Source of the DNA: Streptococcus suis
Lineage (GTDB): Bacteria; Bacillota; Bacilli; Lactobacillales; Streptococcaceae
Assembly: GCF_019856455.1 (NCBI RefSeq)
Contig: NZ_CP082205.1
Coordinates: 1,178,001-1,242,000 of the forward strand
Direction: 5' to 3'
DNA length: 64,000 nt
In this document: piece by piece, positions 1-64,000 of the stretch
Position numbering within the stretch: the stretch's first letter is position 1
Layout: each line of letters begins with the position of its first letter
Program-made: the position numbers and the translations under genes
Notes under the pieces: model-generated
Told to the model about the DNA's origin: nothing
The model's input: only the letters and a program-made list of their open reading frames with translations
The model's database searches: none

Positions 1-1
1 A

Positions 2-415
2 AAATTGGCAGCCAACTATGATGAGTTTGAAGAATTGCCACAGATTTTCCCAATCTCAGGGATTGCTCACCAAGGTTTGGAAAATCTTTTGGATGCCACA
101 GCTGAGTTGCTAGAGAAAACTCCTGAATTCTTGCTCTACGAGGAATCAGATTTCCAAGAAGAGGAGGCTTACTATGGCTTTAACCCAGATGAGCCAGAAT
201 TTGACATCAGCCGTGCAGACGATGCAAGCTGGGTTCTATCTGGTGACAAATTAGAAAAACTCTTCACCATGACTAACTTTGATCGTGACGAATCTGTCAT
301 GAAATTTGCTCGCCAGTTGCGTGGCATGGGTGTCGATGAAGCCCTCCGTGCCCGTGGAGCCAAAGATGGTGACACCGTTCGCATCGGCAAGTTCGAATTT
401 GAGTTTGTGGATTAG
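2..415 (+). CDS. obgE: GTPase ObgE, C-terminal part (cut by window edge)
   Basis: The frame is open from base 2, so the gene starts outside the window. The encoded 137 residues hold the end of the Obg-type G domain (a SGIAHQGL segment matching the G5 region) and a complete C-terminal OCT domain ending in KFEFEFVD. ObgE is an essential ribosome-associated GTPase that links 50S subunit assembly to growth and stress state. The acidic linker between G domain and OCT domain ([13 protein letters not shown]) is typical of streptococcal Obg proteins. The stop is followed at once by a perfect inverted repeat that can end the transcript. Family assignment is firm; only the N-terminal half is missing. 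Confidence 0.95.
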
Positions 416-610
416 TGAAAAAGTCCAGTGGACTTTTTCAGCTGGTCGCCTTGAAATACGAAAGCGACCATGTCCGTTGAACAGTTTTAACCCGAGCCTA
501 AAAATTCGATAGCGAGGTAGTCTGGGGATAGACTGTCTCAGCCCGAGCCTCGAAGCGAGGTAAGCAGTTTGACTGCAAGTTAACTTGCTAGTCAAACTAC
601 GCCAAGTCCT
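416..610. repeat. Dispersed intergenic repeat, related to 46074-46170
   Basis: This gene-free stretch shares an ordered series of short blocks with the repeat at 46027-46179: GTGAAAA, TCCAGTGGA, TTTTCAG and CCTTGAAAT in the same order and spacing. It also has several local hairpins, such as CCGAGCCTCGAAGCGAGG and AGTTAACTTGCTAG. No reading frame is supported. It looks like a streptococcal intergenic repeat rather than a gene. Confidence 0.5.
417..439 (+). terminator. Terminator-like inverted repeat behind obgE
   Basis: A ten-base perfect stem (AAAAAGTCCA / TGGACTTTTT) with a one-base loop begins two bases after the obgE stop. A and T runs on both sides make it a possible bidirectional terminator. 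It is also the first part of a longer dispersed repeat. Confidence 0.6.
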
Positions 611-694
611 AGGGGGACCTTGGCTAGCTACCTTACTAATTTCATTCAGTTAATGATCGTTTGTATACAGTCTATAAAATAGTTGGAGGTTAAT

Positions 695-859
695 ATGGGC
701 GATAAACCAATATCCTTCAAGGATAAGGATGGAAATTTTGTCTCAGCAGCCGATGTATGGAATGCTGAGAAATTAGAAGAACTTTTTAATACACTTAATC
801 CTAATCGGAAATTACGTTTGGAGAGGGAGCGTTTGGCAAGAAAATCGGAAAATGAATAA
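695..859 (+). CDS. Small conserved streptococcal protein (54 aa)
   Basis: ATG at 695 is preceded by a strong Shine-Dalgarno GGAGGT at 685-690. The 54-residue product begins MGDKPISFKDKDGNF and ends with a highly charged helix (RKLRLERERLARKSENE). I recall similar small proteins directly downstream of obgE in other streptococci, but know of no assigned function. There is no signal peptide or membrane segment. A terminator follows immediately, so it is probably the last gene of the obgE transcript or has its own promoter. The good ribosome site, in-frame stop and compact acidic/basic composition support a real gene. Confidence 0.75.
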   Translation: MGDKPISFKDKDGNFVSAADVWNAEKLEELFNTLNPNRKLRLERERLARKSENE

Positions 860-867
860 TTAGAGAT

Positions 868-898
868 CTGTTAGTTTCAAAAGACTAGCAGGTTTTTA
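868..898 (+). terminator. Rho-independent terminator after the small gene
   Basis: CTGTTAGT pairs with ACTAGCAG (one G-U pair) around a short loop and is followed by GTTTTTATT. It sits nine bases behind the stop at 859. Confidence 0.7.
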
Positions 899-986
899 TT
901 AAGAATTTTAAAAATATGATTGTTTGTTCTGTAGTAATCTTATCGTCGAATGAATTAATACTCAACAAAAATCAAAATCAAACCAA

Positions 987-1484
987 TCAAGTGTTTTTTA
1001 ACCATCGTCTACTAACAATTGGTTTTAAAATAGACCAATCTAACTCTCGTATCACTTCTTGAAGCTTGTTTATCACATCATCTAGTGTTTTAAAAGCTTT
1101 ATTCTTAAACCCTCTCTTTCGAATCTCAGCCCAAACTTGTTCAATTGGATTCATTTCAGGAGTATAGGGAGGAATAAACTCAAAACCAATATTATGTGGT
1201 TTCTCTAAGGTACTTGATTTATGCCAAACGGCATTGTCCATCACTAATAAAATATAATCGTCAGGATAAGCTTCAGATAGTTGTTTGAGAAAAACATTCA
1301 TCCAATCTGTATTGCAACCCCCAGCGATAATGAAGAAGGACTCTCCTGTATGGGCATCAATAGCACCATAGCAATAGCGATACTCACGAATATAGTGGCT
1401 ATGTACATGCGGTCTCACCCCTTTTGGTGCCCAGGCCTTTCCAATTTTACTAATCCGACCGAAACCCGCCTCATCTTGATACAT
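987..1484 (-). CDS. IS630 transposase, DDE catalytic part (orfB)
   Basis: The product has the IS630/Tc1-mariner DDE core: MYQDEAGFG with the first Asp at residue 4, VMDNAVWHKS with the second Asp, and PPYTPEMNPIEQVWAEIR with the catalytic Glu. The frame is open further upstream, to about 1564, reading KIGKRFKNSRRYHKVRLMYQDE, so the ATG at 1484 is probably not the real N terminus. The protein is more likely made by a frame change from the upstream ORF that overlaps it between 1510 and about 1560. Catalytic motifs are intact, so the element may be active. Confidence 0.85.
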   Translation of the reverse strand: MYQDEAGFGRISKIGKAWAPKGVRPHVHSHYIREYRYCYGAIDAHTGESFFIIAGGCNTDWMNVFLKQLSEAYPDDYILLVMDNAVWHKSSTLEKPHNIGFEFIPPYTPEMNPIEQVWAEIRKRGFKNKAFKTLDDVINKLQEVIRELDWSILKPIVSRRWLKNT

Positions 1485-1509
1485 TAGTCTGACTTTATGA
1501 TAGCGACGA

Positions 1510-2022
1510 CTATTCTTGAAGCGCTTTCCTATTTTCGTGAATGAAGATTTTATTTTTAGACGCTAGAATCGTTTCGGCGTCTGCTTTTTTAGGGTGTTCT
1601 GGTCTTGGCGTCACTTTGCGCCAACCATGGCGTTTCAGAAGGGCATAGAATCCTTCCTTGGTCGTAGGGTGTCCAACCCGTTTCTGATAAGTTTCGTAGA
1701 GAGAGTTTATGGTCACAAATTCGCCATTTAGTGAAGCTGTTAACTGTTCTTTTAGAAATGCTTCCTCTTCTTGAAGGGTTAAATATTGACGGTTCCGTCC
1801 ACCTCGCGTTTCTCTTACTAGAGCTGAAATCCCACCAAGCTCATACTTGCCTTGTAAGGACCAGATTGTATACTTTGAATAGCCGATAAGGTTAGTGATT
1901 TCCTTATAACTAAGCCCTTCTGCTCTGAATAGGATTACTTGAAGTCGTCTATGAAATGGGGAATAGGTTTTATCTTTCAAATAAGTTTTTAATTCGTTTG
2001 TTTGTTCGATAGTAAGTTTCAT
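1510..2022 (-). CDS. IS630 transposase, helix-turn-helix part (orfA)
   Basis: Start chosen at the ATG at 2022, giving MKLTIEQTNELKTYL, the usual N terminus of streptococcal IS630 orfA; an open stretch to 2109 lies outside the element. The 170-residue product has a winged-helix type DNA-binding region (RAEGLSYKEITNLIGYSKYT, roughly residues 35-55) and a second HTH-like part toward the C terminus. It ends at a TAG (1510-1512) within 50 bases of overlap with the DDE frame. The DDE frame is offset by +1 (equivalently -2) relative to this one. It normally binds the terminal repeats and, after a frame change, forms full transposase. Confidence 0.8.
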   Translation of the reverse strand: MKLTIEQTNELKTYLKDKTYSPFHRRLQVILFRAEGLSYKEITNLIGYSKYTIWSLQGKYELGGISALVRETRGGRNRQYLTLQEEEAFLKEQLTASLNGEFVTINSLYETYQKRVGHPTTKEGFYALLKRHGWRKVTPRPEHPKKADAETILASKNKIFIHENRKALQE

Positions 2023-2148
2023 AAATCTATTATACGTTAGTTTTTGTTTTTTGAACAGTATAACTTTCAGACAAGGAGCTGAGGCGCAGGCTATACTAAA
2101 GTATGGCAAGGCGAAAGCGACGATGTATCAAAGTTAATTCAAATGACT

Positions 2149-2523
2149 GATATGTAAAGCCCTTTGTCAAGTAAAAACAATCGAACTGATAAAAAAATGA
2201 AAAGTATCTAGAAAGAGCCTAGTTCTTAGCTTCGGGCATTGGCCACTCTGATATTCGTGGATTGGTTACCTACAGGTCAATGGTTCTGCCGCGAGTCCTA
2301 CTCTCTATAAGCGTGGATCACAATTGTGCCACTTAGTCGTTTCGTAGATGACTCAAACCTTGAAGTCCTAAACTCCTTCAAGATACTTTCCATTCAAACA
2401 TGATTTCAATCCTTATTTCTGTCCAAATTCACCCAGTGATTTTGGATAGAAATAGGGATTCCTCATCGCTCTGCGATGATAAAACTTAATGGTCAAAAGT
2501 GTACATGAAAACAAGCGCTAACT
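2149..2523 (-). ncRNA. Putative bridge/seek RNA region of IS110 copy 1
   Basis: This non-coding end lies downstream of the recombinase on the same strand. As RNA it folds into several hairpins: a long one at 2406-2460 (AATCCCTATTTCT arm), CTTGAAG/CTTCAAG near 2360-2384, and GTGG/CCAC near 2312-2333. One four-pair stem (CCAC/GTGG, 2243-2260) exposes the loop GAAUAUCAGA. Its AUAUCAGA is complementary to TCTGATAT, the sequence formed when the two element ends join around the CT core. AGUCAU (2353-2348) and GACUA (2338-2334) can pair with opposite strands of the target motif ATGACTAT. This is the arrangement known for bridge RNAs; the call here is inference from sequence. Confidence 0.65.
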
Positions 2524-3645
2524 TCAAGCTATTCTTCCTGTCATCATCCCCCAAATAAAACCAGACAATTCTCGTGCAATAGCTGTTTTAGCAACATTTT
2601 GTTTCTTATTTTTTCCTAGAACAAGTGTGCGATAACGTCTTCTTAAGCGTTCATTAGCCTTATCCGCATAAGCAATCACCTCCACTCGGTTTCCACTTTG
2701 TCTCCTTTTCAATTCTTTGGATTTATACCCAATCGTCCCCTTAGCCAATGATTGTGCAGCTTCTATCAGAAGTCGTCTCACATGGCTATTCCCAGCTTTG
2801 GTGATAGCACCTCTTCTCTCCTTGTCGCCGCTAGAATTTTCGCTAGGAGTTAGCCCAAGATAAGAAGCAAAATGTTGAGCTGTCGCAAAGCGATTAAAAT
2901 CACCGATTTCTGTCACAATGGAAAGAGCAGTTAGTGTTTTAATGCCAATAAAGCAAGAAAGCCGTGAGACCTTCTCTTGGTAACTGTCGCTTTGACCCAG
3001 TTGCTCAATTCGTGCATCATACCGTTCTATTTGATCTACTAATTTCTCATAGGTCAATAGATATTCTGTCAAAATCTCTGCATAAAGTCCATCAGGATTT
3101 AGGGAACGGAGCCAGCGGACATGTTTCTGTGTCCAATTACTGCTTCCCTCGGTATAGCGAAAATCATGTCGGAGACAGAAGGCAAGAATTTGTTGTTTGA
3201 TTTTCTTCAGAGCCACTTTGTGGTCTGTTCTCATGCGGATATATTCTTTGACTTGTTCATCCTCAACAGTAGGAATATGAACAGGCCGATAGCTACGAAA
3301 GGCCAGAGCTTTTGCGAGCTGAGCTGCATCTTTTTTATCAGTCTTAACACGCTTAGATCCTTCCTTCATCACCGTTGTAGGCGCCATCACGATACAGGGA
3401 ATCCCGTGAGCTTGTAGCTGGTGATATAGGGTAAATCCAAGACATCCGGCTTCGTAGCCACATAACACTTCTGCATCTTGACCATATAAACGACGAAGCT
3501 CATTCACATAGTTCACAATATAGCTAACATTTGGACCAACTTTAGTGCTATGTTTGAATTGATTGGTCATCATATCATAATAGCAGAGTGAAAAACTTTC
3601 TTTGTGAACATCCATTCCGATGAAAAGTGTGGTAAAATGAAACAT
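2524..3645 (-). CDS. IS110-family DEDD recombinase (transposase), copy 1
   Basis: A 373-residue protein with the IS110 architecture. The N-terminal RuvC-like domain has Asp12 (GMDVHKES), Glu65 (GYEAG) and Asp103/Asp106 (KTDKKDAAQL). A coiled linker lies around residues 140-220, and the C-terminal Transposase_20-type domain has GIKTLTALSIVTEIGD and the K-x-G-N-S motif with the presumed catalytic Ser288. The start ATG at 3645 follows GGAGGT. The family recombines an excised circular element with target DNA under guidance of an RNA encoded in the element. All catalytic motifs are intact. Copy 2 differs by one residue (Thr to Ala in the DMMxNQF segment). Confidence 0.95.
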   Translation of the reverse strand: MFHFTTLFIGMDVHKESFSLCYYDMMTNQFKHSTKVGPNVSYIVNYVNELRRLYGQDAEVLCGYEAGCLGFTLYHQLQAHGIPCIVMAPTTVMKEGSKRVKTDKKDAAQLAKALAFRSYRPVHIPTVEDEQVKEYIRMRTDHKVALKKIKQQILAFCLRHDFRYTEGSSNWTQKHVRWLRSLNPDGLYAEILTEYLLTYEKLVDQIERYDARIEQLGQSDSYQEKVSRLSCFIGIKTLTALSIVTEIGDFNRFATAQHFASYLGLTPSENSSGDKERRGAITKAGNSHVRRLLIEAAQSLAKGTIGYKSKELKRRQSGNRVEVIAYADKANERLRRRYRTLVLGKNKKQNVAKTAIARELSGFIWGMMTGRIA

Positions 3646-3762
3646 ATAAGACCTCCAATTGAGTGTGGTAATTCCTGTTAGAAGTTGATTGTTTTTTTAT
3701 TCTAGTGTACAGGTAAATCCACGAATTCTCAACTGGGGGTCTTTACATATTGTCTATGTAAT

Positions 3763-3867
3763 CAATGACCAAGTGGCACAATTGTGATCCACGCCTATAG
3801 AGAGTAAGATAGGACTCGCGTCAGGACCATTGACCTGTAGGTAACCAATCCACAATATCAGAATGGG
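3763..3867 (+). repeat. Solo fragment of the IS110 non-coding RNA region
   Basis: This stretch is a diverged copy, in opposite orientation, of the non-coding core 2236-2343 of the adjacent IS110 element. It shares AGTGGCACAATTGTGATCCA, GAGTCC/GGACTC blocks and ACCTGTAGGTAACCAATCCA. The donor-guide-like segment ATATCAGA is conserved, while the flanking stem has decayed from four to three pairs. A small insertion follows the TATAGAGAGTA block. No recombinase sequence accompanies it. Confidence 0.8.
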
Positions 3868-3931
3868 CATGCAACTAGAAAAAAGTTACATGCGTCTTTT
3901 CGCGTATGTTGCGGAAAATGGAAGATTTTAC

Positions 3932-3963
3932 TTGAAAATCGGGGGGGGGGGGTAGGGTATAAT
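3932..3963 (+). promoter_or_regulatory. Promoter of the MucBP adhesin with 12-G tract in the spacer
   Basis: TTGAAA (3932-3937) and a perfect TATAAT (3958-3963) are separated by 20 bases, of which 12 are an uninterrupted G run (3941-3952). Loss of three Gs would give the optimal 17-base spacer. Slipped-strand changes in such tracts switch promoters in other bacteria. The transcript leader (about 3970-4077) contains an inverted repeat (AGCTAAAAATA near 3974 and TATTTTTAGCT near 4041) and ends with the ribosome site AGGAGG at 4067-4072. Confidence 0.75.
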
Positions 3964-4077
3964 GCTTATAGAAGCTAAAAATAGCTAGCTAATAGTAAAA
4001 TGAGGGAGATGTAATCTGAAAGCATTTTTAGTTACCTATCTTATTTTTAGCTATGCATAGAATACAGGAGGATAATA

Positions 4078-7000
4078 ATGCATCATTCTAGAAGTAAATC
4101 TTTTGACTGGTACGGATTGAAACAGCACTTCTCAATTCGTAAATACCACTTTGGTGCTGCTAGTGTCTTACTTGGGATGTCATTGGTTATGGGGGCTGGT
4201 GCGCAAACTGCTCAAGCAAAAACAACCACTGCAACAACAGGAGCAACAACACTAGCTTCATCAACAGAGGTTGATCCGTCAACAACTACTGAAGCATCAG
4301 CGACAGAAGCTACACCAACTACTGCCTCGACAGAAGTAGCAACTGCAGAACGTACAGCGACTATTGAATATACTGTTGAGTACCAAGATGAATCAGGGAA
4401 AGTTGTATCATCAACTGTTAAGTCAGTTGAAACGAAAACAACAGATACAATTGCTATTGCAATCGTTACTGAGTCAGCAATAGTACCTGAAGGTTATGAA
4501 CTAGCTGCGAATGAAACGGCAACAGCTACGACGGGAGTTATAGAAGCTGGTCATTCAAAAGTTGTCTTCAAAGTTGTGAAGAAAGCTGAAGAAAAAGCGG
4601 CAACTTCTGAAACTACTACAACAGCTTCAACAGAAACAGCAACTGCTAAATCAACAGAAGGCGCAGCTACAACAACTGCAACAGTTTCTGAAGCTGTAAA
4701 AACACCTGCTACCGTAGAAGAAGCAAAAACTGTTCTTGAGCAAGTAACTTCAGAAGCAGAAGTTTTGGCAAATGAATCTGAACGCCTTGTAGCTGCATCT
4801 GACAAGGAAAATACAGCCTTGAAAGCAGCTGCTGCAGCGACTAAATTAACTGCAACACAAGCAACTGCAGTCTTGAAGGATTCAGTAGCGACACTTGAGG
4901 AAGTAAACGCTCAAATCAGTGCAGTTCGTATAAACGTAGAAGCTCTAGTCTTAGAATTGCGTAAGTACTTGGGGACAGATGTTATCGAAATCGCTCTGAA
5001 TACTTCAATTTCAAATTTGAATGTTACTGAGGGAAGTGGTCTACTCGTAGCAACTACTTCAACAGCGACACCGTCTATGGAAGACCCGCATGGAGCAACT
5101 GTTGGAAGACATGAACTTCCTACTGGTACCGCCGCAACAACTGAGAAAGGATGGTACACGTTTGGAGCGTATGATTTGAGATCATATAACACTAACCAAG
5201 CAGGTTCAGTAGTTGGAGGGGCTGCAGTTCCAGCGTATATTCGCTATTCTTTGGATGGAGATTCGACAACAACAACGGTTCTCGCTGAATTAGTAAGTAC
5301 CACGGACGGACAAGTATTGGAAAAGGTTACAATTGAGCCAGGTGCTAGCGTGGAACTTACTTATCCGACTACATTCAATGCTAAAAATCAGGCTGTAACA
5401 TTATTCTATGATACTTCAGAAGCAGTTGAGGGCGGAGTTTCAGGGACAATCAAATTTAATGTCAAGGAAAAAAATTCTGGTGTAGATACTTATAGTACTA
5501 CTTATGTTCCTCCGTATCTTGTAAATACTACTCGTTATGTGACTGAGAACGGAGATTTAATCGCGACTTATAATGTCCAAACTATTTCTGGACAACCCGT
5601 GACATCTTCTGGTCAACGTGAATTTACGGGTGTAGAGTATGTAAGTCAGTCGATTGAGGTTGCCGATAGTATCTATCCAAAAGGTTCAACATCTGTTGCA
5701 GCTACATATGACCTTGGCAATGCAGTAAAAGTTAAAGTTATTCGAGAAGTAGTTGACCATGGAAAAATGACCTTGACTTTCTATGTGACAGATCCGTCAT
5801 ATACTAAATCGTATGATTTAGTCACTACAGATACGACAGGATTTTTACCAGTATTTCAGACTTCCGAATTGACACACCGTGTTGGTAATACTTATGTGTA
5901 TAATAAGAATCAAAATTTCATCGGAAACTATATCACTGACCCTAACGATCCAACTGGTTCCAGAAAGATTTACGCGGTAAGTGCACAAAATGATAAAGGT
6001 AGTATGTATCGTATAGTTGCTAATTTTTCAGGTGATGATACTACTGATGGTCCAAGTGGTAGATTATATTTATCGACTGAGGTTTGGACAACAGCAACAA
6101 ATGGCGTAGATGATAAAGATTTTTCTTGGCGTACTGGTCTTGTTGGAGATCCTTACGCTAATAAAGGTTACACACCTGGTGGGCGTCAAAATATTCTCCG
6201 TGTTGGTACAACTGCTTCTGCCAATCAAATCACATACATCTATCGTGCACTTGCACAAGAGGCTATCATCCGCTACAAAGTTGAAGGTGCGACAGATTAT
6301 TTGGAAGATTCAGGTACCTTGACTGGTGGTTCAGGAACAGATATTAACTATTCAACTGAAGACACAATTAATAAGTATAAAAAATTGGGTTATGAGCTTG
6401 TATCTGACAATTTCACTACTGACGCTGGTCAGGATTACGACTACGACACATCAGTTAGACAAGAGTTTTTAGTAGTTATCAAGCCTCGTGTCGTTGACGT
6501 TCCTAAAGGCGTTGTACCGAGAAAACCAGTGGATCCAGCAGATCCAAACTCACCAGTATGGCCAGATACAGTAAAAAATCAGGAAACTACCCAAGCAGTA
6601 ACGCGTACTGTTGAGTACAAGTATGAAGATGGAACACCAGTCCGTATAGATGCGTCAGGTAATATCTTGCCAAAAGACTCTACTGAGGGTACACCACTTG
6701 TTAAGACTCAAACAGTAACCTTTACTCGTCCAGCTCAAGTTAACCTTGTTACAGGTGAGATTACTTATGGTGAATGGTCAGCAGATTCTACAGATGTTCT
6801 AAGTGGTAACTTGATTCCAGAAATCACAGACTATACTGCAACTCGAACGACTCTTGAAGGTGCAGATGCTCCAATGATTGAATCTGTTACAGATAAAACA
6901 GTTGTTGCAACAGATGCGGACATCAATGAGGTCGTTTACTACACACCAAATCCTAAGTATGGTGATGTAGTTGTAAATTATGTCAATACAGACGGAAAAG

Positions 7001-10000
7001 TAATTGCAACTCCAGTGGTGGATACTAATGATGCTCTTGTAGGAACAGATTACTCTACTGCTGATCGTGTACCAGAGAAAATTGTTGAAGATACAACTGG
7101 TGATGTCTACTACTATAAAGAAATCAAAGCTGAAGATGCAGCTAAAGAAACAGGTAGAGTAGTAGAAGGTACGACAGAAGTTACATACATCTACCAAAAA
7201 GCTGGTAGCGTTAATGTTAACTATGTCGATACAGAAGGTAATGTTCTTAAAGATCCAGTTGCAGACATGACAGATGGTAAACCAGGTTCTGGCTATGACA
7301 CTGTTCTTGATAACAAACTGGCTAGCATCTCAGTAGATGGCAAACTTTACCGCCTTGTTCCAGCAGGAACTTACAACGTAGGTACAGTTTCAGGTGACAA
7401 CAACTTGACAGCAGTTGGTAACGGTAAGGCAACAGGTATCGATGCTACGACTGGTACAGTTGAAGCAGGCGTAACTAAAGAAATCACTTACGTTTACGAA
7501 GAAGTGAAAGGTGACGTTGTAGTTGAGTACTACGATACAGAGGGTAACCAAATTGCCAAAACAGTCGTAGACGAAGACGATAAGTCTGTCGGTACAGTCT
7601 ACAACACTGACGAAGACAACAAACCAGAGAAAATCACAACTGAAGATGGAACAGTTTACTACTACAAAGAAGTGAAAGATACTTCTGCAGCTGAAGATGG
7701 TACTGTTGTAGAAGGTACAACAACTGTTCAATACGTTTATGAAAAAGCTGGTTCAGTCAACGTTAACTATGTAGATGTAAATGGTACCGAAATCAAGGCA
7801 GATGTATTGGATGTTGAAAACGGCAAACCAGGTTCTGACTACGATACACTTGTGGACAACCGTCCAGATACAATTGTTGCTAAAGATGGTAAGACTTACA
7901 AACTTGTTCCAGCAGGTGACTACCCAGTAGGTTCAGTAGCAGCAGACAGCAACTTGGCTTCAGATGATACTCCAACAGGTGCAGTTGAAGCAGGTGTGAC
8001 TAAAGAAGTTACTTACGTTTACCAAGAAGTCAAGGGTGACGTTATTGTTCATTACGTTGATACTGAAGGTAATCCAATCTCAGGTACAACAGATGACGGC
8101 AAACAAACGGAAAGCACAGTTGAAGACACACCAGAAAGCTCAACAGGTACTCCGTACAACACAACAGACCTCCGTCCAAATACTATCACAACAGCAGACG
8201 GTAAGATCTACAAACTTGTTCCAGCAGCAACAATCGGTAAAGAAGATGGTAAGGTTGTAGAAGGTACAACCGAAGTCACTTATGTCTATGAGTTACTTCA
8301 AGGTGATGTTATCGTACATTACGTCGATACAGAAGGCAACACAATTGCAGACGATGTGACAGACCAAACTATCACAGATACAGGTACAGAGTACGATACT
8401 AAAGATAACAAACCAGAGAAAATCGTTAATGACAAAACTGGCGATGTTTACTACATCTTGCCAAAAGATGAAGTCAAAGCAGGTGATAAAGAGACTGGTA
8501 AAGTTGTAGAAGGTACGACAGAAGTTACATACATCTACCAAAAAGCAGGTAATGTTGTTGTTAACCATACATTGGCTGACGGTACTGTCATCAAAGATCC
8601 AGTAAACGACGAAACAAATGCGAAACCAGGTAGTCCATACGATACAAAAGATAACAAACCAGAAACGATTACTACTACAGATGGCAAAGTTTACAAACTT
8701 GTTCCAAATGCTACTAAAGGTAACGAGACTGGTGATGTTGAAGCAGGTAAGACTATCGAAGTAACTTACATCTACGAAGAAGTTAAGTCTGACGTCGTTG
8801 TAGAATACTACAACACAGATGGTGAAGTTATTGCAGCAACTGTTGTTGATGAAGATGATAAGTCTGTTGGCACAGTCTACAATACAGATGAAGACAACCG
8901 TCCAGAAACAATTACTGCGACAGATGGTACAGTTTACTACTACAAAGAAGTGAAAGACACTTCTGCACCAACAACTGGTAAAGTAGCAGAAACGACTACA
9001 ACTGTTCAATACGTTTATGAACAAGCTGGTAACGTTGTTGTTAACTACATCGCTGAAGATGGTACAGTTATCAAGGCACCAGTGAATGATGAAACAAATG
9101 CTAAGCCAGGTACTGAGTACAACACAGCTGACAACAAACCAACTACTATCACAACTGAAGACGGTAAGACTTACGAGTTGATCCCAACAGCGACAATCGG
9201 TAACGAAACTGGTAACGTTGAAGCTGGTAAGACAACAGAAGTAACTTATGTCTACAAAGAAGTGAAAGGTTCAGTGGTTGTTAACTATGTAACAACTGAT
9301 GGCACAGTTCTTCAAGCGCCTGTGACAGATACACCAGAAACATCTACAGGTACAGCTTACGATACAAAAGACAACAAACCAAATACTATCACAACTGCAG
9401 ATGGTAAGACATACAAACTTGTCCCAACCCTTACTCAAGGTTCTGAAACAGGTAAAGTTGTTCCAGGTGTAACTGAAGTCACTTACGTTTACGAAGAAGT
9501 TAAGGGTGATGTTGTTGTTAACTATGTAAACACTGCAGGTGAAGTAATCGCTCCTCAAGTAGTGGATACGAAGACAACTTCAACAGGTACAGCTTACGAT
9601 ACAACAGATAACAAGCCAGCTAAGATTACAACTGAAGATGGCACAGTTTACTACTACAAAGAAGTAGATGCAACTTCAGCTACTGAAACTGGTAAAGTCG
9701 TTAAAGGTACAACAGAAGTTACTTATGTTTATGAACAAGCTGGTAACGTTGTTGTTAACTACATTACAGAAGATGGTACAGTCATCAAGACACCTGTTAA
9801 TGACGAAACAAACGCAAAACCAGATAGTCCATACGACACAACTGATAACAAACCAACAGAGATTGTTACAGAAGATGGTTCACGTTATGTCTTGATTCCG
9901 TCTAAGACAATTGGTACAGAAAACGGTACAGTTGAAGGTGGTAAGACAATTGAGATCACTTATGTGTATAAGAAAGTCGCTAACTGGATCCCACAAATTC

Positions 10001-11466
10001 CAGGTGTACCAGAAGGACAAGAACCAAAAGTTCCATATCCATTTGATCCAACCAATCCAGATGTACCAGTAACACCAACTCCAGATACAGTGATTCCAAA
10101 CGTTCCAGGCTACACACCAGTAGATCCTAAGGACAACACACCACTGAAACCAGTTGATCCAAACGATCCAGGTAAAGGTTATGTGCCACCAACACCAGAA
10201 GATTCTGGCGTTGACACACCAGTCCCTTACGTTCAAAATGGTAACGTTGTGGTGAACTACGTGGATGAAAATGGCAATGTGCTTAAGACACCTGTTAACG
10301 ACGAAACAGACGCAAAACCAGATAGTCCATACGACACAACTGATAACAAACCAACAGAGATTGTTACAGAAGATGGTTCACGTTATGTCTTGATTCCGTC
10401 TAAGACAATTGGTACAGAAAACGGTACAGTTGAAGGTGGTAAGACAATTGAGATCACTTATGTGTATAAGAAAGTCGCTAACTGGATCCCACAAATTCCA
10501 GGTGTACCAGAAGGACAAGAACCAAAAGTTCCATATCCATTTGATCCAACCAATCCAGATGTACCAGTAACACCAACTCCAGATACAGTGATTCCAAACG
10601 TTCCAGGCTACACACCAGTAGATCCTAAGGACAACACACCACTGAAACCAGTTGATCCAAACGATCCAGGTAAAGGTTATGTGCCACCAACACCAGAAGA
10701 TTCTGGCGTTGACACACCAGTCCCTTACGTTCAAAATGGTAACGTTGTGGTGAACTACGTGGATGAAAATGGCAATGTGCTTAAGACACCTGTTAACGAC
10801 GAAACAGACGCTCCAGCAGGCAAGTCTTATGACACAACTGACAACAAGCCAAACACTATCACTACAGAAGATGGTACAACTTATGAGCTTGTTCGTGTGG
10901 AAGGTTCAGAAACTGGTACTGTTGTAGGTGGTAAGACTACTGAAGTAACATACGTTTACCGTAAAGTAGAAACACCTGCTAAGAAAGTTGTAACAAACCA
11001 CGTTGACGAAGATGGTAACCCAATTGCACCACAAGAAGAGGGTACAACACCGAACAAGTCAATCCCAGGATACGAGTTCACAGGTAAGACTGTAACAGAT
11101 CCAGACGGTAATACAACACACATCTACCGTAAGGTAACTAAGGTTGTAACAAACCACGTTGATGAAGACGGTAACCCAATTGCACCGCAAGAGGAAGGTA
11201 CAACACCGAACAAGTCAATCCCAGGATACGAGTTTACAGGTAAGACTGTAACAGATCCAGACGGTAACACAACACACATCTACCGTAAGGTAAGCAAACC
11301 TGTTGCACCAAAACCACAGGCTCCTGTAGCTCCAACAACTGCTAAAGCTGGTGCGGCTCAATTGCCAAACACTGGTGAAGCTTCATCATCAGCAACAGTA
11401 CTTGGTGCAGGTATGCTTATTGCAGCTCTTGCTCTTGCAGGTAAACGTCGTCGCAACGAAGACTAA
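4078..11466 (+). CDS. LPXTG-anchored MucBP-repeat surface adhesin (2462 aa)
   Basis: A giant cell-wall protein. Residues 1-48 form a YSIRK-type signal peptide (FSIRKYHFGAASVLLGMS, cleavage near AQTAQA). A Thr/Ala-rich stretch and a predicted coiled region (about 220-300) follow. A unique N-terminal domain reaches to about residue 800 and is followed by a mucin-binding-type module (TQTVTFTRPAQVNLVTGE). From about residue 960 to 2300 there is a long series of MucBP-like units beginning GDVVVNYV or similar, each with a TYVYE ending. Two exact Pro-rich units (WIPQIPGVPEGQEPKV) and two GYEFTG units lie near the end. The sorting signal is QLPNTGE at about 2428 with a hydrophobic segment and KRRRNED tail. 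MucBP modules typically mediate adhesion to host mucus glycans. The start is fixed by the AGGAGG site. Repeats make length variation likely. Confidence 0.93.
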   Translation: MHHSRSKSFDWYGLKQHFSIRKYHFGAASVLLGMSLVMGAGAQTAQAKTTTATTGATTLASSTEVDPSTTTEASATEATPTTASTEVATAERTATIEYTVEYQDESGKVVSSTVKSVETKTTDTIAIAIVTESAIVPEGYELAANETATATTGVIEAGHSKVVFKVVKKAEEKAATSETTTTASTETATAKSTEGAATTTATVSEAVKTPATVEEAKTVLEQVTSEAEVLANESERLVAASDKENTALKAAAAATKLTATQATAVLKDSVATLEEVNAQISAVRINVEALVLELRKYLGTDVIEIALNTSISNLNVTEGSGLLVATTSTATPSMEDPHGATVGRHELPTGTAATTEKGWYTFGAYDLRSYNTNQAGSVVGGAAVPAYIRYSLDGDSTTTTVLAELVSTTDGQVLEKVTIEPGASVELTYPTTFNAKNQAVTLFYDTSEAVEGGVSGTIKFNVKEKNSGVDTYSTTYVPPYLVNTTRYVTENGDLIATYNVQTISGQPVTSSGQREFTGVEYVSQSIEVADSIYPKGSTSVAATYDLGNAVKVKVIREVVDHGKMTLTFYVTDPSYTKSYDLVTTDTTGFLPVFQTSELTHRVGNTYVYNKNQNFIGNYITDPNDPTGSRKIYAVSAQNDKGSMYRIVANFSGDDTTDGPSGRLYLSTEVWTTATNGVDDKDFSWRTGLVGDPYANKGYTPGGRQNILRVGTTASANQITYIYRALAQEAIIRYKVEGATDYLEDSGTLTGGSGTDINYSTEDTINKYKKLGYELVSDNFTTDAGQDYDYDTSVRQEFLVVIKPRVVDVPKGVVPRKPVDPADPNSPVWPDTVKNQETTQAVTRTVEYKYEDGTPVRIDASGNILPKDSTEGTPLVKTQTVTFTRPAQVNLVTGEITYGEWSADSTDVLSGNLIPEITDYTATRTTLEGADAPMIESVTDKTVVATDADINEVVYYTPNPKYGDVVVNYVNTDGKVIATPVVDTNDALVGTDYSTADRVPEKIVEDTTGDVYYYKEIKAEDAAKETGRVVEGTTEVTYIYQKAGSVNVNYVDTEGNVLKDPVADMTDGKPGSGYDTVLDNKLASISVDGKLYRLVPAGTYNVGTVSGDNNLTAVGNGKATGIDATTGTVEAGVTKEITYVYEEVKGDVVVEYYDTEGNQIAKTVVDEDDKSVGTVYNTDEDNKPEKITTEDGTVYYYKEVKDTSAAEDGTVVEGTTTVQYVYEKAGSVNVNYVDVNGTEIKADVLDVENGKPGSDYDTLVDNRPDTIVAKDGKTYKLVPAGDYPVGSVAADSNLASDDTPTGAVEAGVTKEVTYVYQEVKGDVIVHYVDTEGNPISGTTDDGKQTESTVEDTPESSTGTPYNTTDLRPNTITTADGKIYKLVPAATIGKEDGKVVEGTTEVTYVYELLQGDVIVHYVDTEGNTIADDVTDQTITDTGTEYDTKDNKPEKIVNDKTGDVYYILPKDEVKAGDKETGKVVEGTTEVTYIYQKAGNVVVNHTLADGTVIKDPVNDETNAKPGSPYDTKDNKPETITTTDGKVYKLVPNATKGNETGDVEAGKTIEVTYIYEEVKSDVVVEYYNTDGEVIAATVVDEDDKSVGTVYNTDEDNRPETITATDGTVYYYKEVKDTSAPTTGKVAETTTTVQYVYEQAGNVVVNYIAEDGTVIKAPVNDETNAKPGTEYNTADNKPTTITTEDGKTYELIPTATIGNETGNVEAGKTTEVTYVYKEVKGSVVVNYVTTDGTVLQAPVTDTPETSTGTAYDTKDNKPNTITTADGKTYKLVPTLTQGSETGKVVPGVTEVTYVYEEVKGDVVVNYVNTAGEVIAPQVVDTKTTSTGTAYDTTDNKPAKITTEDGTVYYYKEVDATSATETGKVVKGTTEVTYVYEQAGNVVVNYITEDGTVIKTPVNDETNAKPDSPYDTTDNKPTEIVTEDGSRYVLIPSKTIGTENGTVEGGKTIEITYVYKKVANWIPQIPGVPEGQEPKVPYPFDPTNPDVPVTPTPDTVIPNVPGYTPVDPKDNTPLKPVDPNDPGKGYVPPTPEDSGVDTPVPYVQNGNVVVNYVDENGNVLKTPVNDETDAKPDSPYDTTDNKPTEIVTEDGSRYVLIPSKTIGTENGTVEGGKTIEITYVYKKVANWIPQIPGVPEGQEPKVPYPFDPTNPDVPVTPTPDTVIPNVPGYTPVDPKDNTPLKPVDPNDPGKGYVPPTPEDSGVDTPVPYVQNGNVVVNYVDENGNVLKTPVNDETDAPAGKSYDTTDNKPNTITTEDGTTYELVRVEGSETGTVVGGKTTEVTYVYRKVETPAKKVVTNHVDEDGNPIAPQEEGTTPNKSIPGYEFTGKTVTDPDGNTTHIYRKVTKVVTNHVDEDGNPIAPQEEGTTPNKSIPGYEFTGKTVTDPDGNTTHIYRKVSKPVAPKPQAPVAPTTAKAGAAQLPNTGEASSSATVLGAGMLIAALALAGKRRRNED
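9818..10811 (+). repeat. Exact 498-bp tandem duplication inside the adhesin gene
   Basis: The segment from about 9818 to 10313 recurs at 10316-10811 with an offset of 498 bases (166 codons). It encodes one MucBP-like unit plus a Pro-rich linker. Near identity at DNA level points to recent duplication or ongoing homogenisation, so assemblies may collapse or expand it. Confidence 0.9.
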
Positions 11467-11546
11467 TTATGTTTCTTTACACGAATTCTTCCCCCGATAG
11501 AATAAGTGAAGAAATTTAGATAAATGTAGAAAGAATTACCTTTCTG

Positions 11547-11577
11547 AAAAAATGGTCCATTGGACCATTTTTTTGTT
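11547..11577 (+). terminator. Terminator of the adhesin gene
   Basis: AAAAAATGGTCCA pairs with TGGACCATTTTTT in a near-perfect palindrome followed by T residues. It lies 80 bases behind the adhesin stop and upstream of rexB, where it may act in both directions. Confidence 0.85.
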
Positions 11578-11630
11578 TGAATTTTGATATACTAGACATA
11601 GTATATTCAACGAAAGAATGAGAATTTGAT

Positions 11631-14600
11631 ATGAAATTAGTCTATACAGATATTCGCAATCCTCTGACGCAGTATTTAACGGATACCGCAGCAGAATTTG
11701 CTAAGGAAGCTAAGCGAGTTTTTTATATTGCTCCAAACTCTCTATCCTTTGAGATGGAACGCAAGGTCTTGGAATACCTACCTGAACAAGCAACCTTTGA
11801 TATTATCGTGACCCGTTTTGGGCAATTGGCCCGCTATTTGATGATTGATAGGAAAGAATCAGCTCAACCGCTGGATGATGTTGGTCTGGCAATGATTTTC
11901 TTTTGTGTTCTATCGCAATTTGAAGATGGCGACTTGAAAGTCTATGGTCGGCTGCAGAAGGATTTTGGCTTCGTTCAACAGTTGGTCACTTTATACAAAG
12001 AGTTGCAACGGGCAAATATGTCTATTTTGGACTTGGAAGCCATGGAGTCGCCAGATAAGCAGGCTGATTTGGTAAAGATTTTTCTGGCTGTAACAGGCAT
12101 TTTGTCCAAAGAAGGCTTTGAGCATCAGTCTAAGTTGGCACAGCTGACTAGCTTGGTGGAAACTGGTCAGTTGGATGAGCAGTTGAAGAACATTGTGTTG
12201 GTAGTAGACGGATTTTCTCGTTTTTCGGCTGAAGAAGAAGCTTTAGTAAGTGCTTTAAATGAACGGGTGTCGGAAATCCTGATTGGTGTATATGCCAGCA
12301 AGAAAGCTGTGCAAGCGACCTATACGGAAGGCAATGTCTATCAAGCCAACGTTGATTTTTTACGTCAGCTATCAGCGCAGTTCCAGACTAAGGCAACTTA
12401 TATTGGTCAAGAGCCAGTCTTGGACAGTATTGGAAAATTTTCAAAGAATATGGAGTCGATTTATGATTATAGCGGAACTTTACTTGAGTTGACTCCAGCT
12501 GACCAAGAAAAAATCAAGCTATGGGAAGTCGTTAACCAAAAAGAAGAGGTGGAGCAGGTAGCAACGGCAATTCGTCAGCATGTGCATCAAGGGGTTCGCT
12601 ATAAAGACATCTTGTTGCTCTTGGGGGATGTGGATAGCTACAAGTTGCAGATTGGCAAGATTTTTGACAAGTATGACATTCCTTACTATTTCGGCAAGGC
12701 AGAGGAGATGAGTCATCATCCCCTGGTCCATTTTGTGGAGTCCTTGGAACGCTTACGTCGCTATCGTTTCCGAGCGGAAGACCTGCTCAATCTCCTCAAA
12801 TCTGGTTTGTACGCCAGCATTTCCCAAAAGGAGCTGGACCTATTTGAGTCTTACATCCTCTTTGCGGATATGAAGGGGCAGGCTGCTTTTTCGAGGGCTT
12901 TTTCGGTCAATGGCAGAGCTGACTATGACGCTGAAGTCATTAAGGAGAAAAGGCTTGTCTATGATTTGGCTGTCTTGGAACCTCTACGTGCTAAGATTAT
13001 GGAGCCTTTGAACCAGCTGTTTAAGGCTGGACCACAATCTGGAACTGCCTTGCTTGAGAAATTTATGGCATTTTTGGAGGCGATTGAACTTCCTAAAAAT
13101 ATGGAAAAAATGTCTCGAAATTTGAGCGAAGTAGAGCAAGAAAAAGAAGAGCAGGTCTGGAAAAGTTTTACCTATATTCTTGAGAATTTTCATCAGATTT
13201 TCGGAAAAGAAAAGTTGAAAATGGATGATTTTCTGGCTATTTTACAGGCTGGAATGCAGGCCAGCCACTATCGTACCGTTCCTGCAACGGTTGATGTGGT
13301 CAATGTCAAATCCTATGATTTGATTGAGCCACACACTGCAAAGTATGTTTATGCTATCGGAATGGGCCAGTCCAATTTTCCAAAAGTTGCCAAGAATACC
13401 AGTTTATTGACAGAAGAAGAGATGGAAAAAGTCAATCTTGTTTCAGCTAGTTCTTCACGTTTTGATTTGGTCAGCCGAGAGAATATCAAGAAGAACCATG
13501 CTGCCATGATGTCTCTGCTTAATGCTGCGACGGAACAGTTAGTTATTTCCACACCTCAGATTTATAACGAAGGTGAGGATAGTCTCTCCCCTTATATCAA
13601 GATTCTCCAAAAAATGGGGCTGAAATCTGAAGAACGTGGACGGATTAAAAGACTTAGTCCGCAAGACATCGGTCACTACAAGAGTCTCTTATCCCGTTTG
13701 ATTGAGTCGGAAAGACCATCTCTTGATAATGAAGAATGGGAAGGGCAGACGGCCTTCTGGACAGTCTTGGTTCGCCATTTGAAGAAGAAATTGGAGTCGC
13801 AAGGTATTGAAATTCCGACCATTACTGGCGAAATTACTTCTAAACAACTTTCAGATGAAACCTTGGCTGCTTTATATCCAGAGGATAAGCCACTCAATCT
13901 TTCTGCATCCAGCTTGACCAATTTCTACAATAACCAATATCTTTACTTTGTCCGCAATGTTCTTCGCTTGCGGGAACAGGAATCCATCCATCCGACTGCC
14001 TTTCAGCATGGTTTGTTCTTGCATCGGATTTTTGAACGAGTGGTCATGGACCAATCTGATCTAGATTTTGATCAAAAAGTGGACAAGGCCATCCTGCGTA
14101 CGCATGACGAGGCAGAATTTGCTATGTTTTATAACCAGGCTGCGGATGCTCGTTATACGGAGGAGGTGCTGGATAAGATTGCTCGTTCCAGTGCGACTAT
14201 TTTGCGGGATAATGATTTGGTTGAAATTGATGGTCAGGAAAAGAGTTTCCGTCAGGATAAGGCGCTGGTTTTTGACCTTCAAAATGGCAAGAGTGTGCAT
14301 GTCAATGGTACCATTGACCGCTTGGATACCTTACAAATCAATCAGGCTGTCGGTGTTGTGGATTACAAGTCCAGTGACCAATCTTTTTCAGTTGGGGATT
14401 TTTACAATGGTCTAAAACCTCAGTTGGTGACCTACTTGGCAGCCTTACAAGAGCTGGATGAAACCAAGGATAAACCTGTTTTTGGAGCTATGTATTTGCA
14501 TTTGCAGGATCCGATTATCAAATTAAAAGACACAAAGAATTTAGAACAGCTAGAAGGAGCTGCCAATACTAGCTTGGTTTACAAGGGGTTTTTCTTGAAG

Positions 14601-14897
14601 GAGGAAAGTCTGGGGCTCAATCATTTTTATCAGACTCGTAACCAACTCTACACAGAAGATGAGTTTGCGGTTTTATTGAACCACAACCAAGAACTCTACA
14701 AACAAGCTGCCATGGACATTCTGGCTGGTCGCTTTGCTATTAACCCTTATACAAAAGATGGGCGTTCGGTGGCAGGTGAGCAGCTGAAGGCAATCACTGG
14801 TTTTGAGGCGGATCGGCACATGGGCATGGCACGGCGGTTGGTCAAGGAGGCCAAGCGTCAAGATTGGATGGAACGAATGAAAGGAGGTCAGGACTAA
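11631..14897 (+). CDS. rexB: ATP-dependent nuclease subunit RexB (AddB type)
   Basis: The 1088-residue protein begins [16 protein letters not shown] and has the length and start of streptococcal RexB. With RexA it forms the AddAB-type helicase-nuclease that processes double-strand breaks for RecA recombination. A RecB-family nuclease motif is visible at the C-terminal end ([11 protein letters not shown], Asp about 910 and Lys about 912). I see no C-terminal cysteine cluster of the kind found in Bacillus AddB. The gene overlaps the rexA start by one base (TAATG), indicating translational coupling. An inverted repeat TATACT/AGTATA lies 30-45 bases before the ATG and may be part of its promoter. 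Confidence 0.95.
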
Positions 14898-17800
14898 TGG
14901 CTTTTGAACAATTTTTAAGCACGGAAGAAATCAGGGCTGTGCAGCTGGCGGAAGCCAATTCTGATAAGCAACAAAAACGCACACCTGAGCAGATTGAAGC
15001 CATTTACACGCACGGTCAGAATGTTCTGGTCTCTGCATCGGCCGGGTCAGGAAAGACCTTCGTCATGGTTCAACGGATTTTGGATAAGTTGAAGCGTGGT
15101 GTGGGAATCGACCAGCTCTTTATCTCGACCTTTACAGTCAAGGCGGCTGGTGAGTTGAAGGAGCGGATTGAGAAAAATCTCAATGAAACCATTGCGGAGA
15201 CGACCGATATGGACTTGCGTCGGCATTTGTCTGCCCAGTTAGCGGATTTGACCAAGGCAGACATCGGTACCATGGACTCCTTTACGCAGAAATTGGTGAC
15301 AACCTATGGTTATAGCCTTGGTATTTCTCCGCAGTTTCGGATTTTACAGGATGAGACAGAAAAAGCGAGTCTGAAAAAAGAGGTCTTTGACCAGCTCTTT
15401 GCAGATTATCTTGAAAAGGATGAAAATGGTGCATTCCGCAAACTGGTTCGCAATTTTTCGGGCAACCGCAAGGATAACAGTGGTTTCCGTCAGGTTGTTT
15501 ATCAGGTGCATGATTTTAGCCAATCGACGAGCAGTCCAACTAAATGGCTGAAAGAGCAGGCTGTTCAAGCTGATTTGTACAGTCAAGAGCGTATAGAGCA
15601 GATGCTAGAGCAAGGCTTTAAGGAAAAAGTGTTAGACAAGCTCTATCAAGCTGCAGATTTCTTCCGCTACCATGTGGAATGGGGCAGAAATGACTTTGGT
15701 TCTGCCAAGTATTTTGCAAATGTGGAAGAAGTCTTGGATTTGCTGACAGGTTTAGATAGTCTGGACCAGAAGGACTTGATGGAGCGGGTTGAAAGAATCC
15801 TTCTCATCAATGATCAGTCCAGAGGCAAGGGTCTGACCAATGCCAATCGACCAAAAGATGAGCATTTGATAGCCTTTAAAGAAGAATACAATGCTGGCAA
15901 GAGCCAGATCATCTCAGGACTACGAGATTTGGGTCAGGAAGTTTATGAATTAACCCTGCTGAAAGATTATCAGATTCAAGCTGTGCCCTTGCTGATATTA
16001 TTACGTGACTTTGTCTTGGATTTTTCGCAGGCTTATCTGGATGTCAAAATCAAGGAAGCAGCTTTTGAATTTGGCGATATTGGGCATTTCGCTATTCGTA
16101 TTTTAGAAGAAAATGCAGACATCCGCCAGTTTTTCCAAGAAAAATACCACGAAGTCATGGTGGACGAGTACCAGGATAACAACCATAGTCAAGAGCGAAT
16201 GCTGGATTTGCTGTCTAACGGTCACAACCGCTTTATGGTGGGCGACATTAAGCAGTCCATCTATCGATTCCGTCAGGCGGATCCGATGATTTTCCAAGAG
16301 AAATTTGAACTGTATCAGGCAAATCCTCAGGCTGGGAAATTGATTTTGCTCAAGGAAAATTTCCGTAGTCAGATTGAGGTCTTGGAGGCGACAAATGCTA
16401 TTTTCACGCGCCTGATGGACCGTCAAGTAGGGGAAATCAAGTATGACGACACCCACAGTCTAGTGGCTGGTAGTCCTGGTCAAAAAATTACCCAGCCCAA
16501 GCATGAGATGGAATACTTGATTTACGATCAGCAGGATAGCGCAAACTCTTCAACGGATGCTGAGGAGGAAACATCTCTGACTGCTGGTGAAATTGAGGTT
16601 GTTGCAAAAGAGATTATTCGTCTTCACAATGAAGAAGGAGCAGACTTCAAGGACATCACTCTCTTGGTGCAAAAACGGACGCACAATGACCTCATTATGT
16701 CTATTTTTGAAAAACATGGGATTCCTATTGTGGCAGATGGCGGAGCAACCTCCTATCTGCAATCTTTGGAAGTCATGATTATGCTGGATACCTTGCGGGT
16801 TATCAATAATCCACTCAATGACTATGCCTTGGTTGCCCTGCTTAAATCACCTATGTTCCGATTCGATGAAGATGAGCTGACACGGGTTTCCTTGCAGGCT
16901 GGGACAGGTTTCTTTTACCAGAAAATGGAAATAGCCCAGCAAACAAATGGGCAACATCCTGAACTTATGTCAGGAGAGTTGAAGAAGAAAATCAAGGATT
17001 TCTTGTCTATTTTGGAAAACTGGCGTGCCTATGCCAAATTGCATTCTATTTATGACCTGATTTGGAAGATCTTCAATGAAAAATTCTACTATGACTATGT
17101 CGGTGCTCTTCCAAATGGCAGCAAGCGTCAGGCCAATCTATATGCACTAGGTCTGCGTGCCAACCAGTTCGAAAAAACAGGCTACAAGGGCTTGTCCCGC
17201 TTCATCGCCATGATTGACCGTGCCTTAGCAAATGACAAGGATTTGGCAGATGTACAAGAGTTTCTACCGCAAAATGCTGTACAGCTGATGACCATTCATA
17301 AGTCAAAAGGTCTGGAGTTCAAGTATGTCTTCCTCATGAACATCGATAAGCGTTTCAACTTGGAAGACCATTACCAGTCAGTCATTATCAGCCGGAAAAA
17401 TGGTCTAGGTATCCAATATTTAGCGGATATGAAAGATAAGGTAAATAGCCCATTGCCTCAGGTGCGAGTCTTAATGAACACCCTTCCTTATCAAACTAAT
17501 CTCCAAGAGCTAAAAATTGCCAATCTTTCGGAACAAATGCGGTTGCTTTATGTTGCACTAACGCGTGCCGAGAAGAAGCTGTATCTGGTTGGAAAGGGTA
17601 ATGCTGACAAGTTAGCTGAAAAATACGATGGCAAAAAGGAAAATGGCGTACTTGCCCAATCAACTCGTGAAAGCATGGCGACCTTCCAAGACTGGATTCT
17701 AGCCATTGATGAGGCCTTTTCAGGAGAAGACTTGCACTTCAAGAAAGTCTTTGTGACGGATGAGGATTTGACGGAGGAGAAGATTGGCAAACTTATATTG

Positions 17801-18550
17801 AAGAGTAAGCTAGAAGACGCCAGCCTTAAAGATATTCGTCAATCAGAAGACATCGCCCAGGCCTTGGACCAGTTGTCTTCTGTCCAAGAGTTGAACGAAC
17901 GCTATAAGGCTGCTATAGAATTACCAAGTTTACGGACTCCAAGTCAAATTAAGAAACTCTATGAGCCTATTTTGGAACAAGAAGGCATGGAAGTTATGGA
18001 AAAATACCAGCCCAAACGGACCTTCAACTTGCCAGATTTCTCCAAGAAACCAAAAATCGCTGGAGCCCAAGTCGGTTCAGCAGTGCATGAACTCATGCAA
18101 CGCTTGGATCTGTCTTGGTTGGTGACTGAAGATACGGTAAGAGAAGCTCTAGAAGCTGTTCATGCTGAGCAAGCGGTTAAAGATAAAATCAATGTTCATA
18201 TTATTTTGGATTTCTTTGATACAGACTTAGGAAGAGAAATTCTAGCCAATACGGACAAACTCCACCGAGAAGCTCCATTTGCAAGTTTGCAGACAGATCC
18301 TGTATCTCAGGAAAACTTTGTCCTTCGTGGGATTATCGATGGCTACCTACTGTATGATGATCATATTGTCCTCTTTGATTACAAGACGGACAAATATGAC
18401 CAACCAATCCAACTCAGCCAACGTTACCAAGCTCAAATGCAACTCTATGCGGAGGCATTGAAAAAAGCCTACAAGATAAATCGTGTAGACTGTCATTTGA
18501 TTTTGCTTGGTGGGGAGAAGATTGAAGTGGTCGAAGTTGATGTAAACTAA
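14897..18550 (+). CDS. rexA: ATP-dependent nuclease subunit RexA (AddA type)
   Basis: Start chosen at the ATG at 14897 ([12 protein letters not shown]), 10 bases behind AAGGAGG and overlapping the rexB stop; this gives 1217 residues. It is a UvrD/RecB-like superfamily 1 helicase with Walker [10 protein letters not shown] near residue 48, the helicase motif [10 protein letters not shown] near 420 and [12 protein letters not shown] near 885. A C-terminal nuclease domain is present (HELMQRLD near 1070, LFDYKTDKY near 1160). RexA supplies the 3'-5' helicase and one nuclease of the RexAB complex that loads RecA at Chi-like sites. It is intact and of normal family length. Confidence 0.96.
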
Positions 18551-18570
18551 AAGAGGCTGGGCAAAAGACC

Positions 18571-20073
18571 CAATGTCATTAAGTTAACTAACCTATCACA
18601 TTTTGTGGTGGGTTAGTTTTTATGTTACACTAAAAATAAAAGGGGAAAAGTCATGCTAGATCAGATTAAAGCTCATTTACTTGATAGTATTAACGACATC
18701 GTTTCTAGTGCCACTCAGTTTGTGCTTCATCCTGAAAAAGATTTTAGTCGGCAAAGTCAGCTAACTATGAAAACCATGATTCAAGCTATACTGACCATGG
18801 GGGGTAATACCTTAGCCAAAGAGCTACTTGATTTAGATTTGCCTGTCTCTCAATCTGCCTTTGTTCAACGACGGTATCAGATTAAACACCAAGCTTTTAA
18901 AACACTTTTTAGGGATATTACTTCTAAAATTCCAATCTCTGATAATCTCCCTATCCTGGCTGTTGATGGCAGTGATGTGATTCTACCAAGAAATCGTTTT
19001 GATAAAACGACCTCTTTTCAAACTGGACCACACCACACTCCTTACAATCTCATTCATATTAATGCTCTCTACAATCTCGAACAAGAGATGTATCATGATT
19101 TACGGATCCAAGATAATCGAGAGGTTGATGAACGTGCGGCTTTTATTGATATGATGAAGAACTCTTCTTTCAAACAAGCTCTGGTAATAATGGATAGGGG
19201 GTATGAATCCTACAATGTCATGGTTCACTGCCAAGAAAGAAATTGGTCCTATATTATTCGTATTCGTGACGGGAATCATTCTATGAAATCAGGATTTAAC
19301 CTCCCTGACACCCCTTGTTTTGATGAAAAATTTGACCTAAACATCTGTCGGAAACAAACCAATGAGATGAAGCAACAGTATCAAAATTTTCCTAATCACT
19401 ATCGCTGTTTACCTAATCACACATCCTTTGACTTTCTACCAAGCTCTAGCCGAAAAAGCGACCCAGTTCAGTTTTACGAACTTCATTTTCGAATGGTGCG
19501 TCTCGAAATCAAGCCAGGTTTCTTTGAAACTTTGGTGACAAACACCGATTATTCTCCAGAAAAATTAAAAGATCTCTATGCCTACAGATGGGGCATAGAG
19601 ACCAGTTTTCGTGACCTAAAATACAGTATCGGTCTGACTCATTTTCATGCAAAAAAGAAGGAAGGGATTCTCCAAGAAATCTACGCTCGCTTTATCAATT
19701 TTAATGTTTGTAAATGGCTAACCTCACACGTTGCTATTAAAACATCAAAGTTAAAACAGACTTATAAAATTTGTTTTTCAGACGCTGTTTATGCCTGTCG
19801 AAAATTTCTTAGAGAAGAACTTACTTCCTTCCAATTAGAAACCTACATTGCCAAACATTTATCCATCATCCGACCCAATCGAACATTCCAAAGAAAGATA
19901 AAAAGCAAGGCACCTGTAAGCTTCACTTATAGAGTAACATAATAGTTGAAAAATTGGGTTAAAAAACCTCCTTTTTGTGCGCCCTAAATACAAAAACTAT
20001 TCCCGTTTGGTCATCAATTGCTCGGACGGGAATAGTTCCTTTAATTGTTTAAATGCTTAACTTAATGACATTG
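18571..20073 (+). mobile_element. IS4-family insertion sequence (1503 bp) with 11-bp target duplication
   Basis: The termini are inverted repeats CAATGTCATTAAGTTAA (18571-18587) and its reverse complement ending at 20073, with one mismatch region. GGCAAAAGACC is repeated directly outside both ends (18560-18570 and 20074-20084), an 11-bp target duplication. The element sits between the convergent genes rexA and plsY, in an intergenic repeat. Confidence 0.92.
18653..19942 (+). CDS. IS4-family DDE transposase
   Basis: The 429-residue protein has the IS4 DDE arrangement: Asp in LAVDGSDVILPR (about residue 104), Asp in ALVIMDRGYES (about 181) and a Glu in the Y-(2)-R-(3)-E-(6)-K signature (YRWGIETSFRDLK, about 315). 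The ATG at 18653 follows AGGGGAAAAG. There is no frameshift or internal stop, and terminal repeats and target duplication are intact, so the copy is probably recent and potentially active. I cannot name the exact element. Confidence 0.92.
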   Translation: MLDQIKAHLLDSINDIVSSATQFVLHPEKDFSRQSQLTMKTMIQAILTMGGNTLAKELLDLDLPVSQSAFVQRRYQIKHQAFKTLFRDITSKIPISDNLPILAVDGSDVILPRNRFDKTTSFQTGPHHTPYNLIHINALYNLEQEMYHDLRIQDNREVDERAAFIDMMKNSSFKQALVIMDRGYESYNVMVHCQERNWSYIIRIRDGNHSMKSGFNLPDTPCFDEKFDLNICRKQTNEMKQQYQNFPNHYRCLPNHTSFDFLPSSSRKSDPVQFYELHFRMVRLEIKPGFFETLVTNTDYSPEKLKDLYAYRWGIETSFRDLKYSIGLTHFHAKKKEGILQEIYARFINFNVCKWLTSHVAIKTSKLKQTYKICFSDAVYACRKFLREELTSFQLETYIAKHLSIIRPNRTFQRKIKSKAPVSFTYRVT

Positions 20074-20074
20074 G

Positions 20075-20190
20075 GCAAAAGACCAACCTCGCTTCTCAGG
20101 GTTCGTGTCAACATCTCAGCGCAGTGGTTGATTGGCAGATTTGTTCGTGTTTTACACTCCAAATCTGACCTAATCAACTGTGCGGGGGCG
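20075..20190. repeat. Intergenic repeat hit by the IS4 element; 44-bp block shared with 30806-30849
   Basis: Bases 20092-20135 recur in reverse complement at 30806-30849 with about two mismatches (core GTGTCAACATCTCAGCGCAG). The neighbouring bases AATCTGACCTAATCAACTGT also pair with GTGGTTGATTGGCAGATT, giving a long imperfect hairpin. The right end overlaps the last codons of plsY. Confidence 0.65.
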
Positions 20191-20871
20191 GGAAGACGAA
20201 CTCTTTTTTTGGCCAGTCGAGTTCTTTCCCGCTCCCTTTTTCTGTTTGGTTAGATTGAGGCCGAATGGGACAAGATTTTCTTCTTTTTTCAAAATTCGCT
20301 GGATATTTTCCTTGTGACGGATGATGACAAATAGGCCCAAAAAGACGATGATGATGGTAAAGAGCCAGTCGTAGCTTGGCAGGATGATTCCTATTGCTGG
20401 AAATAGCAGAGCTCCTAAGATGGCTAAGGTTGCTGCTAAGACGCTAGAGAAGGAAACCATGGACGTCAAGTAGAGGCAAAGGGCAAATACTAGAATTAAA
20501 TAAAAACAGAAGGCAGGAGCAAATCCCATTAACATACCAGCCGACGTTGCCACAGCCTTTCCACCTTTGAATTTGGCAAAGATAGGGAAAGTGTGCCCCA
20601 GTACAGCCAGTAGCCCAAAGACAATCGGAGAAATTCCTTGAACATGAAAAATGACTGGGAGCAAGGCTGCCAAAGTTCCCTTGAGAAAATCAACAACAAA
20701 TACAATCGTTCCAGCTTTTGGCCCAAGAATACGAAAAGTATTGGTCGTACCCGTATTTCCAGAGCCATGCTCGCGAATATTAATCTTGAAAAATGCCTGT
20801 CCAATCCAGAGACCTGACGGAATAGAGCCCAACAAATAGGCTACAATCAATAAAATACAATTCAATAACAT
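20170..20871 (-). CDS. plsY: Glycerol-3-phosphate acyltransferase PlsY
   Basis: Start set at the ATG at 20871 ([20 protein letters not shown]), which matches the conserved PlsY N terminus; this gives 233 residues. Conserved motifs are visible: [45 protein letters not shown]. Five or so membrane segments fit the family. PlsY transfers acyl groups from acyl-phosphate to glycerol-3-phosphate, the first step of phospholipid synthesis. After the usual [11 protein letters not shown] end there are about 20 extra basic/Ser-rich residues that are read from the intergenic repeat. A TGGTATAAT extended -10 lies six bases before the ATG, so the mRNA is probably leaderless. Confidence 0.94.
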
Positions 20872-20877
20872 GCTCTC

Positions 20878-20886
20878 ATTATACCA
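20878..20886 (-). promoter_or_regulatory. Extended -10 promoter of plsY (leaderless transcript)
   Basis: On the minus strand TGGTATAAT is followed by GAGAGC and the ATG at 20871. With initiation 6-7 bases after the hexamer, transcription would start at the initiation codon itself. No Shine-Dalgarno is present between them. Confidence 0.65.
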
Positions 20887-21013
20887 CAAATTCAATTGAT
20901 TTTTCGTAAAATACTTCTGTTTGCCCTGTTCCATCCGAAAGACAGCAGAAAAATTTTGCAAAAATGCCCAAAAACTTGTAATATAGAAAGGATGATAAGT
21001 ATGGAGGTCAGTT

Positions 21014-22963
21014 TTGGCTAAGAAAGAGATTAATATAAATAACTATAATGATGATGCCATTCAGGTATTGGAAGGGCTGGACGCCGTCCGCAAACGCCCC
21101 GGAATGTACATCGGATCCACAGATGGGAATGGCCTTCACCACATGGTCTGGGAGATTGTAGACAACGCTGTCGATGAAGCCTTGTCTGGATTTGGTGACC
21201 GAATTGATGTGACCATTAACAAGGATGGTAGTTTGTCCGTTTCCGACCGTGGACGTGGAATGCCTGTCGGCATGCACGCAACAGGCAAGCCAACCGTTGA
21301 AGTTATCTTCACCGTTCTCCACGCAGGTGGTAAGTTCGGTCAAGGTGGCTACAAGACTTCAGGTGGTCTCCACGGGGTTGGTTCTTCGGTGGTCAATGCC
21401 CTGTCCAGCTGGTTGGAAGTTGAGATTACCCGTGACGGAGCTGTTTATAAGCAACGATTTGAGCAGGGCGGAAAGCCAGTCACGACCCTAGAAAAGATTG
21501 GTACCGCACCAAAATCAAAAACAGGTACAAAAGTCACCTTTATGCCTGATGATACCATCTTCTCAACGACTGATTTCAAGTTCAATACCATTGCCGAACG
21601 CCTGAAAGAATCAGCCTTCTTGCTCAAACAAGTCACCATGACCTTGACAGATGAGCGGACTAGTGAGCAGGAGGAGTATCACTATGAAAATGGCGTTCAG
21701 GACTTTGTATCCTACCTCAACGAAGACAAGGAAACTCTGACACCAGTCCTCTATTTTGAAGGAGAAGATGCAGGATTCCAAGTACAAGTTGCTATGCAGT
21801 ACAACGACGGCTATTCAGACAACATCCTATCCTTTGTCAACAACGTTCGGACCAAGGACGGCGGTACCCACGAAACAGGTCTCAAACTAGCCATTACCAA
21901 GGCCATGAACGACTATGCCCGCAAGACCAACTTGCTCAAGGAAAAGGACAAGAACTTAGAAGGTTCTGACTACCGTGAAGGTTTGTCTGCGGTTCTCTCA
22001 ATCCTTGTCCCAGAAGAGCATTTGCAGTTTGAAGGACAGACCAAGGACAAGCTGGGCAGCCCGCTTGCTCGTCCTGTGGTGGACGGCATTGTATCGGACA
22101 AGCTGACCTTCTTCCTTTTGGAAAATGGTGAGCTAGCATCTAATCTAGTTCGCAAGGCTATTAAGGCACGTGACGCCCGCGAGGCCGCTCGTAAGGCACG
22201 TGACGAATCTCGAAATGGTAAGAAAAACAAAAAGGACAAGGGTCTTCTGTCAGGTAAGCTAACCCCAGCTCAGTCTAAAAATCCAGCCAAAAACGAACTC
22301 TATCTGGTCGAGGGAGATTCGGCCGGAGGCTCTGCCAAACAGGGTCGTGACCGCAAGTTCCAAGCCATTCTACCCTTGCGAGGTAAGGTTATCAATACCG
22401 CCAAGGCGAAGATGGCAGACATCCTCAAAAACGAAGAAATCAACACTATGATTTACACCATTGGTGCAGGTGTTGGGTCAGATTTCACTATCGAAGATGT
22501 CAACTATGACAAGATTATTATCATGACCGATGCGGATACGGACGGTGCCCACATTCAGACCCTCTTGCTGACCTTCTTCTATCGTTATATGCGACCATTG
22601 GTAGAAGCAGGACGGGTTTACATTGCCCTTCCGCCGCTCTACAAGATGTCCAAAGGCAAGGGCAAGACTGAAAAGATTGCCTACGCTTGGTCTGATGGAG
22701 AACTTGAAGATCTCCGCAAGGATTTTGGCAAGGGCTTTATCCTCCAACGCTACAAGGGGCTCGGTGAGATGAATGCCGATCAGCTCTGGGAAACAACTAT
22801 GAACCCTGAAACTCGTACTCTTATCTGTGTTACCATTGAAGACCTAGCCCGTGCTGAACGCCGTGTGTCCGTCCTCATGGGCGACAAGGTCGAGCCACGC
22901 CGCAAGTGGATTGAGGACAATGTTAAGTTTACCTTGGAGGAAGCAACAGCTTTTACTAAATAA
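21014..22963 (+). CDS. parE: DNA topoisomerase IV subunit B ParE
   Basis: The protein of 649 residues starts at a TTG (21014) with GGAGG seven bases upstream; an ATG at 21001 is in a frame that stops at once. It has the GHKL ATPase motifs ([36 protein letters not shown]) and the TOPRIM domain ([11 protein letters not shown] near 430, DADTDGAHI near 505). The end is [11 protein letters not shown]. With ParC it decatenates sister chromosomes. In streptococci parE and parC are normally neighbours; here about 5.3 kb of other genes lie between them. The downstream fic gene starts 23 bases behind the stop and is probably co-transcribed. Confidence 0.97.
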
Positions 22964-22986
22964 TCTCAGGGAAGTTGAGGTGCCAT

Positions 22987-23589
22987 ATGGTTTTAGAAAA
23001 TAAATTGGGGATTGAAAATTCGGCTGAATTAGCCCGTCTTGAGGAACAAATCAGCAAGAAAAAAGCAGCTCAACTGTTCGAAACTGGCCAACTGTTCCAG
23101 ATAGAAGTTGGAACTTTTGCAGGTTTGGTACACATTCATCAGGCTTTATTTGAGGATATTTACGACTTTGCAGCTAAGATTCGCGATGTTAATATTGCCA
23201 AAGATAATTTTCAATTTGCCCCTCGTATTTTTCTGGAGCAGTCATTGGCTCACATTGACAAGCTACCTCATACTACTTTCGATGAGATTGTTGACAAGTA
23301 CGCAGATATGAACATCGCACATCCCTTCCGTGAAGGAAATGGTCGTAGTATGCGTATCTGGTTGGATTGTATGCTACGGGATAGTTTGGGTAAGGTTGTT
23401 GACTGGAATAGCATTGATAAAGATGAGTATTTCAATGCAATGGTTAGAAGCCATGTGTCAATAGGAGAGCTTAAATATCTGTTATTGCAAGCCTTAACGG
23501 AGGATCTTGGTCAGGCTACTTATTTCAAAGGCATCGACCATTCTTATTACTATGAAGGATACAATCTCTATCGCACAGAGGATTTGTAA
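22987..23589 (+). CDS. Fic-domain AMP-transferase, class III-like
   Basis: Start set at the ATG at 22987, six bases behind GAGG; product 200 residues. The Fic signature HPFREGNGRSMR is complete (catalytic His112 in this numbering). A (S/T)xxxE(G/N) inhibitory motif is visible near the C terminus as SYYYEG (Ser186, Glu190). Size and position of both motifs resemble class III Fic proteins such as NmFic, which are auto-inhibited. The family moves AMP from ATP to target hydroxyls, and some bacterial Fic toxins modify GyrB and ParE. Here the gene follows parE directly. No separate antitoxin gene is apparent. Function as toxin is inference. Confidence 0.88.
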   Translation: MVLENKLGIENSAELARLEEQISKKKAAQLFETGQLFQIEVGTFAGLVHIHQALFEDIYDFAAKIRDVNIAKDNFQFAPRIFLEQSLAHIDKLPHTTFDEIVDKYADMNIAHPFREGNGRSMRIWLDCMLRDSLGKVVDWNSIDKDEYFNAMVRSHVSIGELKYLLLQALTEDLGQATYFKGIDHSYYYEGYNLYRTEDL

Positions 23590-23621
23590 CTCTAGCAGAA
23601 GCAAACTATGTGAGGTGTTTT

Positions 23622-24125
23622 ATGCCACTAAGAGTAAAATTAACTGACCGTTTTCAAAAACGGTTGTCTGAATGGGCTCGAAAGCGCAAGCCATTTAAAA
23701 ACAAACAGGAATTAGAAGAAAAGTTTGACCAGGCGCTTGAAACTTGGAAATCCTCCAAGACTAGAGAACGGGCAGAAGCCTTGTTGTCTGATCAAGGGAA
23801 ATTGGAACATTTTCTACAAGATATCGAGAAGAAATTGGCGCGACTTCCATTTGGCGGGGACAAGTTTTCAGCCATTCCAGGCTTGATTTCCATGGTGCGA
23901 AGCTATATTCGTAGGGATTACAGCAAGTTACCCAAAGGGACAATTCTCGCAATTATAGGTGCTTTGATTTATTTTTTTAGTCCTATTGATGCCTTACCAG
24001 ATTTCATCCTTGGAGCAGGTCTACTTGATGATGCCTTTGTCCTTAATGCCTGTTTGAAATTAATCAAAACAGATGTCGATGATTTCAGAAACTGGCAGGC
24101 AAGTCAGCGGAAATTGGAAGAGTAG
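23622..24125 (+). CDS. YkvA-like membrane-associated protein (DUF1232)
   Basis: Start set at the ATG at 23622 (MPLRVKLTDRFQKRL), seven bases behind GAGG; 167 residues. A basic, helical N-terminal half (about 1-110) is followed by the DUF1232 signature SKLPKGTILAIIGALIYFFS, PIDALPDFILGAGLLDDAFV, which contains one or two hydrophobic segments. The family is widespread and of unknown biochemical role. It lies between fic and a RelA/SpoT-like gene with short spacers, so the three are probably one transcript. Nothing suggests truncation. Confidence 0.8.
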   Translation: MPLRVKLTDRFQKRLSEWARKRKPFKNKQELEEKFDQALETWKSSKTRERAEALLSDQGKLEHFLQDIEKKLARLPFGGDKFSAIPGLISMVRSYIRRDYSKLPKGTILAIIGALIYFFSPIDALPDFILGAGLLDDAFVLNACLKLIKTDVDDFRNWQASQRKLEE

Positions 24126-24151
24126 CTCTGCTATGACAAAAGGAGCAGAAA

Positions 24152-24712
24152 TTGTTAGAAAAAGTCGAGCGATTTATTGCTGAAATCAACAGAATTGACA
24201 GGGAGCTTTTCCAGGACTATTTTGAAACGGGAAAGGTTGAAAAAGTCAATCTCAAACATACATTTACTAAGGTGCCAACTCAACCTATTCTGGCTTATCG
24301 ACTCAACTTACACGAATCTATCAATGACTACTTGATGCGTGCTGATGTGAAGGACATTGCCTATTTTTACCGTGTCAAAACATCGGAATCCATTTTGGAT
24401 AAGATTGAGCGTTTTAAGGAGAGAAATGAGGGATATCCTGTCAACTCCATTCTCAATGATATTTTCGGTGCTCGTATGATTTTGACTTCTGAGGAAATCG
24501 CAGAGGTCATGGAGCGTCTGGATGACTGGCAGGAAAAATATGGACTGAAAAACTGGTATCTGCGAGATAAGGACGACTATGTCGGCATTCATATCTATTT
24601 CAAAAATAAGAGTAATTTTTATTATCCGTGGGAATTGCAACTCTGGGATGAGAAGGATGTCGATGGCAATATCGCCAGTCATATCAAGTATAAAAGGAAG
24701 TTTGTGGGGTAA
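24152..24712 (+). CDS. RelA/SpoT-domain protein, small alarmone synthetase-like
   Basis: TTG start at 24152 with AGGAG seven bases upstream; 186 residues. It shows the RelA/SpoT synthetase pattern: RVKTSESILDKIERF (substrate-binding helix), ILNDIFGARMIL with the metal-binding Asp, DDYVGIHIYF in place of the usual Y-x-S-I-H, and WELQLWD with the Glu of the E-x-Q motif. No hydrolase, TGS or ACT domain is present. Such stand-alone synthetases make (p)ppGpp or related alarmones, or act as toxins that modify nucleotides or tRNA. The substrate cannot be told from sequence. It is followed after three bases by the restriction gene. Confidence 0.72.
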   Translation: MLEKVERFIAEINRIDRELFQDYFETGKVEKVNLKHTFTKVPTQPILAYRLNLHESINDYLMRADVKDIAYFYRVKTSESILDKIERFKERNEGYPVNSILNDIFGARMILTSEEIAEVMERLDDWQEKYGLKNWYLRDKDDYVGIHIYFKNKSNFYYPWELQLWDEKDVDGNIASHIKYKRKFVG

Positions 24713-24715
24713 AAA

Positions 24716-26740
24716 ATGGATTGGAAATTAGAGTCAGATGTTAATGACTGGGTAAAAGGTCAGTTAGACCGTATTGGATTACGAAAGTTGCAAGATTACA
24801 ATGAAGAATCAGGTATGAGTCCTTATATGAGAGAGGCTCTGAGAGGGTCTGCCAAAACGGAATCTAAAGCTAATTTTGGTAAGCCAGATTTTCATGTAGA
24901 AAAATACAGTCGTCCTGTTATCTTTGAAAATAAATTTTCAGCAAAAAAATTACTTGCTGAAAATAAAGACGGTATCAAACAAGATGATAGTTCTGTTTCT
25001 GCTTATGCAGTTAATGGTGCTCTGTATTATGCTAGAAATATGATTGCTTCTGGTAAATACAGCGAGGTCTTTGCGATTGGTGTGGCTGGTGACAACGAAG
25101 AAAATGTTTCTCTCAAAGTTTACTATGTCTTCGGTTCTGCTCTAAATGCCTATAAAGAATTAACAACCGTTCAAACTCTTGATTTTCTTGAAAATGAAAA
25201 AAGTTTTGAAACGTTTTACAAGAACGCTGTTCTGACAGAAGAAGAAAAACATCAGATTTTAATTGATAGTCAAGCGGTCTTGCAAAGTTATGCCAAGAAA
25301 CTCAATCGCCTGATGCACAATCATAATATCACTGCTCCACAGAGAGTTCTCTATGTATCTGGTATGCTTTTGGCCATGCAAGATATTGAAATGCTTACTC
25401 CAAATGGTGACAAAATTAAGTTAGACGACGGTCTAATTCCTGACAATTTATTAGGGAAACAAGTCAAAGACAAGCATGATGGCGAATTGATTGTAACGCA
25501 TATTTCAAATTTTCTAGAAAACAGAGGGATTGAGAAAACCAAGCGTGACTTGATGATTTCCTCTTTCAAGGAAATTTCAAAAGATGCTCAGCGTGACGAA
25601 AAGACAGACCTTGATAAAGAAGTTGCCAAGTTGATTGATGGTCAGGCAAGTGTGACCAAACAAATTTTCACCTTTATCTACGAATACATCTTCAAAGCCA
25701 TTGACGGTTTGGGTGGTCATATTGATATTATGGGGGAAATGTATTCTGAGTTTCTCAAGTATGCTCTCGGAGATGGTAAGGAAATTGGCATTGTCTTAAC
25801 GCCGCCTTATGTGACCAAGATGATGTCACAGATTTTAGCAATCAAAAAAGATAACAAAGTAATGGACTTGGCGACAGGTTCTGCTGGATTCTTGATTTCT
25901 GCAATGGAATTGATGATAGAAGATGCCAACGCTATCTTTGGTAAGGCGACCACGGCCGCAAATGAAGCTATTGATGCACTCAAGAAAAACAATCTTCTCG
26001 GCGTTGAGCTAAACGCAGAGATGTTTACTTTGGCGGCGACCAACATGATTTTACGTGGTGATGGTTCAAGTCGTATTGAGAAAGGTTCAGCCTTTAACCG
26101 CCCAGAAAGTCTCTTTGAAAACTTCAAGGCTGACCGTCTGTTGTTGAACCCACCTTTTTCTTATGATGAAAATGGACTGCCTTTCTTAGAACATGGTCTT
26201 GATAAGATGGAAAAAGGAAGCTTAGGTGCGATTATCATCCAAGATTCAGCAGGTTCTGGTAAAGCTACCAAGACAGCCCAATCTATTCTTAAAAAGCATA
26301 CCATGCTTGCCTCAATCAAGATGCCAGTAGATCTTTTCGTGCCAATGGCAGGGGTGCAGACGTCAATTTATATTTTTGAAGCTAAGACCCCTCACGATGT
26401 AGAACGCCCTGTCAAATTCATTGACTTCAGAAATGATGGCTACAAGCGCGCTAAACGTGGGATTTCAGAAGTGGATAGCCCTGTTCAACGTTATCAAGAC
26501 ATCATCAAGATTTACAAGGCAGGCAGTCGAGCTAAAGTAGAGGCAGATTGGGATTTGGATGCTGTCTATATCGAGGACTTTATCAGTCTAAATGGTAATG
26601 ATTGGAATTTTGAACAGCACCAAGTCATTGATACCAAACCAACCTTAGAGGATTTCAAAAAGACCGTTGCTGACTACCTTTCTTGGGAAGTTACCCAACT
26701 CCTCCAGCAAAAAGGAGAAGACGTCACAAAAAAGCCCTAA
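24716..26740 (+). CDS. BcgI-like fused endonuclease/adenine methyltransferase
   Basis: The 674-residue protein has two parts. Residues about 1-120 carry a PD-(D/E)xK nuclease motif (Pro57-Asp58, then ENK at 71-73). Residues about 300-640 are a gamma-type N6-adenine methyltransferase of the HsdM family with SAM motif MDLATGSAGFL (about 383) and catalytic NPPF (LLLNPPFSYDE, about 478). This combination with a separate two-domain specificity ORF is that of type IIB/IIG systems such as BcgI, so no HsdR subunit is needed. The stop overlaps the specificity ORF, and an A AAA AAG heptamer precedes it. Recognition site unknown. Confidence 0.85.
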   Translation: MDWKLESDVNDWVKGQLDRIGLRKLQDYNEESGMSPYMREALRGSAKTESKANFGKPDFHVEKYSRPVIFENKFSAKKLLAENKDGIKQDDSSVSAYAVNGALYYARNMIASGKYSEVFAIGVAGDNEENVSLKVYYVFGSALNAYKELTTVQTLDFLENEKSFETFYKNAVLTEEEKHQILIDSQAVLQSYAKKLNRLMHNHNITAPQRVLYVSGMLLAMQDIEMLTPNGDKIKLDDGLIPDNLLGKQVKDKHDGELIVTHISNFLENRGIEKTKRDLMISSFKEISKDAQRDEKTDLDKEVAKLIDGQASVTKQIFTFIYEYIFKAIDGLGGHIDIMGEMYSEFLKYALGDGKEIGIVLTPPYVTKMMSQILAIKKDNKVMDLATGSAGFLISAMELMIEDANAIFGKATTAANEAIDALKKNNLLGVELNAEMFTLAATNMILRGDGSSRIEKGSAFNRPESLFENFKADRLLLNPPFSYDENGLPFLEHGLDKMEKGSLGAIIIQDSAGSGKATKTAQSILKKHTMLASIKMPVDLFVPMAGVQTSIYIFEAKTPHDVERPVKFIDFRNDGYKRAKRGISEVDSPVQRYQDIIKIYKAGSRAKVEADWDLDAVYIEDFISLNGNDWNFEQHQVIDTKPTLEDFKKTVADYLSWEVTQLLQQKGEDVTKKP

Positions 26741-27924
26741 GCCCTCGCCTAGCCAAACTAGACAAAGAGTTTGAAGAGGCAGGGGGAGAGTGGCGGGAGT
26801 ATCGTATCGGAGATTTATTTGAAAAATTAGAATTAAAATGTCATAGAAAGAATTTTGATAAATTAAAAGACACTTCTAAGGTGCAGAGTATGGAATTTAG
26901 TCTTCCACTTGTTAATGCAAAGCTTGGTAATAATGGTATTATGTTTTATGGTCGTGAGGAAGATTTTGATAGTGCTGAAATGACCATTGATATCATTAGC
27001 AATGGTGCTGTAGCAACAGGTACTGTATATCCACAAATAAAGAAAGTAGGTGTTCTATGGGATGCTTATTTAATAAAATTTAAGAAAGAAATTCTTCCAG
27101 AGCACTTGATATTTATATCTTCAGCTTTAGAGAAATCGATTAAACTGCGTTTTGGTTGGGAGAATAAGGCTGTTTGGACAAAAGTTAGGAGAGAATTTTT
27201 TGAGCTTCCGACTATTAACGGAAAGATAGCATTTTCATATATGGAGAATTACATAAAGACGCTCGAGGCTGAACGCATCGAGACGCTCGAGGCTTACCTA
27301 ACAGTAACTGGACTTAAAGAGTATCATCTTACAAAAAATGATGAGAAAATACTTGACAGATTTGCTAAACTCTCCGATACTGAGAGTAGAGTAGAGTATT
27401 TGGGTACTTATACCCTATCGGATTTATTTTATCTCAACAGTAGCAAGAGGAAATATAATGCAAATTCAATTGAATTTGGAGGAGAATTTCCATATGTTGC
27501 GAGAGGAGAAAGCAATAACGGTATCAGAGGGTATATTACTGAACCAGAAGAGTTTTTAAATCCTGCAGGTTCAATCAGTTTTGGGCAAGATACAGCAACG
27601 ATGTTTTATCAAAAGGAAGCTTATTTTACTGGAGATAAAATTAAAATTTTACAAGCAAAAGACATTGAACTAGATAGATTTACTGGTCAGTACATTATAA
27701 CTGCTATGAGAAAAAGTTTTTCTACATTCAGTTGGGGTAGTAGTTCTTTTAATGAACATGTACTGAAAAGCGTTGAAGTTTCTTTACCTACCCAAAACAA
27801 TCAACCTGACTACACTTTCATGTCCGATTTCATTAAAGTTATCGAAAAATTGGTGATTAAAGACTTGGTTGAATGGACAGACAAGAAAATCCAAGCAACA
27901 AAAGAGGTTGTTGCTCAACATTAA
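26683..27924 (+). CDS. BcgI-like specificity (target-recognition) subunit
   Basis: The frame encodes two target-recognition domains, each beginning like an HsdS repeat: EWREYRIGDLFEKLELK near residue 36 and VEYLGTYTLSDLFYL near 240. They are separated by a conserved helix (MENYIKTLEAERIETLEAYL) and followed by a second helix at the end. It reads the DNA sequence for the fused nuclease-methylase. The only usable in-frame start before the first domain is a TTG at 26683 deep inside the upstream gene and without a Shine-Dalgarno. From 26686 to the first domain there is no ATG, GTG or TTG. Production as a -1 frameshift fusion at 26728-26734 is therefore likely. Confidence 0.82.
   Translation: MGSYPTPPAKRRRRHKKALSPRLAKLDKEFEEAGGEWREYRIGDLFEKLELKCHRKNFDKLKDTSKVQSMEFSLPLVNAKLGNNGIMFYGREEDFDSAEMTIDIISNGAVATGTVYPQIKKVGVLWDAYLIKFKKEILPEHLIFISSALEKSIKLRFGWENKAVWTKVRREFFELPTINGKIAFSYMENYIKTLEAERIETLEAYLTVTGLKEYHLTKNDEKILDRFAKLSDTESRVEYLGTYTLSDLFYLNSSKRKYNANSIEFGGEFPYVARGESNNGIRGYITEPEEFLNPAGSISFGQDTATMFYQKEAYFTGDKIKILQAKDIELDRFTGQYIITAMRKSFSTFSWGSSSFNEHVLKSVEVSLPTQNNQPDYTFMSDFIKVIEKLVIKDLVEWTDKKIQATKEVVAQH
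26711..26736 (+). promoter_or_regulatory. Putative programmed -1 frameshift site between methylase and specificity ORFs
   Basis: In the methylase frame the ribosome reads ACA AAA AAG CCC TAA. The heptamer A AAA AAG (26728-26734) is in the correct phase for a -1 slip and is followed three bases later by the stop. AAAGGAG (26711-26716 region) lies about 11 bases upstream, the distance of the stimulatory Shine-Dalgarno in dnaX. A slip continues as KKALSPRLAKLDKEF into the specificity domains. Confidence 0.65.
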
Positions 27925-27968
27925 CATTTTGCTACGGCATGCAAGCGAGCGTTAGCGAGCTCAAAATG

Positions 27969-28103
27969 GATAATCGCCGCCGTAGTGAAAGAAGCTAATA
28001 ACAAGGTTATTAGCTTCAGGGAAGTTGGAAGACTTCGGCTTCCAACTTAGGAATGGAACTCCGCAGGAGGTCGCTTCCGTCCCCACTACCTAAGGCGATT
28101 ATC
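27969..28103. other. Multibranched palindromic structure (no gene)
   Basis: GATAATCGCC (27969-27978) pairs with GGCGATTATC (28094-28103), and GTAGTG (27982-27987) with CACTAC (28084-28089). Inside this outer stem are a perfect 12-pair hairpin (GAAGCTAATAAC / GTTATTAGCTTC, 27991-28017), a ten-pair hairpin (AAGTTGGAAG / CTTCCAACTT, 28022-28048) and a small CTCC/GGAG hairpin near 28060. An AAAAAAG run follows. It could be a structured RNA, a terminator or a mobile repeat. The 360-base gap between the specificity ORF and parC holds no plausible ORF. Confidence 0.75.
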
Positions 28104-28155
28104 AAAAAAGTAAAAAAGAAAGATAAACTTTCCGTCAAGAAACAAAGAAAGGAAT

Positions 28156-28180
28156 GTTCAGTTAGTAGAACCAACTGAAC
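28156..28180. repeat. Hairpin before parC
   Basis: GTTCAGTT pairs perfectly with AACTGAAC across a nine-base loop. It has no T tract behind it and may be a remnant of the adjacent structured region. Confidence 0.55.
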
Positions 28181-28196
28181 ACGCCCTAAAGGCTGT

Positions 28197-28280
28197 GTCA
28201 AAAAGATAAATCGTCTTGAAAATCAGGATTTTCTGCCGATTTCCTATTTTGACTTTGTCTTTTACGGGCTTTGTATCTTA
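28197..28280 (+). promoter_or_regulatory. Inverted repeat and likely promoter of parC
   Basis: GTCAAAA (28197-28203) and TTTTGAC (28247-28253) are ends of an imperfect inverted repeat with inner arms ATCG/CGAT and AAAATC/GATTTT. TTGACT (28249-28254) in the right arm is a good -35. TATCTT at 28275-28280, or TTGTAT three bases earlier, would be the -10. The parC ATG at 28285 follows directly and no Shine-Dalgarno is visible, so initiation may be leaderless or nearly so. Confidence 0.45.
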
Positions 28281-28284
28281 ATTT

Positions 28285-30738
28285 ATGTCAAACATTCAAA
28301 ACATGTCCCTTGAGGACATCATGGGAGAGCGTTTTGGTCGCTACTCCAAATACATTATTCAGGAGCGGGCTTTGCCGGACATTCGTGACGGTCTCAAGCC
28401 CGTGCAACGTCGGATTCTTTATTCCATGAATAAGGACGGCAATACTTTTGACAAGGGCTATCGTAAGTCCGCCAAGTCAGTCGGGAATATCATGGGGAAT
28501 TTCCACCCGCACGGTGATTCTTCTATTTATGATGCCATGGTCCGCATGAGCCAGGACTGGAAGAACCGTGAGATTTTGGTGGAGATGCACGGAAACAACG
28601 GTTCCATGGACGGCGATCCGCCTGCAGCCATGCGTTACACCGAGGCTCGCCTCTCGGAGATGGCAGGCTACCTGCTGGCCGACATCGAGAAAAAGACGGT
28701 ACCATTTGCCTGGAACTTTGACGATACGGAAAAAGAGCCCACTGTGCTACCAGCTGCCTTCCCTAATCTCTTGGTCAATGGAGCGACAGGAATTTCAGCA
28801 GGATACGCGACTGACATCCCGCCGCATAATCTGGCGGAGGTCATCGATGCCGTTGTTTACATGATTGATCATCCGACTGCTAAGTTAGAAAAGTTGATGG
28901 AGTTCTTGCCTGGGCCTGACTTCCCAACAGGTGCCATTATCCAAGGGGCTGACGAAATCAAGAAAGCCTATGAAACTGGTAAGGGACGTGTCGTTGTCCG
29001 TAGCCGTTGTGAAATTGAGCAACTCAAGGCTGGTAAGAAACAGATTGTCATTACCGAGATTCCTTACGAGGTCAACAAGGCTGTACTGGTCAAGAAAATT
29101 GATGATGTCCGTGTCAACAACAAGGTGCCTGGTATTGCCGAGGTGCGTGATGAGTCAGACCGGACAGGTCTGCGGATTGCCATTGAGCTGAAAAAAGACA
29201 GCGATGAGCAAACCATTCTCAACTACCTCTACAAATACACCGACCTGCAAATCAATTACAACTTCAACATGGTGGCCATTGATAACTTCACACCACGTCA
29301 GGTTGGCTTGCAGAAGATTCTGTCCAGCTACATTGCCCACCGCCGTGAGATTATCATTGCCCGGTCTAAGTTTGACAAGGAAAAGGCAGAAAAACGCCTC
29401 CATATCGTAGAAGGTTTGATCCGTGTCATTTCCATCTTGGACGAGGTTATTGCTCTTATCCGTGCTTCTGAAAACAAGGCGGATGCCAAGGAAAACTTGA
29501 AAATCAGCTATGATTTCAGCGAGGAACAGGCTGAGGCTATCGTGACCTTGCAACTTTACCGTTTGACAAACACCGATATTGTGACCTTGGAAAATGAAGA
29601 AGCAGCTCTACGCGAGCAGATTCAGACCTTGGCAGCCATTATTGGCGACGAACGGACCATGTTCAATCTCATGAAGAAAGAACTGCGTGAGGTCAGGAAG
29701 CAATTTGGTAATCCTCGTTTGAGTGAGTTACAAGATCAAGCAGAAGCGATTGAGATTGATACCGCTAGCTTGATTGTCGAGGAAGAGACTTTTGTCAGCG
29801 TGACTAAGGCTGGCTATATCAAACGGACTAGTCCGCGTTCTTTCGGTGCTTCAACGGTGGAAGAAGTTGGCAAGCGGGATGACGATCAGCTGATTTTCTT
29901 GCAGAATGCCAAGACAACCCAGCACCTCTTGCTCTTTACCAATCTTGGAAATGTCATCTACCGACCTGTCCATGAGTTGACAGATATTCGTTGGAAGGAC
30001 ATTGGTGAACACCTTAGCCAGACACTCATGAATTTTGAGACCAATGAAGAAATTATCTTTGCTGAATTGGTGGAGAATTTTGAGGAGGGAACTTATTTTG
30101 CGGTGACCAAATATGGTCAAATCAAGCGTGTGGAGCGGAAGGAGTTTGCTCCTTGGCGAACTTACAAGTCCAAGTCAACCAAGTATGCCAAACTCAAAGA
30201 TGCGGAGGATGTGGTCATTACTGTATCACCTGTGGTCTTGGACGACATTATGCTTATCACAGAAAAGGGCTACGCTCTGCGATTTAACATCGAAGAAGTG
30301 CCAATCATCGGTGCCAAGGCGGCCGGTGTCAAGGCGGTCAACCTCAAGGACGAGGATGTGGTGGTTGCGGCCTTTATCAGCAAAACCAGCTCCGTCTATC
30401 TCCTGACTCAGCGTGGTAGTTTGAAGCGGATGGCGACGGAGGAAATCCCTGTGACCAGCCGTGCCAAGCGTGGTTTGCAGGTTTTGCGAGAGCTCAAGTC
30501 TAAACCGCACCGTGTCTTTGCTGCGGGTCCAGTCTTGACGGATCAGGGCGATTTTGATCTCTTTAGCACGACAAATGAAGATGAAACGACAAGTCAAATC
30601 TTTCACGTGCAGTCCAAAACGGGTAAACTCTATGATGTCGATGTGACCCAGCTTAGCCTGTCCGAACGAACCAGCAACGGTAGCTTTATTTCAGACACCA
30701 TTTCTGATGAGGAAGTCTTCAGAGCCTGGATAGACTAA
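28285..30738 (+). CDS. parC: DNA topoisomerase IV subunit A ParC
   Basis: The 817-residue protein starts [20 protein letters not shown] as in other streptococci. It has the breakage-reunion domain with catalytic Tyr118 ([11 protein letters not shown]) and a C-terminal beta-pinwheel with repeated ITxxGY/xxRG-type blades. In the quinolone-resistance region it has Ser79 and Asp83 ([10 protein letters not shown]), the susceptible wild-type residues at these two positions. Together with ParE it separates replicated chromosomes. The gene is complete. It is separated from parE by the accessory block and appears to have its own promoter. Confidence 0.97.
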
Positions 30739-30749
30739 AAAAATTGCTG

Positions 30750-30804
30750 AGATTTGCTTCGCAAATCTTATCTCCAACCTTTAACAGTCCACTGGACTGT
30801 TAAA
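30750..30804 (+). terminator. Two hairpins behind parC
   Basis: AGATTTGC/GCAAATCT (30750-30768) is followed by the near-perfect 25-base palindrome TTTAACAGTCCA/TGGACTGTTAAA (30780-30804). Neither has a strong T tract, so termination strength is uncertain. Confidence 0.5.
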
Positions 30805-30805
30805 C

Positions 30806-30849
30806 CCAATCAACCACTGCGCTGAGATGTTGACACGAACACTGAGAAG
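30806..30849 (-). repeat. 44-bp dispersed repeat, inverted copy of 20092-20135
   Basis: The reverse complement matches the block beside the IS4 insertion almost exactly (core CTGCGCTGAGATGTTGACAC here). Flanking sequences differ, so it is a dispersed element and not part of a gene. Confidence 0.75.
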
Positions 30850-30891
30850 TGGGTCAGGGCTTTTTGCTATACTGTAGAGGAGGTAAATATT

Positions 30892-31509
30892 ATGAAAATT
30901 ATCAAATTATTTTTCAGTATAAAAGTCTATCTATGGCTTGTTCTGTCCTTCCTTCTGTTATTGTGTGGTGTATGGGGATACGGTTACATCTCTGGTGAAA
31001 AGAGTAATCAGCAGGAAGTGAGTGTCCATACGGCTATTGAGTCTGTCGAGCAAGTCAATGAATTGGTATTTCTAAATACAGCTGTCCAGAAAATTGTGAC
31101 TGCTAAAAACTACACGGTCTTATTTGGTCAAGAAATGCCCTTCTCAGAGAAATCAGCCCTCTTAATTATCAAGTACAAGGCAAAATTTGGTATCAAAAGT
31201 CCTGTATCTATTGAACATCTTTCTGAAAATCGGTACAAAATTACCCTTCCAGCCTTTGAAGTCATTGGATTGGAATTAGATGCAGAAGAACCTTATACCT
31301 TATATGATAAGAGTGGTGAGATACTGAGTTTTGCGACAGAAGAGATCGATACTGCCCAACTTATCACAGATGAATTTCAGTCAGCAGAACAAGAAACGTT
31401 TCTAGCAGATTATCAGGAGGACATAAAAGAGTCAGCCAAAACCTACTATCAAAATTTATTCAGTGCTATCTCACCTGAAATTCAACTAGAATTTGTTTTT
31501 AAAGAGTAA
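30892..31509 (+). CDS. Membrane-anchored protein, DUF4230-like
   Basis: The 205-residue product has an N-terminal membrane anchor (about residues 10-33: VYLWLVLSFLLLLCGVWGYG) and an extracytoplasmic domain. The pattern FLNTAVQKI ... LIIKYKAKFGI ... ITLPAFEVIG recalls the DUF4230 family, whose function is unknown to me. ATG at 30892 follows GAGGAGG; a TATACT -10 lies at about 30869-30874. A terminator follows at 31511. It is a single-gene unit between parC and ilvE and appears intact. Confidence 0.7.
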   Translation: MKIIKLFFSIKVYLWLVLSFLLLLCGVWGYGYISGEKSNQQEVSVHTAIESVEQVNELVFLNTAVQKIVTAKNYTVLFGQEMPFSEKSALLIIKYKAKFGIKSPVSIEHLSENRYKITLPAFEVIGLELDAEEPYTLYDKSGEILSFATEEIDTAQLITDEFQSAEQETFLADYQEDIKESAKTYYQNLFSAISPEIQLEFVFKE

Positions 31510-31510
31510 G

Positions 31511-31536
31511 AGTCTGGTTTACCAGGCTTTTTCTTA
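31511..31536 (+). terminator. Terminator before ilvE
   Basis: AGTCTGG pairs with CCAGGCT (one G-U pair) around TTTA and is followed by TTTTTCTT. Confidence 0.8.
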
Positions 31537-31545
31537 TATTCACAA

Positions 31546-31592
31546 AATTTTCTGAATTTTTAATTGAAAATCACTTTCAAAAGTAGTAAAAT
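31546..31592 (+). promoter_or_regulatory. CodY box and promoter of ilvE
   Basis: AATTTTCTGAATTTT (31546-31560) matches the CodY consensus AATTTTCWGAAAATT at 13 of 15 positions. It abuts the promoter TTGAAA (31564-31569), 17-base spacer, TAAAAT (31587-31592). CodY represses branched-chain amino acid genes when these amino acids are plentiful, which fits the gene behind it. Confidence 0.75.
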
Positions 31593-31619
31593 AATAAAAA
31601 ATGAATTTGGAGAAACTAT

Positions 31620-32642
31620 ATGACAGTGAACATTGACTGGGAAAACCTTGGTTTTTCTTATATGAAACTACCTTATCGCTTCATCGCTCATTTCAAAAAC
31701 GGCCAGTGGTCTGAGGGGCAATTGACCGAAGATGCGGAACTGCACATTTCAGAAAGCTCACCAGCCCTTCACTATGGGCAGCAGGCCTTTGAGGGCCTTA
31801 AAGCCTATCGTACCAAGGAGGGAAAACTCCAGCTCTTTCGTCCAGACCAAAACGCTGAGCGCCTGCAACGGACAGCTGACCGCTTGCTCATGGAGCCTGT
31901 ACCGACTGATCTTTTCATCAAGGCTTGTAAAGAAGTGGTCAAAGCCAATGCAGACTACGTTCCTCCCTATGGAACTGGTGGCACCCTCTATCTCCGCCCG
32001 CTCCTCATCGGCGTCGGCGACATCATCGGCGTCAAACCTGCGGAAGAGTATATTTTCACCGTTTTCGCCATGCCGGTTGGCAACTATTTCAAGGGCGGCC
32101 TGGCTCCGACCAACTTCCTCATCCAAGACAAGTACGACCGTGCAGCACCTAACGGAACTGGGGCAGCCAAGGTCGGCGGTAACTACGCAGCATCGCTCTT
32201 ACCGGGTCAATATGCCAAAAAGCAGGGCTTCTCAGATGTGATTTACCTAGACCCAGCTACCCACACCAAGATTGAAGAAGTAGGGTCTGCTAACTTCTTT
32301 GGGATTACAGCCAATAACGAGTTTGTCACACCGATTTCACCATCAATCTTGCCGTCCATTACCAAGTATTCTCTCTTGTATTTGGCAGAGCATCGTCTGG
32401 GGATGAAGGCAGTGGAACGTGAAGTCCTTGTCGAAGAATTAGATCAGTTTGTCGAAGCAGGAGCCTGCGGAACAGCTGCAGTCATCTCACCAATTGGTGG
32501 TATCCAGATTGCAGACAAACTCCATATTTTCCATAGTGAAACAGAAGTAGGACCTGTCACTCGTAAATTGTATGAAGAATTAACAGGTATCCAGTTTGGT
32601 GATATTGAAGCTCCTGAAGGCTGGATTGTCGAAGTAGATTAA
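31620..32642 (+). CDS. ilvE: Branched-chain amino acid aminotransferase
   Basis: A 340-residue fold-type IV PLP enzyme of the IlvE family. Recognisable segments are LHYGQQAFEGLKAYR, LRPLLIGVGDIIGVKP, the PLP-lysine region GTGAAKVGGNYAASL, and GACGTAAVISPIGGI. It exchanges amino groups between leucine, isoleucine or valine and 2-oxoglutarate, as the last biosynthetic or first degradative step. The ATG at 31620 follows GGAGAA. A CodY box lies just before the promoter. Length and motifs are normal, and a terminator follows within five bases. Confidence 0.97.
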   Translation: MTVNIDWENLGFSYMKLPYRFIAHFKNGQWSEGQLTEDAELHISESSPALHYGQQAFEGLKAYRTKEGKLQLFRPDQNAERLQRTADRLLMEPVPTDLFIKACKEVVKANADYVPPYGTGGTLYLRPLLIGVGDIIGVKPAEEYIFTVFAMPVGNYFKGGLAPTNFLIQDKYDRAAPNGTGAAKVGGNYAASLLPGQYAKKQGFSDVIYLDPATHTKIEEVGSANFFGITANNEFVTPISPSILPSITKYSLLYLAEHRLGMKAVEREVLVEELDQFVEAGACGTAAVISPIGGIQIADKLHIFHSETEVGPVTRKLYEELTGIQFGDIEAPEGWIVEVD

Positions 32643-32646
32643 TTTC

Positions 32647-32681
32647 AGAGGGCTTGCACTTGCAAGCTCTTCTCTTTTTTT
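32647..32681 (+). terminator. Terminator of ilvE
   Basis: AGAGGGCTTGC pairs with GCAAGCTCT (small mismatch) and is followed by TCTCTTTTTTTG. Confidence 0.85.
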
Positions 32682-32708
32682 GTAGAATAGTAAAAGTGAG
32701 GTTTGAAA

Positions 32709-32942
32709 ATGAGTAAAAAAGATAAAAAAATTGAAATTCAGATTGAAGATAGCAAAGTTCTTGTCAATAGAGAAGAGTTCCCTGGCTACCGCCTTGTTAT
32801 AGGTAAAAAAGTAATTGGAGAAATTGCAGAATTGGCTGAAAATAACTTTGCAGTTATAAAAAATGGAAACACCGAAAGCTTTTACAAAAAATTAGAAAAA
32901 GCAGTCGAAAATATTATTGAAAATTATAATTTAAGTCACTAA
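32709..32942 (+). CDS. Conserved small streptococcal protein (DUF2969-like)
   Basis: Start set at the ATG at 32709 (MSKKDKKIEIQIEDSKV), behind GTGAGG; 77 residues. The pattern VIGKKVIGEIAEL ... FYKKLEKAVENIIENYNLS fits the DUF2969 family found beside rpsA or tRNA genes in lactic acid bacteria. The function is unknown. The protein is small, charged and soluble, with no signal peptide. It precedes a tRNA/rpsA cluster on the same strand. Confidence 0.8.
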   Translation: MSKKDKKIEIQIEDSKVLVNREEFPGYRLVIGKKVIGEIAELAENNFAVIKNGNTESFYKKLEKAVENIIENYNLSH

Positions 32943-32993
32943 AAGGCTTGTAATAGTCGCTATTTTATGTTAGAATAGTGACTGTTAGTGTAC

Positions 32994-33074
32994 GGAGAGA
33001 TAGCGAAGAGGCTAAACGCAGCGGACTGTAAATCCGCTCCTTCGGGTTCGGGGGTTCGAATCCCTCTCTCTCCA
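32994..33074 (+). tRNA. tRNA-Tyr (GTA)
   Basis: An 81-base class II tRNA. The acceptor arms GGAGAGA and TCTCTCC pair, the anticodon loop reads CTGTAAA (anticodon GTA), there is a long variable arm (CTCCTTCGGGTTC) and a GGTTCGAATCC T arm. Encoded CCA is present at 33072-33074. Confidence 0.95.
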
Positions 33075-33309
33075 TTGAACAGGATACAAAGGACGTTAAG
33101 AAATCCGTATGAAAATAGGAAACTGACGTAGTGTGCTAAACACACAAGGAAGTTTATCTTTTTCACTAGGATTTTAGTCCGTGTTCAACTAAGATACGAG
33201 AGATGTTCTGGTTTATCAGAAATTTCTGTAGAAAATTAGGAGACTGACGCTGAATGTTAACACTCAAGGAAGGCTATCTATTTTCCTAAGAAATTAATAT
33301 CGAGTTCAA
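33075..33309. repeat. Two tandem structured repeat units between tRNA-Tyr and tRNA-Gln
   Basis: Unit 1 (33075-33188) and unit 2 (33189-33309) share GATAC-A near the left, GAAAAT-AGGA-ACTGACG in the middle, then AACAC-CAAGGAAG--TATCT and a GTTCAA end. Unit 1 folds almost end to end: TTGAAC/GTTCAA, GGAC/GTCC, AAATCC/GGATTT, GGAAACT with AGTTTATC, and GTGT/ACAC as terminal stem. The internal loop CTGACG...CAAGGAAG is identical in both units. No ORF is present. It resembles a duplicated structured RNA or MITE. Confidence 0.7.
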
Positions 33310-33349
33310 TTTCTTGTGATTAGTAAATAAATGAATTGTATCTATTTTT

Positions 33350-33421
33350 TGGGGTATCGCCAAGCGGTAAGGCAAGGGACTTTGACTCCCTCATGCGTTG
33401 GTTCGAATCCAGCTACCCCAG
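33350..33421 (+). tRNA. tRNA-Gln (TTG)
   Basis: A 72-base tRNA with acceptor TGGGGTA/TACCCCA, anticodon loop CTTTGAC (anticodon TTG) and T arm TGGTTCGAATCCAG. The discriminator is G at 33421; CCA is not encoded. Confidence 0.95.
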
Positions 33422-33544
33422 TAAAGGTACTAGATATAGTCTAGTTCGTCAAAGATGTCTAATTGTTGTTGTCCTTGCGTGTGCCTTAAATAAAATATAT
33501 TTTATGTTGGGTCGAAAGACCTGATTGTCGGAGGTTTTTTTATA

Positions 33545-34750
33545 ATGAACGAATTTGAAGATTTGTTGAACAGTGTAAGCGAAGTTACACCTGGTAATGT
33601 GGTAACTGCAGAAGTATTGACAGTTGATGCTGGTCAAGCAAACGTAGCTATCTCAGGAACTGGTGTTGAAGGCGTATTGACTCTTCGTGAGTTGACTAAC
33701 GACCGTGATGCTGATATCAACGACCTTGTAAAAGTTGGTGAAACACTTGAATTGTTAGTACTTCGCCAAGTTGTTGGTAAAGATACAGACACTGTTACTT
33801 ATCTTGTATCTAAAAAACGTTTGGAAGCACGTAAAGCATGGGACAAGCTTGTTGGTCGTGAAGAAGAAGTTGTTACAGTTAAAGTAACTCGTGCCGTTAA
33901 AGGCGGTCTTGCAGTTGAATTTGAAGGTCTTCGTGGTTTCATCCCAGCTTCAATGATCGACAGCCGTTTCACTCGTAACACTGAGCGTTTTGTAGGTCAA
34001 GAATTTGATGCTAAAATCAAAGAAGTTGATCCTGCTGAGAACCGTTTCATCTTGTCACGTCGTGACGTTGTTGAAGCAGAAGCTGCGGCTGCACGTGCTG
34101 AAGTATTCGGTAAATTGGCAGTTGGTGAAGTTGTGACTGGTAAAGTTGCACGTATCACAAGCTTCGGTGCTTTCATCGACCTTGGTGGTGTAGATGGTTT
34201 GGTACACTTGACTGAATTGTCACACGAGCGTAACGTATCTCCTAAATCAGCTGTAACAGTTGGTGAAGAAGTTGAAGTTAAAGTTCTTGCAATCGACGAA
34301 GTTGAAGGTCGCGTATCATTGTCATTGAAAGCTACACAGCCTGGTCCATGGGATGGCGTTGAGCAAAAATTGGCAGCTGGCGACGTCATCGAAGGTAAAG
34401 TAAAACGCTTGACTGACTTCGGTGCTTTCGTTGAAGTATTGCCAGGTATCGATGGTTTGGTACACATTTCACAAATTTCACACAAACGTGTTGAAAATCC
34501 AAAAGACGCTTTGTCAGTAGGTCAAGAAGTTACTGTTAAAGTTCTTGAAGTGAACGCAGCTGATGAGCGTGTATCACTTTCTATCAAAGCTTTGGAAGAG
34601 CGTCCAGCAGTTGCTGAAGGTGAAGAAAAAGCTGAAAAACGTGCTCCACGTCCACGTCGTCAAAAACGTGAAGAAAAACGTGATTACGAATTGCCAGAAA
34701 CTCAATCTGGATTCTCAATGGCTGACCTTTTCGGTGACATTGAATTGTAA
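33545..34750 (+). CDS. rpsA: 30S ribosomal protein S1
   Basis: The 401-residue protein has four S1 RNA-binding domains, shorter than the six of E. coli S1 but usual for streptococci. Repeated signatures [20 protein letters not shown] and [20 protein letters not shown] are clear in domains 3 and 4, each followed by VHLTELSH or VHISQISH. A basic tail ([17 protein letters not shown]) follows. S1 binds mRNA and helps initiation on structured leaders. ATG at 33545 has GGAGG eight or nine bases upstream. Possible promoter elements (TTGTCC 33469, TAAAAT 33491) lie just behind tRNA-Gln. Confidence 0.96.
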
Positions 34751-34757
34751 TTCATAT

Positions 34758-34783
34758 AAAAACTTGCCTTGTGCAAGTTTTTC
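34758..34783 (+). terminator. Terminator of rpsA
   Basis: A perfect ten-pair stem AAAAACTTGC/GCAAGTTTTT with a four-base loop, immediately before the tRNA-Arg gene. Confidence 0.9.
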
Positions 34784-34786
34784 CTT

Positions 34787-34860
34787 TCCACCCTTAGTGT
34801 AATGGATATCACGTAAGATTCCGGTTCTTGAGATGGGGGTTCGATTCCCTCAGGGTGGAC
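34787..34860 (+). tRNA. tRNA-Arg (CCG)
   Basis: The acceptor TCCACCC pairs with GGGTGGA, and the D arm contains TAATGGATA. The anticodon loop TTCCGGT has anticodon CCG, and the T arm has GGTTCGATTCCC. The discriminator is C at 34860 and CCA is not encoded. The stem starting TAAGA closes with one G-U pair. Confidence 0.9.
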
Positions 34861-34867
34861 TAAATTG

Positions 34868-34894
34868 AAAAGCCTGCATTAACAGGCTTTTTTC
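34868..34894 (+). terminator. Terminator behind tRNA-Arg
   Basis: AAAAGCCTG pairs with CAGGCTTTT and is followed by TTTCTTATAT. Confidence 0.9.
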
Positions 34895-34920
34895 TTATAT
34901 TATATCAAGGAGGTTATGAT

Positions 34921-34942
34921 ATGTTACATTTTGAAAATGACT
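34921..34942 (+). pseudogene. First seven codons of a threonine aldolase gene, cut off by IS110
   Basis: ATG TTA CAT TTT GAA AAT GAC follows an excellent AAGGAGG site (34908-34913 region) and encodes MLHFEND. The next codons, TAT AAC AAA GGT, lie 1607 bases away at 36549. The original start and ribosome site are thus separated from the rest of the gene. Confidence 0.9.
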
Positions 34943-35317
34943 GATATGTAAAGCCCTTTGTCAAGTAAAAACAATCGAACTGATAAAAAAATGAAAAGTA
35001 TCTAGAAAGAGCCTAGTTCTTAGCTTCGGGCATTGGCCACTCTGATATTCGTGGATTGGTTACCTACAGGTCAATGGTTCTGCCGCGAGTCCTACTCTCT
35101 ATAAGCGTGGATCACAATTGTGCCACTTAGTCGTTTCGTAGATGACTCAAACCTTGAAGTCCTAAACTCCTTCAAGATACTTTCCATTCAAACATGATTT
35201 CAATCCTTATTTCTGTCCAAATTCACCCAGTGATTTTGGATAGAAATAGGGATTCCTCATCGCTCTGCGATGATAAAACTTAATGGTCAAAAGTGTACAT
35301 GAAAACAAGCGCTAACT
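34943..35317 (-). ncRNA. Putative bridge/seek RNA region of IS110 copy 2
   Basis: Equivalent to 2149-2523 in copy 1 and apparently identical. The loop complementary to the end-to-end junction is at 35041-35050. See copy 1 for structure and guide-like pairings. Confidence 0.65.
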
Positions 35318-36439
35318 TCAAGCTATTCTTCCTGTCATCATCCCCCAAATAAAACCAGACAATTCTCGTGCAATAGCTGTTTTAGCAACATTTTGTTTCT
35401 TATTTTTTCCTAGAACAAGTGTGCGATAACGTCTTCTTAAGCGTTCATTAGCCTTATCCGCATAAGCAATCACCTCCACTCGGTTTCCACTTTGTCTCCT
35501 TTTCAATTCTTTGGATTTATACCCAATCGTCCCCTTAGCCAATGATTGTGCAGCTTCTATCAGAAGTCGTCTCACATGGCTATTCCCAGCTTTGGTGATA
35601 GCACCTCTTCTCTCCTTGTCGCCGCTAGAATTTTCGCTAGGAGTTAGCCCAAGATAAGAAGCAAAATGTTGAGCTGTCGCAAAGCGATTAAAATCACCGA
35701 TTTCTGTCACAATGGAAAGAGCAGTTAGTGTTTTAATGCCAATAAAGCAAGAAAGCCGTGAGACCTTCTCTTGGTAACTGTCGCTTTGACCCAGTTGCTC
35801 AATTCGTGCATCATACCGTTCTATTTGATCTACTAATTTCTCATAGGTCAATAGATATTCTGTCAAAATCTCTGCGTAAAGTCCATCAGGATTTAGGGAA
35901 CGGAGCCAGCGGACATGTTTCTGTGTCCAATTACTGCTTCCCTCGGTATAGCGAAAATCATGTCGGAGACAGAAGGCAAGAATTTGTTGTTTGATTTTCT
36001 TCAGAGCCACTTTGTGGTCTGTTCTCATGCGGATATATTCTTTGACTTGTTCATCCTCAACAGTAGGAATATGAACAGGCCGATAGCTACGAAAGGCCAG
36101 AGCTTTTGCGAGCTGAGCTGCATCTTTTTTATCAGTCTTAACACGCTTAGATCCTTCCTTCATCACCGTTGTAGGCGCCATCACGATACAGGGGATCCCG
36201 TGAGCTTGTAGCTGGTGATATAGGGTAAATCCAAGACATCCGGCTTCGTAGCCACATAACACTTCTGCATCTTGACCATATAAACGACGAAGCTCATTCA
36301 CATAGTTCACAATATAGCTAACATTTGGACCAACTTTAGTGCTATGTTTGAATTGATTCGCCATCATATCATAATAGCAGAGTGAAAAACTTTCTTTGTG
36401 AACATCCATTCCGATGAAAAGTGTGGTAAAATGAAACAT
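35318..36439 (-). CDS. IS110-family DEDD recombinase (transposase), copy 2
   Basis: The 373 residues are identical to the copy at 2524-3645 except Ala for Thr at residue 27 (DMMANQF). All DEDD residues (Asp12, Glu65, Asp103, Asp106) and Ser288 are kept. Its ATG at 36439 follows GGAGGT and the gene points away from the interrupted aldolase body. Few silent differences separate the copies, so one probably arose recently from the other or both from a common active source. Confidence 0.95.
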   Translation of the reverse strand: MFHFTTLFIGMDVHKESFSLCYYDMMANQFKHSTKVGPNVSYIVNYVNELRRLYGQDAEVLCGYEAGCLGFTLYHQLQAHGIPCIVMAPTTVMKEGSKRVKTDKKDAAQLAKALAFRSYRPVHIPTVEDEQVKEYIRMRTDHKVALKKIKQQILAFCLRHDFRYTEGSSNWTQKHVRWLRSLNPDGLYAEILTEYLLTYEKLVDQIERYDARIEQLGQSDSYQEKVSRLSCFIGIKTLTALSIVTEIGDFNRFATAQHFASYLGLTPSENSSGDKERRGAITKAGNSHVRRLLIEAAQSLAKGTIGYKSKELKRRQSGNRVEVIAYADKANERLRRRYRTLVLGKNKKQNVAKTAIARELSGFIWGMMTGRIA

Positions 36440-36482
36440 ATAAGACCTCCAATTGAGTGTGGTAATTCCTGTTAGAAGTTGA

Positions 36483-37556
36483 TTGTTTTTTTATTCTAGT
36501 GTACAGGTAAATCCACGAATTCTCAACTGGGGGTCTTTACATATTGTCTATAACAAAGGTGCCCATCCCGCCTTGCTAGAAGCCTTAGTTGCAAGCAACC
36601 AAGAAGGTTTATCTGGATATGGCACTGATAAATATACTGAATCTGCTATCAAAAAAATCAGACTTGCTACGGACTGTCCTCATGCACAAGTTACGTTTTT
36701 AGCAGGTGGCACGCAGACCAATCAAATTGTTATCTCTTCTATGTTGGATTCTTATGAGGGAGTTATTGCTGCAGATACAGGTCACATTTCTATCCACGAA
36801 GCAGGAGCAATTGAGTTCACAGGGCATAAAGTAATGACTTTGCCACATCAGGAAGGTAAAATTACAGCGAGTGACGTGGATAGCTTTATCAATGACTTCT
36901 ACGCAGATGCCAATCATGCTCATATGGTTCATCCAGGAATGGTTTATATTTCCCACCCGACTGAATACGGGACACTTTATAGCAAGTCAGAGCTGGAGGA
37001 CTTAGCAAAAATCTGTCGCAAGCACAATATTCCGCTCTTTTTAGACGGTGCTCGTTTGGGATATGGACTTGTCTCACGCGATACAGATCTTGATTTGCAG
37101 GCAATAGCAGAGCTGACAGATGTTTTTTATATTGGTGGGACAAAACTAGGTGCCTTGATGGGTGAAGCTTTGGTCTTCACAAAGAACAATCAGCCAAAGA
37201 ATTTCGTATCAATTGTCAAACACCATGGTGCCTTGTTGGCAAAAGGTAGATTGACAGGTGTTCAATTTGATAGACTATTTACCGATGGTTTATATCTTGA
37301 ATTGGGGCGTCATGCTATCGCAATGGCAGAGCAACTGACCCAGATTTTGGAAGAGAAAGGTTTCCAGTTCTATCTCAAATCACCAACTAATCAGCAGTTT
37401 GTTATTGTTAAGAATGAAGAATTGACTAGATTGACAGAAACTGGAATTGCCTATAGTTTCTGGGAAAAATATGATGATAGCCACAGTGTTATCCGCTTTG
37501 CGACCAGCTGGTCAACCAGTCAAGAAGATATAGATGAGTTAAGAAAAATACTGTAG
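36483..37556 (+). pseudogene. Threonine aldolase family PLP enzyme, 5' end replaced by IS110 sequence
   Basis: From the codon TAT at 36549 the frame encodes a nearly complete low-specificity threonine aldolase/beta-eliminating lyase: YNKGAHPALLEALVASNQEG, TFLAGGTQTNQIV, ISHPTEYGTLYSK, LDGARLGYGL and the PLP-lysine motif YIGGTKLGALMGE. The enzyme splits threonine to glycine and acetaldehyde. The native first seven codons and ribosome site lie beyond the IS. The frame remains open into the IS end, back to a TTG at 36483, giving a 22-residue foreign N terminus without a good Shine-Dalgarno. Expression is therefore doubtful but not excluded. Confidence 0.85.
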
Positions 37557-37562
37557 AAAACT

Positions 37563-37592
37563 AAAAAAGAAAGGATTAACCTTTCTTTTTTG
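37563..37592 (+). terminator. Terminator behind the aldolase gene
   Basis: AAAAGAAAGG pairs with CCTTTCTTTT around ATTAA and continues in T residues. The remaining bases up to 37822 are AT-rich with nothing I can assign. Confidence 0.85.
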
Positions 37593-37822
37593 TCTGTAAA
37601 TTTTGATAGACTATTATCTCTTTTCTTCTAGAACATACTTATTACAAACTTAATAAGATATAGATTAGAAGAAATTTTAGTTCAAATATTAGTCAAGTAT
37701 ATAATGCATAAGAAAACGATTTGAAACAGAAATATCTATATGTGATTAGTTTAAATAATCATCAAAAGCGTACCATTTTGATCATTCAGTTTATCAAAAT
37801 AAAAGAATTAAAATATACAATA

Positions 37823-38230
37823 TTATTGATCAGAGGTTCTTTCAGAAGCACCGCTTGTAACTTCTGAACTAGTGCTAGTTTCTGTAGCTTCGGATGTTTG
37901 ACTTAACGAAGTACTGCTTTCAGATGAAATATTGGTAGATTCAGAAGTGGTTGCTGAAGCTGATTCTATTGTTTCGCTACCTAAACTTGTAGTTGTGTCA
38001 TAATTGGACTCTTGGCTAGAAGCGTTGGCTTGAGACTGACTACTAGAGCTGGATGAAGTTACAGAACTACTAGTTGGAGTGGTATTTGTACTGGATGCTG
38101 TCGATTTAGCAGTAAAAGTATAAATTGTAATACAAGCAGTAATAATTCCTAAAATCGAACCTATAAAGGTCAAAAATTTTTGTAGTTTTGTTAAGGCAGA
38201 ACCATGTTCTTTTCTATTTGTTGATTTCAT
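37823..38230 (-). CDS. Single-pass membrane protein with Ser/Thr-rich outer domain
   Basis: The 135-residue product has a basic cytoplasmic N terminus (MKSTNRKEHGSALTKLQKF), one membrane segment (LTFIGSILGIITACITIYTF, about 19-40), then about 90 residues made almost only of Ser, Thr, Ala, Glu and Gln. The ATG at 38230 follows GGAGGATAGCAC. The N-terminal part resembles small streptococcal membrane proteins that I recall under DUF6556, but I am not sure. The Ser/Thr-rich part could be glycosylated or span the wall. It is the only minus-strand gene in this stretch; function unknown. Confidence 0.7.
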   Translation of the reverse strand: MKSTNRKEHGSALTKLQKFLTFIGSILGIITACITIYTFTAKSTASSTNTTPTSSSVTSSSSSSQSQANASSQESNYDTTTSLGSETIESASATTSESTNISSESSTSLSQTSEATETSTSSEVTSGASERTSDQ

Positions 38231-38342
38231 GTGCTATCCTCCAAGTTCATCATAAAAAAACAAGTTTAAAACTATCTTAAAGATTGGCGAAAGGCATGAA
38301 AACGTGATAAAATAGGACTATTGCAAAAAAAGGAATGAAGAC

Positions 38343-39485
38343 ATGATTTATTTTGATAATGCGGCAACGACACAGGTCTATCCAGAAGTTCTCAAGACCT
38401 ATACGGAAGTGGCGACAAAAATCTGGGGAAACCCGTCTAGCCTCCATAGTCTAGGCAGTCAGGCAACCCGTATTTTAGAAGCATCTCGTAAGCAAATTGC
38501 AGAGCTTCTCGGCAAGGATAGCAAGGAAATCTTTTTCACATCAGGCGGTACAGAAGGGGACAACTGGGTCATTAAAGGTGTCGCATTTGAGAAGGCCCAT
38601 CTGGGAAAGCACATCATCGTCTCAGCTATTGAACACCCGGCCGTAAAAGAGTCTGCTCTTTGGCTCAAAACGCAAGGTTTTGAGGTGGATTTGGCTCCGG
38701 TCAATGCCCAAGGTTTTGTGGATGTTGCAGCCTTAGAAAGCTTGATTCGTCCAGATACCACATTGGTTTCTATCATGGCCGTCAACAATGAAATTGGTGC
38801 TATTCAGCCCATTCAGGAAATATCTCAACTGTTAGCTGATAAGCCAACCATCTCCTTCCATGTGGATGCGGTGCAGGCTATCGGCAAGGTGCCAACGGAA
38901 CGATATTTGACAGACCGAGTTGATTTTGCCAGTTTTTCAGGTCACAAATTCCACTCTGTCAGAGGAGTAGGTTTCGTCTATGTCAAAGCTGGCAAGAAAA
39001 TCGCTCCGCTATTGACAGGAGGAGGACAGGAAAGCGACAAACGCTCAACAACTGAAAATGTAGCTGGTATTGCAGCAACGGCTAAGGCGCTCCGCTTGAC
39101 CTTGGACAAGGCGGTAGATAGCCAGAAGCGACTGGCAGCCATGAAGCAGATTTTGGTAGATGAATTGGGCAAATTTGCTGATGTGACAGTCTTTTCTGGG
39201 CTAGAGAACTTTGTGCCAAGCATTGTGACTTTCGGGATTAAGAATATTCGTGGCGAGGTCATTGTCCATGCCTTTGAAGACCACCAGATTTACATTTCGA
39301 CCACCTCAGCCTGCTCGTCCAAGGCTGGAAAACCAGCTGGAACCCTGATTGCCATGGGTGTTCCGCAGAAGTTGGCTCAAACTGCCGTCCGTATCAGCTT
39401 GGATGATGACAATGATATGGGACAAATCGAACAATTTCTTACGATTTTCAAACAAATTTATCAAAACACACAGAAAGTAAGGTAG
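38343..39485 (+). CDS. Cysteine desulfurase (IscS/NifS family)
   Basis: A 380-residue PLP enzyme starting [16 protein letters not shown]. It has [10 protein letters not shown], the PLP-binding [14 protein letters not shown] with the Lys near residue 205, and the catalytic Cys loop [16 protein letters not shown] near 325. It takes sulfur from cysteine as a persulfide. thiI begins one base after its stop, so the sulfur very probably goes to ThiI for 4-thiouridine and thiazole formation. The pairing is common in streptococci. The gene is complete, with a ribosome site AGGAATG upstream of 38343. Confidence 0.95.
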
Positions 39486-39486
39486 A

Positions 39487-40704
39487 ATGAACTATTCAGA
39501 AATTATGATTCGCTATGGCGAATTGTCAACCAAAGGGAAAAACAAGATGCGGTTTGTGAACAAACTGCGTAACAACATCAAGCACGTCCTTTCAGTCTAT
39601 CCAGAAGTGACGGTTTATTTTGACCGTGACCGTGGTCATGTCTATTTGAATGGGGCAGATTATCAGGAAGTGTCAGCTTCTTTGAAGAAGATTTTTGGTA
39701 TCCAAAATTTTGCACCGTCTTATAAGATTGAAAAGTCAGTTCCAGCCTTGAAAGAAGCGGTTGTGGAGATTATGCAGTCCATTTACAAGGAAGGGATGAC
39801 CTTCAAGATTGCTGCGCGTCGTAGTGACCACAATTTTGAATTGGACAGCCGTGACCTTAACCAAGTCCTTGGAGATGCGGTTTTTACAGCCATTCCAAAT
39901 GTACAGGTACAGATGAAGTCACCAGATATTACCTTGCGAGTGGAAATCCGTCCGGATGCAGCCTATATTTCCCATGAAGAAATCAAGGGGGCAGGCGGTC
40001 TTCCAGTTGGTACATCTGGCAAGGGTACGCTGATGCTATCAGGTGGTATTGATTCACCTGTTGCGGGCTATTTAGCACTGAAACGTGGGGTTGAAATTGA
40101 AGCCCTTCACTTTGCAAGTCCGCCTTATACTAGCCCAGGTGCACTTAAAAAAGCCCATGATTTGACTCGTAAATTGACTGCCTTTGGTGGTAATATCACC
40201 TTTATCGAAGTGCTGTTTACAGAAATTCAGGAAGAAATCAAGGAAAAAGCACCTGAAGCTTATTTGATGACCTTGACACGCCGATTCATGATGCGGATTA
40301 CAGACCGAGTACGGGAAGAGCGTGGTGCCATGGTTATTATCAATGGTGAAAGTCTAGGACAAGTGGCAAGTCAGACCTTGGAATCCATGCAGGCTATCAA
40401 TGCGGTGACAAATACACCTGTTATCCGTCCAGTCGTTACCATGGATAAGTTGGAAATCATTGATATTGCTCAAGAAATTGATACCTTTGATATTTCCATC
40501 CAGCCATTTGAGGATTGCTGTACCATCTTTGCTCCTGACCGTCCAAAAACTAACCCTAAAATCAAAAATGTCGAGCAGTACGAAGCACGTATGGATGTTG
40601 AAAGCTTGGTGGAACGAGCTGTGGCTGGGATTATCGTAACTGAAATCACACCGAAAGAGGAAGTGAAAGACGAAGTGGATAGTTTGATTGAAGACTTACT
40701 GTAG
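39487..40704 (+). CDS. thiI: tRNA 4-thiouridine synthase ThiI
   Basis: A 405-residue protein with an N-terminal ferredoxin-like/THUMP part (about 1-165) and an ATP-pyrophosphatase domain with the PP-loop [17 protein letters not shown] near 180. The catalytic Cys in [17 protein letters not shown] lies near 345. It lacks the C-terminal rhodanese domain of the E. coli enzyme, as usual in Gram-positives. It adenylates U8 of tRNA and adds sulfur donated by the adjacent cysteine desulfurase. It overlaps functionally and nearly physically with that gene. Two terminators follow. Confidence 0.96.
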
Positions 40705-40729
40705 AATTCAATTGTTTTGACATACATGT

Positions 40730-40791
40730 AAATCCAGCTATTGCTGGATTTCAGATTGCAGACAAACATCGTTTTGGTGTTTGTCTTTTTT
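40730..40791 (+). terminator. Two successive terminators behind thiI
   Basis: AAATCCAGC/GCTGGATTT (40730-40751) and AGACAAACA/TGTTTGTCT (40760-40786) are both perfect stems. The second runs into TTTTTTACTG. Confidence 0.9.
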
Positions 40792-40817
40792 ACTGTTTTT
40801 AGAGAAAAATGGCTGTT

Positions 40818-40994
40818 TTAATGCTGAAACCACCCCATCTGGACAAAATAAAAAGGCCTTCTTGCCATCCTTTTAACTAGTTTTTTGAGATTTAAGCACG
40901 CCAAAGTCAGTCCAATCTTATCCTCCATTTTGGACTTGCCTTTTTCTCTCGTGTAGCGCAGATTATGGTATTCCTTGGCTGTGCCAAATAGACA
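40818..40994 (-). pseudogene. C-terminal remnant of an IS1182-type transposase
   Basis: Read on the minus strand the segment encodes TAKEYHNLRYTREKGKSKME and continues GLTLACLNLKKLVKRMA to a TAA at 40818-40820. This is the end of an IS1182-like transposase. Upstream sequence is lost exactly where the MITE-like repeat at 40989 begins, so the rest was deleted or displaced. Confidence 0.8.
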
Positions 40995-41091
40995 TTTGAA
41001 TTAACTTTGAAACATCGTCACTTTCGGATTGCCGTACTCTAGTACTGCCTGCCCTCAGTTCCTTGTCTGAAAGCTAATTCATTTGACTATA
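40989..41091. repeat. MITE-like repeat (copy B), 103 bp, intact
   Basis: TA-bounded element with terminal inverted repeats TAGACATTTGAATTAAC and TAGTCAAATGAATTAGC (13 of 17 matching). The interior contains TACTCTAGTA and CCTTGTCTGAAAG and corresponds base for base to the split copy at 941-2148. No ORF. Confidence 0.75.
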
Positions 41092-41159
41092 GTGTGCATT
41101 ATCTGTATCTATGGTTATAGATATTATTGATAGCTAGTTATAGTTTGAATAAATAACTG

Positions 41160-41206
41160 AATTTTCAGAATATACTTGCAATACTGATAATTTTGTGTTT
41201 TAATAT
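41160..41206 (+). promoter_or_regulatory. CodY box and promoter of the subtilisin-like protease
   Basis: AATTTTCAGAATATA (41160-41174) matches the CodY consensus at 13 of 15 positions. It directly precedes TTGCAA (41176-41181) and TTTAAT/TAATAT (41199-41206). Repression by CodY in amino-acid-rich medium would be logical for a secreted protease. Confidence 0.65.
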
Positions 41207-41255
41207 ATTTATTGGTTTTGCCAATAATGAAGGAGAAAAACTAGGAGGAAAAGTT

Positions 41256-44200
41256 ATGAAAAAGAAAGAAACTTTCTCACTTCGGAAGTATAAAATTGGA
41301 ACTGTGTCTGTTCTTTTGGGTGCAGTTTTTTTGTTTGCAGGTGCACCATCGGTAGTTGCAGATGAATTGACAAGCCTTGCAGAGACTAAGGTGGAAGCAA
41401 CTGTTCCTGACGCAATCGTCAGCGAATCAGCCTCAGAAAGTTCCGTTGTCGAGGAGTTAGTTGACACTTCTGTGGAGGCTACCCAAACTGATGTAACCAC
41501 TACAGGTAATGAAGAGGAAACACATGGCTCAGAAGCTCTTGAAAACATCACAAATACAGAAGTAGAAGCGACTCAACCAGCTGTAGAAACTCCAGCTATT
41601 TCAGAGAAAAAAGTAGAAGAAGAGGAGAAGCTTGCCGTAGCAGATGAGACTACTGCTATTACTAATCAGGAAGAAGCGAAACCACAAAACATTGATAGTA
41701 ATACAATCATTACAGTACCTAAAGTTTGGGATAGTGGTTACAAGGGCGAAGGGACAGTAGTTGCAATCATAGATTCCGGTCTTGACGTTGATCACGATGT
41801 ATTGCATATTTCAGATCTCTCAACTGCAAAATATAAATCAGAAAAAGAGATAGAAGCAGCTAAAGAAGCAGCAGGAATTACCTACGGTGAATGGTTTAAC
41901 GATAAGGTTGTATTTGGTTATAACTATGTTGATGTGAATACTGTCTTGAAAGAAGAAGACAAACGCTCACACGGTATGCACGTAACGAGTATTGCCACAG
42001 GAAATCCGACACAACCAGTCGCTGGACAATTAATGTATGGTGTAGCTCCTGAAGCGCAAGTCATGTTTATGCGTGTATTCTCAGACCTCAAAGCTACAAC
42101 AGGCGCAGCATTGTACGTAAAGGCGATTGAAGATGCTGTAAAATTAGGTGCAGATAGCATCAACCTCAGCCTGGGAGGAGCTAATGGCTCTGTTGTTAAC
42201 ATGAATGAAAATGTGACTGCAGCAATCGAGGCTGCTCGTCGTGCAGGGGTTTCTGTTGTTATTGCAGCTGGTAATGATGGAACATTTGGTTCAGGTCATT
42301 CTAATCCGTCAGCCGATTATCCAGATTATGGCTTGGTCGGTGCCCCTTCAACAGCTCGCGATGCAATTTCTGTCGCTTCTTACAATAACACAACGGTTGG
42401 TAGTAAAGTAATCAATATCATTGGCTTAGAAAACAATGCTGACTTGAATTACGGTAAGAGTTCGTTTGATAATCCAGAGAAAAGTCCCGTACCATTTGAA
42501 ATCGGGAAAGAATATGAATATGTCTATGCGGGAATCGGTCAAGCTTCGGATTTTGATGGTCTAGATTTGACTGGAAAACTTGCACTCATCAAACGTGGAA
42601 CGATTACCTTCTCAGAAAAAATAGCCAATGCAACAGCTGCAGGTGCAGTAGGGGTGGTCATTTTCAATAGCCGTCCAGGTGAAGCCAATGTAAGCATGCA
42701 ACTTGATGATACAGCTATTGCAATTCCATCTGTCTTCATTCCATTGGAATTTGGTGAAGCTTTGGCAGCTAACTCATATAAGATTGCGTTCAATAACGAA
42801 ACAGATATTCGCCCTAACCCAGAAGCAGGTCTTCTTTCAGATTTTTCAAGTTGGGGTCTATCAGCGGATGGCGAGCTAAAACCAGACTTAGCTGCTCCAG
42901 GTGGTGCTATTTATGCAGCTATCAATGATAATGACTATGCCAACATGCAGGGAACAAGTATGGCTTCACCACACGTGGCAGGAGCAGCCGTACTAGTAAA
43001 ACAGTATTTACAGGCAACTTACCCTACTAAGTCCCCTCAAGAAATCGAAGCCTTAGTAAAACACTTGCTTATGTCTACTGCTAAAGCACATGTGAACAAA
43101 GAAACAACAGCCTACACTTCCCCTCGCCAACAAGGTGCAGGTATCATCGATACTGCGGCAGCTATTTCTACAGGTTTATATTTGACTGGCGAAGACGGTT
43201 ATGGCAGCATTACCTTGGGCAATGTTGAGGATACATTCAGCTTTACGGTCACACTTCATAACATTACAAACGAAGATAAGACTTTAAACTACTCAACGCA
43301 ATTAACAACTGATACTGTCCAAAATGGATTAATCACCTTGGCTCCGCGTCTATTAGCAGAGATTTCTGGCGGTAAGGTGACTGTGAAAGCCAATTCAAGT
43401 ACAACTGTTACAATTAATGTCGATGCATCAAGCTTTGCAGAAGAATTGACAGGTTTAATGAAAAACGGTTACTATCTTGAAGGTTTTGTTCGATTTACAG
43501 ATGTAGCCGATGGTGGTGATATTGTCAGCATTCCATACGTTGGTTTCCGTGGGGAATTCCAAAATCTAGCCGTTCTAGAAGAGCCGATTTACAATCTTAT
43601 TGCCGATGGTAAGGGGGGCTTCTACTTTGAACCTGTTACAGCACAACCAGATACTGTTGACATCAGCCATCACTACACAGGTCTTGTTACAGGAAGTACC
43701 GAGTTAATCTATTCTACAGATAAACGATCTGACTTTGCTATCAAGACTCTAGGTACATTTAAAAATGAAGCAGGATACTTTGTTTTAGAGCTTGATGAGT
43801 CTGGTAAGCCTCATTTAGCTATCTCGCCAAATGGGGATGACAACCAAGATTCGCTCGCTTTCAAAGGTGTCTTCTTGAGAAATTATACGGATTTAGTCGC
43901 AAGCGTCTATGCTGCAGATGATACTGAGCGAACAAATCCACTTTGGGAAAGTCAACCACAGTCAGGCAATAAGAACTTCTATAGTGGTGATCCTAAAAAT
44001 CCAAAATCAAGCATTATTTACCCTACTGAATGGAATGGGACAGACAGCAAGGGAAATGCTTTAGCAGATGGTAAGTATCAATACGTTTTGACCTACTCAT
44101 CTGAAGTTCCAGGTGCAGCAGTACAAACTATGATTTTCGATGTTATCATCGATAGAGAATCACCAGTTATCACCACAGCTACCTATGATGAAACAAACTT

Positions 44201-46013
44201 TACATTTAACCCTCGTCCAGCCATTGAAAAAGGAGAATCCGGTCTATATCGCGAGCAAGTATTCTACCTTGTAGCAGATGCAAGCGGTGTGACAACTATT
44301 CCTTCCTTATTAGAAAATGGTGATGTAACCGTTTCTGATAACAAGGTATTTGTGGCACAAAACGACGATGGCTCCTTTACATTGCCTCTTGACCTTGCAG
44401 ATATTTCAAAATTCTACTACACAGTAGAGGATTATGCTGGTAACATCAGCTATGAAAAAGTAGAGAATCTGATCAGTATTGGCAATGAAAAAGGGTTGGT
44501 AACTGTCAATATTCTTGATAAAGATACAAATAGTCCTGCACCAATACTTTTCTCTTACTCAGTCACCGATGAAACAGGCAAGATTGTTGCAGAATTACCA
44601 CGATATGCCGGCGATACTAGCGTTCTTAAGCTACCATTTGGTACTTACACCTTTGATTTATTCTTATATGATACAGAATGGTCAAGCCTAGCTGGTGAAA
44701 CAAAAGCAGTCGTGACAATTTCGGAAGAAAATAGTACTGCCGAGGTGAATTTCTATGTGACTTTGAAAGATAAGGCCAACTTGCTGGTAGATATTGATGC
44801 ATTACTACCTTCTGGTTCAACCATCCAACTGGTAACTGCTGATGGCCAGACTATTCAGCTACCAAATGCTAAATATTCTAAGACCGATTATGGTAAATTT
44901 GTACCAGTTGGTACCTACACTATCCTTCCAACCCTCCCAGAAGGCTATGAATTTTTGGAAGAATTAGACGTAGTAGTACTTGCAAACCAGTCAAATGTTA
45001 AGAAATTAACCTTGATTAATAAAGTTGCTTTGAAAGAACTGATTGCTGAACTTGCTGGACTTGAAGAAACAGCGCGTTATTACAATGCTAGTCCAGAACT
45101 TCAAACTGCCTATGTTAAAGCATTAGAAGATGCCAATGCAGTATATGCCAACAAACACAATCAGGCACAAGTAGATTCAGCAGTTGCCAGTCTTGTGGCA
45201 GCGAGAGAGCAGCTAAACGGTCAGGCTACCGATACGGAAAAACTGATTGCTGAAGTATCAAACTACACACCGACTCAGGCAAACTTTATTTACTACAATG
45301 CTGAAAATACCAAACAAATTGCCTATGATACAGCTGTTCGTTCAGCACAACTTGTATTGAACCAAGAGAATGTAACACAGGCAGTTGTCAACCAAGCGTT
45401 GGCGGACTTGTTAGCAGCGAAAGCCGGCTTAGATGGTCAAAAGACTGATATTTCAGCCCTTCGTAGCGCAGTATCCGTTTCTTCCGTATTAAAAGCGACA
45501 GATGCTAAGTATCTCAATGCATCTGAAAACGTGAAACAAGCTTATGACCAGGCAGTTGAAGCAGCGAAAGCGATTCTAGCTGATGAATCTGCAAGCCAAG
45601 CAAGTGTCGATCAAGCTCTAGCCGTTCTGACAAGCGCTCAGGCAGAACTGGATGGTGTTGCTACTTCAACAAATGATGCCAAAGAGCCAGCAAATACTGC
45701 CACTGACAAAAAAGATGAAGGCACTGTAACGCCTCCACCTATAGACTCAGAAAAAGTTGATGTACAAGCACCTCCTGTAAAAGATACTGGGAATTCAGGA
45801 TATGTACCGATAGGGCAGAAGCCAAACCCTCAACCAACTTTACCTCGTCCAGTCACTTTGCAAGCTAGTCTATCTAGCCCTAATCAAGAAAAACAAGTGA
45901 CTCAACTACCAAATACTGGAGAAAATGATACGAGATACTATCTTGTTCTTGGTGTCATTATTGGGCTAGGGACTCTGTTGGTAAGCAAACGACGTCATAA
46001 AGAAGAAGTCTAA
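41256..46013 (+). CDS. sspA: Cell-wall subtilisin-like serine protease (SspA-like)
   Basis: Start set at the ATG at 41256 (MKKKETFSLRKYKIGTVSVL), behind AGGAGG; 1585 residues. A YSIRK-type signal peptide ends near ASVVADEL-like VVADEL. The S8 catalytic triad is visible at about Asp173 (AIIDSGLDVDHD), His239 (SHGMHVTSIATG) and Ser568 (GTSMASPHVAGA). A protease-associated insert lies between His and Ser. C5a-peptidase/lactocepin-like beta domains follow, then three FIVAR-like helical repeats (about 1265-1470) and a sorting signal QLPNTGEN. It resembles S. suis SspA, a virulence-associated protease that degrades host proteins. It is apparently complete and probably CodY-controlled. Confidence 0.92.
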   Translation: MKKKETFSLRKYKIGTVSVLLGAVFLFAGAPSVVADELTSLAETKVEATVPDAIVSESASESSVVEELVDTSVEATQTDVTTTGNEEETHGSEALENITNTEVEATQPAVETPAISEKKVEEEEKLAVADETTAITNQEEAKPQNIDSNTIITVPKVWDSGYKGEGTVVAIIDSGLDVDHDVLHISDLSTAKYKSEKEIEAAKEAAGITYGEWFNDKVVFGYNYVDVNTVLKEEDKRSHGMHVTSIATGNPTQPVAGQLMYGVAPEAQVMFMRVFSDLKATTGAALYVKAIEDAVKLGADSINLSLGGANGSVVNMNENVTAAIEAARRAGVSVVIAAGNDGTFGSGHSNPSADYPDYGLVGAPSTARDAISVASYNNTTVGSKVINIIGLENNADLNYGKSSFDNPEKSPVPFEIGKEYEYVYAGIGQASDFDGLDLTGKLALIKRGTITFSEKIANATAAGAVGVVIFNSRPGEANVSMQLDDTAIAIPSVFIPLEFGEALAANSYKIAFNNETDIRPNPEAGLLSDFSSWGLSADGELKPDLAAPGGAIYAAINDNDYANMQGTSMASPHVAGAAVLVKQYLQATYPTKSPQEIEALVKHLLMSTAKAHVNKETTAYTSPRQQGAGIIDTAAAISTGLYLTGEDGYGSITLGNVEDTFSFTVTLHNITNEDKTLNYSTQLTTDTVQNGLITLAPRLLAEISGGKVTVKANSSTTVTINVDASSFAEELTGLMKNGYYLEGFVRFTDVADGGDIVSIPYVGFRGEFQNLAVLEEPIYNLIADGKGGFYFEPVTAQPDTVDISHHYTGLVTGSTELIYSTDKRSDFAIKTLGTFKNEAGYFVLELDESGKPHLAISPNGDDNQDSLAFKGVFLRNYTDLVASVYAADDTERTNPLWESQPQSGNKNFYSGDPKNPKSSIIYPTEWNGTDSKGNALADGKYQYVLTYSSEVPGAAVQTMIFDVIIDRESPVITTATYDETNFTFNPRPAIEKGESGLYREQVFYLVADASGVTTIPSLLENGDVTVSDNKVFVAQNDDGSFTLPLDLADISKFYYTVEDYAGNISYEKVENLISIGNEKGLVTVNILDKDTNSPAPILFSYSVTDETGKIVAELPRYAGDTSVLKLPFGTYTFDLFLYDTEWSSLAGETKAVVTISEENSTAEVNFYVTLKDKANLLVDIDALLPSGSTIQLVTADGQTIQLPNAKYSKTDYGKFVPVGTYTILPTLPEGYEFLEELDVVVLANQSNVKKLTLINKVALKELIAELAGLEETARYYNASPELQTAYVKALEDANAVYANKHNQAQVDSAVASLVAAREQLNGQATDTEKLIAEVSNYTPTQANFIYYNAENTKQIAYDTAVRSAQLVLNQENVTQAVVNQALADLLAAKAGLDGQKTDISALRSAVSVSSVLKATDAKYLNASENVKQAYDQAVEAAKAILADESASQASVDQALAVLTSAQAELDGVATSTNDAKEPANTATDKKDEGTVTPPPIDSEKVDVQAPPVKDTGNSGYVPIGQKPNPQPTLPRPVTLQASLSSPNQEKQVTQLPNTGENDTRYYLVLGVIIGLGTLLVSKRRHKEEV

Positions 46014-46026
46014 GAAAATATAGTCA

Positions 46027-46179
46027 TACTCTTCGAAAATCAAAATTATCCGTTGTCAACTTGCCTTGATGAGTGAAAAGCTCCAGTGGAGGTTTTCAGC
46101 CTGTTACCTTGAAATAAGATAGTAACAGAGTTCTATCTTCGGCTTCGTTTCCTAGGCAACTTTTGATTTGCATTGAGTA
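46027..46179. repeat. MITE-like repeat with IS630-like termini (copy C)
   Basis: The ends TACTCTTCGAAAATCAAAA (46027) and, read inward from 46179, TACTCAATGCAAATCAAAAG are terminal inverted repeats. Both resemble the left end of the IS630 element at 959 (TACTCAACAAAAATCAAAAT), with TA as outer bases. The interior contains CTCCAGTGGAG and a second hairpin (ATAGTAACAGAGTTCTATC region) and is shared with 416-610. There is no ORF. Non-autonomous mobilisation by IS630 is inferred. Confidence 0.7.
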
Positions 46180-46219
46180 TCCTTTTCTACCATTTGTCAG
46201 ACTTTAATCACGAGTTTGT

Positions 46220-46252
46220 TATATAAAAGACCGCTTAATCATTGATTAGGCG
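46220..46252 (-). terminator. Terminator overlapping the end of nnrD
   Basis: On the minus strand CCGCCTAATCA pairs with TTAAGCGG-type bases around ATGA and is followed by TCTTTTAT. The stem includes the last codons and stop of the gene. Confidence 0.65.
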
Positions 46253-47098
46253 GTTGTTTGTATTTGAAATTGAAGCCATTGTCTTTTGGATGTTTCTTGA
46301 GATATCGGTTGGCTTTACAAGATAATAATCTTGAGCCAGTTGGTCAGCAATATAGGAGTGGAGGTAGGTTGCTACAAGGATTCTTTCATATAGTTGAACA
46401 TGGGGAAATTGTACAGCAAATCCTGCAATCATACCTGCAAGAGTATCTCCCATACCTCCTGTTGCTTGGTAGGGACCACCAGCTCCTATTGGAGTGACTT
46501 GGTTTGGCTGGGTTTTTAGGATTTGAGTAGCAGAACTTTTAGCTACAAGGATTGTATTTTCTTGAAAAGATTGCAAGGCTTCAAGATTTCTTTGGCTTGC
46601 TTGGTCAGCAACCGGAATGGCTGATAACCGTTCCCATTCTTTCTGGTGGGGTGTCAGGATGACTTGTTTACACGGGAAGTTCTTTCTGTTTTGCTTTGCG
46701 ACTAAGGTAAGGGCTGATCCGTCAAGAACTAAAATCTGCTGGTCAGATAAATGTTCAAAAACAAAGTCCAATAACTGTTCAGCTCTGCTATTTTCCCCCA
46801 AACCTGGACCAATCAATACCAAGTCAGCATTTTCTAAGCTGCTTATCAGCAAGGCTTGATCGTCAAATGAAAATGCCATAGCTTCAGGCAGATGACTATG
46901 TAAGGCTGGTATGTTATCTTTTTCAGTAGCAACAGTTACCAAGCCTGCTCCACTGTTGACGCTTGCTAGTGCGGCCATGATAATCGCACCACCATAGGGA
47001 TACAGTCCACCAATCAGCAAGACTCGACCATAGCTTCCCTTATGGCTGTTGCGTGTTCTTGCTTGAATGACCTTTCTACAGAGTTCTTGTAAGTCCAT
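46235..47098 (-). CDS. nnrD: ADP-dependent NAD(P)H-hydrate dehydratase
   Basis: Start set at the ATG at 47098 (MDLQELCRKVIQARTRNSHK), behind GGGGGAATAT; 287 residues. Ribokinase-like fold of the YjeF C-terminal/CARKD family. Signatures are KGSYGRVLLIGGLYPYGGA, LVLIGPGLG, VILTPHQKEWERL and the GTGGMGDTLAGMIAG-like ATGGMGDTLAGMIAG. It repairs hydrated NADH and NADPH using ADP. The N-terminal epimerase domain found in some homologues is absent. It is transcribed divergently from nth, with about 100 bases between the two starts. Confidence 0.93.
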   Translation of the reverse strand: MDLQELCRKVIQARTRNSHKGSYGRVLLIGGLYPYGGAIIMAALASVNSGAGLVTVATEKDNIPALHSHLPEAMAFSFDDQALLISSLENADLVLIGPGLGENSRAEQLLDFVFEHLSDQQILVLDGSALTLVAKQNRKNFPCKQVILTPHQKEWERLSAIPVADQASQRNLEALQSFQENTILVAKSSATQILKTQPNQVTPIGAGGPYQATGGMGDTLAGMIAGFAVQFPHVQLYERILVATYLHSYIADQLAQDYYLVKPTDISRNIQKTMASISNTNNRLIND

Positions 47099-47180
47099 AC
47101 ATATTCCCCCTTTTCTTTTTATTATACCACGAGGAATGAGGTTTATGACAATCCAGATTTTAGATAAATTCAAGTTTTCA

Positions 47181-47189
47181 TGCTATAAT
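47181..47189 (+). promoter_or_regulatory. Extended -10 promoter of nth (leaderless transcript)
   Basis: TGCTATAAT (47181-47189) is followed by GAATTC and the ATG at 47196. The predicted first transcribed base is the A of the start codon or its neighbour. No Shine-Dalgarno separates them. Confidence 0.7.
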
Positions 47190-47195
47190 GAATTC

Positions 47196-47819
47196 ATGGT
47201 ATTATCAAAAAAACGTGCAAGAAAAGTTATTGAAGAAATCATCGCTCTATATCCTGATGCTAAGCCTAGCTTGGACTTTCGAAATCACTTTGAGTTGGTA
47301 TGTGCAGTGCTCTTATCTGCTCAAACTACAGATGCTGCGGTGAATAAGGCGACACCTGGTTTGTTCGCAGCTTTCCCTACACCCCAAGCCATGGCGGCAG
47401 CAGAAGTGAAGGATATTGAGCCTTATATTTCTCGTTTGGGTTTGTACCGAAACAAGGCAAAATTTTTAAAAGACTGTGCCCAGCAGTTGATGGAACGGCA
47501 TAATGGTATTGTTCCTCAAACTCGTGAGGAATTAGAAGCCTTGGCAGGAGTGGGAAGAAAAACGGCCAATGTTGTTTTAAGTGTCGGTTTCGGAATTCCC
47601 GCCTTTGCAGTTGATACCCACGTGGGACGGATTTGTAAACACCACGATATTGTCAAAAAATCGGCTACACCCCTGGAAACAGAAAAACGAGTCATGGAAG
47701 TCTTACCTCCTGAACTCTGGCTCCCTGCTCATCAAGCTATGATTTATTTTGGTCGTGAGGTTTGCCATCCTAAGAACCCTGAATGCGAAAAATTCCCACA
47801 ATTATATGAATTTGACTAA
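47196..47819 (+). CDS. nth: Endonuclease III (DNA glycosylase/AP lyase)
   Basis: Start set at the ATG at 47196 (MVLSKKRARKVIEEIIALYP); 207 residues. The helix-hairpin-helix LEALAGVGRKTANVVLSVGF holds the catalytic Lys, and VDTHVGRICKHH holds the catalytic Asp. It removes oxidised pyrimidines and cuts at the abasic site. At the C terminus only two of the four usual cluster cysteines remain (VCHPKNPECEKFPQLYEFD), so the [4Fe-4S] cluster is probably absent. An upstream in-frame ATG at 47145 has a weak site, but the promoter lies downstream of it. Confidence 0.94.
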   Translation: MVLSKKRARKVIEEIIALYPDAKPSLDFRNHFELVCAVLLSAQTTDAAVNKATPGLFAAFPTPQAMAAAEVKDIEPYISRLGLYRNKAKFLKDCAQQLMERHNGIVPQTREELEALAGVGRKTANVVLSVGFGIPAFAVDTHVGRICKHHDIVKKSATPLETEKRVMEVLPPELWLPAHQAMIYFGREVCHPKNPECEKFPQLYEFD

Positions 47820-47848
47820 AAAATCTTCTGTTTTTGAAGATTTTTTTA
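47818..47848 (+). terminator. Terminator of nth
   Basis: AAAAAATCTTC pairs with GAAGATTTTTT around TGTTTTT, right at the stop codon. Confidence 0.9.
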
Positions 47849-47965
47849 GTTTTTATGTAAAATTTTTTGAGTAAATTCTGAACATTTTTTTAAATTTTAT
47901 AAGAATAGTAACTCAGAAAAGAATTATACGAATGTTATATTTTATAAACAAGCCTTAAAGGTGAT

Positions 47966-48029
47966 ATATCCGAATATTGTCTAGATAGGTTTCTTTTTTA
48001 TTGACAAAACACAAACAATAAGCTATACT
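47966..48029 (+). promoter_or_regulatory. Promoter of guaC with a PurBox-like sequence upstream
   Basis: TTGACA (48001-48006), 17 bases, TATACT (48024-48029) is a strong promoter. ATATCCGAATATT (47966-47978) matches the lactococcal PurBox consensus AWWWCCGAACWWT at 12 of 13 positions. It lies about 60 bases before the presumed start point. The leader has a small hairpin GAAAAAC/GTTTTTC near 48054-48072. Bases 47850-47965 are AT-rich with no further assignment. Confidence 0.6.
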
Positions 48030-48104
48030 ATATCTTGTAATAAGGAAAAAATACGAAAAACAAACCGTTTTTCTGTTTCAATGTTAAGAAAAAGAGGTAG
48101 AAGC

Positions 48105-49088
48105 ATGTTCAACGAAACACCAGTTTTTGACTACGAAGATATTCAGCTCATTCCAAATAAATGTATCATCAATAGCCGTTCCGAGGCAGATACAACAGTG
48201 ACTCTTGGGAAATATAGCTTTAAATTACCAGTTGTTCCAGCTAATATGCAGACTATTATTGATGAAGATGTAGCAGAGATGTTGGCAAAAGATGGCTATT
48301 TTTACATCATGCACCGTTTTGATGAAGAGGGACGTATTCCTTTCGTGAAGCGCATGCATGACCAAGGCTTGATTGCTTCTATCTCGGTTGGCGTAAAAGA
48401 ATATGAATATGAGTTTGTGACTAGTTTGAAAGCTGATGCCCCTGAGTTTATCACCATTGATATTGCGCATGGTCATGCAGAAAGTGTTATCAAGATGATT
48501 CAACATATCAAGAAAGAACTGCCTGATACCTTTGTCATTGCAGGTAATGTTGGGACTCCTGAAGCTGTACGTGAGTTGGAAAATGCTGGTGCGGATGCGA
48601 CAAAAGTTGGTATTGGTCCAGGTAAAGTATGTATTACAAAGGTTAAGACTGGTTTTGGTACAGGTGGTTGGCAGCTGGCAGCCCTTCGTTGGTGTGCAAA
48701 AGCTGCCCGTAAACCAATTATTGCGGACGGTGGTATTCGTACCCACGGAGACATTGCCAAATCCATCCGCTTCGGCGCAAGCATGGTCATGATTGGTTCG
48801 CTCTTTGCCGGTCACATTGAAAGCCCAGGTAAAACAATTGAAGTTGATGGTGAGAAATTCAAAGAGTACTACGGCTCTGCATCTGAATATCAAAAAGGTG
48901 CTTATAAGAACGTGGAAGGCAAAAAAATTCTCCTGCCAGCCAAAGGCCACTTGAAAGATACGCTGATTGAAATGGAGCAAGATTTGCAGTCATCTATTTC
49001 TTATGCAGGAGGACGTGACATTACCAGCTTGAAGCATGTGGACTATGTTATCGTGAAAAACTCTATCTGGAATGGTGACTCTATCTAG
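48105..49088 (+). CDS. guaC: GMP reductase
   Basis: Start set at the ATG at 48105 ([20 protein letters not shown]), behind AGAGGT; 327 residues. It is a TIM-barrel IMPDH/GMPR enzyme of the GuaC2 type. Motifs are [20 protein letters not shown] with the catalytic Cys near 180, and [18 protein letters not shown] for phosphate binding. It converts GMP to IMP with NADPH and so balances guanine and adenine nucleotides. There is no CBS domain, which separates it from IMP dehydrogenase. The gene stands alone between its own promoter and terminator. Confidence 0.96.
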
Positions 49089-49094
49089 TCAAAG

Positions 49095-49120
49095 AGGACT
49101 TGCAATGCAGGTCCTTTTCT
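49095..49120 (+). terminator. Terminator of guaC
   Basis: AGGACTTGC pairs with GCAGGTCCT (one G-U) around AAT, followed by TTTTCTTG. Confidence 0.9.
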
Positions 49121-49157
49121 TGTTACAATATTTATATAAAATTGAAAGAGAATAAGT

Positions 49158-50507
49158 ATGTACCAAACAAGAAATAACAAAGAGAAGCTCTGGCTCTTTA
49201 TCAAAATTTTTTTGCCCATTTTAATTTATCAATTTGCTAATTACTCGGCATCTTTTATCGATACCATGATGACTGGTCAGTATAGTACTATGGATTTGGC
49301 AGGTGTTTCCATGGCAACAAGTCTTTGGAATCCGCTTTTTTCATTTCTAACAGGGATTGTATCTGCATTGGTTCCAATCATCGCTCAATATTTAGGAAAA
49401 GGTGAAAGAGATAAGATTCGTGAGGAGTTTCATCAGTTTGTTTATCTAGCCATCGGATTAACCATTTTGCTCTTGTGCTCGATCCTATTTATCGCTGTTC
49501 CCGCCTTGGCTCAGTTTGGACTTGATGAAACTGTTTTTCAAGTTGGTCGGCAGTACCTCTATTTTATTTCCATTGGTATCCTGCCTCTCTTGCTCTTTAG
49601 TGTCTGTCGCTCTTTTTTCGACGCCCTCGGTTTGACTCAGCTATCCATGTACCTCATGTTGCTCCTTGTCCCATTTAACAGTCTATTTAACTATCTCTTA
49701 ATTTATGGGAAAATGGGCCTACCGGCCCTGGGCGGAGCTGGAGCTGGATTGGGTACTGCTTTAGCTTACTGGGCGGTATTGCTAGTAATCGTCATTGTCA
49801 TGTGCAAAAATAAGACTATTTCTTCTTATCAGATTTGGCGGTGGAGTCCGATTGACCTTTCTTTATTGAAGGAAGGCTTGAAAATCGGTCTTCCCATCGG
49901 TTTACAAGTCTTTGCAGAAGTAGCAATTTTTGCAGTAGTAGGGCTCTACATGGCAAAATTTTCAGCACAGATTATAGCAGCCCACCAGTCAGCTATGAAC
50001 TTTGCGACATTATTATATGCCTTTCCTGCCTCAGTTTCTTCAGCCCTAGCTATTGTCATTGCTTATGAAGTAGGGGCTAAACGACCACAAGATGTGAAAG
50101 CCTACAGCCGTCTAGGACGCTTGGTTGCACTTGGTTTTGCAGGCCTAACACTCACTTTCCTTTATTTTTTCCGCTCCAAAGTTGCCTACCTTTATGGTAA
50201 TGATGCAGAATTTATCCGTCTGACCTCGCATTTCCTGAGCTTTGCCCTCATGTTCCAATTGGCAGATGCCTTTACAGCACCTATTCAGGGGATTTTACGT
50301 GGTTACAAGGATACGACTGTTCCATTTATACTTGGTTTGGTTGCCTATTGGTCTATGACCTTCCCAGTCGCATTCTTGCTTGAAAGATTTTTCCAAATGG
50401 GTCCAGAAGCCTATTGGATTGGTCTCATTTCAGGGATTTTTGTCTGCGGAATAGCTCTTAATTTGCGCTTGATCAAAATAGCTCATTCTCATTTGTCCGT
50501 GAAATAA
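49158..50507 (+). CDS. MATE-family efflux transporter
   Basis: The 449-residue protein has about twelve hydrophobic segments in two related halves, as in NorM/DinF-type MATE carriers. Signatures include FIDTMMTGQYSTMDLAGVSM in the first half and GLPIGLQVFAEVAIFAVVG in the second. The family exports cationic drugs or toxic metabolites in exchange for sodium ions or protons. Substrate cannot be inferred. It is a single-gene unit: the guaC terminator precedes it and its own hairpin (50518-50543) follows. The start at 49158 has AGAGAATA upstream, a weak site, so expression may be modest. Confidence 0.93.
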   Translation: MYQTRNNKEKLWLFIKIFLPILIYQFANYSASFIDTMMTGQYSTMDLAGVSMATSLWNPLFSFLTGIVSALVPIIAQYLGKGERDKIREEFHQFVYLAIGLTILLLCSILFIAVPALAQFGLDETVFQVGRQYLYFISIGILPLLLFSVCRSFFDALGLTQLSMYLMLLLVPFNSLFNYLLIYGKMGLPALGGAGAGLGTALAYWAVLLVIVIVMCKNKTISSYQIWRWSPIDLSLLKEGLKIGLPIGLQVFAEVAIFAVVGLYMAKFSAQIIAAHQSAMNFATLLYAFPASVSSALAIVIAYEVGAKRPQDVKAYSRLGRLVALGFAGLTLTFLYFFRSKVAYLYGNDAEFIRLTSHFLSFALMFQLADAFTAPIQGILRGYKDTTVPFILGLVAYWSMTFPVAFLLERFFQMGPEAYWIGLISGIFVCGIALNLRLIKIAHSHLSVK

Positions 50508-50517
50508 ATTAACTATG

Positions 50518-50543
50518 AAAGTCGGAGGCATCCGGCTTTTTCT
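50518..50543 (+). terminator. Terminator of the MATE gene
   Basis: AAAGTCGG pairs with CCGGCTTT (one G-U) around AGGCAT and is followed by TTCTCTC. Confidence 0.8.
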
Positions 50544-50604
50544 CTCTTGTGAAAATATCTTGCTCATGTTAAAATAAAAGGATAGAAAATCAAATGGAGA
50601 AATC

Positions 50605-51123
50605 ATGAATTATTTTAACGTAGGAAAGATTGTTAACACGCAAGGCCTACAAGGGGAAATGCGTGTTTTGTCTGTGACCGATTTTGCAGAAGAACGTTTT
50701 AAAAAAGGGGCAAAGCTTGCACTTTTTGATGACAAGGATCAGTTTGTCATGGAAGTGGAAATTGCTAGTCACCGTAAGGCTAAGAACTTTGATATTATCA
50801 AGTTTAAGGGCATGTACCATATCAACGATATTGAAAAGTACAAGGGCTTTAGTTTGAAAATTGCCGAGGAAAACTTGACCGACCTTGAAGATGGTGAGTT
50901 TTATTACCATGAAATTATCGGCTTGGATGTCTATGAGAATGATATTCTGATCGGACAAATCAAGGAAATCTTGCAGCCAGGTGCCAATGATGTCTGGGTG
51001 GTGAAACGAAAAGGTAAGAAAGACCTGCTCTTGCCATATATTCCACCTGTTGTCTTGAACATTGATATTCCAAATAACCGTGTAGATGTGGAATTACTCG
51101 AGGGCCTAGACGATGAGAATTGA
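50605..51123 (+). CDS. rimM: Ribosome maturation factor RimM
   Basis: The 172-residue protein begins [20 protein letters not shown], the typical RimM start, and has the PRC-barrel end ([20 protein letters not shown] ... [10 protein letters not shown]). RimM assists 16S rRNA processing and S19 assembly on the 30S head. ATG at 50605 follows TGGAGAAATC. trmD starts inside its last codons (11-base overlap), so both are translated in a coupled way, as in many Firmicutes. Confidence 0.96.
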
Positions 51124-51838
51124 TATTTTGACCCTCTTCCCTGAGATGTTTGCACCTCTAGAACACTCTATTGTGGGTAAGGCGCGTGACAAGGGCTTGT
51201 TGGAAATCAACTACCACAATTTCCGAGAGAATGCTGAAAAGGCTCGCCATGTGGACGATGAACCCTATGGTGGAGGACAAGGCATGTTGCTCCGTGCCCA
51301 GCCAATTTTTGATACCATGGATAGCATTGAACAAACCAAGCCACGTGTTATCCTATTGGATCCCGCTGGGCGTACTTTCAATCAGGCCTATGCCGAAGAA
51401 TTGGCACAGGAAGAGCAGCTGATTTTCATTTGCGGTCACTATGAAGGATATGATGAGCGGATTAAGACCTTGGTAACAGATGAGATTTCTCTCGGAGACT
51501 ATGTTCTGACAGGCGGAGAGTTGGCGGCTATGACCATGATTGATGCTACCGTTCGCCTGATTCCAGAGGTTATTGGCAAGGAAGTCAGTCATACGGATGA
51601 TAGTTTTTCATCAGGGCTATTGGAATATCCTCAATACACCCGACCATACGAGTATCGTGGAATGGTAGTGCCAGATGTTCTCATGAGTGGGCACCATGAA
51701 AATATTCGTAAATGGCGTTTGGAAGAGAGTCTACGCAAAACCTATCAACGTCGTCCAGACTTGTTGGAAAATTACAACTTTACAGCTGAAGAGTTAACTA
51801 TTTTTGAAAAAATCAAAGCAGAAGACACAGTTGATTAG
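51113..51838 (+). CDS. trmD: tRNA (guanine-N1)-methyltransferase TrmD
   Basis: A 241-residue SPOUT methyltransferase. Recognisable segments are [41 protein letters not shown] and the trefoil-knot [15 protein letters not shown]. It methylates G37 of tRNAs with a G36 to keep the reading frame. The start overlaps the end of rimM. A terminator hairpin includes its last codons. Length and motifs are normal. Confidence 0.97.
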
Positions 51839-51849
51839 ACTGTGTTTTT
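51826..51849 (+). terminator. Terminator overlapping the trmD stop
   Basis: CACAGT (51826) pairs with ACTGTG (51839-51844), followed by TTTTTCTTG. The stop codon lies in the loop. Confidence 0.7.
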
Positions 51850-51868
51850 CTTGCTAGAAGGAGAAATG

Positions 51869-52924
51869 ATGAAACGCAAGGTATTTGAACATTACCAACC
51901 TTATAAGTTAGGAAAAATTGCTAAATACGACTTGGGCAATAATGAAAATCGCATTATTGATTGGTCCTTTTTGCCACAAGAGACCTTGGAAAATTTGGAT
52001 GTCAATCAATTAAGTTTTTATGGTGATAACACTTACTCCGAACTGATTGAGAAATATGCGGCCTATCTTGGTGTGAATCCCAAACAAGTAACAGTAGGTG
52101 TGGGCTCTGATCACCTTATTCACATGATTGTTTCCACCTTTATGGAAAAGGATGATACTTTTTTGACTGTCAATCCAGACTTCTTCATGTATGAAACCTA
52201 TAATCACATGCATGGTAGCCGTTTTGAAGCCATTGACTTGGAAGCAAAAAACGATACACTCGTCCTGCCAGTAGAGAAATTGTTGGCGCGTGCGGAGGAG
52301 GTGAAGGCAAAGATAATCATGCTTTCCAATCCTAACAATCCTTCCTCGGTTGCCTATTCTATGGAAGATTTGGAAAGGTTAGCGACTTCTTTCAAGGGAT
52401 TGCTGGTTATTGACGAGGCCTATATTGAATTTGCAGAAGTTGAAAGTTTCATCAGCCGACTTGAAGACTATGAGAATGTCTTAGTTTTACGGACCTTATC
52501 AAAGGCTTTTGGACTTGCAGGTTTACGAGTTGGCTTTGCGGTAGGAAGCGAAGAGTTAATTTATGAATTGGACAAGGTCATTCCCCCGTTCAGCTTGTCA
52601 AACTTGACTGCAAAAATGGCAACCATTGCATTGAATTATACAGACAAAGTTTTAGAAACAGTGGGAGTAATTCAGAATTTGCGAGAAGAAATGATTTTAT
52701 TCTTGCAAGGGTTAGATAACTGTCAAGTTCTACCTAGTCAGGCTAGTTTTGTAACGTTTAAAGCACCGTGGGCAGAAGAATTTTATCAGCAAGCCTTGGC
52801 ACAGGATTGGAATTTCAAATATTATCCAACAGGTAAATTAGAAGGGTATATTCGCCTATCTATTGGCCGTCCAGAAGAAATGGACATGATAAAAAAAATG
52901 ATTGAGAAACTAGTGGAAGCGTAG
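51869..52924 (+). CDS. HisC-like PLP-dependent aminotransferase
   Basis: Of two adjacent ATG codons the second (51869) has the better distance to GGAG; this gives 351 residues (MKRKVFEHYQPYKLGK). It is a fold-type I aminotransferase of the histidinol-phosphate aminotransferase group, with SNPNNPSS for cofactor phosphate binding, VIDEAYIEF, and the Schiff-base Lys in TLSKAFGLAGLRVGFAVG. Other his genes are absent here, so the true substrate may be an aromatic amino acid or another compound. A terminator surrounds the stop codon. Confidence 0.88.
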   Translation: MKRKVFEHYQPYKLGKIAKYDLGNNENRIIDWSFLPQETLENLDVNQLSFYGDNTYSELIEKYAAYLGVNPKQVTVGVGSDHLIHMIVSTFMEKDDTFLTVNPDFFMYETYNHMHGSRFEAIDLEAKNDTLVLPVEKLLARAEEVKAKIIMLSNPNNPSSVAYSMEDLERLATSFKGLLVIDEAYIEFAEVESFISRLEDYENVLVLRTLSKAFGLAGLRVGFAVGSEELIYELDKVIPPFSLSNLTAKMATIALNYTDKVLETVGVIQNLREEMILFLQGLDNCQVLPSQASFVTFKAPWAEEFYQQALAQDWNFKYYPTGKLEGYIRLSIGRPEEMDMIKKMIEKLVEA

Positions 52925-52942
52925 ATTTCTGCTAGTTTTTTT
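52907..52942 (+). terminator. Terminator overlapping the aminotransferase stop
   Basis: AAACTAG pairs with CTAGTTT with GGAA/TTC inside; TTTTTTT follows. Confidence 0.7.
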
Positions 52943-52953
52943 GATTTTTCGAA

Positions 52954-53020
52954 AGAAAATGATAGAAAATGATTGACATTGGCAGAAAAACGTGTATAAT
53001 GATTTTTGTAAACGATTGCA
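52954..53020 (+). promoter_or_regulatory. Promoter, cre site and likely FruR operator of the fructose operon
   Basis: TTGACA (52973-52978), 16 bases, TATAAT (52995-53000). TGTAAACGATTGCA (53007-53020) fits the CcpA cre consensus TGWAANCGNTNWCA at 13 of 14 positions and sits on the presumed start point, a repressing position. Just before the -35 the octamer AAAATGAT occurs twice 10 bases apart (about 52956-52973), a plausible binding site for the DeoR-type repressor encoded first in the operon. Confidence 0.75.
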
Positions 53021-53027
53021 GGAGGTG

Positions 53028-53777
53028 TTGGACATTCTCAAATCAGAACGCAAGCAAGTCATACTAGAACTCATTCAAGCACAACAATTTATCCGATTGG
53101 AAGAATTGGTTGACATTCTAGCAACATCTGAATCCACTGTTCGTAGGGATTTGGACGAGTTAGAAAATGAAGGGAAACTTCGAAGAGTGCACGGCGGTGC
53201 GGAAGCACCTGCTAATTTGCAACTGGAAGAATCCATTCTTGAAAAATCTGTCAAAAACGTTCAAGAAAAACGGATGATTGCTGAAAGAGCAGCACAGTTA
53301 ATCATGGACGGCGATGTGATTTTTGTAGACGCAGGGACGACAACCGGTGTCTTGATTGACTATCTCCAACAGGATAATCTAACAGTCGTGACCAATTCCA
53401 TTCACCATGCTGTCAAGTTGGTTGAACGCAAGATAAAGACCATTATTATAGGTGGTTATGTCAAGCAATCAACCGATGCTTCAGTAGGTGCTATGGCTTT
53501 GGAACAAATTCGACAGCTCAATTTTGATAAGGCATTTCTGGGGATGAATGGTATTGATAAAAACTATTTTACAACGCCAGATATTGAAGAAGCGACCATC
53601 AAACGCACTATCATAGACAATGCCAAAGAAAGTTATGTTTTGGCAGATGCTTCTAAAATTGGTCAATTCTCCTTTGTTAAAGTTGCGGCAATCGAAAAAT
53701 CCAACATTATCTGCCAATCTTCAGAAAGCAGTTTGTTGGATATCATAAAAGAGAAAACGAGGGTAATCGAGGTATGA
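53028..53777 (+). CDS. fruR: DeoR-family fructose operon repressor
   Basis: N-terminal DeoR helix-turn-helix (ILATSESTVRRDLDELENEG, about residues 25-45) and C-terminal sugar-phosphate sensor domain (DAGTTTGVLIDYL). The start is unusual. A longer frame from a GTG at 52992 lies in the -10 box and cannot be transcribed. TTG at 53028 is only two bases from GGAGG. An ATT at 53034, eight bases from GGAGG, would give the usual start of the family, LKSERKQ. I list the TTG. FruR probably senses fructose-1-phosphate and controls fruRKA. It overlaps fruK by ATGA. Confidence 0.9.
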   Translation: MDILKSERKQVILELIQAQQFIRLEELVDILATSESTVRRDLDELENEGKLRRVHGGAEAPANLQLEESILEKSVKNVQEKRMIAERAAQLIMDGDVIFVDAGTTTGVLIDYLQQDNLTVVTNSIHHAVKLVERKIKTIIIGGYVKQSTDASVGAMALEQIRQLNFDKAFLGMNGIDKNYFTTPDIEEATIKRTIIDNAKESYVLADASKIGQFSFVKVAAIEKSNIICQSSESSLLDIIKEKTRVIEV

Positions 53778-54685
53778 TTTATACAGTTACGCTCAATCCA
53801 GCGATTGACTATATCGTTCGTTTAGAACATGTCGAGACGGGCAGTGTCAATCGTATGGAGAGCGACGATAAGTATGCCGGCGGTAAGGGAATTAACGTTA
53901 GCCGTGTTTTGAAGCGCTTGGGCTATCCGAATACAGCAACGGGTTTCCTTGGGGGATTCACAGGTCAGTTCATCAAAGATGGATTGATTGCCGAAGGAAT
54001 TGATACTGATTTTGTTCAGGTTGATCAAGATACACGTATTAACGTGAAAATCAAAGCTGACCAAGAAACAGAAATCAACGGTTTGGGTCCGATTGTGACA
54101 GATACACAGTTGGCCGAATTAGAAATGGTCTTAGCAGGATTGACCAAAGAAGACACCGTTGTCTTTGCTGGATCTGCTCCAGCTAGTCTTGGAAACGAAG
54201 TCTACAATAGGCTGATTCCTGTGGCTAAAAGAGCAGGAGCGCAAGTGGTCTGTGACTTTGAAGGTCAAACACTTCTGGACTCACTTGCTCACCAACCACT
54301 CTTGGTCAAGCCGAACAATCATGAATTGGAAGCTATTTTCAATGTTGAATTGAATGGCATTGCAGACATCGAGACCTATGCTAAGAAAATCTTAGACATG
54401 GGAGCACAGAATGTGATCATTTCTATGGCTGGTGATGGTGCTTTGTTGGTCACTCCAGCAGCTACTTACTTTGCTAAACCAATCAAGGGTACAGTGAAAA
54501 ACTCTGTCGGAGCTGGAGATTCCATGGTGGCAGGATTTACTGGCGAATACGTTCGCTCACAAGACCCGATCGAAGCTCTCAAATGGGGAGTTGCTTGCGG
54601 TACGGCAACAGCCTTTTCAGATGATTTGGCAAGTATCGAATTTATTAAGGAAACTTATGAAAAAGTTGAGGTAGAAACACTATGA
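53774..54685 (+). CDS. fruK: 1-phosphofructokinase
   Basis: A 303-residue PfkB-family kinase with MIYTVTLNPAIDYIVRLEHV at the start, GGKGINVSRVLKRLG and the C-terminal catalytic motif VGAGDSMVAGFTGEY with Asp near 250. It phosphorylates the fructose-1-phosphate made by FruA to fructose-1,6-bisphosphate. Start overlaps the fruR stop and its own stop overlaps the fruA start (ATGA in both cases), so the three genes are translationally coupled. Confidence 0.97.
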   Translation: MIYTVTLNPAIDYIVRLEHVETGSVNRMESDDKYAGGKGINVSRVLKRLGYPNTATGFLGGFTGQFIKDGLIAEGIDTDFVQVDQDTRINVKIKADQETEINGLGPIVTDTQLAELEMVLAGLTKEDTVVFAGSAPASLGNEVYNRLIPVAKRAGAQVVCDFEGQTLLDSLAHQPLLVKPNNHELEAIFNVELNGIADIETYAKKILDMGAQNVIISMAGDGALLVTPAATYFAKPIKGTVKNSVGAGDSMVAGFTGEYVRSQDPIEALKWGVACGTATAFSDDLASIEFIKETYEKVEVETL

Positions 54686-56637
54686 AAATTCAAGACGTTT
54701 TGAGAAAAGATGTCATGTTGCTTGATTTGCAAGCGACAAGCAAGGAAGCAGTTATTGATGAAATGATTGCTAGTTTGGTAGAAAAAGGTTATGTAACGGA
54801 TTTTGACGTATTCAAAACAGGTATCATGAACCGTGAAGCACAAACGACAACAGGACTTGGTGACGGTATCGCAATGCCACACGCTAAGAATGCAGCTGTC
54901 AAAGAAGCGACTGTTCTCTTTGCAAAATCAAATAAGGGTGTTGATTACGCAAGTCTTGATGGTCAACCAACTGACTTGTTCTTTATGATTGCCGCTCCAG
55001 AAGGGGCTAACGATACTCACTTGGCTGCCCTTGCTGAATTGTCTAAATACTTGATGAAAGCTGGTTTTGCTGATAGACTTCGTGCGGCAACAAATCCAGA
55101 AGAAGTGATTGCAGTATTCGATACAGCTGAGGCCGCTGACAAGGCGACTGAAGAAGTAGTTGCAGCACCAAGTGGCGACCGTCCATTTATCGTTGCAGTT
55201 ACAGCTTGTACAACTGGTATTGCTCACACTTACATGGCAGAAGAAGCTCTTAAGAAGCAGGCTGCTGAGATGGGTGTTGATATCAAGGTTGAAACAAACG
55301 GTGCATCAGGTGTTGGTAACAAACTAACTGCTGAAGACATTAAGAAAGCAGCGGGCGTTATCATCGCAGCAGATAAGGCTGTTGACATGCCTCGTTTCAA
55401 TGGTAAACCATTGGTATCTCGTCCAGTTGCTGCTGGTATCAAACAATCTGAAGAATTGATTAACCTTATCTTGGATGGTAAAGCGTCAGTCTACACAGCG
55501 TCAGAAGGAGCAGCTACTGTGGAATCTTCAGAAAAACTCAGTCTTGGTAAAGCCTTCTACAAACACTTGATGAGTGGTGTTTCTCAAATGTTGCCATTCG
55601 TTATCGGTGGTGGTATCTTGATTGCCCTTGCCTTCTTAGTGGATAACTTTATTGGTGTGCCGAATGACAGCCTTAGTAACTTAGGATCTTATAATGAAAT
55701 AGCTTCTATGTTCATGAAGGTTGGTCAGGCAGCCTTCGGTTTCATGTTGCCACTTCTTGCAGGATACATTGCTTACTCAATCGCTGAAAAACCAGGTTTG
55801 GTTGCAGGATTCGTAGCTGGTGCGATTGCTAGCAGCGGTCTTGCATTTGGCAAAATCCCTTACGCAGCTGGTGGTGAAGAAACCCTTGCCCTTGCTGGTG
55901 TATCATCTGGTTTCTTGGGTGCCCTTGTCGGTGGTTTCCTTGCTGGTGGTGTGGTCCTTGTTCTTCGAAACGCTTTGCGTAACCTACCAAAATCACTCCA
56001 AGGTTTGAATGCCATCTTGCTTTTGCCACTTTTGGGAACAGCAATCACTGGTTTCTTGATGTTCTTCGTTAACATCCCAATGGCAGCTATCAACACAGGC
56101 ATGAATAACTTCCTTGCAGGTCTTGAAGGTAGCTCTGCTATTCTCCTCGGCCTCGTCCTCGGTGGTATGATGGCAGTTGATATGGGTGGTCCAGTTAACA
56201 AGGCAGCTTATGTCTTTGGTACTGGTACACTTGCAGCAACAGTTTCAAATGGCGGTTCAGTTGCTATGGCAGCGGTAATGGCAGGTGGTATGGTTCCTCC
56301 GTTGGCAATCTTTGTAGCGACACTCTTGTTCAAGGACAAGTTCACGCAAGAAGAGCGTAACTCAGGTTTGACAAACATTGTTATGGGTCTTTCATTCATT
56401 ACTGAAGGTGCAATTCCATTCGGTGCTGCTGACCCAGCTCGTGCAATCCCAAGCTTTATCGCTGGTTCTGCCCTTGCAGGTGCCTTGGTTGGTTTGTCAG
56501 GCATCCAATTGATGGCTCCTCACGGTGGTATCTTCGTTATCGCTTTGACTTCTAACCCACTTCTTTACCTTGCTTATGTAGCAATTGGTGCAGTAGTATC
56601 AGGTGTTCTTTACGGCGTACTTCGTAAAGCTAAATAA
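54682..56637 (+). CDS. fruA: PTS fructose transporter subunit IIABC
   Basis: The 651-residue protein has three parts. EIIA (1-150) carries phospho-His67 (AMPHAKNAAVKEA). EIIB (about 165-270) carries phospho-Cys176 (VTACTTGIAHTYMAEEAL). EIIC (about 290-650) has eight or more membrane segments (for example PFVIGGGILIALAFLVDNF). It imports fructose and phosphorylates it at C1, giving the substrate of FruK. Translation is coupled to fruK. A terminator follows. Confidence 0.97.
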   Translation: MKIQDVLRKDVMLLDLQATSKEAVIDEMIASLVEKGYVTDFDVFKTGIMNREAQTTTGLGDGIAMPHAKNAAVKEATVLFAKSNKGVDYASLDGQPTDLFFMIAAPEGANDTHLAALAELSKYLMKAGFADRLRAATNPEEVIAVFDTAEAADKATEEVVAAPSGDRPFIVAVTACTTGIAHTYMAEEALKKQAAEMGVDIKVETNGASGVGNKLTAEDIKKAAGVIIAADKAVDMPRFNGKPLVSRPVAAGIKQSEELINLILDGKASVYTASEGAATVESSEKLSLGKAFYKHLMSGVSQMLPFVIGGGILIALAFLVDNFIGVPNDSLSNLGSYNEIASMFMKVGQAAFGFMLPLLAGYIAYSIAEKPGLVAGFVAGAIASSGLAFGKIPYAAGGEETLALAGVSSGFLGALVGGFLAGGVVLVLRNALRNLPKSLQGLNAILLLPLLGTAITGFLMFFVNIPMAAINTGMNNFLAGLEGSSAILLGLVLGGMMAVDMGGPVNKAAYVFGTGTLAATVSNGGSVAMAAVMAGGMVPPLAIFVATLLFKDKFTQEERNSGLTNIVMGLSFITEGAIPFGAADPARAIPSFIAGSALAGALVGLSGIQLMAPHGGIFVIALTSNPLLYLAYVAIGAVVSGVLYGVLRKAK

Positions 56638-56644
56638 GATTGTA

Positions 56645-56671
56645 AACCTTGTCATTTGACGAGGTTTTTTC
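56645..56671 (+). terminator. Terminator of the fructose operon
   Basis: AACCTTGTC pairs with GACGAGGTT (one mismatch) around ATTT and is followed by TTTTCATC. Confidence 0.85.
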
Positions 56672-56785
56672 ATCTGGAAAATGCTATAATTAGATCAAGA
56701 TATAAATAATTATGTAAATAATACCGAATATAGTATATTGAGCCATATTTTGTTTGCTTTAAAACAGTATATTATTAGAAAAATA

Positions 56786-56822
56786 TGCTATACTTTTAAG
56801 TAAGAAGAAACAAACGAAGGAG
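56786..56822 (+). promoter_or_regulatory. Extended -10 promoter and ribosome site of the IgA1-type protease
   Basis: TGCTATACT (56786-56794) is an extended -10; no clear -35 is seen. GGAG at 56819-56822 lies inside a tiny hairpin (GAAG/CTTC) six bases before the ATG at 56829. The rest of the 190-base gap is AT-rich, with TAATA/TATTA repeats only. Confidence 0.6.
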
Positions 56823-56828
56823 CTTCAT

Positions 56829-59800
56829 ATGTTTTGGAAGGAAAAGCAAAATAAGTTTTCTATTCGCAAATTTAATAGAGGCGTTGCATCAGTTATTATT
56901 GGTATGACTGCCGCCTTATTTTTTGTACCAAATTTGGCTATTAAAGCAGAATTGACAGCTCTTGCCCATACAAATGTAGCAAGAGAACAGATATCCTATA
57001 AGTATGTCCTTTATTCGGAACTGACATCAGATGAGAAGGCACGAATTCAAGCGACCATTCCAGCAAGGCAGGTTGGGGATACCCATACTTACTATATGGT
57101 CTATCGGCCAAAGACAAATTTGCCTCAAACAGGAGATATACCGACTTTTACAAGTAGTCTGGTTGGTTTAGGGCTATTGATTATCGGTCTATCTCTTACA
57201 AAAGATAGGAAAAAACGAATTGTTAGAAGTCTGATTATTTTAACTGCTACAGGTAGTCTTTCAGTGGCTGCAATTTCTACAGGTAGCCTCTCAGGTTTTG
57301 ATAAACAATTTACCCTTTCCATAGGTGAAGCTTTGCCACAAGCAGTGATTTCTATAGATCAACATGAATTTGTAGGTTATATTTTAGAAGGGCATGTTAA
57401 TTCTGAAGTAATCACAGTTAGCGAAGCAATTATTGGTGAACAAGGGTCATCGAGCGAATTGATATTGCCAAATATATTGGTTGAGGGAATATCTAAGCAT
57501 TCAGAAGCTCCCATTGTTGATGATACTATTCCTGAGGAACCCACAGCGCCTGTTGTCCCAAGTTCTCCAGTTACGGAACAACCAGTAGCCCCCGTTCCAC
57601 CAGCTACAGAAGATGAAGTTCTCCCCGAGGAACCAACAGATCCTGTTGCCCCAAGTTCTCCAGTTACGGAACAACCAGAAGCCCCTGTTCCACCAGCTAC
57701 AGAAGATGAAGTTCTCCCTGAGGAACCAACAGATCCTGTTGCCCCAAGTGCCCCAGTAACGGAAGAGCCAGAAGCCCCCGTCACTCCCGTTCCACCAGCT
57801 ACAGAAGATGAAGTTCTCCCCGAGGAACCAACAGCGCCTGTTGCCCCAAGTTCTCCAGCTACGGAAGAGCCAGAAACTCCTGTCACTCCGGCACCACCAT
57901 CAACAGAGGGCGAAGTTCTCCCCGAGGAACCAACAGATCCTGTTATCCCAAGTGCCCCAGTTACGGAAGAGTCAGAAACTCCTGTCACTCCGGCACCACC
58001 ATCAACAGAGGGCGAAGTTCTCCCTGAGGAACCAACAGATCCTGTTATCCCAAGTGCCCCAGTTACGGAAGAGTCAGAAACTCCTGTCACTCCGGCACCA
58101 CCATCAACAGAGGGCGAAGTTCTCCCTGAGGAACCAACAGATCCTGTTGTCCCAAGTGCCCCAGTTACGGAAGAGCCAGAAACTCCTGTCACTCCGGCAC
58201 CGCCATCAACAGAGGGCGAAGTTCTCCCCGAGGAACCAACAGATCCTGTTGTCCCAAGTGCCCCAGTTACGGAAGAGCCAGAAACTCCTGTCACTCCGGC
58301 ACCACCATCAACAGAGGGCGAAGTTCTCCCTGAGGAACCAACAGATCCTGTTGTCCCAAGTGCCCCAGTAACGGAAGAACCAGAGGTTCCAGTCACTCCC
58401 GTTCCACCAGCAACAGAGGCCGAAGTTCTACCTGAGGAACCAACAGATCCAGTTGTCCCAAGTGAACCGGTTACTGAACAGCCAGAAGAACCAGAAACTC
58501 CCGTTCCACCAGCTACAGAAGTCGAAGTTCTACCCAAGGAACCAACAGCGCCAGTTGTCCCAAGTTCTCCAGTTATGGAAGAACCCGAGGTTCCAGTCAC
58601 TCCCGTTCCACCATCAACAGAAGATGAAGTTCAACCTGAGGAACCAACAGCGCCAGTTGTCCCAAGTGCTCCAGTTACGGAAGAGCCAGAAGCCCCCGTT
58701 CCACCAGCTACAGAAGATGAAGTTCTACCTGAGGAACCAACAGATCCAGTTGTCCCAAGTGCCCCAGTAACGGAAGAGCCAGAAGAACCTATTAAAACTA
58801 AACCGAAGTTAGTTTTATCAATTCTTAAAGAAAATGTAGATGATAAGAGTGTAGAACTAAGCTATACACTGACAGATAGTGATTCTACATTTGTCAAGGC
58901 TATGGCATCTCTATACAAAGGGGATGAATTAGTCACAGAAAAAGAAATTCTAACACAAGAAGAGCTATACAAGGTTCAATTTGCTAACTTACTACTGAAC
59001 ACTGAATATAAAGTTAAAACACGATTTGCCTATAATTTAGGTAGTGATGATGTGGAAGAAGAGCTCGGAACAGAAAAATTTGAACTAGAAAATAAATTAC
59101 TGGAATTACGAGAATACAAGAGTATTGAGCTGTATCAAGTTGATGAATTTGGTGAGAAAACAAGGGTCACAGCCTTGAGTAATCTTCCAACTTCTGTAGA
59201 AAATTATCTTGTTAAAATTGCTACTGTAAACAATAAAGAAATCTACCTCCCCGTCGATAACTTCGAGAATGATGTCAATGGCATTAAGGTGAGCATTATT
59301 CATCCAAAATTAGTAAAATTTGATCAGAACAATTCTAATTTCGATGAACACCATACCTTTACAGTTGATAAGCTTGTCTTACAAGAGGGGGCCTACAGTA
59401 AATTTAGTGAATTAGTAGATGCTATCAATAACAATCCTAGTGGAACTTATTATCTAGCTGCTGATATGGTTGTTGATAAGGAGGTTTCGACCGACACCTA
59501 CATTACCAAAGAATTTACTGGAAGTCTGAAGAGCCTAGGTGAGCAAAAGACTTATTCTATTTTGCAGTTGGATAGACCGCTGTTCAGCACGCTCAAGAAT
59601 GCAAGGGTAGAAAATATCTCCTTAAAAGACGTGGCTATTTCAAACGACCAAACGGAAGTAGCAGCTCTAGCTAAGAAATCAGACAAGTCTACCATCGATA
59701 AAGTTTCTGTTTCAGGGAATATTACTGCCAAACAAAATATTGCTGGTTTGGTTTACGAAGCAACAAACGGTACAAGCATTAGTAATTCCATCATTGATGT

Positions 59801-62800
59801 CAGTCTAGGTAACACAGCAAGCTATGAAACCTACTATATGGGTGGTGTTACAGGAATACTAAATAGTTCAACCATTGACAAGGTAAGGGTTAATGTGACA
59901 ATTGATGCTAAGACAGCAAGTGGTCGCGGACAAAAAATTGGTGGTGTCACTGCGGAGATGGCTTTGTTCAGTCAGCAACCTATGATTACCAATGCCTATG
60001 TTACAGGAAATATCCAGGCTACAGCACCTGCTGATACTGGAGGTGTTGTAGGTACAGCTAGGATGTCTGTCTTGAATAATATAGCAACAGGTGCATCTGT
60101 TACCAATGGGGGTATCATCGCTTCGGCACAAAATCTATATACTACATACGGGTCAATGCCAACTAATATTTATAGTGTTGAAGGTCATGCAGCAGGCCAA
60201 CCAAATCCTACCATTCAGTCTACAAGCCTTTCTCAAGAAGCCGTGCTAGAGAAAATCAAGGCATGGGGAATTCCAACAACACCAACCACAACAGGACAGG
60301 AAAATAGCGATAGTCAGTCGAATTCAGTGCAGACCATCGATTATAACCAGGTTCAAAATGCTCAGGCTAAACGAAGAACTGCCTATGAAAACACGTCTAA
60401 GTTGTTGCCATTCTATGACCGGAATACGATTGTTAAATATGGTAACTTGATTGATGAAGCAAGTAATCTCTATAGCAAGCCTATCCAGTCAGTTCTGACC
60501 TTGAATGAGGATGGAGTAGCAACAAATATCTATGACCAACACGCTTCCTTGACCAAATTACTGATCCATTATGAAGATGGAACTTCAGAAACTCTACCTT
60601 TGGTATTTAAGGGAGAGTACGGCAATACCAAAGTTGTTGAATACCGCTTAGGTGAACAACTCCTCTATACACCAGAACAATTACTATCTCTGGAAACCAG
60701 TCTCATCGATGAACTAGTGACAGCATTTTCTCAGGTTGATCTTTACAGCCAAGAGATGGCTGACATCTTACATATCCAAACTACAGACAAGAACGCCAAA
60801 CTAAAAGACTTGTACTTAGATGAATCCTTTGCAGAAGTCAAAGCCAATCTCGAAGTCCATATCAAAGGTTTGCTGGCCAATAGACAGGTGGTTGATACAA
60901 CAAGCAAGGCTGTCAGGGATGTCATTAAAAAAGAATTCTTGGCAGATAAAGAAAAAATTATGTTCGCCCTTGCCTACCTCAATAGGCTATATGGCATTAA
61001 ATATGGAGATACCAATATCAAGAATATTGTGCTCCATCATGCGGATTTCTATAAGCGTCAATTAGATACTCTAGACTGGTTGAAGTCATTTACAAATCAG
61101 ATAATCAAGGATACAGATCAGTATTATGTTTCACAACAAGGCTACGAAGATATGTATTTTGACAGGTTAACGCTTGCCAATAATGCAGAAATTCATAAAG
61201 AACGTTTTGGGGCACTCTCTAGTCAACTTGGAACAGTTCGTGATTTCTTGGAATACAATAAGAAATTATTCTTGGGAGAAACTGATTCAAGGAAGTGGTT
61301 TAAAGAAGCGACCAATGCCTTTGTTTATGAAATTCCATCCAATGCAAACTCGAGCATTGACACCAGTCTATATAGTCATCTGGGACGTATTCCACGCTAT
61401 GAAAAATACTACTTGCCATTGCTGAATATCAAGGAGAAGGATGATATTTTCGTAATGAGCTCAATGGCAACAGTAGCCTTTGGTGGTTATGGAAGATATG
61501 TGGATACGGCTTTGAAAAAGACCAATCCTGAACAATATTACCAAGAAGTTAAGACAGTACAGACAAGTCTGATACCGAAACACGGAAAACGATTAGGTGA
61601 CTTTTTGGATATGTGGTATCAAATGGCAGATTCTAATCTGAGAGATAAGTTTATCCAACGCTCAACTGAAATTTGGGATGGTTACTGGATCAAGGATTCA
61701 AATGCATTTGAAGACCAAACTGATAAACGTCGTTGGGCAGGTAAGTATGACCAGGAATACCGCTATGTTCAGGAGTTGGCAGGTGCCTTGAATGAATGGC
61801 ATAGAAAATCGAATGATAGTGCCTTTTCAGACACAGTAACCTTTGTAAAATTCTCAAATCGGGACATGCTATCGGATTTAGGTGATTCGACCATGAGCCA
61901 TGAATTGGTCCATAACTATGATGAAACGATCATGTTGGATGGTTATAAGCGTCGTCCTGGTCAAGATGCAGAATCCTATGCTATGGGCTTGTTGCAGTCA
62001 TCAGCTGGTGGAGGTATTTATTACTATGGATTTAATTTCATGAATGAACATAGTCCAAATACCCCACACAATGTTTCAAGTAGTCGCTTCAAAACAAAAG
62101 AGGATTTGCAAACCTATCTAAAAGGAATCTTTGATGTTACCTACCTCTTGGATGCAGTCGAAATCCAAGCGATTGCTACTAAGGGGAAAGAGGCTTATCC
62201 TTACTTTTTTAACAAGATAGAGTTGGTTCCAGCCACTGAAGCACACACCAATCAGATTCCTGGCTATCAAAATACTCATGATCGCATTAGGAAATTAAGT
62301 GATGATGAGCTGGCTAACCTGAATATTGCGACTATCAACGATGCGATTGACCATGCCCTAGTTGCCAAAACATCACTGTTACCAGAGCAAGACTATCTAC
62401 GTGAAAATTTGAAGAACTATTATTTCGTACCGCTTTATTATCCGATTTATGCAGGATTACAAAATGATCAAGGTACTGTCGGTGGTTTACAATTCCGTAA
62501 GACAGCCTTGGAACTTCTTGCTGCAAAAGGTTGGGAAGAAGGCTTTATTCCTTATGCAACAGACAAGCTAAAAGCGGAAGCAGAGGCGGCAGGTCGTCCA
62601 TTATCCGATCAGTTTATTTTTGAAAAAATATTTGCTGATCAATATGCGGATTATACAAGCTTCAAAAAAGCTATGTACAAAGAACGCCTAGATAAGAAAA
62701 ATAGTATGAAGGCTATCAGTTTTATCTACAATGGTCGGACTGAAACAATCGAGAATTACGATACTCTTAAGCTCCTGATGCAGGATGCAGTTAATAAAGA

Positions 62801-62918
62801 TTACCAGGCAGCTCAGAATGGTCAAATAGGATTTAATCGTCAAGGTTTGAAAGATGCTATTTTGAAAGCCTATGTCAAGCTAACAGATAGTTTCAGTTCC
62901 TCTATATTTGGAGAATGA
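56829..62918 (+). CDS. IgA1-type zinc metalloprotease (peptidase M26)
   Basis: A 2029-residue surface protease. An YSIRK-like signal (KFSIRKFNRGVASVIIGM) is followed, as in pneumococcal IgA1 protease, by an N-terminal sorting motif NLPQTGD near residue 97 and two hydrophobic helices, so it is anchored at its N-terminal side. Residues about 234-654 are Pro/Glu/Thr repeats. A GLUG-like beta region (about 1000-1110) precedes the M26 catalytic part. The zinc site is HELVH (His1691, Glu1692, His1695) with the third ligand Glu1715 in GQDAESY. Enzymes of this family cut human IgA1 or other host proteins. The precise substrate here is unknown. Confidence 0.9.
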   Translation: MFWKEKQNKFSIRKFNRGVASVIIGMTAALFFVPNLAIKAELTALAHTNVAREQISYKYVLYSELTSDEKARIQATIPARQVGDTHTYYMVYRPKTNLPQTGDIPTFTSSLVGLGLLIIGLSLTKDRKKRIVRSLIILTATGSLSVAAISTGSLSGFDKQFTLSIGEALPQAVISIDQHEFVGYILEGHVNSEVITVSEAIIGEQGSSSELILPNILVEGISKHSEAPIVDDTIPEEPTAPVVPSSPVTEQPVAPVPPATEDEVLPEEPTDPVAPSSPVTEQPEAPVPPATEDEVLPEEPTDPVAPSAPVTEEPEAPVTPVPPATEDEVLPEEPTAPVAPSSPATEEPETPVTPAPPSTEGEVLPEEPTDPVIPSAPVTEESETPVTPAPPSTEGEVLPEEPTDPVIPSAPVTEESETPVTPAPPSTEGEVLPEEPTDPVVPSAPVTEEPETPVTPAPPSTEGEVLPEEPTDPVVPSAPVTEEPETPVTPAPPSTEGEVLPEEPTDPVVPSAPVTEEPEVPVTPVPPATEAEVLPEEPTDPVVPSEPVTEQPEEPETPVPPATEVEVLPKEPTAPVVPSSPVMEEPEVPVTPVPPSTEDEVQPEEPTAPVVPSAPVTEEPEAPVPPATEDEVLPEEPTDPVVPSAPVTEEPEEPIKTKPKLVLSILKENVDDKSVELSYTLTDSDSTFVKAMASLYKGDELVTEKEILTQEELYKVQFANLLLNTEYKVKTRFAYNLGSDDVEEELGTEKFELENKLLELREYKSIELYQVDEFGEKTRVTALSNLPTSVENYLVKIATVNNKEIYLPVDNFENDVNGIKVSIIHPKLVKFDQNNSNFDEHHTFTVDKLVLQEGAYSKFSELVDAINNNPSGTYYLAADMVVDKEVSTDTYITKEFTGSLKSLGEQKTYSILQLDRPLFSTLKNARVENISLKDVAISNDQTEVAALAKKSDKSTIDKVSVSGNITAKQNIAGLVYEATNGTSISNSIIDVSLGNTASYETYYMGGVTGILNSSTIDKVRVNVTIDAKTASGRGQKIGGVTAEMALFSQQPMITNAYVTGNIQATAPADTGGVVGTARMSVLNNIATGASVTNGGIIASAQNLYTTYGSMPTNIYSVEGHAAGQPNPTIQSTSLSQEAVLEKIKAWGIPTTPTTTGQENSDSQSNSVQTIDYNQVQNAQAKRRTAYENTSKLLPFYDRNTIVKYGNLIDEASNLYSKPIQSVLTLNEDGVATNIYDQHASLTKLLIHYEDGTSETLPLVFKGEYGNTKVVEYRLGEQLLYTPEQLLSLETSLIDELVTAFSQVDLYSQEMADILHIQTTDKNAKLKDLYLDESFAEVKANLEVHIKGLLANRQVVDTTSKAVRDVIKKEFLADKEKIMFALAYLNRLYGIKYGDTNIKNIVLHHADFYKRQLDTLDWLKSFTNQIIKDTDQYYVSQQGYEDMYFDRLTLANNAEIHKERFGALSSQLGTVRDFLEYNKKLFLGETDSRKWFKEATNAFVYEIPSNANSSIDTSLYSHLGRIPRYEKYYLPLLNIKEKDDIFVMSSMATVAFGGYGRYVDTALKKTNPEQYYQEVKTVQTSLIPKHGKRLGDFLDMWYQMADSNLRDKFIQRSTEIWDGYWIKDSNAFEDQTDKRRWAGKYDQEYRYVQELAGALNEWHRKSNDSAFSDTVTFVKFSNRDMLSDLGDSTMSHELVHNYDETIMLDGYKRRPGQDAESYAMGLLQSSAGGGIYYYGFNFMNEHSPNTPHNVSSSRFKTKEDLQTYLKGIFDVTYLLDAVEIQAIATKGKEAYPYFFNKIELVPATEAHTNQIPGYQNTHDRIRKLSDDELANLNIATINDAIDHALVAKTSLLPEQDYLRENLKNYYFVPLYYPIYAGLQNDQGTVGGLQFRKTALELLAAKGWEEGFIPYATDKLKAEAEAAGRPLSDQFIFEKIFADQYADYTSFKKAMYKERLDKKNSMKAISFIYNGRTETIENYDTLKLLMQDAVNKDYQAAQNGQIGFNRQGLKDAILKAYVKLTDSFSSSIFGE
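57530..58790 (+). repeat. Tandem repeats in the protease gene (about 93- and 102-bp units)
   Basis: In-frame units encode EVLPEEPTDPVVPSAPVTEE plus an ETPVTPAPPSTEG-like spacer. At least five consecutive 34-codon units between about 57900 and 58420 are nearly identical, flanked by degenerate 31-codon units. They form a Pro-rich stalk, and unit number is likely variable among strains. Confidence 0.9.
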
Positions 62919-62944
62919 TGGAAGTCTGCTCTATATACAAAATG

Positions 62945-62992
62945 GGAAGAAATTGAAAGATAATATTTTCGGTTTCTTCCTTTTATTTTTTT
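62945..62992 (+). terminator. Terminator of the protease gene
   Basis: GGAAGAAA (62945) pairs with TTTCTTCC (62973-62980), with GAAA/TTTC inside; TTTTATTTTTTT follows. Confidence 0.85.
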
Positions 62993-63049
62993 AATCTTCA
63001 ATACATTATGGTATAATATGCATAATATTGTTTATAGGAGAAGTTAGAA

Positions 63050-63424
63050 ATGGAAATCATTCGCGATAAAGAATTTGTCAATCAGTATCATTTTGATGCC
63101 CGCAATCACGCGTGGGAAAAAGAGAACGGAATTCCGGAAACAAAATTGAAAGTTGACTTTCAATTGATTGAGCAAAATCGTGCGGAAAATCGAACATCTA
63201 TGATTACCATTTTGCGCTTTATGATTGTACTAGATCATTTTGTGATTTCAGGTGCCATGAGTCAGGCCGTTCACTTACCAAATCGATTGGTAGAAGAGCC
63301 AACTGAATTTACTGATGAGGAAAAACGTGTTTTGGTAGAGCCTCTTTTGGACATTTTAAAACGAATGACTTATGAGGTTACTGAAATCGCCTTTGATGCA
63401 CCAGGAGTGAATTTGGAGTTTTAA
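63050..63424 (+). CDS. DUF1149 (SecB-like) protein
   Basis: The 124-residue protein ([20 protein letters not shown]) belongs to the DUF1149 family of lactic acid bacteria, which has the fold of the export chaperone SecB. The function in streptococci is not established. A TATAAT at 63012-63017 and AGGAG nine bases before the ATG show that it is the first gene of a new transcript. degV follows after one base, so the two are probably co-expressed. Confidence 0.85.
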
Positions 63425-63425
63425 T

Positions 63426-64000
63426 ATGAAATTAGCAGTTATAACTGACTCATCGGCTGTTTTGAATGTCCGAAGTATTGAGCGGGATGACCTGTTTGTC
63501 CTAAGTATTCCAGTCAGCATCGATGGGGAAAATTATATCGAAGGGCAAAATTTGACGGTTGAAGAGTTTTATCAAAAAATGGCTTCATCGAAAGAATTAC
63601 CTAAAACAAGTCAACCAAGTTTGATGGAATTGGAAGAAATTCTTAGAGGCTTGAAAGATAAAGGCTATACACACGCACTTGGCTTATTCTTGTCATCAGG
63701 TATTTCAGGTTTTTATCAAAACATTCAATATTTAGCTGATGAATTTGAAGGATTAACCGTTGCCTTTCCAGATACCAAAATCACATCGGCTCCTTTAGGC
63801 ATGATGGTAGAAAATGTTCTCAAATGGGCTGACTCTGGACTTAGTTTTGAAGAAATTTTAGGTAAGTTGGACCAAGAAATTGGGAAGACAACAGCCTTTA
63901 TCATGGTCGATGACCTCAATCACTTGGTAAAAGGTGGTCGCTTGTCCAATGGTGCAGCCTTGTTAGGCAATCTCTTGAGTATCAAGCCGATTCTATACTT
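63426..64000 (+). CDS. DegV-family fatty-acid-binding protein, 5' part (cut by window edge)
   Basis: ATG at 63426 lies two bases behind the stop of the DUF1149 gene; the frame is open to the window end (191 codons). It begins [14 protein letters not shown] and contains LPKTSQPS, the ligand-carboxylate-binding segment of DegV proteins, [18 protein letters not shown] and [14 protein letters not shown]. DegV (FakB-like) proteins carry fatty acids for phosphorylation by FakA. Which fatty acid this paralogue binds cannot be told. Confidence 0.9.

Follow-up and report, generated by a model that had tools for sequence, protein, structure and literature searches.

The stretch of DNA analysed here, which we call the window, covers 64,000 nucleotides of a Streptococcus suis genome. 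It carries a complete insertion sequence of the IS110 family with its recombinase gene, a non-coding region that encodes a predicted RNA, subterminal inverted repeats, and the remainder of a small repeat at the insertion site (Table 1). The sequence-only reading had given the element a length of 1607 bp and a CT core, and both are correct: CT (AG in the orientation of the recombinase) is common to the two edges, at 2147-2148 and 3754-3755. In recombinase orientation, the left end starts with AGACAATATG, the right end finishes with CATATC, and the core AG comes next. The 2.56-Mb genome holds at least 40 full-length copies (40 of 70 candidates were scored), and their outer ten bases are the same in 40/40 of the copies examined at one end and in 39/40 at the other, where L040 is one base off. 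The fact that copies of the same genome have these bases in common indicates that the element ends are real. The window itself contains a second copy (34943-36549, locus L006), which has the same orientation and is identical at 1603 of 1607 bases.

Table 1. Features of the element, its predicted RNA and its insertion site (positions are those of the window)
Feature	Position	Strand	Details
IS110-family element, whole	2149-3755	minus	1607 bp; identical ends across the full-length genome copies examined (L040, see text)
Recombinase (transposase) gene	2524-3645	minus	373 aa; DEDD type, IS110 family; Pfam, NCBI model, and alignment
Subterminal inverted repeat, right end (recombinase orientation)	2150-2159		10 bp
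Subterminal inverted repeat, left end (recombinase orientation)	3741-3750		10 bp
Predicted bridge/seek RNA	2221-2370	minus	Match to model R1, ends approximate; 28-pair consensus from 59 relatives
Putative target guide T	2335-2342	minus	RNA AAACGACU, complementary to top strand, AG + right target half
Putative target guide B	2305-2311	minus	RNA CUUAUAG, complementary to bottom strand, left target half + AG
Candidate 5' donor guide	2275-2283	minus	RNA CCAUUGACC, partly complementary to left end (AGACAAT); weak
Putative 3' donor guide	2247-2254	minus	RNA AUAUCAGA, equal to right end + core + 1 base of the joined ends
Conserved left-end 12-mer	3712-3723	minus	CGTGGATTTACC, reverse complement of GGTA + AATCCACG of the RNA donor stem
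Remainder of RUP-like repeat	2061-2148		Repeat tip AGTCATTT (recombinase orientation) is the insertion site

The recombinase carries both PF01548 (DEDD, RuvC-like) and PF02371 (C-terminal), which places it in the IS110 family, and the NCBI IS110 model NF033542 scores it at 219 bits against a cut-off of 140. Residues D12, E65, D103, D106, and S272 are invariant among the recombinases in a 16-row alignment, and we take them to be the DEDD and SG residues of the enzyme. The only solved chains that match the protein at an E value of 0.01 are those of IS621 and ISCro4, over about 100 residues. The layout is of the IS1111 type, as had been proposed from the sequence: the longer non-coding region lies 3' of the recombinase gene, and the inverted repeats are subterminal. 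These repeats are perfect over 10 bp here and measure about 9 to 16 bp in the relatives where they were found. IS1111 repeats are usually 11 to 13 bp long, with 7 to 17 bp given in the available part of Durrant et al. (PMC11208160), so the present ones fall just below the usual length and inside the wider range. According to the accessible text of PMC11187229, the terminal extensions beyond the repeats are 7 bp on the left and 3 bp on the right in IS1111 elements, occasionally 6 and 3; here they differ, being about 5 and 1, or 6 and 2 in the class of relatives whose right end reads ATAAC. The same text gives a motif GL-P----S(T)G, which GLTPSENSSG in the present protein fits, and a length of 330 to 350 aa, which the 373 aa found here exceeds.

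The core AG is present at 40/40 insertion sites examined in the S. suis genome. In the left half of the target, A at -2 occurs in 40/40 sites, T at -1 in 39/40, and T at -3 in 36/40; the right half reads, in order, T (30 of 40), C (28), A (24) or G (9), T (31), T (31), and T (27). The resulting consensus is TTAT-AG-TC(A/G)TTT (core between hyphens), from 40 sites that are not all independent, since L026 and L028 have the same left flank. The element is found most often at the tip of a repeat of about 106 bp with inverted ends, which we take to resemble the RUP repeat of pneumococci. The element or a remnant of it lies within 300 bp, on the repeat side, at 13 of 17 RUP-like left ends chosen out of a pattern search. 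The RUP-like repeat in the window also houses an IS630-type element (about 960-2063, in the segment 960-2148). Its transposase is broken into two reading frames (987-1484 and 1510-2109), and the genome has at least 23 long copies of it with 96-100% identity (40 of 88 candidates were scored).

The idea that the non-coding end encodes a guide came from an eight-base match. Joining the right end ...TTGTCT to the left end GATATG... does yield TCTGATAT, and the same bases do occur on the plus strand at 2247-2254, between CCAC (2243-2246) and GTGG (2257-2260). As evidence by itself, however, the match proves little, because 172 of 2000 dinucleotide-preserving shuffles of the non-coding end, taken without its last 25 nucleotides, had a match of at least eight bases (longest exact match, on either strand, to the stretch across the core). 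It could be argued that the match is coincidental and that the region is either an untranslated tail or some regulatory RNA with no part in recombination. This would agree with a match that is within chance and with the Rfam result, where no family reaches its gathering score over the predicted RNA; the sub-threshold hits fall at 2381-2522, mostly on a separate hairpin, and belong to unrelated families. Two further lines of evidence, the fold of the RNA and its match to the insertion sites, go against coincidence.

The first was obtained from relatives of the element, which came from the best 80 of 290 loci in a scan of named genomes, from viral contigs, and from genomes of the same genus and phylum. 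A match was present in 13 of 147 genomes of the same genus and in 16 of 398 of the same phylum, the own genome being counted in each case. The nearest named relatives lie in contigs of S. azizii and S. suis and in a phage of S. suis. In 104 loci, relatives and copies together, the predicted RNA was identified 3' of the recombinase gene. An alignment of 59 distinct 3' regions (205 columns; L155, which has a deletion, was omitted from the 60 prepared) gave an RNAalifold consensus of 28 pairs, 15 of them with changes on both sides. Paired cells made up 96.9% compared to 91.1% in shuffled alignments, and there were 111 both-side cells compared to 28; none of 500 shuffles was as high. Shifting the partner by one to three columns lowered the paired cells to 36-50%, a control that favours the consensus fold over the shifted versions, since one alignment served both to derive the fold and to count its pairs. 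A nine-pair stem, with both-side changes at all nine pairs, closes the target loop. The donor part of the RNA is more conserved, with strong variation at one upper-stem pair only.

The second and strongest evidence that this is a guide RNA is the match of the target guides to their own flanks. Neither target guide in Table 1 was part of the sequence-only reading. The T guide was read as the bases before a CTATGT-like motif and the B guide as the bases between CACG and AGA, and each was compared with its own flank. This covered the 104 RNA-bearing loci, although the B guide could not be read in 2 of them and the T guide in 5 others. Each distinct guide entered once, with its first flank, missing or too short flanks were excluded, and at least one guide misread by the pattern (L145) was kept. 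For 53 distinct T guides, the mean match to the own right flank was 4.42 of 6 bases beyond the core, compared to 1.82 with swapped flanks. For 36 distinct B guides, it was 3.28 of 5 bases on the left flank, compared to 1.46. No shuffle out of 10000 reached the observed value for either guide. Against the reading, 5 of the 53 T guides match poorly (0-2 of 6), one of them being misread. The target guide changes with the target, as in bridge and seek RNAs. Together with the covarying fold, this tracking of the flanks by 53 and 36 distinct guides largely refutes coincidence, which we regard as hardly credible.

An S. azizii element whose recombinase is 94% identical at the amino acid level has a different T guide, which predicts AGTTTATT, and its actual site is AGTTTATC. 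As judged from guide and site, this represents natural retargeting between close relatives. The guide of the present genome, AAACGACU, would best fit AGTCGTTT, with G as the fifth target base, yet this base is G in only 9/40 sites and A in 24/40, which speaks against the guide reading. Two of the four copies read in the sister genome G109 (L045 and L072) carry AAATGACT, in agreement with A. In six of the 40 copies (L012, L019, L021, L023, L024, and L031), the element is succeeded by a 3' remnant of itself that starts at an internal AG; the remnant of L024 is below the 60-base cut and was judged by eye. In L012, the internal AG where the remnant starts is the B-guide DNA itself. Insertion of the element into itself is to be expected, as the guide-encoding DNA half-matches the target, and the remnants may have arisen by such an insertion followed by homologous deletion. 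Tandem remnants of the 3' end, with duplicated RNA copies, are found at L031 and at L202 (G000 377500-381000); at L202 the rest of the element has no match within the 3.5 kb around the locus.

Regarding the donor side, the sequence-only reading had proposed a guide for the joined ends and had set beforehand the test that elements with different termini should show matching changes in the loop. Such changes were found. Relatives with the loop ATATCAG have the end ATATC-AG, and those with ATAACAG have ATAAC-AG. This holds in 70 of 71 distinct recombinase rows on a first tree of 80 rows (both traits in 71) and then, with divergent relatives added, in 85 of 86 on a second of 95 rows (both in 86), an agreement that is statistically much weaker than the figure sounds because there are only one or two independent switches. 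The first tree requires at least one change in the loop and two in the right end, and the second at least two and three; the extra right-end change is that of L098. A single ATAAC clade is compatible with the data (the tree keeping the clade together scored higher; p-AU 0.685). Many independent donor switches were considered and rejected, as the trees have only one or two. Deeper relatives add few events since their readable loops are mostly ATATC again; the exception is L214, with CTATC against an end ATATC, a one-base disagreement that lies outside the 86 rows. Also outside the second-tree count are L167, L218, L233, L234, and L236, which agree as far as they were read. L046 has the loop ATATT and the end ATATC, possibly a wobble pair, and was scored as agreeing in a two-state coding that grouped it with ATATC; in L210 and L235, the base after CA is unequal between loop and end. 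The sole disagreement among the 86 rows is L098, which combines an RNA of the ATATC type with ends of the ATAAC type on either side, and whose T guide matches its own flank at only 2/6. The simplest reading is that L098 would be a hybrid copy moved by the RNA of another element. The correspondence between loop and right end is real, though it rests on few events, and it supports the reading of this loop as a donor-binding guide.

The candidate 5' donor guide tends to follow the left end, with ATTG in the RNA for CAAT in the end, ATTA for TAAT, GATAA for TTATC, and CGTAA for TTACG. Its mean longest match was 3.78 with the own left end and 2.92 when left-end classes were swapped (4 of 5000 as high), in 27 distinct pairs and 10 left-end classes, one of which (L140) was probably misread. 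There is little match in L207 and L208, and L141, L142, and L150 depart from the pattern. This guide is short and has no clean pairing across the core; among the four guides it is the weakest. The donor guides change with the ends as those of a bridge RNA do, the 3' guide in one or two switches and the 5' guide more weakly.

Because loop and right end changed jointly only once or twice, common descent explains most of their agreement. It is conceivable that the RNA guides only the choice of target, as in the published account of IS1111 seekRNAs, that the recombinase recognises the ends through the subterminal inverted repeats, and that the donor match is inherited or structural. With 10 bp in this element and as much as 16 in relatives, the repeats are long, and their sequence is likewise associated with the loop class; moreover, an 82-nt RNA of ISEc11 was sufficient in the available text of Siddiquee et al. 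2024 (PMC11187229). On the other hand, in both classes one strand of the internal loop is an exact match to end plus core, over 10 left-end classes the strand facing it tends to change with the left end, and donor complementarity has been predicted in IS1111 members, going by the accessible part of Durrant et al. 2024 (PMC11208160). We therefore consider recognition of the target alone quite unlikely.

The donor guide had also been placed in a ten-base hairpin loop closed by CCAC and GTGG. The two arms are present in the window sequence, but the fold is disfavoured. In the consensus, CCAC of the RNA pairs with an upstream TGTxGG strand and GTGG with an upstream CCATT, so the 3' donor guide would form one side of an internal loop. 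A guide RNA that works as proposed but presents its donor guide in the local hairpin is unlikely: the four hairpin pairs form in 97.5% of the cells, yet among the 59 relatives none of them has both-side changes and two of the four break, in 4 and 2 rows, and the single-sequence fold of the window RNA does not contain the hairpin. In the alternative upper stem, six both-side changes fall on a single pair, which is modest evidence. Both folds could exist, at different steps.

Taking together the ends, the target consensus, the covarying fold, and the correspondence of guides with targets and ends in relatives, we estimate a probability of about 0.92 that this IS110-family element of IS1111-type layout uses an RNA from its 3' end to recognise both its joined ends and its target. 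The 3' non-coding end would be transcribed in the direction of the recombinase gene into a bridge/seek RNA of about 100-150 nt with two internal loops. The DEDD recombinase would hold this RNA and exchange strands at the AG core, and a circular form of the element would insert into sites like the consensus, with no duplication beyond the core. Joining of the ends would bring together a TTGACA box and, 17 nt downstream, a GACAAT box, and this spacing suggests that the circle probably drives expression of recombinase and RNA. In 54 of 65 distinct junctions, a right-end TTGAC(N) lies 17 or 18 nt before a left-end (G/T)AnA(A/C)T box, a count that reflects conservation rather than independent cases since the junction sequences are related. 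Junction promoters are known in the IS110/IS1111 families (available text of PMC11187229).

A possible additional role of the RNA concerns the 12-mer near the left end. Among relatives of at least 44% identity, 42 of 46 distinct left ends have it, 35 in the exact form and 7 as variants, at a distance of 30-34 nt from the tip. In the RNA, GGTA and AATCCACG flank an insert of variable length. There is no covariation between 12-mer and donor stem: the commonest combination is CCACG in the RNA with CGTGG in the left end (full 12-mer, 22 rows), and the variant rows are CCGCG with CGTGG (5), CCACG with CGCGG (4), and the matched CCGCG with CGCGG (1). Column information inside the motif is circular, because the motif served as anchor. 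By eye, the 12-mer often lies between TTGTAG-like and TATACT-like boxes ahead of the recombinase gene. The RNA, or its complex with the recombinase, might bind the 12-mer and repress the recombinase, or the 12-mer in the transcript might keep the RNA inactive until processing; we consider this idea doubtful. If such repression were true, it would keep the copy number of the element in check. In the accessible literature on the IS110 family and bridge RNA, we found no work combining the IS110 family with autoregulation.

The element is most likely a further example of the bridge-RNA elements described in 2024, acting through its own small RNA. ISEc11, ISPa11, ISKpn4, and ISPst6, the IS1111 elements with seekRNAs in the available text of PMC11187229, share with it the 3' non-coding region, the subterminal inverted repeats, a specific target, a T guide 5' of the B guide, the GL-P----SG motif, a promoter at the joined ends, and natural retargeting between close relatives. 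In the present RNA, too, the top-strand target guide lies 5' of the bottom-strand guide. That account describes target matches, whereas here a donor guide is evident as well. The bridge RNA of IS621, in the part of PMC11208160 at hand, has the same target and donor loops with two guides each, including the core, and works with a DEDD recombinase of the same family. In contrast to IS621, the present RNA lies at the 3' rather than the 5' end, its top-strand guide comes first, and the inverted repeats are long. The same source predicts bridge RNAs of IS1111 orthologues that are likewise right-end RNAs with target and donor complementarity; in many of these, the donor bases lie in a multi-loop, whereas a simple internal loop is favoured here. 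Among the titles seen on the IS110 family and on S. suis insertion sequences, none was about this element. With it, the bridge-RNA recombinases gain a natural family that is well sampled and has many target guides, two donor-end classes, and one mismatched hybrid, and this combination makes donor recognition in the presence of long inverted repeats directly testable. Since this streptococcal element is directed mostly to the tips of a small repeat, it is also a compact candidate recombinase with readable rules.

Immediately outside the element, on the plus strand at 3756-3889, lies an orphan and partly decayed copy of the RNA, with 88% identity over about 107 bp and a model score of 63.8 bits. 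At the same locus, it is about 98-99% identical in L201 (G109) and L179 (G015; first part missing), and G015 has no recombinase match at 1e-10. The orphan copy has lost the target-loop stem and retains AUAUCAGA, and it is located upstream of a large surface-protein gene at 4078.
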